A DNA stretch of 64,000 nucleotides from Myotis daubentonii. Lineage: Eukaryota; Chordata; Mammalia; Chiroptera; Vespertilionidae. Position numbers and translations under genes: made by a program. Under the pieces are notes generated by a model. It had not been told where the DNA came from and ran no database searches. It saw only the letters and a list, made by a program, of their open reading frames with translations. Where the stretch lies: positions 62,818,787 through 62,882,786 of the forward strand of contig NC_081842.1 of the NCBI RefSeq assembly GCF_963259705.1, read 5' to 3'. Positions 1 through 64,000 of this stretch are shown here, one piece after another (positions within the stretch are counted from its first letter, which is position 1; every line of letters begins with the position of its first letter).

Positions 1-754
1 AATGCAGTATTTAATACATTAACCTCCATGCTCAGAGGGAGGTGTGGTGAGGCTCTGGGTCTGCAGCCACACTGCCTAGTGTTCGGACATCTCGCGTTAT
101 TACTTTCCAACCAAGTAGCTTCATAGCATGCTTCGTGTTTGCAGTGGGCTCAGCAATCATGTTTTATTAATTAATCCTTACAGCTTTGCTCTGGGCTACA
201 TCTGTATTATTTTCCTCATTTTATAGACAAGAAGGCTGATGCATGGAGACATTCAGTATCCATATACAGGCAGAAAATTAAGACCTTAGATAAAGCAACA
301 GGAGTTTCTTGTCCTTTGTCACCTTAAAAAATGAACCTGATATAGGCTATTCTGCCTTTCCCCTTCTTAAAATACATAAATACATTTCACCTTTTTTTTT
401 TTGTCAACTTGACTACCTCTCAGACCCAGAATGATAAGAATAGGTAATCCCCTTTTTATTAAAGCAAAAGAAGAAAATAAGAAACAGACTACAAAACTGC
501 TAAGAATATCCCATTAACCATCCAGGCAATCAAATTGTGGGGCACTGAAATCAGTATTAGCAACTGACGTCTGAAACTATCCAGCCATCCTTTCTGTCAC
601 CCAGGGAACACGTGGGCAGTTCTGCCCACAGTGGAGGAAGTGGAGTGGGAGGGAGTGACAGCTCTGTGTGGATACTCTAGGGAAAAGGATGATGCAGTGT
701 GTCTACTCTCCAGGAAAGAGGGGTGAGGTTTTAAGGAATTTTTATAATTTTCTT
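1..754. other. Non-coding sequence, no confident feature
   Basis: No gene or young repeat is recognisable. A stretch around 150-300 (fragments like 'cctcattttatagacaagaa') resembles a worn minus-strand MIR, but too weakly to call. Confidence 0.5.
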
Positions 755-959
755 AAAAAATATGTTTTATTATTGGTTTTAGAAGAAGGGAGTGGGAGAG
801 AAAAACGTCACTGTGAGAGGGTAACATCAATCTGCCCCTTGCATGCCCCCTTCTGGGGATCAAGCCAGCAACCTGAGCATGTGCCCTGTCCAGGAACCAC
901 ACCTGTGACCTCTAGGTTCATGGATCAATGTTCAACCACTAAGCCACATGGTTTAGGGC
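755..959 (-). mobile_element. Ves-type SINE
   Basis: A tRNA-derived SINE read on the minus strand. It shows the usual reversed order: an A/T-rich tail with 'tgttttattattgg', a purine-rich gagaga block, 'ccttctggggatcaagcc', 'gtgccctgtccaggaac', and the reversed tRNA-like head ending 'aagccacatggtttagggc'. Several substitutions from the family norm suggest an older copy. A 116-codon open frame crossing it is a by-product. Target duplications are not clear. Confidence 0.85.
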
Positions 960-1074
960 TTAAGACAATTTTAAAGGAACTAAATCTATCAAAAATTCCC
1001 AACTTATTTTGTGAATGACCTCAAACATGACTGTGGATTTTATTCACCAATTTAACCTCTTCACTGCTTAACCT

Positions 1075-1562
1075 ATCCTTACCACTTCCTGAAAGTCCAG
1101 CACAGTGCCATGAGATCTTCAAGTCCAGCCACCATTCCCATCAAATGGCCAATACACTGTTTTACCATTTGTGTGTAGATATTTATGTGCGCACACTTGG
1201 CTTTGAAATCTTGCATCACTTTATTTTTGTAAATACACTTAACCATTGATAAACATGGGTTTGAACGATGTGGTTTCACTTATATGTGGGTTTTTATAAT
1301 GCATCCTGTAAATGTATTTCTCTTCCTTTTTATTTTCTTAATAACATTCTTACTCCCGTTTACTTCATTGTAAGAATAAAGTATATAATACATATAGCAT
1401 ACAAAATATGTGTTAATTGATTATTTCTGTTATCTATAATTCCCATCAACAGTAGGCTGTTAGTAGCTAAATTTTTGGAGAGTCAACACTATATGCATAT
1501 TTTTCTATGCTGTGCGAGGGGGCAGTGACCCTAATCCCTGCATTGTCCAGGAATCAGCTGTA
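1075..1562. mobile_element. Tigger-like DNA transposon fragment
   Basis: The stretch contains 'gtttgaacgatgtggtttc', 'taagaataaagtatataat', 'caacagtaggctgttagtag' and a terminal 'aggaatcagctgta'. These follow in the order known from mammalian mariner/Tigger-class elements. The far end carries the G-rich 'gcgagggggcagtgaccc' typical of their terminal region. It looks non-coding and degenerate. The exact subfamily and orientation cannot be assigned by eye. Confidence 0.65.
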
Positions 1563-1949
1563 TTTCTATTTTTGTCTTCATACTTGAAAACACCCCTTTT
1601 TGAGGTAAAAGGTGCCCTATACTCATTTATATTCTCATTCACATCTAGCACAGCAGGTGGTCTTGTGTAATTTCGAGGTAGCTATGAGGATTAAAAAAGA
1701 AACCCTATTAATACTTTTCCTTCTAATTCTTTGAGTTAGGGGTGTGAGAGAAAAGGAGAAACCCCCACTCTCCACCCATGTTTTCAACTTTTAATAAAGT
1801 CTTTTAGTTTTAGCACTGGTGATAGATAAGTAGATTGAAAAGAGGGGTAAGAGTTTGCATCAGTAGAGGAAACATTCTATGATATCCAACCTATTCATTT
1901 CTTTGACAAATGGGCAAATTTTGGATAAATAAAAACTACAGATAAAAAT
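1563..1949. other. Non-coding sequence, nothing recognised
   Basis: AT-rich single-copy-looking DNA with no open frame, repeat or RNA signature seen. Confidence 0.5.
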
Positions 1950-2520
1950 CAAAATGTTATGCCAGTGTGCTTTCATGGCGTGGTCCCGGAGTGTCTGTCA
2001 TCCACTTCACCACACACACGGAACACAACCTGGAAGCTCTGTCAGCCTGCCCACCCTTGGGCCTTTGGCCTCAATGCAAATCAGTGCAGGTTGATGGCAG
2101 ATGCACACAAGAATTTAAATCGGACCCACACGCTGAGCAGCTTCTTGCTGTAGTGCACCCTCTCCCCAGTGTTCCGGAGTCCGCCTCCCACAGTATTTTA
2201 AATAAGACTTTATTTTGTCTTTTTGTGTCAGGCTTTCCGGTTGCCAGATTTCCAAGCTAATTAAAAGGAGCACAGACAGGTCTTGCATTTTTTTCCCCCC
2301 TCCTTAGTGAGTTATTGGCAGGCTTTCCAGTCTTTCAGGTCAGAGTTTGTGAGAACAAGTCAGAAAACACTGACTGACTGGCAGTTCAAATCACTCCTAT
2401 GGCCGTCAGCAAGCCACAGGGGGAACTCTCAAGGAGCTGCTGTTACTCAGGTGATGTTGCCTCCCACAGCATGGGAGAGAGGCCGCTTGCTTCTGGGTTG
2501 ACAATATTTTATGAGGGCAC
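1950..2520. other. Candidate conserved non-coding element
   Basis: A block with balanced base composition, free of recognisable repeats and unlike its AT-rich flanks. It contains a perfect octamer ATGCAAAT at 2074-2081 and a TAATTA homeodomain-type site at 2258-2263. Short open frames on the plus strand (97 and 72 codons) overlap in different phases and have no recognisable domain, so a coding role is not supported. Calling it regulatory is inference from texture and motifs only. Confidence 0.3.
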
Positions 2521-5079
2521 CCTCCTCATTTTAGAGGTGGAAATCATGACCTGCCTGACGTGGGTTTGTCATAGATTAAATACTTCAAAAATGCCTGAGT
2601 TGATTTACTTTAATAACCTACTCCCAGAAAAAGTAAATTGCCTCAGGAACACCTAACTTAGTACTGCAAAACTGAAGATAAGGATGGACTCCTGAAGTTC
2701 AGCTTCTATCTTGTTTCTAGTAGTGCTTATCACCATTTGATTTTACTGCACTGATTCCCTTTTGGTGCTTTATTTTTGGGGGGAGATATGCTCCGTTATT
2801 GGTAATATTCCAGGCCATCTGTCTGCCTAGGCCAATCATGTATAGTGGGACCAGAGATTTTCCTATGCATAGAGGTCATAGTCACAGAAGGAATAAGGTC
2901 AGCTATTGTAGGTCAAGCTCTGAGGAACTGTGGGAAGTAGATCAGTGTAGAATAGTCTCCAGACTATTGAAAATGGGAAACTGGACAAAAATATAGAAAT
3001 TCAGCAAAATGGAGATGAAGACACACAGCAAAGCATATATCCAGTATGAATCCCAGTATTTCTGTTCACAAAATGAGAAAATTTCACTTTGTTAGGTTAT
3101 TTTCAGGCCCTATGCTTGCATAAATATTTAGTGTTTTATTTCAATGAAAAGCTTCTATGCATCTATACTTCTTATTTTTAACCAGAATTATATAGCTGAG
3201 TATGATTTCAGGCTGGTTTTGTAAGAAAACCCAGTTTAAAAATGTTTTAAGAAATTTCCCATCACCATATCACCATTTTGTTGCAACTTTAATTTCTGTA
3301 ATTGGAGGTCCCTTTTGTCACTAAACAAAGTTTTCAATATTATTCATTCACATTAAGGTGTGGGTGACCTGAAGTGATACTCCCCTTAGGCACAGGCACA
3401 TTTTCATCTCATAAGATGAAACACAACAGTGATTAAACCAAGGATAGGCTGATAGTGGCAGAGTTCAAAGTGTCAACTCTTGATCAATGGGAAGATATTT
3501 TTACAGCCTGGGTTCTTTCATGACACCCATCACTCTCACTACCTAAGCTCATTCTGCTAACATATTAATATAGCTCAGCCCCTAGTAAAGCAAGATACAA
3601 ACATATACTTATGTTAAAATGCATGGGATATGGTTTTAAGAAATTATGAAGAATCAGCCTGATATATGCTCAATTCAAATATTAGAAGAATATTCTTAGT
3701 TACTTAAACTATGACTCGATTTTTTCACTTCAGTGATCTCTTTACTTTCTTGGTAGAGTGTTATCATGAGTTATATTTTTTGAACTCCATTAACTCAAAT
3801 TATACCAGACTTGTACTATTTAATCTATTTTTTTATCCAGCCACAGGACAGTGGTATATTCTGCATTAACATATTTCTAGGTAATTCAAATTTTTAAATT
3901 ATATGTTAATATATATTATTTTAATATATCTCAATAGTTGTGCATTCATTCAACTTCTATTTTTCCCATCATCTTTAATCCCCTCTATGCCCTCTTTTAC
4001 CTCCACTACAGTCATCACCTTGTTTTTAAATAAAAAACTATTCATTTTTAGCAATTTTCAGTATAAATTTTTACAAACTGTTTTGTGTACCTCCTACATT
4101 GTTAGATAGAGTGCATAAAGTACTAATCACTTTATAATGATTTACTACACAGACCATCAGTATAATTAGGAATTGTACTCTGAGATGCTGTATTAATGCC
4201 TTCAGGCTTATTTGATTATTGAAGTCTGATTGTTCCTACTTTAACTGTTTCATAAGTTATTCTATCTGCAGGGAAGTTTTTCTGCCTCTTTCCTCAATGT
4301 TCCAACTACTGCCATTGTAAATAAAATGCATTTTCTTTGGTACATGGGATTTATACCCTTTGATTTAGATACATTTTTGGCTTAATTTCCATTCTTGAGA
4401 GTTTTGAACATACCATGATTTAAGTTGGGTTCCTCTTGAAGTGTACTTGAAACAAGATTTGCATGCTTGTAATTTATTTGGCACATAATATCAAGAAAAG
4501 TGGGTAATGGAGAGTGGAAATATGACCAGGAATGGAGGGAAGGCGATCGAGGGTGTACTATGTACAAGTAGGGCTCAACCCCAGTGGGAAACATTTAGAC
4601 ACTGTGAGGAACAAGTCTCAGAGTCTTCCCACATAAAGCAAGGAAGCTGGTTATCTTTCCTTCACTTTCCATCTGTCATCAGCTGGGAGCTGTTCCTTGG
4701 GACTTAACTCCCCAGTCCTCCTGGCCTTCCACACAAGTGCCTGTAGAAAGCCCTCCAGTGGAGAGGCGCAGGAGCTTTGTCAGTGGGGCATGGTCAGTGT
4801 TTTCTGAAATGGTATGTCCCAAGTGGATTTGTGCAGTTCACAATCAACATCGGACATTAGCAGGTCACTACTATTAAGGAATAGGCATATACATGAGGGG
4901 CCACTATATCTAATATCTTTTTTTAAAAAAAAATTCTAGTGCTTCCTATGTCTAGATACTATTTTAAATTGTTGAACCAACCTCTGATTCTGATATGTAA
5001 CCACTTTATTAATCACACTTCAGTTTGATATTTTTTTTCCTTATTTGGTAACAATTTTATTTTATTTTGTTGAGTGTTT
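2521..5079. other. Non-coding AT-rich sequence
   Basis: No gene, RNA or confidently named repeat is seen. Open frames are short (under 90 codons) and overlap at random. The interval may hold old LINE debris (3.9-4.4 kb is T-rich), but no diagnostic segment could be named. Confidence 0.5.
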
Positions 5080-6405
5080 TATATTTTTTTCTTTATTGAC
5101 TAAAGTATTACATATGTGTCCTTATCCCCCCACTGCTCCTCACCCCCTCACTCATGCCCTCACCCCCCTGGTGTCTGTGTCCATTGCATGCGTACAAGTC
5201 CTTTGGTTGATCTCTCCCCCTGACCCCTCCTCTCCCCTACCTTCCCCCTGAGATTTGGCAGTCTGATCGATGCTTCTCTGTCTCTGGATCTGTTTTTGTT
5301 CATCAGTTTATGTTGTTCATTATATTCCACAAATGAGTGAGATCATATGATATTTATCTTTTTCTGACTGGCTTATTTCGCTTAACATAATACTCTCCAG
5401 TTCCATCCATGCTGTTGCAAAAGGCAAGAGTTCCTTTTTTTTTTTTTTTTTTACCGCAGCATAATATTCCATTGTGTAGATGTACCACAGTTTTTTTGTT
5501 TGTTTGTTTGTTTTTTTTTTTTTAATCCACTCCTCTGCTGATGAGCACTTAACTTAGGCTGTGTCCAAATCTTAGCTATGGTTAATTGTGCTGTTATGAA
5601 CATAGGGGTGCATATATCCTTTCTGATTGGTGTTTCTAGTTTCTTGGGATATATATTTCTGGGTCAAATGGGAATTCCATTTTTAGTTTTTGAGGAAATG
5701 CCATACTGTTCTCCACAGTGGCTGCACCAATCTGAATTTCCCACCAGCAGTGCACGAGGGTTCCTTTTTCTCTACATCCTCACCAGCACTTGACATTTGT
5801 TGATTTGTTGATCATAGCCATTCTGACAGGTGTGAGATGGTACTGCATTGTCATTTTGATTTGTATCTCTTGGATGATTAGTGACTTTGAGCATGTTTTC
5901 ATATGCTCTTGGCCTTCCTTATGTCCTCTTTCAAAAAGTATCTATTTAGGTCCATTGCCCATTTTTTGATTGGGTTGTTTATCTTCCTTTTGTTAAGTTG
6001 TATGAGTTCCCTGTAAATGTTGGAGATTAAACCCTATTGATGATAACATTTGTAAATATGTTCTCCCATGCAGTGGGCTTGTTGTTTTGTTGATGGTTTC
6101 TTTGCTGTGCGGAAGCTTTTTATTTTGATGTAGTCCCATTTGTTTATTTTCTCTTTAGTTTCCATTGCCTTAGGAGCTGTATCGGTGAAGATATTGCTTC
6201 GGCATATGTCTGGAACTTTGCTCCCTGTGGATTTGTCTAGTATTTTTATGGTTTCCCATCTTTCATTTATCCAGTTGGAGTTTATTTTTGTGTATGGTGT
6301 AAGTTGGTGGTCTAGTTTCATTTTTTTGCATGCATCTGTCCAGTTTTCCCAACACAATTTATTGAAGAGACTGTCTTGACTCCATTGTATGTTCTTGCCT
6401 CCTTT
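5080..6405 (-). mobile_element. L1 LINE, 5'-truncated, minus strand
   Basis: The antisense of an L1 3' end. Reading the plus strand from left to right there is a T-rich tail, a C-rich 3'UTR ('atatgtgtccttatcccccc'), then reversed ORF2 landmarks: 'ttccattgtgtagatgtacc', 'acataggggtgcatatatcc', 'gtggctgcaccaatctgaat', 'gtgcacgagggttcc', 'ccattctgacaggtgtgaga', 'gatgtagtcccatttgttta'. The element is cut at its 5' end near 6405. T-runs (about 5432-5451) and a (TTTG)n tract (about 5491-5523) have expanded inside it. Sequence quality suggests a moderately old lineage-specific L1. Confidence 0.92.
6034..6405 (-). pseudogene. L1 ORF2 C-terminal remnant
   Basis: This minus-strand frame encodes a piece of the L1 ORF2 protein downstream of the reverse transcriptase, including the stretches [14 protein letters not shown] and [18 protein letters not shown], which are typical of mammalian ORF2 ends. 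ORF2 normally supplies endonuclease and reverse transcriptase for target-primed retrotransposition. Neither of those domains is present here. The frame breaks at 6034, and homology continues towards 5500 in other frames. It is a dead fragment within the truncated L1. Confidence 0.85.
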
Positions 6406-8659
6406 GAATTTCAACCATATTAATACTTTTTTTTTCTGGTTTCAGTATGGATATATTGGCTTAATAGCATGGTAAATCTGATTTGATTTTAAAAATATTC
6501 TACTTAGGTCAGCCAGTTCTCATCATGGGGCCCCATCTGTGGAAGGTCTTATTTATATTCGGCAGGTAAACTGCCCATGCCCTGTAATTTTAATAATATT
6601 CCCACAGCAATGTCCAGGATGCCATTTTGCATCACCTGTTTGAGAAGCATCCTGTGACCTTTTATATGGCTGTGCTCTGCCCTGTTATGATTATTTGTGG
6701 TAACTTTCCACTGAGTCTCTTTGCCCTCTACCTTCCAAGTACATATTAGGTCTTACGCGGACAAACTATCTTCTCTCATACACAGGCAGCAGCAGATGTG
6801 ATTAGAGGGAAATCTAATTTATCTGGAGTACTCCAGAAATGGAAGGAAATTACTTCACAGCAATATTTGCAAATGCATTCATCACAGACACCCAGCCATT
6901 CCAACACTAGCAGATGATGACTTTGTGATCTCTGTGTGGTCTGTCTCAAACTGCTTTCTAATGGCCCATATGAATTCACTCCTTTTTATGCTTCTATAAT
7001 GTGTTTAGAGTCCAAGACAAATGTGTTGGACAGAGGGCAGTTGGTGCGGTGTGAACAGATTTCTAGTCCTTGTGTCTCTAATTGTCTTCCTAATCTGCAT
7101 AGTGGAGACCTCTAGATTATTTGTTAGGTTTGTCTAAATAGGCTGTGTTTGGATAAGATAGAAAGAATGCTTACTATTTTTTTTCTCTTGTTAGAACATA
7201 TTTTCAGATTTCACGCCCCTTTGACTTTACGAATTTGCACATTTATTCAGAATTCAAGACATATTTGATTGCCTGCTGTATTAGGCATGATGTATTTGTA
7301 CTCTCTAGCTTTCAGTCACCTCACATTCATCTTATTTGCTACATATGTTTTACATGTATGTGGTCAAGAAGGAAGATCCAGAGAGGAACCACAGGAGGAG
7401 AAGGCTGACAAAATATTAGAAAGTCTTATTTAATTGAAGTACTTTTTAAGGATGGGAAGAGTAGCAAGTAGGAATAAATTTAGGTTTTAAATGCAATACA
7501 GAATCATGGAACCAGAACTAAAATATCTGTTGAAAGGAGCCTCCAGTCCAGGTGCTCTGAGTCAGCCGCATAACAATGGCCATGGCCTGCTGGTGTGGGG
7601 ACAGCGTGCCTCTCGGAGACATGAGGCTAACCCCTCTGAGCCTGTTTTCTCATCTGTAAAAGGAAATGTGTAGATCATAGTCTCTACCCGGGCTGTACTA
7701 ACACGAGGTTACCTCTTTTTAAATACAAGCATATTTATTTTGCTTTTCTTGAATTCATGTCCTCCGCCTACTCCCTTTCCCCCAATTTCATTTCCCTTTC
7801 AGCCACAACAAGGTACTGTCGAGTTATGTTTGTTATAAACTCACTTTTTTTAGCTATACCTAATTAATAGGAGGTCATATAAACAAATATAACCCACCAA
7901 AAAGAATAAACATACCTGTGATGCAGGAATAATATAATTATACACATGAAACTATCAGAGTACAAAGCAGAACATATTACCATTTATAAACATTAAGAGG
8001 CAGGAAATAAATGTCACTGATGGAGATCTATTTATTCACATCTGAATATAACCCGACACTATGCATTTTATTTTTGCATTTTTCCATTCATACAGAAGTT
8101 TCCCAGAATGTTGTGGAAATTGGAAATAAATGAATGCCCATAAAAATAATATCTCCAGGCAATTGCAATATCTGATGTAAAGAGTATCTACAGGTTGTGA
8201 ATTTTAACTACAGTTGGCTTCTCCTGAAAATGCTTATAACAAAAACCCAGAGGCACTTAAATCTGATCCTTTCAATGGGTTGGGGACCAAGTGGATAGAC
8301 AATCTCAATTCATAATTAATACATAATAGATTTAGTTGTAGTCAATTTTATTTTGGATAAGATGGGGCAAATCCAATTTTGCAGTGTCTTTTTAACAATT
8401 TGGAAAACTAGCTTTGGGGAAGGAGTCAGAGAAGCCTAAGATGAGAATACTAAATGGTCACCTTAGGTTTCCTAAGGTCAGCAGACAGAATTCTGTGTGT
8501 TTTTTTAAAACATGTTTACAAACCAGAAAATGTGGATATCTATGCATTGAAAATAAAAACGGGATGAGAATGTATGAAACAAATCAAGTAGACAAAGAAA
8601 GGATCTTTTTAAAAAAAATGTTACTTTTTTACAAAACAAATCTGTCTTATACTTTGCTC
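6406..8659. other. Non-coding sequence, few marks
   Basis: Apart from a MIR fragment near 7.63 kb, nothing could be named. The 139-codon plus-strand frame at 8414-8833 has no recognisable domain and runs through low-complexity lysine and leucine stretches, so it is treated as chance. Confidence 0.5.
7625..7700 (+). mobile_element. MIR SINE fragment
   Basis: The segment 'ctgagcctgttttctcatct' followed by 'gtaaaaggaaatg' and 'tagtctctaccc' matches the central part of MIR in the forward direction. The rest is eroded. Confidence 0.5.
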
Positions 8660-8756
8660 TCACAGTACCGGATAGTGAATGCAGCCAAACTCATAGAAAA
8701 TGCAGACACTAGGCTCTCTGTTAAATATTTATTTACTAAAAACATAATTCTTCGGA

Positions 8757-9120
8757 GGGCAGTCAGGGAAGACAGCCGCGTTAGATATGAGCCCCCTGTC
8801 CAAGGAGAATATACACCCACCGGCTCAGCTTAGCAGGGCCCCCCGGGCTGCAGACGAGGAGCCGGGACCTTACTCACATGCAGTTATTAACACGCCCAAT
8901 AAATCCTCGGGCTCCCTGTCCCGCTGATATATGTCATGGCAGAAATCGCTTAGTACACGGAGCGACAGTCAACGCTGTTCCCGTCAGAGGCAGAGATACT
9001 GCCGCCCACTTTAAATCAAGGGCGGATGGAGACGCTGAGAGCGCGGAGTTCATAATGCGGGACTTCAGTCCACGCTGTTGCACCTCAGCTTCCACACCTC
9101 GCTCCCCACAGGGCTTTGGC
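8757..9120. promoter_or_regulatory. Small CpG-rich island
   Basis: By hand count, about 22 CpG dinucleotides lie in roughly 360 bp of moderate GC content, while the surrounding AT-rich DNA has almost none. This is the only CpG-dense stretch outside the Helitrons, and no repeat family is recognisable in it. On the minus strand a donor-like GTGAGTAAGG lies at 8877-8868, at the island edge. Frames of about 86 (plus) and 112 (minus) codons cross it, without recognisable domains. It could be a promoter or first exon of a non-coding transcript, an unmethylated enhancer, or an unidentified repeat. Confidence 0.4.
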
Positions 9121-9130
9121 AGAGCACACT

Positions 9131-10140
9131 GCATCTGAAGGCTGGCCTGCCAAGTGGTCCTATGCCAGGCAGGGCATCTGAAACTATATATTTTTTTGGG
9201 GTGGGGGTGGGGGGGTGGAGGTTGTTTTGTTGTGTATGTAAACTTTAGGTAGACTTCCATGACCTTGAACAAGCCATTTCAAATTCCTTCTCTGCAGTTT
9301 TACCATCGGGGAAGCAAAGAATACAGTATTTACCACGTGCGGAATGAGTGCCAGGAAAATTATACAACCGCAATTTTCCCCAGTCCCTAGGGAATATAAG
9401 TTCATTCGTCAGAGGAAAAATAATCACTTTCAATATTGCTATTCTTGCACCAGGCTTGTGTTTAGCCGAAACAGAATCACTGAGCTCTTGAGACCAAGGA
9501 CTTTGGCCCCGACACTTCAGAACCTGGTCTCCACTGTGTGCGAAGTACAGGGAAACCTGTAGGGGCTCGCGGACATGCAAAGGAGGTGAGGTGATCACCC
9601 CCAGCTACTCTCACCTACTCTGTCTCCAGGAACAAGGATGGATGCGTTCAATTAATAGGCAGTTAATTTTCTTTCTCTGGTTCCTGTAAATGCCCAGCCA
9701 AGGTGAAAGCCACAGCTCAGCTGGTGGGAATCTCCCCAGTGGACTGTGCTGGCTGCAGGCGAAGAGGGCCAGGGGCAGCTGCGCGAAGGTAAAGCACCAT
9801 ACCGTTCAGGAGCTTTCCCCGCCTGGCAGAAGGAAGCCAGGACTGGGGATCATCAACCACGTGCTGAGTGCTGAGCAGAACATACGATTTGCAATCAAAA
9901 TCAGACCTATCAGACAGCATGCTGTTCTCAAATGTCCAAGGCAGGCTTTCAGTTATTTTCCTGGAGCTTAAACTAGAAATGTCACGGAAAAAGACAGGCT
10001 CTCACCATGAGAACCATGGGACTTCCCACTGGAGACTGTGCCGAAAACAGTCTGAAAGTGACCTTTCCATGGTAGTTTGGCCTTGGCCCTGCTGGTCTTT
10101 CCAGGGCTAAGAATAGGAATATGCTTTTGCAAATAGAAAA
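9131..10140. other. Unique-looking non-coding sequence
   Basis: No repeat was recognised. The interval keeps scattered CpGs and balanced composition, continuing from the CpG-rich island. A G-run cluster at about 9198-9220 (runs of 4, 5 and 7 G) could form a quadruplex. Frames of 70-130 codons occur on both strands and overlap at random. Confidence 0.45.
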
Positions 10141-10173
10141 CAAAACAAAACAAAAAAACACACACACATAAAC

Positions 10174-10204
<31 letters not shown>

Positions 10205-10206
10205 CA
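10141..10206. repeat. (CA)n microsatellite with A-rich lead
   Basis: An A-rich (CAAAA)n-like lead is followed by an uninterrupted CA run from about 10174 to 10205. On the minus strand it produces a run of Cys-Val codons in a spurious frame. Confidence 0.95.
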
Positions 10207-11532
10207 CAATAAGGTGAAGATTAGGATGAGTGTTTTCAAAAGCAGGTGACAGTGTGCATGTAACCTCCAAAGGTGGACCTGATACCAGGCTGAGCAAAGG
10301 GATGAGGCGGACAACGGGGAAGAAATAAAAGGTCCTCAACTGGAGGAGGAACATTCAAGGGAGACGCAGCGTGGATGCTGATGTGGGATGTGCTTGGAGG
10401 GCGTATGTAAGCAGACACTGAGCAGGACTGAGTGCACCCCAGTCATTTTTACAGCTCCATTAGGGAGGATGCTGTTTTCTATGCTTCCTCACTACCCTTT
10501 TTATTTTTTATTTCAATGTTTTGCCGGTCAGGTATGAAAGCCCAAGGTGCTTTGGGGCTAACTTAAGTGCCTTTGATTTATGGTCTGAAGCCCGCTTTTT
10601 AAGTTCCAGAGGCACTGGAGCTCTCCCAGCTGTTTGCTATTACCGTTTGGAATAGTAAGTTCAGTGTTTTGTGGAAGGAACTTCCCCCCCCCTTTCTTTC
10701 TGGTTCCAGATAACAACTTTGACCTCTTCTCTACGTTGCTAGAGAGTGGGAAACTATAACCAACAATGACATGGAAGAAAGCACAGGGTGTCTAGAATAG
10801 AAGCTGATGAGAGAGAAAGTGAGGCCTGGCCTTCTGCGGAGGAAAGGTGTACAAGGTCAGGTCGCTGCCACAGGCCTGAGGACCACCAGGGGTTCCTACA
10901 GTGGGGGTGGGGGTGGCGGGGGAGGCGCGCAAGGACACAGATGCTCAGGCAGGCCATTCAAAGCCAGCCGGGAACCCATGCATTCCAGCTGACACTCCAG
11001 GTTCTTGAAATGTGGTGTTGCTATTTTAAAGCGATTGAGGTTTATTATTATAAGCATCATAGGGGTCTTGTTGGTGATGCTGCTGTGTTACAAAGTACCG
11101 CCTTGATGAGGACCCATGTGGGTAGGTTCTCTCAGTCCTCAGAACTGAGGGAAAGGTTTGTTTTAATCTTATGGACACCCTGAAACTTAAAACGAACCAC
11201 ACTTTCCCCTTTACTTGGGCTTATAGGGAGCTCAGAGCCAAATGTGGTGCCTAATTCAAAGATTCAGAAATACATGGCATGCTACCCTTTGTTTGCTTTC
11301 CACACTCTTTTGTGGGTCATATTTGATCTATTTCTTTTATCTACATATGTGTATATATTTATGAAACCTGACTCAAATTTTTGGAATGCTGCTTATATAA
11401 ATAAGTTATATCACAAAATACCAGGGGTATACTATATACACTAGTATCTAGTGTGAGAAGAATACTCATGACAAAGCATACCTATGCATGACCGGGGTAT
11501 GCAGTATCACCTCCCACATGTGAAATATTTTT
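10207..11532. other. Unique-looking non-coding sequence
   Basis: No gene or repeat was recognised. A G-rich tract at about 10903-10925 has runs of five G and could form a quadruplex. A 131-codon plus-strand frame (10788-11183) has no identifiable domain and is probably chance. Confidence 0.45.
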
Positions 11533-11716
11533 TTTAAAATATATTTTATTGATTTTTTACAGAGAGGAAGGGAGAGGGCATCGATCAGCTGCCTCCTGCA
11601 CACCTCCCACTGGGGATGTGCCCACAACCAAGGTACATGCCCTTGACTGGAATCGAACCTGGGACCCTTCAGTCTGCAGGCCGACACTCTATCCACTGAG
11701 CCTAACCAGTTAGGGC
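11533..11716 (-). mobile_element. Ves-type SINE with target duplication
   Basis: A minus-strand tRNA-derived SINE flanked by a perfect 11-bp duplication, GAAATATTTTT, at 11522-11532 and 11717-11727. Reversed landmarks are 'atattttattgatttt', 'gatcagctgcctcctgcaca', 'actggggatgtgcccacaac', 'gaatcgaacctgggaccctt' (reversed B box) and the head 'gagcctaaccagttagggc'. The intact duplication and good match indicate a relatively young insertion. Confidence 0.95.
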
Positions 11717-11744
11717 GAAATATTTTTAACACTGTTATTTTAAC

Positions 11745-11983
11745 AGATAACCTTTATTGAGCTCACTGTGTATAAGATGCAACACTGAGAACTTTATATT
11801 AATAAGTACTTTATTGTTATAATTTCACTTGTACTTTATTATAATCATTATGTGTAAGACATTTAGAGACAAAGCTGGTTTGGGAGGTTAGTTATTTTAT
11901 CCAAGATCAAAAAGTTAGTAAGTGGTGGGGCCAAGTTTCCAGCCAGGGCAGGTCTGACTCCAGAGCACATTCTCTTAACTTTG
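11745..11983 (-). mobile_element. MIR SINE, minus strand
   Basis: Reversed MIR order: 'cctttattgagctcactgtg', then a core with 'agacaaagctggtttgggag', 'agttagtaagtggtggggcc' and 'ggtctgactccagagcacat'. Highly diverged, as expected for this ancient family. It abuts a second MIR in the opposite orientation. Confidence 0.8.
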
Positions 11984-12175
11984 AGTTCAAATCCCTGTTC
12001 TATCATTTACTAATGATATGAACCTGGAAAATGCCTTAATCATTCTTATCATGGTTTTTTTTTCCAGTCTTTAAAATGGGAATAAATATAGTATTTAAAT
12101 CAAATATTTTAAATGCTTACAACAGTGTTTGGCACTTAGAGAGTGCTCAATAAATCAATAAATATTAGCTATTGT
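11984..12175 (+). mobile_element. MIR SINE, plus strand
   Basis: Forward MIR order: 'gttcaaatccctgttctatc', 'tttaaaatgggaataa', 'acagtgtttggcacttagag' and 'tgctcaataaatcaataaat'. It lies head-to-head with the preceding minus-strand MIR. Confidence 0.8.
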
Positions 12176-13399
12176 TAATCATATTTAAAGAGTATGTCCA
12201 TAGTATACATAATTAAACTACCTTTCTCACCAGTAGAGACATTTCTTCAATATTCAATTAATCACATCTTACAACTCCCTGCACATATGCACCGGCAGTG
12301 ACTGTTCCCAGGAGAGCCAGTGTTGGGAGGCACATGTGGACATTTCAAATGTTAGATCCTGCAAGGTCAGTGTGTCCCAGGAGAAGGCCAGCTGCCAGGA
12401 GACCTTGCAGGGTAGCATTTCTAGGGTGAATTCATCGCAGCTGGAGTTCAGACCTCAGCGATGCGGGTCCCAGCATTAGGTCTGCCCAGACCTGATTATT
12501 CAGGGGGGATGACTTGTACCAACTAACAAAAGCCTGAAGCATATAAATTAGAAGGCCACTGTATTAATTTACAATGAAAAATATTACTGCTAACTGGACT
12601 GAACATTTGCATCAGTCTGCCCAGTGAATGCCTGCCCTGTAGGCAAGCTACACAGGGAGCCACATTAACAGAAGGTTGCTTGGTGAGTGAGATGCTTGTT
12701 TCAAATGCTTAGTCTCATCAGGCTCTAATGGCAGCCTGCATCCATCTCCATCTACCTGCCAGAAAGAACAGATATTCCAAGCAGCTTGACAATGCCAGGA
12801 TGGCCCTTTCCTGGACAGGAGCAGAATGTGCTTCTGTGAATTTCCTTTATTTTTTTGGTGGTCCAATGGCTGACTAATCCCAGCCTCAGATTTTTTTTTT
12901 CTTTAGACATGTAAATTGTCACAGGAAGGTTGGTGTGGTCCGGAAGCCATCTTACCTATTAATAGTAATCTTTGCTGGTTTAATAGTTTAACTTTTAGAG
13001 GGCATCTTCATTGCGGGTTGTTCCAAATTCTCCTGGGTTCTTCATGTTCCATGTTCACAGTGCATATTCTACTGTCACCGCAGCCTCACCTGTCTCCAGT
13101 TATCTGTAGTTTTCTCATCATTCATGTAAATCAATACTAACCGACCTCCTGCTAACTACCATAACCCACCCAGAGCCTGTACTTTAGCTGTTTTAACTGT
13201 CAATGTTACCAAAATGTAGTCCCATAAGTTGTTTCTAGCCTACTTAAATATATTTTTTAAAATGGTTGGTAATTAATTAATATATACTGTAAAGACTCTA
13301 TACTTCAATAATGATAACACCTTTATGGAATTATTCAAGTTAATTTTGATACCTTATTAAGCATCATGATGTTAGTAGGATCCTATTACCTCTCAAAGT
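12176..13399. other. Non-coding; candidate conserved block 12290-12880
   Basis: The part from about 12290 to 12880 is repeat-free with balanced composition and includes a near-octamer 'atttgcatc' around 12605. No coding frame spans it. The remainder to 13399 is AT-rich with nothing recognised. Confidence 0.35.
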
Positions 13400-13690
13400 T
13401 TTTGACCTTCCCTTTGCTTCCTGTGGCATCCAGATTAGAACTAAATGTCCTGGAATGGGCAAGAAGAACCTCCGTGATCTTGCCTTTGGCCACCTTTCTG
13501 AATAAACTTCCTCCCTCTCTTCTCCCTCTCGAATAGTTCTCCAGACTCCTTAATGCTGGAGTTTACAGCCAAGTGTACAGCCGCATGAGATTCTTTGACC
13601 TTACTGTTCTCTGCCTGGAGGGTTCTCCCACTAAACATTTGCATCTGGTCCATTCTTCCATTCATTTAATTCTGTAATGATTTTGGTGAT
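13400..13690 (+). mobile_element. L2 LINE fragment
   Basis: The stretch around 'ggcaagaagaacctccgtga', 'ctccagactccttaatgctg' and 'ttactgttctctgcctggag' has the order and texture of the L2 3' region in sense orientation (the pyrimidine-rich segment ending '...tgttctctgcctgga...'). Diverged. Limits are approximate. Confidence 0.6.
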
Positions 13691-16071
13691 CATTAGACTT
13701 TATTATTCATGTTGTGCCAATCATCCAAGCTTGCCTAGAATGATGTATAGGTGCTGATGTTGCCATTACTATGATGCTTTATCAGGGCATATAAGAGGAA
13801 GCCAGAATAATGATCAGACCCGCCTACAAGGTCACCCAAGTGTGGGCATCCTTATCTTTGTCACTGTCAAGCAGCTTCCACTGTTCTTATTTAATTCCAT
13901 CTCTCTTCCGCCCCCCTCCTTTTTTGCATCTGGCTTAACTTTATACTTTCTCATCATGACTCCATCCTTCAGTTGTTATCATTCTGCTCTGCATTAGTTC
14001 CCATGAATGATAAGATGGTGAGGAGGCACTTCAAATAGCTAACCATTATTGTACTCCCGTCTCTCAGACTCCAGCAGCTGAAGTCCTACTCGTCCCTTCA
14101 GGTCCTCCTGCTATCAGCTCTCTTATCACTAGTCTCCCCAACTTCCACTGTGAGGGGAACCTGCAGTTCTGGCTCTGAACTGACTGTGGGAGGCTACTTT
14201 GTAATGTTCCATCAAGTGTCACAATATACATGAGTGGGGCCATCAAATCACAATGTCTTTTTCAAACCAATTCTTATTTCTCGATTTTTTCCTACTATTT
14301 TCCACCTTTCTCTCAGTAATGTTAAAGTTGAGATCATCATCTAGAAAGCTTGAAACTTCCAGCTTTCATTTTTCTTTCCTTTCCAGGGCAAAATAGTTAT
14401 TTTGAATTCTATTGACATATACATGGTATATTTGTTAATATGCTGGGAGGATCTAGTCCAATGTGGTTTTTATGGGGGAAATTAATTCTAAGAGTACTTT
14501 TAAATATAAACTCTTTTTTGATGGTGGTGGGGATTTGTAGGCTTACTAAAACTCCAGCAGATCAATTCACAGATCTTTAACTCAGGACAATTTTACTCTT
14601 TAGACCTGTCTCTTCTGAGTGGCATGACATTTTGCTAGGCAGCAGGCAATAAAAGATATACTCATCCTTCAGATTCACTCATCCAGGAATACCCAAGGTG
14701 TGCTGCTGGGATGTCTGTGAGCAGGTTCACAGATGCTGCCTAGGATAGGACACAGCATTAAATGCAAAACGGAGATGTTTAAAAGCCTTAAAAATGTCAT
14801 GAGCTGAGAGAAATGTGAACTCTGTTTTAAAGAATCATGTTTATAAATGCAGTGGGACCTAAGAAGTAGAAAAAAAAACAAAACCCTCCAAGTTTATTCT
14901 GCAGCCCTTTGTCCATAAAAATGTGCTTGTTGGAGATAGCTACCCTCAACCCCCATGTATGTGTTCCTTAGAATTTTTTAGTGAACCGAGGAAGATGGGT
15001 GTGTGGCTTTGTTATTCTATGGGCCATGAGCAGGCTGTGGGAGTGCTCTGTGCTTTGTGACTGTTGCTCTTATCTGGACAGTCTTTTCTGTTACTGTTCG
15101 GCCTCTTTCCTTGGGCTGCATGCTGTACTTATAGAAAAAGACATTTTCCCTGAGATTGAGTTAAACAAACCCATTCTATTTGTTGCTGCTGTGGCTTCCC
15201 AACATGTGACATGATTGAGGTTATGTTTTACTATGTCACTATACTGTTTCCATCCTCTGACCCTGTCTACACTCAATCTGCCACACAGCTGCCATCCATC
15301 CTTTATGTGTGTCCAGATGAGTGGGGCTGTGTTGTGGCAGGAATTACTTCTGTGCCAGTCGACTCTCTAGGACTTCATTGTGTGATCCTGCCTTGCCTTC
15401 CCCTGTGCTGTCTGGGATGATCTAAGTTGGACTCTCAGACTGAGAAGTTGATTAAGTAAAGGGTATGATTTGAGAATGACAGGAAATCTTTCCCTCCCTC
15501 AGTCATTTCTACCCAAGCATCAATGTGCCTGAGATTACATTTCCAGAGCATTTTCTCTTCATGGTAACCTTGTCCACTCTCCCCTCAGAAAGGGTTGAAC
15601 ATTAATGCACTAATATGTTAGAGTGGGTGATTCTATTATTATGATCTGGAAAGATCTGTGCCTCAATTCTGGGATCTAAAGAGAGCACTTAATTATGGGG
15701 AATGATTTCCTCATAGATTTTAGGTGGCAGAAATTTTCCTAATTATGCTACACCTTACTAAATCAGGCAACAATCCAACGAAGATGGCAGAACACTTTCA
15801 TAGGATCTTAGCAGATGATAGCAATAACCTGTCCATTTTGTACTTAGTGAAGAAGACACGACTGCTGTAGCAAGTCCTATCTGTTTGTTTTCAAACAGGG
15901 TGGGGAAGGATAGAGCAGCTTAAGTTTCTGTATGTTTTCTCAATATCTGGAATCCAGAGGAAATAAAAAAAGTTAGAGCATGTCCAATTAAAGTAGAAAC
16001 ATTTAGTGTGGGTTTTTCACTGTTTTTCATTATTGACAATATCTTGGCCAGAGTCCACAGTACCCATGTAA
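13691..16071. other. Non-coding sequence, nothing recognised
   Basis: No gene, RNA or nameable repeat is seen. Short frames of 60-80 codons overlap on both strands. Composition is moderately AT-rich with few CpGs. Confidence 0.5.
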
Positions 16072-16268
16072 TAAAAATAATACAACATTTATTGACCAAT
16101 TACTTTATGCCAGTAGGTTCATTACATATATTGTTTTATGATATCCCTGAGAGCCTTATGATATAAATAATATCATTACCCAAATTTTACACACATTAGT
16201 TAAATTAAGTAATTTGCCCAAAGTCTTATATGTAAAGGTTGGCTTGAATTCAAGTCTGTCTAACTCCA
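16072..16268 (-). mobile_element. MIR SINE, minus strand
   Basis: Reversed MIR: 'acaacatttattgaccaatt', 'ctttatgccagtaggttcat', 'cattacccaaattttacaca', 'taagtaatttgcccaaagtc' and 'gaattcaagtctgtctaact'. One of the better-preserved MIR copies in the window. Confidence 0.85.
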
Positions 16269-16277
16269 AAACAATTT

Positions 16278-16304
16278 TTGAAAAAAATTGAACAATTTTT
16301 TCAA
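16278..16304. repeat. Short A/T inverted repeat
   Basis: TTGAAAAAAATTG (16278-16290) and CAATTTTTTCAA (16293-16304) form a near-perfect hairpin with a 2-base loop, just past the MIR end. Probably chance in A/T-rich DNA. Confidence 0.6.
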
Positions 16305-16909
16305 AGATCAGACTAAATTGTATCCTCAGCCTGTTTGGACTAAGGACATATTCTTATTAAATATAAGCAATGTGAGCACGTAGAAACATATCACACAGCT
16401 AGGTACAGCCAAAATATTTAAAACATAAACAATAACAAAACATAGGGCAAGTCAAAGATATTTATAGAAAAATTAATTTCCAAAATATAGATAAATAAAC
16501 AAACAGAAAACAGATACATAGCTGATACCAATTTTCTCTATTAGATTAGCTTTCAATGAAGAGCTAAGAAGTAAAAATTTCAATATTTCAATATAGCATG
16601 GTATTCTTAACTAAATATTTGGATTATGGAATCAACTATATAAACAATATGGCTAGAGAATCTTTTTCTTAGCAATTAAGTATTTGACATCATGGTTCTT
16701 AGTCTTGATTGTTCTGGGCTTAAGATATCCTTTGATTTAAGTCACCAGCCAGGCCAACCGAAGGTCATTTAACTCTTCAGTGTATCCTCCACCCAGCATT
16801 TAAAATTTTGTACTCTCAGAATCTCATGTTACTATCAAGTTCAATAAACTCCTTTAGAATACTTTCTGACACACATACACACCACCTGGTGTATTGTTTG
16901 TCCCTTGAT
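16305..16909. other. AT-rich non-coding sequence
   Basis: Nothing recognisable beyond A/T-rich single-copy-looking DNA. Confidence 0.5.
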
Positions 16910-17260
16910 TTAAAAAAAAAACTTCCCCAAAATGGAGATAACACATGCTTATTGCAGACAAATTGGAAATATAGAACTGTATGATAAGGAAAATGAATAC
17001 CTTGTACAAAGTTAAACACTGCTAACAGATCAGTGTATGACATTCTAGTATTTAAATGCATATTTTACTTAGCTGAAATCATATGGAAATATGATTTTGT
17101 TTTCTGACTTTCTTCTATGTTAACCTGATAACAAATCAGTTCCTATCTTTTTAAATCCCTTTACAAACAGCATTTTGATGGCTGCATAGTGGTATGTCTA
17201 GAAGTACTATAATTTTCTTAATACTTTATACCTTTGTTGTACATTAGTGAAGATACATCA
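16910..17260 (-). mobile_element. Old L1-like fragment, minus strand
   Basis: Segments such as 'acatgcttattgcagacaaa', 'aaatcatatggaaatatgat', 'aacagcattttgatggctgc' and 'gcatagtggtatgtctagaa' match, in order, the antisense of an old L1-class 3' region. Heavily diverged, so subfamily and limits are uncertain. Confidence 0.5.
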
Positions 17261-17294
17261 CATATGAATATACTGTGTTCAGCTACCAATTACT

Positions 17295-17353
<59 letters not shown>

Positions 17354-17354
17354 G
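17295..17354. repeat. (TG)n microsatellite
   Basis: An uninterrupted TG run of about 25 units, then a short TATG variant tail. Alternating purine-pyrimidine DNA of this length can adopt Z-form. Confidence 0.97.
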
Positions 17355-17519
17355 GTGCAAGATGTTGGTAGGAGGGGTTTGGGATGAAGGCAAATATGCC
17401 TTACCTGCCACTGCAATTTGTCTAGGATTTAAATTAACGCTTGTCTTATTTTCTACCCAGAAAACTGATACCAGGCTAGGAATCAGGGGAGGAATGGAAC
17501 CGAGAAATAGAGATTGAGG

Positions 17520-17589
17520 GGGGAAACAAAAGGGAGGGAGGGAAGGAAAGAGGGAGGGAGGGAGGGAGGGAGGGAGGGAGGGAGGGAGG

Positions 17590-17645
<56 letters not shown>
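17520..17645. repeat. (GGGA)n-(GA)n purine tract
   Basis: About 70 bp of GGGA/GGAA units leads into about 50 bp of pure GA. One strand is all purine for well over 100 bp. No SINE lies around it, unlike several other GA tracts in this window. Confidence 0.97.
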
Positions 17646-17648
<3 letters not shown>

Positions 17649-18097
17649 ATTTACTGAAATGGCCAGAGGGAATTAAGCATTCAGAATACCACATGTGAAC
17701 TAGCCATCTCCTTGCCTTGCTCAACTTTTATATACCAGCATGTGAATTTATGTGACATATTCTGTCTTCTGCTATGTGCAATTATAGCATTTCAGAAGCC
17801 AGCTTTATTTCCAGGAATTTGTACTATGTTACAAACCTCTAGAATTAGATTTCCTGCTGCCCTTTTACCTCCTCAGCTGCCTGGCGTCTCTATGATGGAG
17901 GCCCTGAGTATTGGCCTTATACCAGTCATGGTCCCCTGGGGCTGCACACAGCAGTACTCTGAAACTCCTACTCACTACCTCCTTCAATAAGACTGATGCT
18001 GAAAAGGCTGTGTTTCTGCTCTCAGCATTCATCACATTCCTTATAAATGAAACATGAACGTAATTCATATTTCTTCTAGGGAGAGAAGTTTTAGAGG
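17646..18097. other. Non-coding sequence
   Basis: Nothing recognised. The 92-codon plus-strand frame at 17712-17990 has no identifiable domain. Confidence 0.5.
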
Positions 18098-18232
18098 CTT
18101 CATTTATTCATTCATTCAACAAATATTTATTGGGTCCCTTCTGCCCTTAAACATACCATGGCAGGCACTGTGAGGGATACAGAGAAACACAAGCACAGTT
18201 CCTACCCTTAGGAGTTAATCTACCACCAAGTC
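18098..18232 (-). mobile_element. L2 LINE 3' end, minus strand
   Basis: Begins with 'ttcattcattcaacaaatat', the reverse of the L2 terminal repeats, then 'ttattgggtcccttctgccc', 'ggcaggcactgtgagggata' and 'cacagttcctacccttagga', matching the antisense L2 3' end. Confidence 0.8.
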
Positions 18233-18399
18233 CTTTTTATTTTATCTTTTCAACATATCCTATGCCCATCCACTTATGTTCATCCTAAATACAATAGTCT
18301 TAATCTAAGTAACAATAATCCTCTTCCTGGATTAATGTATTTTAAGAATTTGGTTAGATTATTTGTTATGCTTAAAGCATTCACTGCCAGGCCATATAT
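18233..18399. other. Non-coding gap between L2 pieces
   Basis: Nothing recognised. Confidence 0.4.
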
Positions 18400-18795
18400 C
18401 TAAATTATTACTACGACCTATTAAGCCCCAGCGGATCTGGACCCAGCAGTTCAGTCTCAGATAATATCTCTTGACTCAACACTTTAGCCATCTTGAATTT
18501 CTCTTTGTTCTTTGAATGTGCAGTGGTCTATCTATATACCAACTGCTATTCATTAAATTAGATATAGCTTCAACTAAGATTTCACTATCTGCTCATGTAC
18601 TTCTTCCCTCTCAAGACCATATTTGGGTCCCCTTCTTTGGGCCCATGTACTACCTTTTAACACCACTCATCATACCTCTTTATTGCTTACTGATGTACCT
18701 CTATTAAGTTAATAATCCCATGAGACAGGAACCATGTCTACCTCATCTTCTACTATGTTCTCATCACATAATATAATGTCCAGTGCATTATATTT
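18400..18795 (+). mobile_element. L2 LINE fragment, plus strand
   Basis: 'gcggatctggacccagc', 'ctctttgttctttgaatgtg', 'catgagacaggaaccatgtc' and 'taatgtccagtgcatt' follow the order of the sense L2 3' region. Diverged. Together with the minus-strand L2 end at 18.1 kb it may be a rearranged pair. Confidence 0.5.
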
Positions 18796-19589
18796 TTAGT
18801 TTAGAATATTTTAATTTAATTTTTGCATTAAGAATCCCATATTATCATTTAGGAGCCCTTGCAAACACCAATAATGCGTCATACACTATACATTCATATA
18901 TTTGATATAGATAGGTATGTAGGGAGTGTTATAGGTATCAGAGACACAACACACCACAATCAAGAAGTTAGATGCTCAAAACTGGAATTTCTAACGTTTT
19001 ATGTTTCTTGCCTTTTCCTGAATCTACCCACTCACCTACCCTACAAGTTCAAAATTATATACTTAAAGAGCCACCATATGAAAATTCAGTCATATGTTGT
19101 TTTAACTCTTATGAATGAACTTAGCACTTGGAAATCTACCTTCTGCCTAAAGGAATGGTCACTCATGGATTCCACAAACATCAATATGTAGATGATGTCC
19201 AGGTGTATAGCTTTAACCCTACCTTCTGTTCCATTGTTTGCTCTCTTAATTTCCAATTTCCCCGTGAAAATTTCTATCAAGTTATACACCAGGGTGTGGT
19301 ATGTTGTGTCTTTCTGAGAGGGGATAGAATAAGAAGTTGGGTGAGATTAAATCTGAATGGTTACAGCTTCAGTTGTATTTGCACTACTATATAAAGGTAT
19401 TGGTGGTGTTGCATAACTTTCACATATTAAATGAAATTTGAATAAATCATGTTGAGAAATGTGATCATAGACTAATGAGATATAGAGGAATAAGAGGTGA
19501 GAGAACAAGGGAATAGATATGGATCGAAATGAATAAAATAAAAGCTAGTAGTGTTCACTATTTGACATGTCACAAAATTTTAAACATAT
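18796..19589. other. Non-coding sequence, nothing recognised
   Basis: AT-rich. A 110-codon plus-strand frame (18859-19191) has no recognisable domain and overlaps opposite-strand frames. Confidence 0.5.
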
Positions 19590-19760
19590 ATTACTATAAT
19601 GATTTGGTATTATGGCACTATACTGTTTTCTCTTGTCCATGAAAAAAATCAAAGCCTATGAAGGTTTAATAACTTGCACAAGTTTACACATTGGGATATT
19701 GAAAGGCCGAGATATGATAGAAGCTGTGTGATTGGAGGATCTGAAGCCTTATGAACTCCA
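19590..19760 (-). mobile_element. MIR SINE, minus strand
   Basis: Reversed MIR landmarks 'ggtttaataacttgcacaag' and 'tttacacattgggatattga' followed by 'aggccgagatatgatag'. The outer parts are eroded. Confidence 0.65.
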
Positions 19761-21849
19761 CTGAATGGAAGGATTAAATGAGTTAAAGGAAGTGAGAGTT
19801 GGGGCAAGAATGAAGGTAAAGGAAAATGTGAACTTGCAGGTGTGAGACTCAGAAGAGAGTAAGCTAGAATGGTTTGGACAGTGTAGATGAGATAACTCCA
19901 TATGGTCATCAAATCCCATATTCTCAGAAAGTGTTTCCCACTTGCCAGCTGCCTTAACAGCTGGCACAGTTCAGTCCAAGGAAGCATTAATGGCAAATGG
20001 GCAGGAGAATTTCCCAGGTTGAAAACCAGAAACTCATTGCTGACATATCAGGTGTTCACGGAGGCCTTTTAGGATGCCTCTGGGCACCAACAGCTCCTTA
20101 CCTTCCCCTAATATATGAGGAACTGAAAATGTGTAGAAAAATAACATGGTATCTCTAAAGCTGTGAAGTCGTGTGTACAAAAGATGTCACAGCAGAAATA
20201 TTCTCAGCAGTCATGGCTGCAACCAGTGTGAGAAAACCTTGAAAGTCCACTTTCAATTTCCTCAGCCCATGTGCCTCCCTTAATCCATCCATGAACTACG
20301 CAAAAAATCCTGCCATGAAAAAACTACAGGAGGGAGGAAAGAGCAACCTTCCCTAGCCTCAAGTGACCTAATAACATGGAAAGTGCACTCACCCAATGGC
20401 CAATAAATCTCCCTGGCTAAAAGGATGAGCAACAAATGAATTTCTTGCTTGACAACACCACAGAGCAGAACCCTTTAATATGTGTGGAGCCATTTCTGAG
20501 GAACCTTCACCTTCCTTGACATGCCACTATTGGATGCTGGTGATCCATGTTGTCACTGGGCTGCATAAAGGCTGGTCTAGACTGGTTTTTAATTAAATCC
20601 CCCTAAAGGATGGTCAAATCGACCTGTCTTCACTGAAAAAGTACTTGTGATCCAGCGCCGTGAGAATACATACTATCCCATGGCCTTCCTTTCCCCCCAG
20701 AGTCTGTCTTATTGCATCGCTGAACAATCTCTCTCTCTCTCTCTCCCTGGCTTTTGAGCAGAAGCGTGATGGAAACAGAGAATGAAAACCCAGTGTAGTT
20801 TCCATAGCAACATTTTTAGAAAGAAAGAAATGAAAGAGGGAAAAATGTGGAACTCTACTACTATGAATTGGGTTCTGAACATCAGTGAATGAGTTGCCTG
20901 TTCTAAGCAGTCAGTGCTAAGGTTTGCTTATGTAAGAGCAATATAGTATCAGGATTCCTTTAATGCCAGATTCTTCCAGTAGGGGGTGGAAACATAAATA
21001 GCATGAGGCCAAATGAAGGAAAACAGCCACACATGTGCCTGCTCCCTCTGATCTTGGCCACACTGTTAATAGTAAAGTCTGTGAATATTTATTTTGATGT
21101 CCTGGTACCTTCACTTACTTTGGGGAAGATGGCATATAAAATGTTTGTTACCTTGCTTCAAAGAGCTTATTAACATAAAGAGCAAACAAATATTGAATAA
21201 AACTTTCCAAGCAAAGCAATGCACAACACAACAGTGAAGTGCAAGCTGAAAGCAAATACTCTGAGTGAATATAGATGAAAGAACTCAGCACTGAGTGGTG
21301 TTAATTTGGAAGCCTCCACAGAAAGGGCTTGTGGTCTTGTAAAAGGGACGGAACATGAACTTGAGGGTAACACAAAGCAGCGCCCTCTCCCCGCAAGGTG
21401 GAGTAGAACAGAACGCAAAATTCATAAACTTGCAGGTGAAATAGGTAAAGTGTTCCTGGGGCAGTAGGGTGAGCTTGGTTCTCCTACAATATTTTCTCTA
21501 TGAGAGATAAGAAAAAGGATTGGTAGGGATTGGTAGGAAGGCAGGTACATGTTTAGTAAAGAGGAGAGATGTTTTAATTTCATTTTAAAGGCCATGAAAA
21601 GTTCTAAGTTGTCACTGGGTCACTCAGGGGTCTTGTGTAAGAAGTGCTTAAGGAAAATGACATGGGGCAATGTACAAATTCCTTGGCTGGAGGATAGACA
21701 ATGCTAGAGACAGAGAGAAGAACCCAAAGTGAATTGCATATGCCTAGTCCTTTTGTACGGCAGGAGAATCTGGTCATTCTAATAATGGCAAGGTGGGCAT
21801 TAATTCAGTGTTCACTCTAAGATGGGCTTCACATGTGATGATAAAGCTT
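19761..21849. other. Non-coding sequence
   Basis: No gene or nameable repeat. A short (CT)n run sits near 20727-20745. Frames of 60-115 codons overlap at random. Composition is more balanced than in the flanking AT-rich regions. Confidence 0.5.
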
Positions 21850-22055
21850 GCCACCATTTAAGAGCTCATGGTGTAGCAGGCAATGCAATCAGCATGTTTC
21901 ATATATTATCACATTTAGAGTCTACAAAATAACCCACTGAGGTTTTATGATGCTGCCCATTTTATAACTAGGGAACTGAACAATCCAAGAGGTTAAATAC
22001 ACACAGCTGATGAGCATGGGACTGAGACTGGCATCAGGTACCAAAACTCATGGAC
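21850..22055 (-). mobile_element. MIR SINE, minus strand
   Basis: Reversed MIR order: 'accatttaagagctcatggt', 'tatattatcacatttagagt', 'cactgaggttttatgatgct', 'ccattttataactagggaac', 'aagaggttaaatacacacag'. Diverged. Confidence 0.7.
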
Positions 22056-22550
22056 CTTGGAGCTCACAGTGTGGTTCATATGTGTAATTGGTCATAAGAT
22101 AATGAGACAGAGAGATTGTCATGGCTTGATGTTAAATGGACAGAAGGTGAAGGAGAAATCTCCAAAGAAAAAGGACAATGGCAATGTCATTGGGAGTGAT
22201 GGAGATATTTGGAGGACAGGATTTTCATATGCCATTTTCAGTCTGGGAAGAAACTGTCCCTGCAATTTTCATTGATTACATTCTAATTAATAGCAGCAGG
22301 GGTAGATAAGCTTTCTATAGTTTGGAAATTTTCAGATTTTAGGTGGGGCTGGGAGCATTGAATTACTTTACTTCCTCCCAGGAAGAGGAAAAAAGTCAGC
22401 CCGAATGGGAACCACCAGCAGCGGTAGTTTGTCCTTTCCTCCAGCCTTCGGCAAAATGTCCTTTTCACTTTCTCTGCTCATCTTGCAGAGGTGAAGGTTT
22501 TTGGTTTAAGTTGTAATAGAAGTTGAACTAAGTGTTGAGTCCTAAAATCA
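22056..22550. other. Non-coding sequence
   Basis: Nothing recognised. Confidence 0.5.
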
Positions 22551-22802
22551 TTTTTTTTTTGTTATTCCTCACCTGAGGATATTTTCCCATTGATTTTTAG
22601 ATAGAGAGGGGCGGGGGGAGAGGCACAGAGAGAGAAACATCACTGTGAGAGAGACAAATCAATTGGTTGCCTCTCGCATACATCCCAACCATGGCCAGGA
22701 TGGAGCCTGCAACCAGGTACGTGCTCTTGGCAGGAATGGAGCCCAGAACACTTCAGTCATCAGGCCAACACTATCCACTGAGCCAAACCAGCTAGTGCTC
22801 AA
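22551..22802 (-). mobile_element. Ves-type SINE with target duplication
   Basis: Minus strand, flanked by TCCTAAAATC at 22540-22549 and 22803-22812. Begins with a T-run, 'gttattcctcacctgaggat' (the reverse of the extended tail seen again in the 52.2-kb copy), a GA-rich block, 'caattggttgcctctcgcat', then the reversed head 'gagccaaaccagctagtgct'. This longer-tailed subtype differs from the short form at 11.5 kb. Confidence 0.93.
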
Positions 22803-23189
22803 TCCTAAAATCTTAATATGCATGTCTACAATTTACCCAAGTCCCTATAAAAGAGCACATGAAGAAAGAAAGCATTTCATAATCCTTTGCATATTTTCCT
22901 CAATGCTTTTCCAAAATATAACCCTAGGGTCTAATAGCATACCTTCTGCTTTTCTACCTAATTTGCATGATAAATATTTTAAAGAACAAACTTTCCATTG
23001 ATGGGCAAGAACAGAAAAAAAAAAAAAGAAGATAGTGACTGTTTCCTGTCCACAGCAGGGGGATGTGGGTTGGGTTTAGTTTCATTCTGAACAGTGATAA
23101 GGAAGATGAACACTGAGATGCAACAATGCTGACTGTAGCAACTTCTCTGCCCCTGGAGGCAAAGCAGCAGCTTATTAGCAGGGGTTTAG
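22803..23189. other. Non-coding sequence
   Basis: Nothing recognised apart from a short A-run near 23017-23028. Confidence 0.5.
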
Positions 23190-23358
23190 AGTGGGGGTTC
23201 TGGAGGCAGACAGCTCAATTCAAGTCCTGGCTTCACTATTCCTAGTTCTGAGACTTGGGCAGTTACTTACTATACTTCAGCCTTTGTTCCTTCACCGGAA
23301 AAAAATGGGTATTAATAACAGCACCAACTTATACAGTAATTATAAGTAATGTTGCATA
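23190..23358 (+). mobile_element. MIR SINE, left part of split copy
   Basis: Forward MIR: 'gggggttctggaggcagaca', 'caattcaagtcctggcttca', 'gacttgggcagttacttact', 'cttcagcctttgttccttca'. The copy is interrupted at 23358 by a Helitron and resumes at 23606 with 'taaagtgtttaaaacagagt', which is the expected next MIR segment. Confidence 0.85.
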
Positions 23359-23605
23359 TCTATATATATAAAAGTCCACTGACCGAACGGCAGAAAGACT
23401 AGAACCACTGGTCAACCAATCGCTATGATGTGCACTGACCACCAAGGGGCAGACGCTCAATGAAGGAGCTGCCCCCCTAGTGGTCAGTGCATTCCCACAG
23501 TGGGAGCGCTGCTCGGCTGACTAGGATGAACGGTGCTCCCACAGTGGGCTGATCCCTGCAGGCCATGCCTCCACCAGTGCACGAATCTGTGCACCAGGCC
23601 TCTGG
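23359..23605 (+). mobile_element. HeliBat-type non-autonomous Helitron
   Basis: Starts with TC ('tctatatatataaaag') and ends with the hairpin 'gtgcacgaatctgtgcac' followed by 'caggcctctgg', a CTGG end. It lies between a host A and a host T with no duplication, as rolling-circle Helitrons do. It sits inside a MIR whose two halves rejoin exactly across it. It carries no Rep/helicase coding. An internal imperfect palindrome ('ctgaccaccaaggggcag' and 'cccctagtggtcag') resembles paired CTCF motifs but is imperfect in this copy. Confidence 0.93.
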
Positions 23606-23639
23606 TAAAGAGATAAAGTGTTTAAAACAGAGTCTACAC
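23606..23639 (+). mobile_element. MIR SINE, continuation
   Basis: Continues the MIR interrupted at 23358. It is interrupted again by a hAT element at 23640. The distal end may continue just after 23874 ('agactgctattattag'). Confidence 0.7.
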
Positions 23640-23866
23640 CAGGGGTGAGCAAACTTTTTGACTCGAGGGCCACAATGGGTTCTTAAACTGGACCGGAGGG
23701 CCGGAACAAAAGCATGGATGGAGTGTTTGTGTGAACTAATATAAATTCAAAGTAAACATCATTACATAAAAGGGTACGGTCTTTTTTTTTTTTTTTTTTT
23801 TTTTTTAGTTTTATTCATTTCAAACGGGCCGGATCCGGCCTGCGGGCTGTAGTTTGCCCACAGCTG
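23640..23866. mobile_element. Non-autonomous hAT transposon
   Basis: Terminal inverted repeats CAGGGGTGAGCAAAC and GTTTGCCCACAGCTG flank 227 bp. The 8-bp target duplication GTCTACAC (23632-23639) / GTCTAGAC (23867-23874) has one mismatch. The interior is non-coding, with GC-rich palindromic arms ('ggccggatccggcc') near the right end and a T-run of about 27 bases. It would have needed a hAT transposase acting in trans. Confidence 0.92.
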
Positions 23867-24504
23867 GTCTAGACCATTCTGTGATTGGAGACTGCTATTA
23901 TTAGGAGCAACAATGGCTACATGGACAGTGAACCTGATGTAACAGGAGAAGAAGAACTCTCTACACCATTTCAGAACCACAGTGATAACCCTGAAATGCG
24001 GAGATAGGAGGTAGGTCTAGGACAAAGCTGGAAAATGGATTTTCTCCAATATCCAGTACTGCACAGAGCACATATACAGTATGTGATGGGAGCAGTGGGG
24101 AGCCTCGAAGTTCAGCAAGCAGAAGTCTGTGTATGAGTGTGAGTGTGTGTTCAGCCCAACACAAAAATTTACTCTCTTTCCTCCTTGCTCAGTATTGAAT
24201 AGAAATTAAAGAAACAAAACATCAGAAGGAGGCATAGAGGGCTTTTACACCTTCACATATTCATACACAGAACAAAATTTCCCAATCAAGAACAAAACTG
24301 ACAATAGCAACCACTGTTAGAATAATGCCCCATTTAGTTATAAGAGATAATTGTCATCTTGACTTCAATCCACTTCATATTGGATATGTCAGTTACTCTG
24401 GCAGTTTTACAGGATATGTCTTTGAGAAAAATGTTCTTCAATTATTTAGGTTGTTCCTGTGAAACCACAACCCAGGTAAGACATGTTTTACAAAATTACA
24501 TATA
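23867..24504. other. Non-coding sequence
   Basis: Nothing recognised beyond possible MIR debris at the left edge. Confidence 0.5.
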
Positions 24505-24717
24505 GCCCTGGCTGATGTGGCTCAGTTGGCGGGGCTTTGTCCTGTGCACCGAAAGGTTGCCAGTTGATTCCCAGTCAGGTCACATGCCTGGGTGGCCTAT
24601 TGTACTCTCTGGTCGGAGTCTTGCAGGAGGCAGCTAACCCATGTTTTGCTCTCACATCAATGCTTCTCTCTCTCCCTCTCCCTTCCTCTCTCTAAAAATT
24701 CAATTAATTTAAAAAAG
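24505..24717 (+). mobile_element. Ves-type SINE, plus strand
   Basis: Head 'gccctggctgatgtggctca' with an A-box-like 'tggctcagttgg', a decayed B box ('ggttgccagttgattcc'), 'gcaggaggcagctaacccat', a CT-rich block and the tail 'ctctctaaaaattcaatt'. Substitutions in the B box suggest no current pol III activity. Confidence 0.92.
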
Positions 24718-26865
24718 ATTGTGCACATGTATAAATTGAATTATACTTTTATGTAGCAACAAAGATTTGGAAGGTCTGTTTTGGAGATAAGCAATGGATC
24801 ACTCTAGAACCTTCAGTCATCTCAAATGAAACCCAATTGTCAATGACTTGGGCTGATCAGATACCTAAAATTTTGTCCAACTTAGAATTTGTAACCACTT
24901 ATCTCATATATTTTTATACCCACATCTTTAAACTTGTAATTAGAGTGTCCCTCTGGTGTATCATACTTTAGTTTCTCAAGTTAGTAACTTCCAAGTTAGT
25001 AACTTCATGTGGGCGGCAGGGTTGATATACTATACAATATTTTCCATTCAATAGCTTCTAAAAAATTAATTAAATGCTAATATTGCTTTTTTCCCCCTTA
25101 ACAATTGTTCTTAACTGTAAAATCAATCACAGATTAATTGAAATTTCTTCACCATTTTCCCTTTTCTCTCCATAAATTAGATTTTACTTTCATTTTCTTT
25201 CATGGGTCTTTTTCCCCTTCTCTTCAGGCATCCTCAGAGGGCATCTAAATTTCTTTGCCTGTGTGGTTTTGAAGTGTGCAATTTGGAAGGAATGTGGGTC
25301 TGGAGGGAATTAAATTAACTATAAGCACTCTGATTTTTTATTAAATTGCTTTTTTTCAAAGATTATAGAACATTCTAGGTATTTATTTTGAAATTTTCTT
25401 CCAAAAAGAGGAAAAAGTCATTAAGGTTCAGGCAATTTAGTTCCTCTTTGCTTTACTTTTAGGGTTTATACTCAAATTACTTTTATCATGCTTTTAGTAC
25501 AAAGTCCCCAAACATTAAGAAAATACACTTATTGAATTTAATTTGGTGAAAATGAGGAAGTACAGAACAACCAGAAAATGAAGAGAATGTAAGAAGCCAT
25601 AACAGTAAGACATGGAGGAGTTATCTGTTAAGACAAGAGGTGAAAATTCCAAATGATGGAGGATTTAGACAATAGTCAAAATCAGTAGAATAATGTGCAG
25701 AAAGAACAAGGAAAACAATCCAGCAGAGGAAATTGTGAGCATAAGACTGTAAGACATAGCAAGAGAATTTTGTGCAGTTTGGGTAGAAAGATCTATAGGG
25801 GGTCATAATGGTTAACAATAAGGCCACCCACCAGTCAGCTCAAATTTTTCCCCCTTTGTACTGTTAAAAAGTAAATATGTGATTATGAGACATGAATGAG
25901 AGCAGTCCTTTTGCAATAGTCAACATGAATCAGGCCTTGGCTCCACTAATGTATCCAGTCCTGGGATTCTTTACTAGAGGCCTCACACAACCCCTCATAA
26001 GAAATGAAAATACAATCAGCCAAAGAGTAGCCATTGAACATCTGCACATTTGACTGTATAAAAGCAAATCAAGTGGCTGACTACTTTAACTTTTCAATTA
26101 TTCTCACCAATTTCAGTTTGTTTGCTTCATGTCAGCACCCAAAAAGGTATGGCACATTCAGAGATCTAAAATGTTGATTATAATTTTGATTGTCCCTGCT
26201 GAAACAAGACTCATTCTGCTATTCTCTTTAGTGGATTCCAATTCCCTCTGCTAGAAAGATCTATTCCAACCATGGTCCCTCCTACTTGTAATTCAACATT
26301 TGTTTCACTTATAAAGGCATCCAGAAAATCTTACGATGTCTGGTCAAAAGGCCATTCCCTAATTTAAGTACTTACACACCATGGCGAGGATACCTCTCTA
26401 CTTCCCCATCTCTCCCATTAGACTGTCAGTAGCATTAAGAAGCTGCCATGTGGTCTGATAATTTTTGCTACATATTGCCTTGCAAACTGCCTGCCATCTA
26501 AATCTCATTAAATGTTGGTTGAATCAAATGCCAAAGAAATTGGGATAATTTTATTACAGGAGAAGGCTGAAGAGATACATAACCACACTCAATAGAATGA
26601 GAGAATATTCACAAGTTCCACATCTCATCAATTGATGATGATGACCGTTATTTTACTTAAAAAAAGAAAAACAAAAAACAGACCTTTCCTAAAAATGGTA
26701 AGCTATCCCACAACACTTTTATTATGCTTCTATTTTATGACTCCTGAATCTTATTGTATAAAATTTTACCATTCACCTTAAAGATAGGGTGATCTCATCC
26801 CTCCCTCCCCTGTAATTTTTAACTAAGTTAGATATTTGCATCTTCTTCCTTAAATCGTCCAAAGG
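24718..26865. other. AT-rich non-coding sequence
   Basis: No gene, RNA or confidently named repeat was seen. Confidence 0.5.
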
Positions 26866-26971
26866 TTTTGACAAAATCTAGACAAAGGGATGAATTCTTT
26901 AATTCTTTGAGACAATGGTCACCTGTCTCTCTTTTTTATGCCAAGTATAAAGACAATTATATTCCTTTGTC
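26866..26971 (+). repeat. Local duplicate copy A
   Basis: About 100 bp similar to 28918-29075: both contain 'gggatgaattct', 'aattctttgagacaatgg', 'gtctctc', 'ccaagtataaa' and 'caattatattcctt'. Here the CT part is short. The family is not identified. Confidence 0.75.
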
Positions 26972-27118
26972 ACACCAGCCAGAATGGCTACCATCAATAA
27001 ATCAACAAATAACAAGTGCTGGAGAGGATGTGGAGAAAGGGGAACCCGGTGCATTGTTGGTGGGAATGAAAACTGGTGCAGCCATTGTGGAAAACATTAT
27101 GGAGTTTCTGAGACGAGG
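26972..27118 (+). mobile_element. L1 ORF2 3' fragment, plus strand
   Basis: 'accagccagaatggctacca', 'tggagaggatgtggagaaag', 'gcattgttggtgggaatg', 'actggtgcagccattgtgga' are classic L1 sequence at the ORF2 end in sense orientation. It abuts copy A of the local duplicate. An 11-bp direct repeat TTTGACAAAAT (26867-26877, 27126-27136) brackets both and may be a target duplication. Confidence 0.85.
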
Positions 27119-27597
27119 AGGATACTTTGACAAAATACCATGCACACAGTAGACATTTTACACTTTTATGTTTAATGATTTTTTAAGATAGTACTCTTGG
27201 AAGATAGGCTTTGTGAAACTTAAACTTGAAAAACCAAATGATGTAGAATCTATAATCTATTCTTTCTTCACAATGGTCATAATATTTTTTAACTTATAAA
27301 TAAACTGACATTATAAAGGATGAGGCCATACCCTATATTGTAATTGCAATGGAATTAAATGTTCTTTAACAAAACCAGTATAGCTGTAGAGTAAGTCATA
27401 TTCAGTTGTGGATATCTGTACCACTAAATTATTTTTATAAAGTGAATGATAGCAAGTAGAGAAAAGTTAGTTTATTAAATGTTTACTTTTCAATCCCGGA
27501 TTGTGGTGGCAGTATTTTTGTTTAATGTGGAGATGGGATTCATATTGTAGAATCCAGCACAAGATTATCCAGGAAATCTGCATGTAATTGAATATAA
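27119..27597. other. AT-rich non-coding sequence
   Basis: Nothing recognised. Confidence 0.5.
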
Positions 27598-27652
27598 CAG
27601 CGATTCACAAAATGTATTTTTAAAGCAGAAACTCAGTAGAAATGCAAATTCT

Positions 27653-27764
27653 AACCCTGGTTGGGGGGGCTCAGTTAGTTGGAGTATTGTCCCCTACACC
27701 AAAAGGTTGTGGGTTCAATTCCTGGTCAGTTTGTGGGTTTGATCCCTAGATGGAGAACAACTGA

Positions 27765-27828
<64 letters not shown>

Positions 27829-27836
27829 AAAAGTGA
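27653..27836 (+). mobile_element. Ves-type SINE with expanded (CT)n
   Basis: Starts 'aaccctggttgggggggctc', keeps a B-box-like 'ggttgtgggttcaattcctg' and 'tttgatccctagatgg', then turns into about 56 bp of CT (27770-27825). Flanked by AAATTCT (27646-27652, 27837-27843). The normal Ves pyrimidine block has expanded into a microsatellite and the central part is shortened. Confidence 0.9.
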
Positions 27837-27878
27837 AAATTCTCAGGCCATCTTGGACCTACCAAGTCAGAAGCACCT

Positions 27879-28446
27879 TTTTAAAAAATAAATTGAAACT
27901 ATTTTTTTTTCAGTTATAGTTAGTTACAGTTGACATACAATATTATATTATTTTCAGATATACAATACGAATAATATTTGGATATTGATATAACTTGAGA
28001 AGTGATCACGCCAACAAGTCTAGTACCCATCTGACACCATACTATGCTGTATTTTATATCCCTTTAACAATTTTTATTACTAATTTGTACTTCGCCATCT
28101 CATCATCTTTTCCACCCATTTCCCCAATCTCCCTCCCATCTGGCAACCACCAAATTGTTCTCTGTATATATAAAAAGCACCCCTATGCTCATTGAAGCAT
28201 TATTTGCAATAGCCAAGATATGGAAGCAACCTAAGTTCTCATCAATAGATGAGTGGATAAAGAAGAAGTGGTATATATAAAATGGAATATTACTCAGCCA
28301 TAGAATAGAATTAAATCTTACCATTTCAACAACATGAATGGATCTAAAGGGTGTTATGCTAACTGAAATAAGTCAGAGAAAGACAAATACCATATGGTTT
28401 TATTTATATGTGGATTATAAAAAATAAAATGAATGAATAAGCAAAA
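27879..28446 (-). mobile_element. 5'-inverted (twin-primed) L1 insertion
   Basis: 27902-28170 is the reverse complement of an L1 3'UTR (T-run as poly(A) tail, 'ttagttacagttgacataca', 'cccatctggcaaccaccaaa'). 28172-28446 is L1 sequence just upstream of it but in plus orientation ('attatttgcaatagccaaga', 'tggataaagaagaagtggta', 'aatggaatattactcagcca', 'aaataagtcagagaaagaca'). This is the arrangement produced by twin priming. An imperfect duplication CAGAAGCACCT / CAGAACCACTT flanks the whole (27868-27878, 28447-28457). Confidence 0.85.
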
Positions 28447-28542
28447 CAGAACCACTTCAACTCTTGGGGTAAGGCCCACCAATCTGTTCTTTAACAAGCC
28501 CTTCAGATGATTGCAATACACAATGGACTTTGAAACCCATTG

Positions 28543-28917
28543 GAATAACCTTTTTGGAGCACTAGGAACTTAAGAGGTTACCACGGCAGCACTTAAAAAC
28601 CTCCAGATTTTCTACTTGAGCATCTGGGAACTGCCAATGCATTTCTATGCTCCCTCTCAAGGGCTGACCTTTGATTTGGTCCACATTTTCTTGCCAGTAG
28701 AAAACACCAAGAACTGTTTGTTATGTGTGTCAGAGGTCAAAACCTATGGGATCTTGTTAATTTAGAAGATATTAGAATAATTGAGAAAGAAAACTTGTAT
28801 GGTGAGCTCTTCATCAAAATCAGGATGATAAAAAATGCATTTACTGTTCTTCCATGCTATATGACTGATGACATACATAACAGTAAAACAGGTGGATAGT
28901 TTGAAAATTTACTTATT
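28543..28917. other. Non-coding sequence
   Basis: Nothing recognised. Confidence 0.5.
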
Positions 28918-28976
28918 TGGACACAATATCAACTAGACAATGGGATGAATTCTACAATTCTTTGAGACAATGGACA

Positions 28977-29038
<62 letters not shown>

Positions 29039-29075
29039 AATACCAAGTATAAATGCAATTATATTCCTTTTCCAT
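28918..29075 (+). repeat. Local duplicate copy B with (CT)n
   Basis: Matches copy A at 26.87-26.97 kb on both sides of the pyrimidine part. Here that part is a pure CT array of about 55 bp (28980-29034). Shared flanks rule out the array having arrived alone. Confidence 0.75.
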
Positions 29076-31545
29076 TATCCTCTCCCTTACACTGTTTTGT
29101 TTTGCTATACTGTTTTCTTTCTGTTCTCATCTCTCCTCTGATCATCTCCTATGTAATAAGGGAAGTTTAGTAGTTTATTAAAGGTGTTTTGGGAATAACA
29201 TCAAAATGAGATGTCCACTCACAACTATTTAAGAATATTCTAAAAAGGACTGCTCTTTCTTAGACTATAATTTCAGAATTAGCTCTGCAGTCTTGTAATA
29301 TTTCTTGCTGTTACTTTTGGACTCCCCTATTTGAAGCGGTCAATGGCAAAAGCTATTTAGGAAACCACACACTGGTTGTGGATAGTTTTATTTTGGTGAG
29401 TGATTTGGGTGGCTAATTTATTTCCTTTGTATTTAAATGTTTGGGGATGATAATACACCTTTGAAAATAGAATCATAAGAAAAATAATCTCAACCCTCAG
29501 ATCAATTAGCTGAAGCAAAGGAAAGGCTTTTTGATATATTGCATATTCTTAGCTATATCACACATGATAGAAAAATGAAAACTTATAGCTCCATTTTCTT
29601 GTATCTCTAGGAAGCTATAAAAGTGCATATGTGATTCAGGTCATCTCATAAAGAAAAATAATATGCAAAATATAAAATACAGAGATGTTTAATGGGATTA
29701 TAAAATCTGGACTTACCTACTTATTTTCAAGTAGCAAATTTATTCATTATTGTCGCTATTAATAATAGTAATATCATTATGAAGCTATGCATATATTTAA
29801 AAAAAACACTATTTGAATTAACCACAAAAGATAATTTTCCCTCTGAGATTTAATTGTGGCTTTTGAAGGAGAGAAGTGAAGTCATTATGAAATGCTGAGA
29901 GATTCATGACTTTCTGCCCATGGGTCTAACACATTAATATTAATGTGAGGATTTTATTTTGTGTGAGAGAGGAAGGGGTTGAATAGAAGGTTCTGTGATG
30001 GGTACAAGGTGAGAAATTGTGGTATGCAGGGCAGTACTCTGCCACACAGATCAATAGCTAGTTTGGGAAGAGGAAAACATTCTCCTTTGAGTAATAAAGC
30101 ATAATATCTCCATTCTTGTTTTGTCCACAAGTAGGGAATCCACTAATGGGCAGCTATATGTTCAAGTAACTCAGAAGACCCCTGGTGCACTATTTCAAAC
30201 GAGATCTGGAAACTCAGGATAAGTTTGTCAAAACAGCAGGCTCATTCTTGCTCCATTATTTGTGGCTGTGCTTATTTATTGGCACAGAATGCATCTTGCC
30301 TTAATCTTGGGCTGGTGTGGCATTCTCTTCTGCGTGGTTTCTCTCAGTTGAGCACAAGCTGTTGAGGATGCAGCAACAGACAGTCCCTTTGAAGGGAGGC
30401 ACTGTCAGCTCTTTGGTCTGTTTTGCTGGTGCACACATCCATAAGACATTGTGAGAATTTCATACTATTAAGAAGAAATTTTATGAGCAGTAGTGAACTA
30501 GTTATTAACAGGTGGATGAACTGGACCATGTAAAGGAGGCACAGACCTTAATTTCTACAGAAAACACAATCTGGATCAAATTTCAAATTCCGGTGTGTGT
30601 GTATATATGTGTATATATGTATGTGTGTGTTTAATAAAGACTTTCCCATTGTGTCACATAAGAGATCACATGAACTAATTGGCTGAGGAATCACAAGAGA
30701 TAGTCAAAATAGAAGTCAGCATAGAACTCTGTCCTTCATATGACTCATAAACTGAGATCCTGACTTAGCACCTCCCATACTATACTATTCTCAGTCAGTA
30801 CTGAGCCACTGTCCCATTCCAGTAATAACAGGGGGTAAAATAAAACATCCTCCAAGGAGGCATTTAGTGGTGAGCTAAGGCTGAGAGCCTTCAAGGACAT
30901 TTATCTCCATAGTAGCAACGTTTGACTCTTTGTGGTTTCCACAAATCTCTGTAAAAGGCATTGATCGCCGCTGTCAGTGTGATTAGAGGAAGCACTGATG
31001 CATAGCATGTTTATGATTTAAAAAAACACACAACTCAGGCACTTAATGCATGTCATGAGGAGGATTTCGCTCTCCTGGGAAAAGGTAAGTTTTACTTTTT
31101 AAAGAGATGCTTTCTATTTTTGATGTTTAGCTTATATAGCTTTGGCTCTTATTTAAGATAAATCCCAGGCTGAGGACCAGTTTACTTAGTTCTCATCATC
31201 CATGTCTTTAAAGTGAGATTGTTGTTTTCCTGGTATGTTCTCCACCTCTAGAATTTGTGGAATTCTATGATACAGCCATTATTTTGCACAGCTCTTCCAA
31301 TGTGCATTTCAGGGTTTACTTAAGTCAGTGTTAGTAGAGTGATCATCAAATATTTAGCTTCCCCTCCAACACCTGGTGAGCACTTATGTACTTGAAACTT
31401 TTAGTCACTCTTGAGGAAATGGATCTAGAATACAAAACTGTGAGTCATAGTCTTTGACCTCTGTGAATATTTAATATATTATATAAATCAAGAAATATAG
31501 TATTAAATTCCATAAGGAAATTACAAAGACCATTATCAAATACAC
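29076..31545. other. Non-coding sequence
   Basis: Mostly AT-rich with no nameable repeat. A short TG/TA tract lies at 30593-30632. The part 30900-31085 is repeat-free and ends in a consensus-like plus-strand splice donor (AAG|GTAAGT, GT at 31086), but no exon could be supported. Confidence 0.45.
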
Positions 31546-31743
31546 TAGGGTCTCTCAAACTTCTACTATTGACATGTTGAGATAGATTGATAATGGAGAA
31601 TTCCCTGTGGATTAATTGTTGTATATTCGGCAACATCCACAGGCAATTAGATGCCAGTAACATACTCCCAGTTGTGACAACCAAAAATGTCTCAAAAGAT
31701 TGCCAAATGTTCCCTGAGAGTCAAAATAGCCCTGGTTAATAAC
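31546..31743 (-). mobile_element. MER20 hAT transposon, minus strand
   Basis: The segments 'agggtctctcaaac', 'ctactattgacatgttgaga', 'ggcaattagatgccagtaac', 'tcccagttgtgacaaccaaa', 'aatgtctcaaaagattgcca' and 'aaatgttccctgagagtcaa' match reversed MER20 from end to end. It is a non-autonomous hAT-Charlie element of about 200 bp found across placental mammals. Some MER20 copies are known as regulatory elements in endometrial cells. Whether this copy acts so is unknown. Confidence 0.9.
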
Positions 31744-31956
31744 CGTCACACTGGAGGCAAGAAATAACATCTGTGGAATTTTCAGAGAAGGCATATGAGA
31801 GAATTTGTTGGACCTGGGTCTAAAATTATGAGAGATAAGGCTATAAACACAGGTTGCAGTAATATTTTGCACTCATTAGTATTGCCATTGGGGAGCACCC
31901 AAAGTTTTGAGATGATGAATGAGGTAGGGAGTCCTTGTAAACACAGACAAGTGGTT

Positions 31957-32062
31957 GAACACGATCTTTGAAGTAAGACAAAACTGGATTAAAGCCCTGG
32001 ATCTAAAACTATACTACTCATATGACATGGGCAGCTAATGTAATACTTTCTGCCTGTGATTA
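31957..32062 (+). mobile_element. MIR SINE fragment, plus strand
   Basis: 'gaacacgatctttgaagtaa', 'actggattaaagccctggat' and 'tatgacatgggcagctaatg' match the first half of MIR in the forward direction. Confidence 0.65.
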
Positions 32063-34039
32063 TGACTAAATGTAACATATAATTCAGGTCTTGATTCAAG
32101 TAATTGTAGGGATTAAGACCCACAGTTTCTAATATTGAAACTTCTACACTTGCAATTTCTGTGTATTCAAGTCTTTAAATAAATGGTCATGCTAAAGCTA
32201 AATTAAGGCAAATTTATATAATGTTTAAAACTGATGGCAGTCAATTCCCCAAGACCAGTGTCTCTTCCAAGCTTTAAATGTTTTATTCCAGTGAAGAAAG
32301 ATTTTGCTACATGACCTGTTAGATTTGAGCCTTTTTTCAAGGCTCACTACTTTATGGCACTGATGTAGGTTGTTGCTTTTTCAAGTAGGGTGTTGCACGG
32401 ATGCCAAAACCTGCAACAGACCCATGTGATTATTGCTAATAGGTGACAGCTTCAGCAGTGGCTACTTAACCATCCCTGGGAGAGGCTTGCCTGAGGAGAA
32501 GGGTGATAAATGTCACAATAGGAGATTAATTGCATATGTTATGGGTGACATGACATCCCGTGGGATTTAGGAATATGTTTGCGGTTGTATAAAGCATACT
32601 GTAAATATCAGGCTCAGCGTTGGCTGTGACCCTGCCAAACAAGGGGCTAATGTCATTTGTCATATTCAGACATTGCCTTTTAAAAAACATCCTTGTTCAG
32701 GTTGCTACCAAGGTGTGATATGTTCTATGGCTCTGAGGAAATCATTGTCCTTATAATAGGGATTGAGAAAGATAGCATGATGAAGGGAGCAGAGGAGATG
32801 GGTCATGGGATGGAGCAAAAACATGTCACTCAAGGGAATGGAGAAAATGGTGACTTTACTCTTTGATTAATTAACGTTACTAGACAGATAATTTTATTTT
32901 CCCAGACCCTCACCTGTTGACGTGTGTGTAATGGCATATCTGTGAGAGAAGATAACCCTACAGAGAGAAGAGAGCCTCAGACCTTGCCAGGGAGGAGTTA
33001 GGATACCTCCAGGGTTTAACTATAATGAGGTATTTTGGCTTTCTCTTTGAGAGGGAGAAGAGTGAAGTGAAGGGGCAGGGGGGACATGATGAGACGAAGT
33101 AACAGTACCATTTCATTGTTGTCCAATTTATAGCATAATAGATGGTTCACAGCTTCTACCATTTGGCTTCAGATTTGATCCAAAGTCAGTATTTGACTTA
33201 AATCTGTATCCTATGTCTGTCCTCTGAGTGATCTATTGTTCCTAAACCTAACACCCCTCACCACAAAGCCTAAATGATTGGTTCGTCTTGCTGAGTTTCT
33301 ACCTGTGTGTGTATCTTACGCTTGTGAGACTGAATGGAATCAGAACACATTCTTTCTCGTAGCAGACAGATGCTCAGAGCATTAAACCCCACCCAAAAGT
33401 GGGGCTTCGGTGTTTTTCCACCCATATGGCTAGTGCAGTGACCATCAGTGGCTATAGTCCATTAAGTAATTAGCTTTGCTTTCAATCATACTTCTTGCAC
33501 CTGATACTCTGGAGGTTTGATTCCATTATGCCTGTTTCTCTTTCTGTGCTTTAGCAAAACATGCCACTTCTCTGCCTGGTAGTTTAAATTCACGGTGGCA
33601 ATAGGAAAGGCATGATACAATATGAAAATACTTCCAAGGGGAAATGAGGCTTACTCTCTTATTGCTTGATTTATTGTGATCACGTGTACCTTGAGCTGAA
33701 GCAGAGTATAAGGATCCTATGTATGGGACTGAACTATGTCATCGCTTGTAAGAAGCTGACTCCTCATATCTGGAAGATGAAGATTGATGAGGCTGTTACA
33801 TAAAATATTATATTTGTTTCTTCTTTTCCTTCTTGTTTTATGTGTATCTCCCCCTACTCTCTTTCTTCTTGGATTTCTTCATTTCTAGTCTGTTTCTTCT
33901 TTTCCATCTTTTGTTTTCAACATTACTTTCAAGTGCCTCTAAGCTCAGCCACCTTGTAAGCAAAATTGCTTGCTTTTTATTCTGTGAGTTTCTTTGTTTA
34001 GCTTTTTTTTTAAAAAAAAAACTAGTTATTTTTTTAATT
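32063..34039. other. Non-coding; candidate conserved block 32340-33640
   Basis: From about 32340 to 33640 no repeat is recognisable and the sequence has motif-rich texture: 'gattaattgcatatg' near 32524 (homeodomain/POU-like), 'aagtaattagctttgc' near 33464, and a small hairpin CCCCAC/GTGGGG at 33387-33404. No coding frame spans it. The rest is T-rich, ending in a T/A tract near 34003-34021. Confidence 0.35.
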
Positions 34040-35060
34040 AATTTACTTATTCACTTATTTATTCTGTATTGTATATTTATTATCAGATATTGAGCTAAGA
34101 TGAGAATGAAGAGTCCTTAAAGCACTTACAGATAATTATAAGGAAATGTGGTGAGTATTAGAAAGGGAATATTTGTCAGGCCTGAGACAATCCAGTAGAA
34201 GGAATTTCTAACAGTTGTGGAGGGGAGATATAGGAGAAAGTACCTTAGAACAGTGATGTTTCAGATAGAACTTGATGGAGTAGTAAGTGGATAGACTCAT
34301 TGCAGTCAGAGGAATGTACAAAGGCATAGAAACATTCAAGAGCTTTGAAGTATGGCATTGAGGAAAGTAACTTAATTTGATCTGACTTGAAAAGAAGATC
34401 AGAATGGAGTGATTAGGATGGGGTTAGATAGCCAGTTTCTCTGGGGCTTTCTGTTAAGTTTTTTATTAGAAAATTACCAACAGTAGAAATGTGCTATTTA
34501 GATTCAAAGGGTGTAGAAAGTCAAGAATGAAGATCTATAAGGAGGCATTTTCCATAATCTAGGCATAAATATAACATTTTAATCTGATACGGAATTTATA
34601 TATGAAGAACATTATATTTAGCCTTGTATTGGAGGTTAGAAACTATTTTTTTTTTTAGAGAAAGGGAACCTTTCTAAATACAGTAGGATAGACATGAGAT
34701 CTAGTTATCTAGGTAGATAGGATAGGACGAGGATGAGTGAGTAAAAGTGCAATTCAATTGGTGTTACTGGAATATAACGTGAGAGGTAAGTGATAAGGCT
34801 AAAGACAGGTGGGACCAGATCATGATGGATCTTACATTCTATGATCAGACCTTGAATTTTGCCTTGCAGGTGATGGGAAACTCTGAAAGGTTTTAGTCAA
34901 ATAAGAGACACAGGAAGATGTGCTTTTTAAGACTTTACTCTTCTATCACTGTACAGGATGGATCTAAGGTAGGAAGGATTAGAAGTAGAGGCATGGATGG
35001 GAAGCTTTTGAAAAGGCCAGGCAAGAGATGCAGAAAGAGAAACTCATGGTAGAAATGATG
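34040..35060 (-). mobile_element. L2 LINE, minus strand, left part
   Basis: Antisense L2 running inward from its 3' end: 'cttatttattctgtattgta', 'gatagaacttgatggagtag', 'aatgtacaaaggcatagaaa', 'gcaggtgatgggaaactctg', 'aaaggccaggcaagagatgc'. It probably resumes beyond the L1M block at about 38.1 kb. Very diverged. Confidence 0.65.
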
Positions 35061-35337
35061 TAGATAGAGACTAGATTTAACTATGTGGTCAAATGTGTTG
35101 GTGTCTTAGTTTGAGTTTTTTAGAAGTAGACTCTGAATTGAAAATAGAATTGGAAGTAGTGTAGTTTGGAGAGGGAGAAAATGCCTGCAGGGAAATGGGG
35201 AAGTAAAATGAAGAAGGGAATTTGGCCAATAAAAGGCACACAGATTACCACTGTGGGTAACTGATGCTTAATTCTTCTGAGGAACTTTGTAAGACAGAAT
35301 AGAGCATATGCTTTAACTTCATCCCACCCTAGGAATG
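35061..35337. other. Unassigned, repeat-like
   Basis: 'ttagtttgagttttttagaa' and 'gcagggaaatggggaag' have the feel of an old interspersed repeat lying between the L2 and L1M pieces, but the family was not identified. Confidence 0.35.
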
Positions 35338-35765
35338 TTCCAGACCAAGATGGAAACTTAGGAGTCTCCTGAATCTACCTCCTTCCATAAACACACTGAA
35401 TATACAGCTACCAATGGAGCAATGGACTCAGAGAAATACAGAAACTAATTGAATGACTCTTATACATTGGATGACTAAGAAAATAAGCACATCAATATTG
35501 CTAGGAAATGCTGAAACACACTTTCATTGTATCCCCCAACCCCTGGCACAGCACCATGTGATCAGAAGGGAACTGCCAACTTCCAGCTTCTCTCTTAGGA
35601 GCGAAGTGTTGGACCACATGTCTAACATCTCATCTTTTAAAGCTCTGAAAGCCAATGGGGCTTGCATTCATGAATCCTACAGTATTATAGCAAACAAAGC
35701 AGATTTTAAATGGGTGCAGAACATCCCTCTCCCCAGCTACATAACCAGAATCAGTGCAGAGTGAG

Positions 35766-36900
35766 CAGGCAAAAACATCATCTTCCAGTTTCTGCCTGAA
35801 GGCATTTAACTGCATACATTTCCAGCTGCTGCTTGAAGGTCAGTTTCTCTAATCAGCTAAATCTAGCTGATGAATGTGATCCGCCCTTTCCCAGGATACT
35901 GAAAGAGCGGGTGGTCACTTGCCCCATATTCTTTCTCAGGCTTGCTCCAACAATGAAACCAACTTGGCACCTTCTTCAGGGAAGGAGAAGGCCCACATAT
36001 CAAGTGCTCCAACTCTTTCAGTGACCATCCAAGGGGTAATCCCTCAAACCACCTAGCTCTGATAGCAACAGGACTCAGCATCCATGAGTCCCTTAGTATT
36101 GTATTAAGCAACAACAATAAAAAGCAGTTTTCAATCAGTTACTTAAGTACTTCCTGCGGTTATCTCCCCTTGACCTCTGACATTGTGCAGAAGAAACAGG
36201 CAAAACCACCTACTTCCCAGTTTCTGCCTCAAAGCTATTTGACTATAATTTTTCCCCAGCTTCTATGTGAGGTTCCACCTTCTTATCAACCTGCATGTTG
36301 GAGGTGACTGAATCCTTTGGAGAACCTGATAGAGCTGGTGGGCATGTCCCCTATTGTCTATCCCTAGCTCGCTCCAAGAGTGAAGTCAGGCTTTCAGCTT
36401 TTCCCTTGAAAGAGCTTGTTATCACATCCAGTGCCCCAAGAGTTATGGTTGCCACCCAATAAACTGGCTCCCAAATCACATTGCTCTGGGAGCTGATGGG
36501 GCTAGCAATCAGGCCCCAGGACCACACAAAACAAAGTGGTGGTTCTGTTTAGGCACACACGATCTTTCAGTGACTATTCCTTTTGTATAAGTACAGATTG
36601 AATATGCAAAAATCAACTCCTGGTTTCTCCCTGATAGCAGCTAGACGACATATCTAATGTTCCAACTTTCCCAGCTGTTGCATAAAAGTTGGGCTTCCAA
36701 TTAGCCTGCATTGGGAAGCTGAAGGGGAGGCATATACCTCAGGAAAACTGAACAGGTATATGGACATTTCCCATGCCTTTGGGAAACTGATGGGTCTTGG
36801 CACATCCTCAACTACTGGGAGCCACTTATAGCAATGACAGTGGCTTAAACAATCAAAAAGTTTGAGAGGCAACCAGAAGCTTAGGTCAGGTTAATTGACA
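35766..36900 (+). repeat. Tandem 5'UTR-like segments in L1M
   Basis: Three related units of roughly 400-440 bp start near 35766, 36203 and 36605. Each has 'caggcaaaa' or similar, then 'cagtttctgcctgaagg' or variants, then 'cagctgctgcttgaaggt' or variants. L1 promoters are known to gain repeated 5'UTR units. Confidence 0.65.
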
Positions 36901-37019
36901 GACAAGGTTTATCTTTTACATGAGATCAGTCTTTCAAGACTGGGAAAGGTGTTTGTTTTATCTAAGTCACACAAACCAGTTCAGACAGTGATGGAAAATG
37001 AATAAACAAGATAATATCT

Positions 37020-37200
37020 TCATATATATATATATATATATTATGCAAAGTGTCCCCTTGGGAGTTCGACCAACTGGGAGTTCAATCACTCACTATGATG
37101 TGTGCTGACCACCAGGGGATGGTGCGGAATGAAGGGAGGCCCTGGCCAGCAGCTGCTAGGGACCCTACCCATGCATATATTTTATGCACTGGGCCTCTAA
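37020..37200 (+). mobile_element. HeliBat-type Helitron, short copy
   Basis: Begins TC plus a (TA)n run, then 'ttatgcaaagtgtcccct' and 'gggagttcgaccaactggga'. Ends with the hairpin 'tgcatatattttatgca' and 'ctgggcctctaa', a CTAA end before host T. About 180 bp, with a large internal deletion relative to other copies. One CTCF-like motif (from 37106) has lost two core bases. Confidence 0.9.
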
Positions 37201-38089
37201 TGTTCTAATAAAAGATAAATCTCCAGAAACCAATCTTAATTAAACTAAAATAAGGGATTTGTTCAGTGTGAAGTTCAAAAGCATAGTCATAAAAGATGCT
37301 AACCAAGGAGAGCAATGCATAAACAAAAGTGAGAGTTTCAACAAAGTAATAGAAAATACTTAAAAGTAACAAAGAGAAATCAGAAAGCTAAAAAATACAA
37401 TACTTGGAATTTAATAGAGATATTCAACAATAGACTTGACCAAGTGAAAGAAAGGATTAGTGAACTCAAATATAGGACAGTGGAACTAACTCAATTAGAA
37501 TAGAAAAGTGAAAAAAAAAAAGAATGAAAAAGAGTGAAGATGGCTTGAGACTATGGGATACCATTAGATGGACCAATGTGTGCATTATAGAAGTATAGAA
37601 AGAATAAGGGAGGGGTGGCAAGAAACCTTATCGAAAGAAATAATGGCTGATAACCTTCATAAACTGGTTTCCAGATCCAGGAGTTACTGAATAGGATGAA
37701 TCATAAAAGACCCACACAGAGTCATATTATAATTAAATTGTTAAATTTGAAGACAAAAAGAATATTAAAAGCAGAGAGACAAAAGGAACTTGTCACAGAC
37801 AAGGGAACCCCAGTCAGCAGATTTTTCAATCAGAAACCTTGAAAAACAGAAAGGAATGGGATGATATAGTCAAAGTGCTAAAAGAAAAAAAAAACTGCCA
37901 ATCAAGAATGTTATACCCAGCAAAGCTATCCATCAAAATTGAAGTAGAGGTTTGCAGTAGCAAATCAGGCTAGTATGAACTGAAATGAGATTCCCTTTAG
38001 GAAGAAAGCAAGGAACATATATTATTCCAAGGCTTCTTAAAAACTGGGATTTTGTATTGGGTCAATGGCTAGATCTTAATTCCATTAAT

Positions 38090-38700
38090 GTGGAGAATAT
38101 GAGAAGAGAATAAGGTTTAGGAAGAAAATAAATTAATTAAATTTTTGACATGTTATCTTTGAGGTCTCTAACTATAGGAGATTCAGTTGACTATGAATTT
38201 CAGGCTTAAGAAAGAGATCTGAAAAAGACTTAGGTTTAGAAATCATGAGCATATAGGTAATGTTGAAACCATGTGGACAAATGGAATCATTAAATGAAAT
38301 TATACAAAATGAGAAGAACAGTGGGTCAAGAAGAGAACTCTGGATATCATCTACATTTCAAGCTTGCTAACAGAGGAAAGAGAATGGACCATGGTACATA
38401 GAGAACAAGGATAATGTGGAGTCACAGACACTAAGAGACTGGAGATTTTTAATAATGAAAAAGTCAACAGTTTACATTTAAATCGAGAATAAGATAGAGG
38501 TTTAATAATGTACATGTAATTGGAAATTAATTGCTCTTTAATAATTCTAGTAAGAATAGTTTGCAGTAGAATGGTATATGTAAGATTGTAGTAGTTCAGG
38601 AAGAGTCTACTTTTCTGTGCATGAGATGAAATTCTGATAGCTTGAGGAAGAGTTAATTTTCAGCCAGGGTTAATGGCATAGTCATAGATCTATGGGGGCA
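38090..38700 (-). mobile_element. L2 LINE, minus strand, right part
   Basis: Resumes antisense L2 with 'tttttgacatgttatctttg', 'aagaaagagatctgaaaaag', 'catgagcatataggtaatgt', 'tgaaaccatgtggacaaatg', 'gaagagaactctggatatca', in the order expected after the left part. The L1M block therefore lies within this L2. Confidence 0.6.
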
Positions 38701-39244
38701 AGAATCAGTGAGGAGAAGCATGTTGAATGCGGGGGGGGGGGAGAGAAGGATTACACAGTGGTGCAAGGTCTCAGAAGAGGCAGTACTTAATTGTTTAGGT
38801 GAAGGGATTGCTTAATCAGAAGTAAGGACACTTCATCTTATAAAACTGAAAGAAAGAGGGTAAGGATGACTAAGGGTGAACTTAAGTTAGTTTAAGGGAC
38901 AAGTGGGAATATACCGAAGATTAGATCTTGCAGCCTTAGTGCTCTTGACACTTCCGGGGTCCAGATGATCTGCTGAGATTGCATGAAGTCTAGAGGAGAA
39001 TGATTAAGGCTTGGAAAAGTTGTAAAAATGGAAGTGGTAATTGTCTGAGTTTAGATAAAAGGCTGAGACCCCACTGAATTTTCAGATTGAAGAGTTGTGG
39101 TAGTGTAATTACAGGATTTCTCCTAGTAGTGCTCAGCCATCTGAATGTAGAAACAGAAAAGATTGAATTGTAGCATTGATCTCTGCTTGAGGTTTTATAG
39201 AGCAGGTGAGGTCTATGAGACAAGGGTGAAAAGGTCCCTTAGTT
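38701..39244. other. Non-coding, possibly more L2
   Basis: Purine-rich texture like antisense L2, but no diagnostic segment. Contains a G-run near 38730. Confidence 0.35.
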
Positions 39245-39600
39245 TTCCTTACATCCATGCTTCATGTTCAATATGAGTTGTAGGTTGAGGCACTCTGTAC
39301 ATTGCAGTCATTCCAGATCCCAAGCTGATGGAGGTCCATCTCATGATCTTTGTACTCTTCACAATCAGTATGGCAGGAGGAAAGGATTTTGGCAAGTCCC
39401 ATATCACTTCCTAAACTTCAACCCAGAAGTGACACACATTAAAGCTGTCCACATTTTATTAAACAAATCAAACCACCTACTCACATCAAAGTGGGCAGGA
39501 AAGTACAATCCTGTCTTATGCTCAAAAGGAGAGACAGGGCATTTGTGAACAGCTCCAGTGACTACTTTTACTGAGGCTACTATGGTACTGTACTTTACCA
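39245..39600. repeat. Old interspersed repeat, family unassigned
   Basis: 'gatggaggtccatctcatga', 'cagtatggcaggaggaaagg', 'cccagaagtgacacacatta', 'gggcaggaaagtacaatcct', 'ggagagacagggcatttgtg' read as part of a dispersed mammalian repeat. It resembles in layout the element at 60.0-60.5 kb. Class not assigned. Confidence 0.5.
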
Positions 39601-40182
39601 TTTAGAATTTCCTACTATCTCCTGCCTCCTCCAGTCCTAGCCTGTTTTACCTACTATGTGTCCACATATTACTTGCCTCGATAGTCTTCAATTGTTTATC
39701 TGAGTATTCACTTTATCTTGTCTTCAGGTGATTTCCAGATTCCTGATCCATGTCTTGACCTTATCACTCTATAGTCCTATGGTATTAAATATTAAATCCT
39801 ATATATTTCCACTTGCATGTATTGCTTTTGCCTCAGTTAAATAGTATCTAAAACAATAGTCACAAACTAACTTCTCCTGTATTTCACTATGTTTGTTAAC
39901 GGTTATTTCTTCTGGAGATACTGCTTCCTAGCCTCAGAAGCCTGTGTACATTCTCTCTTTCCTTTGAGATCAAGTTTCTGTTTTTATTTTATTTATAAAT
40001 ATACACATAGTAGGTGCTTAAAACTTGCTGGCTGGTGATTTTATTTTTGTATTTTTTTCTACAGTTCCATTATTCCTTTAGGCTTCAAAGAATAACACAG
40101 GAACTGCTTTCTGATAAAGCATTTTTCTCTTATACATATTTTTTACTAAAGCCAGAGTGGACTCAAAAAAGTCAATAAATTC
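39601..40182. other. Non-coding, possible L2 debris
   Basis: Ends with 'acatagtaggtgcttaaaac', reminiscent of an L2 or MIR 3' end. Otherwise nothing recognised. Confidence 0.4.
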
Positions 40183-40397
40183 CTTCCCGGTTGGTGTGGC
40201 ACAGTGGTTGAGCTTTGACCTATGAAGCAGGAGGTCATGGTTCAATTCCTGGTCAGGGCACATGCCCAGGTTGCGAGCTCGATCCCTGATGTGGTGCATG
40301 CAGGAGGCAGCTGATCAATGATTCTCTCTCTTCACTGGTGTTTCTATCTCCCTCTAGCTCTCCTTTCCTCTCTAAAATCAATAAAAAATTTTTTTAA
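40183..40397 (+). mobile_element. Ves-type SINE, plus strand, intact layout
   Basis: Flanked by AGTCAATAAATTC (40170-40182) and AGTTAATAAATTC (40398-40410). It has an A box ('tggtgtggcacagtgg'), a good B box ('ggttcaattcctgg'), 'catgcccaggttgcgagctc', 'gatccctgatgtggtgcatg', a CT-rich block and the tail 'ctctctaaaatcaataaaaa'. One of the best-preserved Ves copies here. Confidence 0.95.
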
Positions 40398-40410
40398 AGT
40401 TAATAAATTC

Positions 40411-40750
40411 TAAGTTTATACCTGCATAGCTATCACCTTCATCAAGAAATAGAACATTACAATTCCTCAGAAGCTATCCCAAGCCTCTGACAGACACTGC
40501 AGCACCCGACCCCCAACGATAAGCATTGTCTACCACCATAGATTTATTTTACCTACTTCGGAAATTTATACAGATGGAGTCATATGTACTTTTTTGCCTT
40601 TAGAATCTTTTGTTCAGTGTTTTGTTTATAAGACTCATCCATACTGTTGTATGTGTCATTGCTCTATAATATTTTTATTATATAAATGTATATTTATTTT
40701 TAAATTCTACTGTGAATGTTCATTTGAGTTGTTTCAGTTTTATGTTATGA
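40411..40750 (-). mobile_element. Old L1, minus strand, left part
   Basis: Antisense old L1 3' region: 'caagaaatagaacattacaa', 'aatttatacagatggagtca', 'ataagactcatccatactgt', 'tttgagttgtttcagtttta'. It is interrupted at 40750 by Helitrons and resumes at 41689. Confidence 0.8.
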
Positions 40751-41186
40751 CTAGAGGCCCCATGCACAAAAATTTGTGCACTCAGGGGGAGGTCCCTCAG
40801 CCCAGCCTGTGCCCTCTCGCAGTCTGAGACCCCTCGGAGGATAACCACCTGCTAGTTTAGGCCTGCTCCCCGGGGGATTGGGCCTAAGCTGGCAGCCCTC
40901 AGGGGATGTCCACTTGCTAGCGGGGAGCAGACCTAAGCTGCAGTCGGACATTCTTAGCGCTGCTGAGGAGGCAGGAGAGGCTCCTACCACCACTGCTCTA
41001 CTGGCAGCCATCAGCCTGGCTTGTGGCTGAGCAGAGCTCCCCCATGTGGGAGCTCACTGACCACCAGAGGGCAGCTCCTGCATTGGGCGTCTTCCCCCTG
41101 GTGGTCAGAGTGTGTCATAGTGACCAGTCATCCTCAGTCTTTCTGCTGTTAGGGTCAGTTTGCATATTACCCTTTTACCATATAGG
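40751..41186 (-). mobile_element. HeliBat-type Helitron, minus strand
   Basis: Reversed 3' end at the left: 'ctagaggccc' then the hairpin 'tgcacaaaaatttgtgca'. Reversed 5' end at the right: 'gtttgcatattacccttt' to 'accatatagg'. GC-rich non-coding interior. Contains a palindrome with a plus-strand CTCF-like site TGACCACCAGAGGGCAGCT (41058-41076) facing a minus-strand TGACCACCAGGGGGAAG (41107-41091). It abuts a second Helitron in the same orientation. Confidence 0.92.
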
Positions 41187-41688
41187 TAGAGGCCTGGTGC
41201 ATGGGTGGGGGCCGGCTGGTTTGCCCTGAAGGGTGTCCCGGATCAGGGTGGGGGTCCCGCTTGGGTGCCTGGCCAGCCTGGATGAGGGGCTGATGGCTGT
41301 TTGTAGCTGGTCACACCCCCTTCAGAGTGGGGGTCCCCACTGGGATTCCTAGCCAGTCTGGATGAGGGGTTGAGGGTTTTCAGGCTGGCCAAGCCCGCCG
41401 GCGACTGAAGCTCCCAGCCTCTCCTTTTTTTCTTTTTTTATTCTGGGATTTATTTACCTTCTATAATTGCAACTTTGTTGCTTAGAATGGAGCTCAGAGC
41501 CGGGCCTCAGCAGGGAGGAAGCTTGGCTTCCTCCATCACTGGAGCAAGCAAGCCTCCTGCTCGCTTCAGCTGCGTGGCTGCCGGATGCCATCTTTGTTGG
41601 CGGTTAATTTACATATCTTGCTGATTAGCCAATGGGAAGCATAGCGGAGATATGGTTAATTTCAATCATTGTCTATTATTAGATAGGA
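41187..41688 (-). mobile_element. HeliBat-type Helitron, second abutting copy
   Basis: Left end 'tagaggcctggtgcatgg' is a reversed 3' end with the hairpin decayed. Right end 'gtctattattagatagga' is a reversed 5' TC end. The interior ('gccatctttgttggcggtta', 'ttaatttacatatcttgctg') matches the subtype at 61.6-62.4 kb rather than its neighbour. Host sequence continues with T at 41689. Confidence 0.88.
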
Positions 41689-42125
41689 TAAACAGAGTTG
41701 CTATGAACATCCTTGCACTTGCATTTTGTTGAATCAGTATATGTACACCCATTGAAAAATAAGTGGTGTTTATGGGTCATAGGGTATGTATATCTTGAAA
41801 TTATTGCCAAACAGGTTTTCAAAGAGGTTATACTAACATTCTCCCACCAGCACAACTACTCCATGTTCTTGCCAACATTTGAAGCATTTGGCTTGTATTT
41901 TGCCCATTTTGTTGGATGTTTTATGGTAACCTGTGGTTTTCATTTTAATATCTCTAATAACTAGAGAGTTTGAGCACTTTTTTATGTTATCAATATTTAT
42001 ATATATCCTCTTTTGTAAAGTTATAGTTGAAGTTCCATGTCTGTTTTTCTATCATCTACCCTGTTCTTATTGGTTTCTGAGAATCATTTACATGTTATGG
42101 ATAAGAGTTCCTTGCCAGGTATACT
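41689..42125 (-). mobile_element. Old L1, minus strand, right part
   Basis: Resumes the L1: 'gttgctatgaacatccttgc', 'tgggtcatagggtatgtata', 'ttgccaaacaggttttcaaa', 'cattctcccaccagcacaac', 'ccatgttcttgccaacattt'. Diverged antisense ORF2 end. The halves flank the Helitron pair without gap or duplication. Confidence 0.8.
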
Positions 42126-45100
42126 TCATGTCATATAAAAAAAATCCATTACAGATGGATTATAGATCTAAATGAGGAAGGCAAAAAGAGCTTAAATAGA
42201 ACACAACAAGTGTTAGTGATAAAATAAATAATTGAATAATTGAACTACATTAAAATGAAAACTGTTCAATAATCTACATTTTTTATCTAGGAAATTTGAC
42301 TAGGATCTTCCTCCTCCTAAATACTTCTCTTCTCTGCCTGTATCTGTGGAAAGATGTCTCACTGAATTCAGAAAAAAGAAAGCAACATGCATTATAAAGC
42401 TTTGTTTTATTTGTAGTTTTATTTGTGTTCATGCTTGGAGAGTTTCTGATCTTAAGAAAATTATTTGGTGAGGTAAAAAAATCAATATCCAGACTATCAC
42501 TAAATTTATAAATAAACCATAACTAATTGAAGTATGAAAATTATAATTTGGAATGATTTATTTTTTCATATATGTATTCTGTTTAAATATAGTTTGGGGA
42601 TTAGAGTTACATAGACAGGAATTTGCTTATTTAACATTAAATTGTTCTTGAATATGGTTAGATTAGTAGACTAGTGCCACTTTTTTTTAATCACGTGTAT
42701 TGGTAGAGAGAACTAAACCCCCATTTCCCTTAAACTCTCTAAATGGGACTATGTTTGATAACTTACAAAGAAGGGAGAAAGCTAAGGTTGACATGAGGCT
42801 TAGGGACAATTTATCCTGTTCCAATAGTGGAATCAAGAATGTAATTCAAAAGCCCTGAAATACAGGATTCAAGAGAATGGAATTGAAGTCTAAACTCTGG
42901 CACTTAAAAACCAGCTGACTTTAGACTGGGTTTATTGCCTGTTTGTGCCAATTTTCCTTTCTTATAATGAGATCATTGTACTTAGAGTCGATCTCTGAGT
43001 TTTAGGTATGTTATTATGGTGAGGGATAATGACATTTTCTTAACTGAACAATAAAGAGAAGACAGTAAAAAAGTGATATTGGAGTGGCCTTTCCTATTTG
43101 CTATAAGATTTTGTTGCTTGTTCAAAGAGCACCTGGAAAAAGAATGGGAAGCCAGGAGCCTACTTTAATTCCTATCCAAGCTACTTGAGGGTTATATGTT
43201 CAGAAGAGGCATTCTGTCTGCAGAGACAGAAGCAGAGGCAGTGACTAAGGGCAGAAGCCCAAGACTAAAGTAGAGAACAGCTGTTTAAACAGCACCCTTA
43301 ATTCACAGCTACTCTACCTAGAAAGAATTAGACGAGCACCTTACATACAGAATTGAGGAATGGGATAGGTTTGGTTTTGTTTATTTGTGATAATGAAAGA
43401 AAGAACATTTACCAATAAACAAAATGAAGGAAAACTGCAAAGAACTGAGAGAAAAATTACAAATCTTCAAAGATTTTCACAAAGATAGCATGGGAAATAC
43501 TATCTCTAATGTCTGGGTTAAAAGAAAAGGGGGATGCAATGAATAATTACAAATGTGTAAGCAGGAGAAACTGTCAAAGAAAAGAAAAAATAGCCCAAAG
43601 GTGAATAAAAAATAAGGGTGAGAGCCTTGGGGCTGAGAGAGAGAGAGAGAGAGCACTAAAAGTGAGGTGGGGATCTAGAAAATGGGAAGAAAAAGTTAAA
43701 GACAGTGCATTTATGAGTCATGCACCATGAACAGAGCAAGTTCCTATCTTTAGGTGAGTAATGATGGATAAGTAGTAGGGGACTGGCATTGCTTATATGT
43801 TAATTATCTTTAAAACTGTCAGGAGCAGCGCTTCTTGTCAGGATCATTTCAAAAGCCCCAAGGCCACTATAAGAAGGGAAAGGAAAAGGAAGCTTTATAT
43901 AGTAGATTGGAGAATTAGGGGTGGAGAGCAGCTTGGGGGAGGGGTGCTGTAAATAGTGGTGTCTCATTAGCACAGTCAAGCTTGGTGCCTGATTAATTAT
44001 GGAGCACTTGATAAACAACGTCCTGAAGTCAGGGAAATCAGGAGAAAAGGTACAGATAATTGAATGGAATTGAAGAACTGGCAGTGTTGAGAGCATCATT
44101 AACATATTTTTGCTGCTGTTGTTCTTCTTGGCATCCGCCCTTGTCACAATTGACTCTGGGCTTCCGCTGCTGCACGTTTGGGTGGGAGCAAGGTAACAGA
44201 CAGGGAAGAATGAGGGCGAATAGAAGCTGCTGTTCTTTATAGAAGCCCAGAGGCCCCTGGGTTTGCAACCACTCCAGTCCTCCTGCATGCTCCCTGGCTT
44301 TATCTCTTTGCATTACGCAGAATTAACTTTTGCCTCAAGCATGTCAATACCCATTTTCTGTCCAAGGTCAGCCTGGGTGTGTAACAACAGTTTGGAAAGT
44401 GGGTCATTTTGGATTGCGTTTAGAAATCTAGTATGTATCACAGGTCCTCTCTGAAGATATCCTTGCTGCTGGTCATCTGCCTGCTACCTTGATTCAGACG
44501 AGTCAAGTTTCTGTTTTAGACAATGTACTAAACATTATGCACATCCAAGGACTGGATAGATATCCTTTGCTTGACACTGTACACATGCTTTAAAAATGTG
44601 AATTTTTTAGTTGTCAGACTTTTTTGTTCCCCTCATAGATATCTGAGCTTTTTAGGAATCTCTGTGTGTCTTTTTTGTTAATACGACTGGCAATAAAATT
44701 CTGAGAGAAAATTTGCAGTACAAGTGCTTTCAGATTAGTCTAGGAGGAAATTTGATGAAAGAAAGCAAGAGGCACAGTCATTTCTTATCTCTCCCTAGAG
44801 GAGGGAAGTGGGTTTACCTAGGGAGCATGTTGTGCTTGTACGTGGAGATTGAACTGCTTTCTGAGACCCTAAATATGTTCTAGGTCACTGGGATATTGCT
44901 CAACATGCTCAGTTCCGCCTGTGGCCTGCAGCAGGGTGGCATGGAGATGGGAGGCCGGACAGAGAATGCCAGGATCTGAGAGGCAGCAGCTGTCTTTGCT
45001 GGCTTTTTAGTGCAGATAATAAAATATCTCAGAGCATCACATGAGGTAGAACTGTTCTATAGAAAACGCTGCCACTTAGGATACTGCCAAGCTTCATCCA

Positions 45101-45475
45101 CCCTAAGTGTTTTTCTCAGTTAAAATTTTCTCTTTTTATTTTTGTTAAAGGAATAGAAGAACCAGTTCAGATTCAATAAAAATTGACCTAAATGCTCATT
45201 AGAACACAAGCTTACTCAGTCTTGCTTAAGATTTATTTTATTTACACAGAAACCACAATAAAACCTTCCTTATACAATAGCCGCAGGACATGGATAAACT
45301 TAGGGTCTGGACTCTAGAGAGTGCTTGTAGGCAAATGGATAGAGAGAGTGTTTCTCAATAGTTTAGTGGTCTTTTCTGGAAAATCTTTATGCTCCATCGG
45401 CTTTGCCTCAGCGCAGAAATTTTGTTTCCATTTGTTTTCCCATCTTTGTAGATAGCTTATTCAAAGATTTTCTTT
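42126..45475. other. Non-coding sequence, nothing named
   Basis: No gene or nameable repeat. It holds the longest open frame of the window (162 codons, minus, 43800-44288), which has no recognisable domain, no codon-like regularity, and overlaps other frames. A short GA run is at 43637-43653. The parts 44050-44450 and 44870-45030 are less AT-rich and look single-copy. Confidence 0.5.
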
Positions 45476-45626
45476 TTTCTTTTTTCTTTTTTTTTCTTTT
45501 CTTTTCTTTTCTTTTCTTTTCTTTTCTTTTCTTTTCTTTTCTTTTCTTTTCTTTCTTTTCTTTTCTCTTCTCTTCTTTTCTTTTCTTTTCTTTTCCTTTC
45601 CTTTCTTTTTTTCTTTTCTTTTCTTT
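45476..45626. repeat. (TTTTC)n pentanucleotide repeat
   Basis: About 150 bp of TTTTC units with some TTC and CTTTC variants. One strand is all pyrimidine. Open frames of Phe/Ser or Lys/Glu across it are artefacts. Confidence 0.97.
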
Positions 45627-47298
45627 AAATATTTCCCTTGCACTATAATATTCCCCTTGGTGTTGAAGCCTGATGTTTCATGATGAAGTTTTTCCAGATA
45701 AATCACACAGTTCTTCCATAGTTACTAGTGGACCAACCAGAGGCTCTAGAATGGTTTGTCTATGAAAACAAGTCAGTCAACTCATCAAACATCTACTGGG
45801 AACAGAGTAACATGCTATATCCTCAGGTCTAATGTGACTGGTACTTGACAAAATGTGTGTATAAAAGTTTAAAAATACCCAATAACCTAGAATATTTTAG
45901 ACTAGCCATTTTATTAATCCAAAATATCCAGACAGATGTCTTGTGATTTATTCTAAACTCTTTAGCTAATAAGACAAGATGTTTGTTTTGTTTTTAATGT
46001 GGTTCTAAAATTCAGGCTTAGCCAGCAGCAACGACTACTTTATTTTTGTTTGTTTGTTCCGGTATTAAGTTTTGGCACTTCACAATTTACCAGGAGGCAT
46101 AGCTCAACAGAGGCTGTGAAATGAAACTTCTAGATTAGTTACATTCATTTTTTGTTGAGCCTACTACTTGCTCCACTGATTTGTTCTAAAGTCCTCATGG
46201 AAATTCCTAGGGCAATGCACATACATTCAGCCCATAACCAGCTTGAACCACTAGGGGGGGAAATGCATGAAAAAATGTTTCTCAAGCCCTGAGTAAAAAC
46301 ACCAGTTCTTTCATAGATTCCTTTTTCAGAAGTTATATATGACACTGATATTATAAATTGGGATTTCAATAGATTACCTGCTAAAGTCATGAGAATAAGG
46401 AGAAAAAGTTCTTGTTTTATTTTTCCCTCCAAATCTTGTCAGGAATTGTGATGAAACATCACCATTAAAATCTGGACAATGACTTTTTGAAAATATATAC
46501 ATTTTTTTCCTGTAAAAGCCTTTATCTTTCTTGAAATTCTAATATATCTAATGAAGTTTTTTTGGTAGGAAAACGGTTTATTCACCAATTATTTTTCAAA
46601 TAATTATTGTTAGTAATAAACCTACATTTTCATATGCTCCTTTCTTACACAGGCTGATCTTAACTCATAGACTGGCATGCTTTCCTATAACTTGATATAG
46701 AAAGATTGCATCTAGTCACTGCTATAATTAAAATGTAACAGATACAAATAGGAATCAAACAATTCCTTCTCACTTTTTATTAATTGTGCATCATAGCATC
46801 ACTTTCATTTGTGAACAATACCTCAGGTACATTAGTTCAACTTAGAGTTACTTAGCATTTTTGAAATTTTCTTTGACTTTAATAAACTCATTTAATGCAA
46901 TTCTTTTTTAAACTCTTGTGTTTACTTCTCTCAGTCTGGGGAAGAAAGTAGTTTAATAGTTGAGACTTAATGAGCATACTTTGGAATTTAAGAATGTAAA
47001 TTAAATTGTTGCTAGAGTTGACATCGTTGAGCCACAACTTGTGGCTATGCTTTGTTAAAGTAAACAATCAGAAGAGAAGAAGAATAGACCATCAGACGTT
47101 TGGATATTTTGTCAACATGCTGTTAAGTTTCCAAATGTTTAGGAAACATCTGGTGTTTGACAATTTTGTTTATTCCCATGGCTGTTTAGTGTTGATTAGG
47201 CACAGAGATGTCCCCTTAACTTGAATAACCCAATAATCTCTTAGAGCAGTAGATTTCATATTGCAAACCAAAATCCATAGTAAGAAACTTATTTTATA
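45627..47298. other. AT-rich non-coding sequence
   Basis: No gene or nameable repeat seen. Confidence 0.5.
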
Positions 47299-48063
47299 CT
47301 AGAGACCCAGTGCGCAAAATTTGTGCACTCATGGGTGGGGGGGGGGCAGTGGGGAGGTTCCTCAGCTCAGCTTGCACCCTCTCGCAGTCCAGGAGCTCTC
47401 AGGGGATGCCTGACTGACAGCATAGGCCTGCTCCCCAGGCCTAAGCCAGCAGTTGGACATCCTTAGTGCTGCCATGGTGGGAGGGGCTCCCCCCCCCCGC
47501 CCCGCTGCCACTGTGCTCATCAGCTGTGAGCCTGGCTTCTGGCTGAGCAGTGCTCCACCCCCATGGGAGCACACTGACCACCAGGGGCCAGCTTCTGCAT
47601 TGAGCGTCTGCCCCCTGGTGTCAGTGCACGTCATAGCAACTGGTTGTTCCACCATCAGGCCAAAAACAGCTCTCTGACATCCCCTGAGGGGATCTCAGAT
47701 TGTGAGAGGGCACGAGCTAGGCCGGGAGACCCCACTGGTACATGATTGGGGCCGGGGAGGGACACAGGAGGTTGGCCAGCTGGGGAGGGTCCACGTTAGG
47801 GTTCCAGGGCATGTCTGGCCTGTCTCACTCAGTCCCGATCAGTCAGACCCCAGCAGCAAGCTAACCTACCAGTTGGAGTGTCTGTCCCCTGGTGGTCAGT
47901 GCATGTCCTAGCAACTGGTTGACCAGTTGATTGTCTGCCCCCTGCTGGTCAGTGCACGTCATAGCAAGTAGTTGAGCAGCCTTCGCATTTCATTAGCATA
48001 TTATGTTTTGATTGGTTGAATGGAAGACCAGGCACTTAGCATATTAGGCTTTATTATATAGGA
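47299..48063 (-). mobile_element. HeliBat-type Helitron, 765-bp copy
   Basis: Reversed 3' end 'ctagagacccagtgcgc' with hairpin 'gtgcgcaaaatttgtgcac' at the left. Reversed 5' end 'ggctttattatatagga' at the right, before host T. No coding capacity. Internal modules recur: the CTCF-like motif occurs four times, one plus (47575-47592) and three minus (about 47625-47607, 47898-47882, 47951-47933). The last, TGACCAGCAGGGGGCAGAC, is closest to consensus. Homopolymer G and C tracts lie near 47338 and 47490. Confidence 0.93.
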
Positions 48064-50829
48064 TCATGACCCATTATATTTGTGCACATTCACACCTATA
48101 CCCATACCCCCCACATAAATGTATAACTGAAATAAAAGCTTCACAAAGTAATACATAATCTTACTACATGTGATGAAATTTTATATTTTTTATTCCATTC
48201 CATTATTTTTTTTAAAAAAGTGAGTGACTCTCTATGTTCATTTCATTGCCTATGGAATTAATGGGTTACAACTCCCATCTCAAAAACTTCTAGTAGAGTG
48301 TATCTCCAACCTGGGGTGTCTCCCTTAAGAATAGACATACCATAATGATATGTAACATTCCAACAATTAGAGAATGAGTGCAAGCTTCAGTCTTGACAAG
48401 TACACAATATATATTCATAGTGTACCTCTTGAATAATGTAAAGATCTTTTCAATCCCTATATGGTTTCCACCAAGGAAAAAAGGGAAGGTTGGAGTTAGG
48501 GAACAGTGTTTGCCATGTTTCATTGCTTTCCAACAATTTTAATTGCCAAGGTTAACAAAGATTCCCTGGGCAGAAAAAGAGCTGTCAGTATCAGCAGACA
48601 AGATGCCAGTTCACTCAGGAGCTCTCAGCAGCCTGTACCTGTAGGTGCCATTTCTCAGTGTCATACTTTCTTTAATAAGGGGAGAGGAGCCTCAGTGTAC
48701 CACATTTAGTTCTGCAAGTGGGGAATGACTTACTGCCCCATTGTCAGAAGGCTCTTTAAACTTTTTTTTTGAACACTTAGTATCTACAAAATACCTGCTG
48801 GCATTAAACATATCACCTGCTTCATGTCTTGGTGAACTAAAGGTGAAAATGTAAGATGACATATTGTTTATCTGATAACCTCCTGTCCAAGGTATTTAGG
48901 CTTCTCATTCAGCTCTTGACCATTCTTTGACCACGTTTGTTTTCTAGATCTAAAGCAGATCTTTCCAGGGTCCTCATTACCTCCATACATTCACTGAAAT
49001 CTTTGTCAGGTTACAATTATGAATCCCAGAGAAATTAAAATCTCTCCTGCTTGTAATGATAGCTATGAAAGAAGAAGAAACCTCAGATTTCATATTGTAT
49101 GCAGATATTTTTTCTGTAAAATATTATTTTTAAATTTCTTAAATAATTCCTGCTTTAATTTGAAGGTATTTTCTCTCTTTATGGAGAGTTGAACAACTTT
49201 TCCTCACCACTTTCATAAATATAAAAACAATTTAAAGTCCCACAACCCCATAAATATTTACGTATTTAATTGAAGGGTGAATAATTCCAATCTCAAATTT
49301 GTCCTCAGTTTCAATAATCATTACCCTTCTATCTCTGTGTTTTCCTAAATTATTTTACTGTCTTTGCCTTCTGCCCATGGTTGTGGATACCAGAAAGCTA
49401 GCAAGAATGCTAGTCAGGCTTTGTTATAACTATGAGTGTCAAGGTTATGGAACTCTAGCCTTTTAATAATGCATCCCAGCTTTTTTCTAAATCAATGATT
49501 TTTATAGAGTAGATGCCAAGTACATATTTCTTCAGTGGGTACCCTTAACTACATTGCTATTTAGCTAATAAATTGACTTCTGGATTTGTATATTTGTCTT
49601 TCCTCTCATTATTATTATTTTTGCAATCATAACATTATTCATTTATATTCCTAGAACTTCCTATTTGTGCTTGACTACTCTAATTTCTCAAAACTGTTTG
49701 AGAAATCTAATCTAATTTCTCTATTACTCAGAACTTTTGTGTAATCTAAATATTTAATAATCATCTCTCTAATTACATTATTCAGATAACCAATGAATAG
49801 TTTTGTTTTTACTACTTATTTGTCTTGAGTAGCAATTATTAAGTGTATCCAAGATTATAATGTCAACTGATGGATTCTTTGTATAATCCTAAAGCCAGCT
49901 ATATCTATATAGTGCAGGAAAGTAGTGGGTCTATGATTCTGATACTTCTCAGTGTATGGTAATCTCATGGCAGCTGGACATCTACCAACAGTCATTGAAA
50001 TATGTTAGGAATTACAAAAGCTTTGGCCATATGGAAAATTCATTGGCTGTCCATTTGTTTTCATTTGCTCTATTATAGTCAGTATTGGATTTATTTCTTA
50101 TTCCTTTTATAAAATACCACATTTGGTCAGATTTAGTTTATTTAAATGTTATTGTGATAGGATATCACACACTCTATGTACTAACTGTCCATTCTAACAG
50201 AACTCTAGGATAGAAATGTTGGTTAGGAAGAACACTGATTGTGTTCCATCATTATGTTGGAATCAAGGTGATGGAGACATCTCATGATGAAGAAAAACAA
50301 GGAAGGAAATGTTCTCCAAGCTTGAGAATTTTATTTTAGACTTTTACTATGAAATATACAAGGTACCAATGAAAATATGACTAGGAAATCAAATACAGCA
50401 TTCTGCTACAGAGGACCACTCGAGATAGCTAATGGTCCCTGGGCCAGGGTGAACACTGGGAAGAGGTGCATTAGGAGAAAACAGTGCTTTCTGAGTTTAC
50501 AATATTGGAGGAAGAGTAGTGAACTCAGAAATGACACAGTGTAAATAATTTCCATATGTATGATAGAGAGTTGAATTAATTATATCCCAACCATTTCTTC
50601 TAGCTTCTCATGAGGAATCTTAACTAGTTCATTAAGATATATTATGCTTCAACATAATCTTGCATATAGAAGTTTTTTCCCCCTTTTCTAGGAGTGATTC
50701 ATTTTCAAATGTTATTAGCAGGAAGTCATAGATTCACCAACAAGAAAGAAATGAAGTAGGGATTTGTATAAATGGAACTAGTGGAGTAATATTTAGAGTT
50801 TTGTTCATCCTGTTAGCACAGTTTATTCC
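48064..50829. other. AT-rich non-coding sequence
   Basis: No gene, RNA or nameable repeat seen. The part 48530-48700 is less AT-rich and looks single-copy. Confidence 0.5.
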
Positions 50830-51030
50830 ATTACTCACCAGGTATCTATTGACTTCAGACTCTGTGCAGCTGAGAATGGAGAGGAATTAAACAGAAAAGA
50901 AATGTAAAATATAGAGTCTGCCTTCCAGAAGTTTACAGATTTTTACATAGGGATGCAAGTCATATAATCATATGAAACAGTGCATTATGGTAGGAGGTAC
51001 TATTTACTTAAGGCAAAAATTACCAATAAA
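50830..51030 (-). mobile_element. L2 LINE 3' region, minus strand
   Basis: 'ccaggtatctattgacttca', 'agagtctgccttccagaagt', 'tcatataatcatatgaaaca', 'gtgcattatggtaggaggta' follow antisense L2 3' order. Diverged. Confidence 0.55.
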
Positions 51031-51326
51031 GAAAGTGATTATAAAGTATGTACTTTTGTAAGCTGGAGAGTGGGGGTTAGATAATAAAGTCTTAAGAATT
51101 GCCAACTCCCTCCCTCTGCAGCCTAGTAAAGTCTTAAGAATTATCACCTTCCCCTTCCCAGAATACAATACTTACTGTTCATTGCTCTCTTTATGCTAAA
51201 TTTGTCCTTCAGCAAATACCACCTTTTATCATGATACACCCTTTCATGTGACTATGACTTGCATTCCTATGTAATCTGTAAACTTCTGAAAGGCTGGGTT
51301 CTATATTTTACAAATATTACCTAGAG
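51031..51326. other. Non-coding with short direct duplication
   Basis: 'taaagtcttaagaatt' occurs twice, about 40 bp apart, near 51086 and 51127. Otherwise nothing recognised. Confidence 0.5.
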
Positions 51327-51538
51327 CAGCGGTTCTCAACCTGTGGGTCGCGACCCCCTTGGCGGTCGAATGACCCTTTCACAGGGGTTGCCTAAGACCA
51401 TCCTGCATATCAGATATTTACATTATGATTCATAACAGTAGCAACATTACAGTTATGAAATATCAATGAAAATAATTTTATGGTTGGGTCACAACATGAG
51501 GAACTGTATTTAAAGGGCCAGAAGGTTGAGAACCACTG
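51327..51538. mobile_element. SPIN (SPACE INVADERS) non-autonomous hAT
   Basis: Terminal inverted repeats CAGCGGTTCTCAACCT and GGTTGAGAACCACTG enclose 212 bp with the diagnostic interior 'gtgggtcgcgacccc', 'gaccctttcacaggggttgc', 'cataacagtagcaacattac', 'gaaaataattttatggttgg'. A perfect 8-bp target duplication ACCTAGAG flanks it (51319-51326, 51539-51546). SPIN elements entered several tetrapod lineages, including vesper bats, by horizontal transfer. The copy has no transposase and a few small deletions. Confidence 0.96.
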
Positions 51539-51555
51539 ACCTAGAGGGTATTAAG

Positions 51556-51874
51556 GTAAATAGTCAGAGAAAGACATACCTTATAATCTTACATGTCGAA
51601 TCTAAAGAACAAAATAAATGAACAAGTAAAATTGAAACAGACTCATATATATAGAGGATAAACTGATGGTTGCCAGAGGTGGGGAAGGGAGAAGGGGATG
51701 AGTGAAAGAGGTGAGAGGCTTAAGAAGTACAAATTGGTAGTTACGAAATAATAATGGGGATGTAAAGTACAGCACAGGGAATACAGTCAATCATATTGTG
51801 ATAACTATGTATGGTGCCAGATGGGTGCTGGAAATGTCAGGGGGGAACACATTGTAAAGGAGATAATTGCCTAC
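51556..51874 (+). mobile_element. L1 3'UTR, plus strand, left part
   Basis: 'agtcagagaaagacatacct', 'ggataaactgatggttgcca', 'agtacagcacagggaataca', 'gtgataactatgtatggtgc' are the L1 3'UTR in sense orientation. It is interrupted by a hAT and continues at 52086 ('taacccctgtgtggtatgcc') to an A-rich end near 52140. Confidence 0.85.
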
Positions 51875-52085
51875 CAGTGGTCGGCAAACTCACTAGTCAA
51901 CAGAGCCAAATATCAACAGTACAACGACTGAAATTTCTTTTGAGAGCCAAATTTTTTAAACTTAAACTAGATAGGTAGGTACATTGTTATTAACTTAATT
52001 AGGGTACTCCTAAGGCTTAGGAAGAGCCACACTCAAGGCGCCAAAGAGCCAGATGTGGCTTGCAAGCTGCAGTTTGCCGACCATG
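51875..52085 (+). mobile_element. Non-autonomous hAT, copy 1 of an inverted pair
   Basis: Ends CAGTGGTCGGCAAACT and AGTTTGCCGACCATG. Interior 'caacagtacaacgactgaaa' and 'taattagggtactcctaagg'. It lies inside an L1 3'UTR. The flanking 8-mers do not give a clean target duplication. The same family lies reversed at 54762-54973. Confidence 0.9.
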
Positions 52086-52140
52086 GGTCTAACCCCTGTG
52101 TGGTATGCCTGAAAAAAAAATAATATTGAAAGTAAGCTAA
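52086..52140 (+). mobile_element. L1 3'UTR, right part
   Basis: Short terminal piece completing the L1 interrupted by the hAT at 51875. Confidence 0.75.
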
Positions 52141-52162
52141 TTTTTAAAGAAATGTATATATA

Positions 52163-52385
52163 GTCCTAGAATATTGGCCTGTGGACTGAAGGGTCCTGGG
52201 TTCAATTCTGATCAAGGGTGTGCACCTGGGTTGCAGGCTCGATCCCCGGTCCTGGTTGGGGCAAGTGCAGGAGGCAACCAATCAATGTGTCTCTCTCACA
52301 TCAATGTTTCTCTCTCTCTCTCTCCCCCTCCCTTCCACTCACTCTAAAAATTCAATGGAAAATGTCCTCAGGTGAGGATTAACAA
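52163..52385 (+). mobile_element. Ves-type SINE, 5' end degraded
   Basis: 'ggcctgtggactgaagggtc', a B-box-like 'gggttcaattctgatc', 'gcaggctcgatccccggtcc', 'gcaggaggcaaccaatcaat', a CT block, and the extended tail 'tcctcaggtgaggattaaca' of the longer subtype. The first tRNA-like bases are lost or decayed. Confidence 0.93.
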
Positions 52386-54089
52386 CAGCAACAATTATAT
52401 AAATATTATGGTTTTTTTTTTCTCAATACATGCTAGCTGGTATTATTGCCATGTAGTAAAAGCAAGGGGGCCCTTTCCTCTAGTGGATACAACAATAAAA
52501 TATTTTGAATTAAAAAAAAAATCATCACCTCAAACTGTAATTTTGCCTTAGGCCAAATTTTGGGACAATTCTCTTCCTAGAGAGGAAAATTGATGAAGCT
52601 TCAGTTTATTCATCTATATGAGTCAGAATCACATCAGTCTGGCTAGTCCAGCTGTGTCCGGTACCCAGTTCTAGTGCTTTGTCACCTCTGTTTAACTTGG
52701 AACATAGTCATAGTAATGTATCCGGCTGACAATTATTTAATCCTGTTCTCCTATACTTTTGTGCTTTTGCTATTCAAAGAAGGGACATAAAGAGAATTGC
52801 CAAGTCAAGAAATGAACCTGTGAGTGTGTGTTTATACACAAAGCATGGTTTTGCAGACTTTGCTACAAATACTTTGAATATAACAGTTCTATAAAGATAA
52901 CCCAAGGTAGGATTAGCAGTTGGGCATGCTAGAAGGTACAGGACCTTTGTTTGTGGTATTATTTATTTCTGAAACATTTTATCATTGATATAGTTCAGTC
53001 ATTTTACACAGAATGATACCATGGAATGGAGAATAATGAGTGTTAAGAGACTAAAGGATAAGAGAAGATGACAATTGCCTTCTATGGGAGGGCTAAAGTA
53101 AGATAGATGGAAGGATGGTTGAAGTCTTGTAGGACAGAACCCATGGTGTATTTTTCATTGTGTCCTCAGTGTGTAACACAGTATTTGGAATATAGTAGAT
53201 ATAAAACAAAATCTGCAGAGTGATTGATAGAGAGGATATCAGATTTGAGATTTTGAAAGTAGATTAATTTCTAATGAAGATAAAAGATAAGGGGAGGTGC
53301 CACCAGTGGGTGCCAAGGTTGAAGAAATATGACTCAAGAGCATTTCCTGGACATTGAGGAATTGTGAACCAGAGTTTTGCCAGGAGGCAAGTACTTCATT
53401 ACACACAGGAGGAGAAAAGGAAACCTCAGAAATAATAAAACTAGGAAGTGTGTTTGAAGCCCATTGGGGACCAAAGAATTAGCAGATCTCATCACAGCTC
53501 TTTGAGTGGGAGGTGGTGGAGTACAAGGGAGTGACAGGTACACATTTAGAGAGAATTGTATATCACATGGTAATGTTGGTTAAAACATGCTGATCAAGAC
53601 TGAGAAATTGTCTTAATTAAAAAAAAGTTAAAGTTTTTTTTTTTTTTGCTTTTTTGTGTTTTGTTGTTGTTGTTGTTTCTTTCTTTTTTCCCCCAGAACA
53701 TAATAGAGATTCTAAACAAAATGCCAACAGAGAGCCAGTCCTGGAGAAGGAGGGTCTAGGAATAATATGCTTATCTGAAAGGGTTGAGGATACCAGAGTA
53801 AAACGAAAAATACTAATAGGAATTAAGATAAATGGTACCAGGAGATAGGAAAAATGATTTTTAAAATGTACAACATATTTATTTTGCTATAATTACTGGG
53901 TATCCAAGTGGAAAGATCCAGTGAGCAGATGAACATATTTTAATGCAATCACTTAAAATGTTTTATAATATGTATTGTTTTTATTTTCTTTTCAATGTTT
54001 AATTTTTTTTCAAAGGAAACTGGGTCTGTTACAAAACAGACAAAATTTGTCAATGCTGGAGAAGAGTTTCAGAGTTTAAGGACACGGAG
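52386..54089. other. Non-coding sequence
   Basis: No gene or nameable repeat. T-rich tract with a TTG run at about 53630-53690. Confidence 0.5.
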
Positions 54090-54305
54090 CTCCATTTAGT
54101 GAGCATTCATTTACTATGTGTCAGGCACAGTTTGGAGAGCTTTAAAGACATCAATTCATGTGATACCTCCCAAACCCTGTGGAGTTCTTATCAGTATTGT
54201 CTCAATATCAGGGAGTAGACAAGGGTAAATAAATTAGCCCACATTTATATGGAAATTCAGTATTGGAGCTGGGGTGACCCCTAACTAAAATTTTTAATCA
54301 CTGCA
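54090..54305 (-). mobile_element. MIR SINE, minus strand
   Basis: Reversed MIR: 'tttagtgagcattcatttac', 'actatgtgtcaggcacagtt', 'agagctttaaagacatcaat', 'tggagttcttatcagtattg', 'tcagtattggagctggggtg'. Confidence 0.75.
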
Positions 54306-54761
54306 CTATTTTACTTATTGGTTCTAATGTGGCTTTTAATATTAAACCTCTCTGAAAACCACCAACCTTTCTCTGCTATTATGGTATATCCTCTTCTTGG
54401 CAGAGATTTTCATTTTTCTGCATTTAGCAAGAACAGGTAGAATGGGTTCAATAATAGAGGGAGTAAACACTGACAGGATACTGTAAGCCAACATATAAGC
54501 ATTACAAAGAGGTGAAGGATGCCCCATCATAATTCAATGGGATGATAAAATGTGATGGATTTCCTAACCACCAGATCTTTCACTGACAGGCTTGTTCCAT
54601 TCTTTTTTATGCAGCTTGATTATATTGGGCTATAAGTTACTGAATGACTCTAGTGTTAGAAGATACTGCAAAACACTGTCAATAACTCACTCAAAGGTGA
54701 GATGAACTGGGTTATAGATAATCCCTAAACTTTTCTAAAACTATGAGTTGATTGTCTATGT
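54306..54761. other. Non-coding sequence
   Basis: Nothing recognised. Confidence 0.5.
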
Positions 54762-54973
54762 CCGTGGTTGGCAAACTGCAGCTCGCGAGCCATATGCGGC
54801 TATTTGGCCCCTTGAGTGTGGCTCTTCCTAAGCCTTAGGAGTACCCTAATTAAGTTAGTAACAATGTACCTACCTATATAGTTTAAGTTTAAAAAATTTG
54901 GCTCTCAAAAGAAATTTCAGTCGTTGTACTGTTGATATTTGGCTCTGTTGACTAATGAGTTTGCCTACCGCTG
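54762..54973 (-). mobile_element. Non-autonomous hAT, copy 2 of an inverted pair
   Basis: Ends CCGTGGTTGGCAAACT and GTTTGCCTACCGCTG. Target duplication GTCTATGT (54754-54761) / GTCTATGC (54974-54981). The interior is the reverse complement of the 51875-52085 element ('taagccttaggagtacccta', 'tttcagtcgttgtactgttg'). Confidence 0.93.
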
Positions 54974-55431
54974 GTCTATGCAATCCTAAATTTACTTAAT
55001 ATCTATAAAATCTTTGTGATTATAGGCCTGGGAAATAAGAGGCAGTATATCTAATGAGATTGACAGATTTCAGCTCTATAGATTATAATTTACTTGAGAG
55101 CTAATGTTTACAGGGATCAGATAAGTTCTACTAGTAACATGTCTAACAAATAGATTCTTCATAAGCGTTTATTGAATTGAATTAAATTTAATTAACATAG
55201 AGCCAATAAAACATTTTATATGGTGCATATAAAATTATAGACTCTTTTAGAACAAATTTGAAATGTTGATTTAAATCTATATTTATTGATTTGGAGTGGT
55301 GTTCACAATGTACCATTGAGTAAAAGAAGGACGGTTCCAAAGTATAATGTGTGCTTAGAGTAAATTTATGTTGTGTAAATAAAATACTGTGTATGGATAG
55401 CACTTTTTAATTGAACAGTTTTGAGGCCATA
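54974..55431. other. Non-coding sequence
   Basis: Nothing recognised. Confidence 0.5.
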
Positions 55432-55690
55432 TAACAGTGGTTGAGTGTACAGATTCATACTACCAGGATTTTAATTCTAGAACCCCCTCTTATCAGTTGT
55501 ATAACTCTGAGTAAACTACTTAATTTTTCTGTGCTTCAATTTCCTGATTTTTAAAATTGGGAGTAATAGAACCTGCCTCATAGAGTTATAATAAACATTA
55601 AGAGAGATCACAAGTATCAAAAATTTTAATATGATGTCTGATTTATATAAAACATCCAAATAATTTAATTATTACCCTTATTATTATGAG
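55432..55690 (+). mobile_element. MIR SINE, plus strand, near full length
   Basis: Forward MIR from head to tail: 'acagtggttgagtgtacaga', 'gattttaattctagaacccc', 'ctctgagtaaactacttaat', 'gtgcttcaatttcctgattt', 'cctgcctcatagagttataa', then the eroded 3' end. Confidence 0.85.
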
Positions 55691-57177
55691 AGAAATGTGG
55701 AGTGAGTTTTACAAATTTGTTAACATGTTTCTTTGTCCTTGTTTTCCTGTATTATTACTTCAAGCAAGCATAATATTTTACAGTTAGATAACAAAGCAAA
55801 TTTTTAATTTTGAGGACTAAAGTAACATAGAATCTTTGTGTTAGAATGGAATTTAGATGGTATTTGTCCCAATTTTCCAAGTATAGAAAGCAGAACCCCC
55901 AATGTAACTTTATTAACAGATTGACTTTGAACATCTATAGAAAGTCCTCACACTACTTACCTTCTAACTAGACTATAAATTATCTGAGGGCTGACCCTGT
56001 ATCTTCCAGTCTTTTTGACTGCTCATGGAGTAGCCATTGCATAAAAACTACCCTAATGAGACATGCTAGAGAAATCAAGAATTTGATATCTCCCTCCCAA
56101 GGTGTAGCCAGCCACCCTATTCCAATACCTACTTAGGTTCTTAAATACCTTTTTCATTCTCCTTTTACACCTGAGAGGCCTTCTGAGGGCTGAAGGAAAA
56201 ATATCACCTCTTAACACTCTCTTGGGTCTTTTTTACAAGAGCACAGATACAGAAGAGTTTAACTTTCCTTGGCATTATTAGCCCTAACAGCTGTCTCCCG
56301 AATAGTACCCTGAGTCCTTAAAAAGCATATTAAGAAGATTACAATACAAGGAGTCCAGGATTAAGGATGCCCATGAGGGGATGCCTATTGGAGCAACCCT
56401 CACAGTTGCCCCATACAAATAAGTATTCCATGCAGTAGTTCCAAGAAACCTGTAGGGACCTGAAGTAGGGGGTTGGGGGAAGGGGAAGAAATTTGTACTT
56501 TAAAATGTGTATTCTAGGTTACCTTTTAGACCTGGGGTTTTATTCTATTGAACTGCAACTCCCCATCTTTGCTCAGACTCCAATTACCTGTGGCCTTAGC
56601 CATGCCCAAAGCTCTTTTAGGAGTAAACATTTAGTCAGGAAGGCATTTGGCCTTTGGTTAGAACTGTGCAGTGGGAGTTTTGAGAGCACAAAAATATTTG
56701 TGGAAAGAATAGAGCTAAATTAGAGATAACATATCCCACAGCATTCAAAGAACCAAAAGCCATATACAATACTTAAAAAAATAAAAAACACATATATACA
56801 ATGTAAAAGATTGAATATATACCACTTTTACTTTGACAGGCATTGGAGAGATTGGGCTTGCTTTTTGCCCACTCATAGAATTTATCCACTTTGCTAGTGT
56901 GAAGTAAGCCCTGATCTTAATCAATACATATTCCCACATAGGGCAATAGAATAAGAGCAAACCATCTCAGGTCAAGCAACCAAGCAACTACTTTTAATAA
57001 AAAGCTTATTACCCCCCCCCTTTTCTTCTTTCCTTTGGTGACATCCAGGATTCTTGCCTCTGCTTGCCTATTTGGACTCAAGGTAACTCTAAGCTCCTTC
57101 CTTAAGTGGACCTCTCTTGGCTGGTCCCATAAAAAGACACTATGGTTCTGCTGGGACAGAGAACTTACAGAAATGTC
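55691..57177. other. Non-coding sequence
   Basis: No gene or nameable repeat. A 104-codon minus-strand frame at 56917-57231 runs into the next SINE and has no recognisable domain. Confidence 0.5.
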
Positions 57178-57380
57178 ACCTGGCCATGTGGCTAATTTGG
57201 TTGAGCATCTTCCCAAGCACCAGGAGGTCACCTTTTCAATTTCAGTCAGGGCACATGCAGGTTGTAGGCTCAGTGCCTAGTAGGGGACGTGCAGGAGGCA
57301 CCCCAATGATGTTTCTCTCTCTCATCCACATTTCTTTCTCTCCCTCTCCCTTCTTCTCTCTCTAAAAATCAATTTAAAAC
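57178..57380 (+). mobile_element. Ves-type SINE, plus strand
   Basis: Head 'cctggccatgtggctaattt', a damaged B box ('caccttttcaatttcagtca'), 'gtgcaggaggcaccccaatg', a CT block and the tail 'ctctctaaaaatcaatttaa'. More diverged than the 40.2-kb copy. Confidence 0.9.
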
Positions 57381-58165
57381 TATATATTTTAAAATAGCAA
57401 TGTTGAAGAATAAGTCAAAAGACCAGTAGAAGCTATTAAAATATATCTCTAACCTTCTGGAAAACTCTATCAGACAGATGAGAACATTTTTGGACTCTGA
57501 GAAATATTACTTTGCTATGTTTATTCAGAAGAACTCAGAAGAAGACATATATTTTATCATGGCTTTCTTTGCATAGCAATAATAAATACAATACTGGTTA
57601 CAGCATTCATCCTTATATGTAACCAAAGACTGCCATTAGATATTGAAAACTGTTGAAATCCACGGATGCTTTCCTGGTCCTGCTCCAGCAACTTGTTAGA
57701 TCTATCCTTCAGTTTCCTCATCTATAAAAGGGGGGTAATATTAAGCCTTGTCTTTAGTGAGGATAAAATGATTAAATCCTTAGTCAGGTTTAGCTACTTT
57801 TGCTATTTTCCTTTCCCTACCAGCTAGTTTTTAAGTTTCTCAACCACATTTTTCCCTCTCACTCCTAATAAGCTAATTCCATTTTTATCTTTTACTTTTT
57901 CCAAAGTCTGTAGTTTTTCTCCTCCTCCATTTCTTTATCAGTCCTTCAGAACTTAGTTTACCTCCTTTATTTTTTATTGTTCACTAATTATCAAAATGCC
58001 TAAATTAAAAAATAGTTTTCAATAAAGAGTTATACACATCTGTTCTCATTGACAAGTATAACACTCTTTAAACACTTTTTTCTCTTAAAGAAAAAAAATG
58101 CACAGAGTACCATCTCCAGCTCCCTTGTGAAAAATATATTTTAATATCAATTATAACATTTTTAA
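57381..58165. other. Non-coding with MIR fragment
   Basis: A forward MIR fragment lies at about 57690-57785 ('tccttcagtttcctcatcta', 'gaggataaaatgattaaatc'). Otherwise nothing recognised. Confidence 0.55.
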
Positions 58166-58378
58166 AATATATTTTATTGATATCAGAGAGGAAGGGAAAG
58201 GGAGAGAGAGAGAGAAACATCAACAATGAGAGAGAATCATGGATCAGCTGCCTCCTGCAGCCCCCTACTGGGGATTGAGCCTGCAACTTGGGCACGTGCC
58301 CTGACTGGGAATTGAAAATCAAACCGTGACCTCTGGGTTCATAGGTCGATGCCCAACTACTGAGCTATGCCAGCCAGA
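58166..58378 (-). mobile_element. Ves-type SINE with long target duplication
   Basis: Flanked by an 18-bp duplication with one mismatch, CAATTATAACATTTTTAA (58148-58165) and CAATTGTAACATTTTTAA (58379-58396). Reversed layout: 'atattttattgatatc', GA block, 'gatcagctgcctcctgcagc', 'actggggattgagcctgcaa', head 'gagctatgccagccagac'. A young-looking copy. Confidence 0.95.
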
Positions 58379-59189
58379 CAATTGTAACATTTTTAATTTG
58401 AATACATCAGTATCTATAACAAGTATTATTTTAAAAATGCATTTTTACAAATGATGGTACAAATCTTTCCAATGTTGTTGGTAAATTTGATTAGCATTAC
58501 TCTTAAAATCATACAGTGGACAGTTTTAGTGTTACTTAAGTATATATGAGAAGTTGTGCTAGAGGAGTAAGACCTGACTGAACTCCTGAGGATCAGTGGT
58601 TTCATATTGCTCTAGCTGGCAGTGACCTGCTATTTGAAAGAATACAGATTATCAAGCACAAATACAGGACTGAACAAAATAGGGGTACATTTCTGAGTAC
58701 ATGAAACACAGTTTATTTTTGTATGATCATTTATTAGTTATTGTATTATTTCCATATGAACAACTATAATCCTCCTATTGCCAACCCCCCCCCCCGGTAT
58801 ATGGGAACATATTAAAAGTATAATTGCCTGTAAAGACTCCAGGCTACCCTATTTTTTTCCATACTTTCTATTTTCTCTTTTAAGTAATCCATACAGGACA
58901 AGAAAACTAAACTGAAATATTTTGCATATTTTATTCTTACCAGGCTATTGTCATGGTATGAACATAAGAAACAAGCATTTGTGAATTTTTTTGAACAATT
59001 ATTGTACATTTGATGAAAATATGTGTTTTTACCCTACTTATTCTTATATAGATTAACTTGAATTAAAAAAATGTTAAGCCTATGACTATACCTGATAAGT
59101 TGATGTTTCTTTATATTTCTCATCTTTATTCTTTATCTCGTTGGAATACTATTCATCTAATTTAAAATTAAATAAGCTGGTCAAAGATC
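58379..59189. other. AT-rich non-coding sequence
   Basis: Nothing recognised apart from a C-run near 58786-58796. Confidence 0.5.
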
Positions 59190-60002
59190 ATTTATGTACA
59201 CCAACAATGATTGAGCAACCAATGTATGCCACTCTCTCTCCCATTCCTTTGAGATACAGAGGTGAGAAAGACATACTGCACATCCTTCATGAATTTTAGT
59301 GTAGTGAAAAACAGAACTACCATCTAACAAATAAATATTAGAAACATTTGTAAATGCCCTGATGGAAGTGATGGAAGTATATAGAGGACACAGTAGTAGT
59401 TTTCAGGAAAGAGCTATCAATTACACATGGAAGTATTGTTTAAAGAAGTTATTCTTCAATTTCATTATCAAAGTCAAGATTGCTTCAACAACTAGGAGGA
59501 AGGAAGAAAGGAGAAGAAAATCATTTAAGCAGAAAAAAAATTTAAAGCATGAAGGATTATGGGACCTATAAAATCAGCTTTAGTAGATTGTGGCAAGAGA
59601 TACAGCTACAAATAAGCAGCCTTATACCAAAGAGGAGGGAGGCAACATTAAAGGGTCTGATTTTAGAGAATCTGGTCTGATGATTGCATTTAAAGCTCCA
59701 ACTTAAAGAGAACTAAATATAAATTAGAGCAATTATAGAAATATTAGTTTCCTGACATAATCCAAGAGTTAAATGTAGAAGGCAGGAGTGAAGCAGAGTG
59801 ATTGATAGAGAGATGGATTCAAGAGCTTTGTAATAGAAGTAAATTAGAGAAAACGTGGACCTTGATTGGAGATGGGGGACACTGAGGAAGGAGGTAAGTT
59901 GGTGACACCAATGGGTATGTATTTTGAATAATGTAGTGGATAGTATTGTCAATAACAGATACAAGGAATATATAAGGGGGTAAAAAGTGTTGAGGAAGAG
60001 TT
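59190..60002 (-). mobile_element. L2-like LINE, minus strand, left part
   Basis: 'tttgagatacagaggtgaga', 'aatgccctgatggaagtgat', 'gaaggcaggagtgaagcaga', 'gaggaaggaggtaagttggt' have the order and purine-rich texture of antisense L2. Very diverged. Confidence 0.45.
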
Positions 60003-60513
60003 CAGTTGCTTTATAACAAAATATCCATAAATTGAGCAGCTTAACATATCAAGCATATATTGTCTCATATTTCCTTTGAGTCAGGAATTTAGGAATAGTT
60101 TTGATGAGTAGTTATGGCTAAGGATCTCTCATGAGGCTGCTGGCAGGATGGCTTGCAGCTATCTGAAGGGTTGACTAAGGCTAGAGGATCTGTATTTCAG
60201 ATGATTCTCTCACATGGTTAATGGTAGAAAGCTAGCTTCTCATCACATGGGTTTCTCCATAGGTCTGCTTAAACATTCTTAGGACGTGCTGGTCGGCTTT
60301 TCTCAGAGCAAATGATTAGGAGACATCAAGGAAGAATTCACAGTGTCTTTTATTATGTATCCTCCTAAGCCACGCATGTCATTTCTGCAACATCTGTGTG
60401 GTTTGCATAACAAATCAGCACAGTTTAATGTGGGAGAGGGTGTCAAAGGGCATGAATACTAGGAAGCATGGATCATTTGGATTGTCTTGGAGGCTGGCTA
60501 TCACAAGGCATAT
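60003..60513. repeat. Old interspersed repeat, family unassigned
   Basis: Starts 'gttgctttataacaaaatat', continues 'ttgagcagcttaacatatca', 'gtctcatatttcctttgagt', 'gatctctcatgaggctgctg', 'gggtttctccataggtctgc', and ends 'attgtcttggaggctggcta'. This layout is that of a common dispersed mammalian repeat of about 500 bp inserted in L2-like DNA. The class could not be assigned. Confidence 0.6.
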
Positions 60514-61385
60514 TGAGCTTAAGTGTCAGGAAGTAATACACTCAGTAAGCAGTCAGGAAAATGGGTCTGGAACAAAGGAAAGAGTTCAGTCTAGAAAAAG
60601 AATGTTTAGAAGGATTATAAATAAAAGCAAAAACATAACCTTCAGGAATATTTGCATTGAAAAGTTTGTCAGAGGAAAGCCATATATTAAAAAGGCTGAG
60701 AATAAGAGATCAGAAAGTAAGAATGGTAGCCAGAAGAGACTTTAGCCCTGAGATGAAAGATGGGGTGTTTCATATGGTGGGAAATGAAGATTTGGAAGAA
60801 GGTATTAGATTTGGTAATTATAAAATAAGTAATGAATTAGGAGAGGAGTAGAAAACTATGACACAGGGTATAAAAAAAGTGAAGAAGTAGGGGGAGTAAG
60901 TAGCAATTATACTTTCAGGGACTCAGCTAAGAAAGAAGGGTCATATCAAAAAGTGAATTTGGGAAAGGATTATATATGTGGTGAGAGGAAACTGAGGATG
61001 TTGGGAGAGGAAGGTGAACATTAAGGGAACATAAAAGTAACTGAAAGAGCAGGGTCCCAGAGGAGAATCTAGATAGAAGGCTTACTCCAAATTTACATAA
61101 AAGTTTCCTTTCTTCTGTGGAATCTGAAATATAAAGTAAGTTATGTGTTCTATTCGTGGGAAGTTGAGAATGTTCCTGCTGGAGTTGATCAATTTTCTCT
61201 GAAAAGTGTAAGAGGTTTTGTGACAAATGGCTTAGGCAGATGTGGATTGAAGAACCAAATAAGTGACTACCTCAGGATGGCCAAGTGTTTCAGGAGCTCC
61301 ATTGGGATCGAAGATCACAAATTTAGGGTGACACCAATGAGTCCTTTTGAACTTAAAAATATGGAGTTCAGAAAACTAAGTAAAG
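60514..61385 (-). mobile_element. L2-like LINE, minus strand, right part
   Basis: Purine-rich texture continuing after the inserted repeat ('ggatgttgggagaggaaggt', 'gaaagagcagggtcccagag'). Assignment rests on order and texture only. Confidence 0.35.
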
Positions 61386-61389
61386 ATTG

Positions 61390-61645
61390 CTTGATAGTTA
61401 AGCAGACACTGGAGCCGGTTTCTAAGTTTAAATGCAGTTTTGCCTCTTAAAGCTATTGAATGAAAATCAAATTAACATCTCTGAAGCTGTTTCCTCATCT
61501 GAAAATTGGGGGTAACAATAGTACCTACATTACACAGTTGTTGTGATTAAATAAAGTAATATATGTTAAACATTTAGAAAATCAAATGGTACATGGTGAA
61601 CACTCAATGAAAAAGTAGCTATTATTATGAGTGTTACTATTATTA
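61390..61645 (+). mobile_element. MIR SINE, plus strand
   Basis: Forward MIR: 'ttaagcagacactggagccg', 'aagctgtttcctcatctgaa', 'tgggggtaacaatagtacct', 'cacagttgttgtgattaaat', 'acactcaatgaaaaagtagc'. Its tail adjoins the Helitron at 61646. Confidence 0.8.
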
Positions 61646-61730
61646 CTATTGGCTCCGTGCACAAAATTCATGCACAGAGAGAGTGTTCCTCAGCCCGGCC
61701 TGCATCCTCTCCAATCTGGAACACCTTGGG

Positions 61731-61818
61731 GGATGTCCAAATGCCTGTTTAGGCCCGATCCCACTGGATATATACAGGAGCCCTCCTGGATCGGGCCTAA
61801 ATTGGCATTTGGACATCC
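61731..61818. repeat. Long inverted repeat inside Helitron
   Basis: Arms 61731-61761 and 61788-61818 (31 nt each, 29 matching) around a 26-nt loop. Key parts are 'ggatgtccaaatgcc' and its reverse complement 'ggcatttggacatcc'. Weaker versions of the same module occur in the Helitrons at 40.9 and 47.4 kb. Confidence 0.9.
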
Positions 61819-61867
61819 CTCTTGCAATCTGGGACCACTGGCTCAAAACTGCTCACCTGTCTGCCTT

Positions 61868-62164
61868 CCTGATCGCCCCTAACCACTCTGCCTGCCAGCC
61901 CCCAACTTCCCCCTCACCGGCCCTCTCGCCCACAACTGACCCCCTTGCTGGCCTGATTGCCCCCAAATTCCCCCTCCCTGCCAGCCTGCTCTCCCCCAAC
62001 TGCATCCTCCTGCCGGCCTGATTACCCCCAACTGCCCCCCTGCCAGCCTGCTCACTCCCTATTGCCCCCCCGCCGGCCTGCTTGCCCCCAACTGGCCCCC
62101 TTTGTCAGCCTGATTACCCCTAACTGCCCTTCCCTCCTGGCCTGATCACCCCTAACCACCTCTG
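61868..62164. repeat. C-rich minisatellite, about 30-bp unit
   Basis: About nine or ten imperfect units of 29-34 bp, each with 'gcctg', then 'cccccaact' or 'cccctaac', then a C-run. Proline-rich frames across it are artefacts. Confidence 0.9.
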
Positions 62165-62429
62165 CCTTGGCCCTGCCACTATGGCTTTGTCTGGGCAGCG
62201 GCCATAGAGCTGGCTGGGGCGACCAAGGAAGCTAAGGCTCCCACGACCATTCTCCAGCCAACTTGGCTCCATGGCTCCGACCAGCACCGCCATCTTTGTT
62301 GCATCAATTTGCATATTCCCTCCTTATTGGCTGTGGGCGCCACCATCTTAACATGAAGTGAAGGTTAATTTGCATATTATTATTTTATTAGATAGGATTT
62401 AATCCTTACCTCCATACCGGAAGATATGT

Positions 62430-62437
62430 TTCTTGAT

Positions 62438-62486
<49 letters not shown>

Positions 62487-62617
62487 ATAAATATGAGAGA
62501 GAATAATCCATTGGTTGCTTCGTGTAGGCAATGTCAGCATCCCTACTGGGGATCAAACCTACAACATTTTTGGTGCAAAGGACGATGCTCCAACCAATTG
62601 AGCCACATGGCTAGGGC
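62430..62617 (-). mobile_element. Ves-type SINE with (GA)n expansion
   Basis: Reversed Ves: 'tttcttgattttgagagaga', a pure GA run at about 62440-62484, 'ccattggttgcttcgtgtag', 'tactggggatcaaacctaca' and the head 'gagccacatggctagggc'. Confidence 0.93.
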
Positions 62618-64000
62618 ATTATGAGGGTTATTTTATTTAAAAAGTGTTACTTTCAAACATCTATTTCTGTATTTTAATAAACAGTATAGTTGATCTTTAA
62701 GCATTTTTAGAGACAAGTTTTAAAATAACAATGAATTATCTTAGAGGATTTGTAACCTGATTTTATAGATCAAGGCATTTTGTGTAAGTGCTGAAAGGAA
62801 ATGTAGTGACTAATCAATAAATCAACAACTAAACCTACCACACGATACAAGATAGTATAGATAACTAATAAACAAATATTACTCTCTGCCTCTCTACCTG
62901 CCTTTGATTTTTGCAATGCTTTGTCTAGATAAAGACTCCAGAATCCAAATTACTATGACTATTATCCTGTGCCTCCTCATTTTTCCAAACTTGGTTAAAA
63001 TTACAATTATTAATTTTTTTTTCTTTGTGGAGGTCCTTCGATCAATTCTAGGGATTCTGCATTCATAAATTAAGCAGCAATATGTACATCAATTTAAGGC
63101 TCAGGAGAAATTTCTTTTTGCAATTGTCTTTCAACCTACCTAAAAGTTCTGGAAAAGCTAGATGATGCATAAGAATTGTGTGAGCTAAAGCTAAGTTTTA
63201 GCATCTCATGCCAATGTTTTACTTCATGCTTATGGCCCAGAAGGGATATGATACATTTATTTATTCTAATGGAAAAGTAAGATTTTCTGAATTGATGTAC
63301 TCTTATGAAATGCAGTGGTTGGCACAGATGCAGTTTAGGACATTATTGAAAGAGTAGCAAACTTCCAGAATGGACCATGATGGATATAGAAGATAAGACA
63401 GCCTGATATTTGCAAGAACATCATCATATCTTCTCTGTGAAATATATTACAACACTGTACTTTATTTTTGACTAATCTAGATATTAGATTTTGCCTTGAT
63501 GATGAATTTTCTCATCAACTTCCCAAGCATAGAAAATGAGGAAGTTAACAACCAATTTTAGGGTGTGACTTGGACAATCCACCAATTGAACCTATTTTTG
63601 CAAAATAAATCAGAAATATTGGAAATAATTACTAGCCTGTGAGTGCTGTTTTTATACATGAAACAATTGGATTATATAGTGAATTTTATATGTGTATCAG
63701 CTAAAGCTATAGAGAACTTCAGAGTTGAGATAAATCTTAAAAATGAAACAGTAACCCCAAGGTAGGAAAGGAGTTAAAATCATTCAAAAAGGTCAATAAT
63801 GGCTTAATCCAGGATTATTATCATAGTTTGTATGTTTATGTCAAATGCCATGCAGGTATTAAAATGTTTTAGTCATTTGAAAAACCCCCACAAACCTTGA
63901 TACCCTGGCCCGATGCTGTTGAAGTGTGACTGCTCAGTTTATCCCAAGTGTGATGCCCAGGCTGGGTAAACATGTTGGGGCACAATTGCATTTTGGGGCG
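62618..64000. other. AT-rich non-coding sequence
   Basis: No gene or nameable repeat. The last 100 bases turn more GC-balanced ('gatgcccaggctgggtaaac') and may be the edge of something beyond the window. Confidence 0.5.

Follow-up and report, generated by a model that had tools for sequence, protein, structure and literature searches.

CTCF sites set the loops of mammalian chromosomes, new sites are known to arise from repeats, and vesper bats have undergone a massive amplification of Helitrons. The DNA transposons MER20, MER91B, hAT-Charlie and HATN9_DR are cut-and-paste elements of hAT type, and in this are unlike Helitrons. CTCF sites are carried by SINEs, with rodent B2/B3, dog SINEC_Cf and opossum MAR1_Mdo being, like HeliBat elements, lineage-specific repeats that multiply a CTCF core word (PMC3368268). 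The dog and opossum SINEs with CTCF sites carry the core motif alone with no M2, the second motif that some CTCF sites have (PMC3368268). These SINEs are, however, retrotransposons with binding proven by ChIP (PMC3368268), whereas the HeliBat case described here concerns a rolling-circle DNA transposon and a head-to-head pair predicted from sequence. Class II elements, like HeliBat, also supply CTCF sites, with MER20, MER91B and hAT-Charlie providing CTCF loop anchors in human (PMC9902604) and HATN9_DR acting as a supplier in zebrafish (PMC9341505).

Two systems resemble the present one through the Helitrons themselves. In Drosophila miranda the ISX Helitron is a family dispersing the binding motif of a chromosome-wide regulator, as here, although the ISX motif serves the dosage compensation complex of a fly (PMC6598467) and the HeliBat motif is CTCF-like. 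Bat Helitrons also disperse regulatory DNA, as here, through the capture of genes and promoters by HeliBats, e.g., HelibatN3 with NUBPL (PMC4778049), although the HelibatN3/NUBPL capture is one of promoter fragments and the word CTCF has no occurrence in the main text of that paper (PMC4778049). CTCF sites borne by transposable elements, those on DNA transposons included, are already established, while for Helitron-borne CTCF sites there was no report among the matches listed in the open-licence PMC literature searched, a scope outside which most subscription papers fall. In the 64-kb window considered here (the whole stretch of Myotis daubentonii DNA analysed), the CTCF-like Helitron observation made in an initial annotation is real and more structured than first described, with function standing as a prediction.

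HeliBat-type Helitrons in the window

Six HeliBat-type Helitron copies (A, A2, B, C, D and E) were identified, together making up 4.5% of the window. CTCF scores throughout are in bits on a hand-entered rendering of the CTCF matrix MA0139.1.

40751..41187, minus strand: element A, non-autonomous HeliBat-type; CTAG end at 40751-40754, 5′ TC reading AC at 41187-41186
41187..41688, minus strand: element A2, another HeliBat-type copy, directly adjoining A head-to-tail; lacks a CTCF-like site; weak profile match at the 3′ end (E=0.047)
47299..48063, minus strand: element B, HeliBat-type; 5′ TC and 3′ CTAG, lying between A and T
23357..23605, plus strand: element C, short HeliBat-type copy; 3′ end altered (CTGG)
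37018..37200, plus strand: element D, a short and worn copy of HeliBat type; position of the 5′ limit uncertain
61646..62397, minus strand: element E, HeliBat-type without the CTCF-like module; best CTCF score 10.3 bits

The copies are assigned to HeliBat on the hallmarks described for the family, rather than by comparison with a HeliBat reference sequence. They were chosen by similarity and reading and a 3′-end profile was then built from the same six, such that the count is not independent of the choice; the profile finds A at 40751, A2 at 41187, B at 47299 and E at 61646 on the minus strand, with C at 23605 and D at 37200 on the plus strand. As the profile was made from our own six picks, with A2 a weak match and the next candidates at E values of 4 or worse, a divergent Helitron copy could be missed. 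A strict Helitron-end pattern matched a 5′ end in the window once (B) and no 3′ end, and profiles were used instead.

The HeliBat hallmarks (TC/CTAG ends, a 3′ hairpin and insertion between A and T) are clearest in B and A. Both 5′-TC and CTAG-3′ are intact in B only, with A keeping CTAG and having AC in place of TC, A2 having TC and a 3′ end worn at the junction, and the 3′ ends of C, D and E being altered to CTGG, CTAA and ATAG, respectively. Two copies were examined for insertion between A and T: in B the base before TC is A and the base after CTAG is T, and in element A the CTAG is followed by T. In element A, a 20-nt 3′ hairpin is followed by 11 nt to the element end, CTAG included, the other copies being placed by alignment only; the HeliBat/Helraiser definition is a palindrome of ~19 bp that stops 11 nt short of the 3′ end (PMC4778049). 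At 183-765 bp the elements are too short for the 1,496-aa RepHel transposase, the absence of which is expected of non-autonomous copies. In Miniopterus, the sister group of vesper bats, Helitrons of the HeliBat kind were sought and none was found except two old mammalian families (PMC4971623).

The initial annotation had the first Helitron at 40751-41186; its location stands, while the 5′ end is at 41187, abutting the second Helitron. A2 and A lie head-to-tail in the same orientation with zero host DNA between them and a CTAG/TC junction about 2 bases short (41180-41195), an arrangement that can be likened to the joined ends of Helitron circles. The region 40740-41700 gave no match in phage and plasmid collections.

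An inverted-repeat module with predicted CTCF sites

CTCF-like sequence is carried by four of the six Helitrons (A, B, C and D), in agreement with the four of six first reported, a count to be read with the profile having been made from the six picked copies and with A2 at E=0.047. In A2 and E the module is absent and a different sequence, alike between the two by eye, lies behind the terminal bases. The module is an inverted repeat of ~60 bp situated ~70-140 nt from the Helitron 5′ end, each arm of which is a predicted CTCF core site, TGACCACCAGGGGGCAG(AC/CT), with a majority consensus from A, the inner module of B and C of GTGCACTGACCACCAGGGGGCAGACGCTCAATGCAGGAGCTGCCCCCTGGTGGTCAGTG. The paired predicted sites are head-to-head with 12 bp between the 19-mers (e.g., in A, 41058-41076 on the plus strand and 41089-41107 on the minus strand).

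41055..41110, minus strand: module of A; facing arms 41058-41076 (+, 20.5 bits) and 41089-41107 (-, 18.6 bits), 12 bp apart
47570..47629, minus strand: inner module of B; arms 47575-47593 (+, 14.7 bits) and 47606-47624 (-, with a one-base deletion, 16.5 bits)
47876..47979, minus strand: two more half-modules of B, in tandem, in the same orientation and 53 bp apart; sites 47880-47898 (-, 17.6 bits) and 47933-47951 (-, 20.8 bits)
23429..23492, plus strand: module of C; the left arm, at 23436-23454, scores 14.0 bits, and the right arm, at 23468-23486, is interrupted by one inserted base
37106-37124, plus strand: left arm only of the module in D, 17.0 bits; hairpin gone

The CTCF-like words found in A, C and the inner module of B form the paired arms of a single inverted repeat, which makes the sites in these copies related by descent. 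The CTCF-like hits in the window are read, from the sequence, as descending from one ancestral module and hence as not independent. The exact 20-mer of the half-site had no match in viral and prokaryote contigs.

Strength of the CTCF match

On this matrix the two arms of the consensus reach 21.4 and 21.3 bits out of 26.1 (p about 3e-8, uniform background). When the columns of the matrix were permuted, 0 of 5000 matrices reached 21.4 bits on the module (mean -0.9, largest 19.8), indicating that G-richness alone is not the explanation. The pattern YGRCCASYAGRKGGCRSYV is matched seven times in the window at ≤2 mismatches, always within Helitrons (expected 0.06, with 0 of 100 shuffles reaching seven), and 11 times at ≤3 mismatches, ten of these in Helitrons (expected 1.53). 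The two sites that headed the initial annotation, 41058-41076 (+) and 47933-47951 (-), are both there, each one mismatch from YGRCCASYAGRKGGCRSYV; among the seven further copies that it listed, six were recovered at ≤3 mismatches, in one case with an offset of a base, and 23486-23468 (-), which has a one-base insertion, was not.

Position weight matrix hits at p<1e-5 fall in Helitrons in 8 of 10 cases with a uniform background, 11 of 16 with the window GC and 6 of 7 with 60% GC. The binomial p for this concentration, 7e-10, overstates the case since the hits share descent and a single ancestral module is what calls for explanation. At least one site at p<1e-5 is kept in all four module-bearing elements on the uniform and window GC backgrounds and in three (not C) at 60% GC. 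Dinucleotide shuffles reached or exceeded the observed best score in 0, 2, 12 and 1 per 1000 for A, B, C and D, respectively, with the module-less copies being ordinary (921 per 1000 for A2, best 1.2 bits; 210 per 1000 for E, best 10.3 bits).

Further motif-like words occur in the window. A CTCF-like site of 15.6 bits lies outside the six Helitrons at 20973-20991 (+). The CTCF-like word TCCCCAG(T/A)AGGGGGC is found at a similar place in two of 10 copies of a tRNA-type SINE, at 58256-58274 (-) and 841-859 (-), scoring 14.5 and 11.0 bits, the copies having been found by similarity and being presumably Ves elements; SINEs of vesper bats may also be carriers of CTCF-like words. Candidate YY1-like words (AACAAAGATGGC..) are present in the 5′ parts of the module-less E (62297, -) and A2 (41595, -), the same scan also matching outside Helitrons at 27855 and 18495.

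Divergence among the copies

Six sites that each differ from the consensus by one substitution have a total score loss of 22.0 bits, against 22.1 bits expected for random single substitutions. Two half-sites were excluded from this summed test for carrying indels (B 47606-47624 and, in C, the right arm), and D was kept out since its 5 differences from the consensus involve a gap. Taken alone, the score loss of D is smaller than in 99% of random sets, which counts against a neutral reading.

Within the well-aligned block, divergence from the consensus is 13/171 in the arms vs 27/177 in the near flanks (p=0.03), with 8/152 vs 22/160 without D (p=0.01) and 6/114 vs 17/126 for A, B inner and C (p=0.05). 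With CpG-prone columns removed the direction is unchanged at 12/165 in the arms vs 17/144 in the flanks (p=0.24), with p=0.12 without D and p=0.14 for A, B inner and C, and in view of these three values arm conservation is not taken as selection. The lower divergence of the arms at least partly reflects their lack of CpG. A first comparison of arms and flanks (13/171 vs 67/312, p=6e-5) was discarded as its flank took in poorly aligned ends. On the whole the copies look neutral in this small sample. What holds of the initial proposal is the dispersal by a Helitron of strong predicted CTCF sites, the CTCF-like word being shared by four of the six copies; a clear sign that the word has been preserved in the copies is lacking.

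Origin and function of the module

The reading that we favor, with a probability of roughly one in two, is that a non-autonomous HeliBat subfamily spread paired near-optimal CTCF core sites, that CTCF can bind the better copies and that most copies decay neutrally. The module was multiplied by copy-and-paste rolling-circle transposition in this window, and presumably genome-wide; in one copy (B) the half-module is repeated in tandem. CTCF would bind the better copies where chromatin is open, and some of the Helitron-borne site pairs are probably bound. The spacing probably admits one CTCF per palindrome in either orientation, such that a copy would halt cohesin regardless of its direction of insertion. 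With the core of the module nearly CpG-free, slow decay and little effect of methylation are expected. Most copies would decay neutrally with few likely to matter to the host, the effect being weak or nil at most loci. In Myotis fibroblasts, H3K27ac showed a very modest enrichment of MIR3, AmnSINE1 and LTR13C_ML only, with Helitron families not named as enriched and CTCF not among the antibodies listed in that study (PMC9446614).

The arms of the inverted repeat, a feature absent from the initial annotation, offer a rival reason for the CTCF-like sites to exist. A hairpin role in transposition is a serious rival, which we consider possible rather than probable: the module would act as a hairpin, of DNA or RNA, to the Helitron's own ends, in single-strand replication, in transposase recognition near the 5′ end or in pausing, with a likeness to CTCF that is coincidental and rarely bound in cells. 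In keeping with this, the arms as single-stranded DNA fold into a strong hairpin relative to shuffles in three of the four copies (z of -4.2 for A, -3.1 for B inner and -5.5 for C; 0.8 for D). Element A has more inverted repeats, among them the pair 40854-40872/40921-40939 (89%), and its full length also folds well (z -4.1). In the bat Helitron Helraiser the left end is required and the 3′ hairpin acts in termination (PMC4778049). However, a hairpin demands no particular sequence, yet both consensus arms fit CTCF at 21 bits; D has lost the fold and kept a 17-bit site, and the module, lacking in A2 and E, is not general to these Helitrons. A search of Rfam gave zero matches in the window at the gathering threshold. 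The hairpin and CTCF readings are compatible with each other.

Capture of a host CTCF site by an ancestral Helitron, followed by its doubling to an inverted repeat via template switching, is a less ready account that we regard as improbable, although Helitrons of M. lucifugus have captured and amplified the promoter sequences of 15 genes (PMC4778049) and a match as near to optimal as 21.4 and 21.3 bits would be in keeping with such an origin. The CTCF match is one event, picked post hoc among many motifs and many transposable element families. That some family simply fits CTCF well by chance among so many families and transcription factor motifs, with no biology behind it, is very improbable in our judgement even with one ancestral module only, with p about 3e-8 per position amounting to ~6e-5 per 1-kb family on two strands and becoming noticeable once multiplied over motifs and families, and with as many as 12 of 1000 shuffles of a single module-bearing element equalling its best score. 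A chance account bears on origin more than on binding, as CTCF may bind accessible sites of this quality however they arose.

Implications for vesper bat genomes

HeliBats of all subfamilies together number >100,000 copies in Myotis lucifugus (PMC4778049). The larger proposition, that HeliBat amplification placed CTCF pairs by the tens of thousands in the genomes of vesper bats, orientation-independent, head-to-head, currently bound and lying behind many vesper-bat-specific loop anchors, seems unlikely on the present sequence evidence; if true, this would be the first rolling-circle transposon rewiring a mammalian 3D genome. A Helitron spreading CTCF sites in pairs and with almost no CpG would amount to a natural experiment, with many dated insertions of an orientation-indifferent pair, such that CTCF orientation and the birth of loops would become directly testable.
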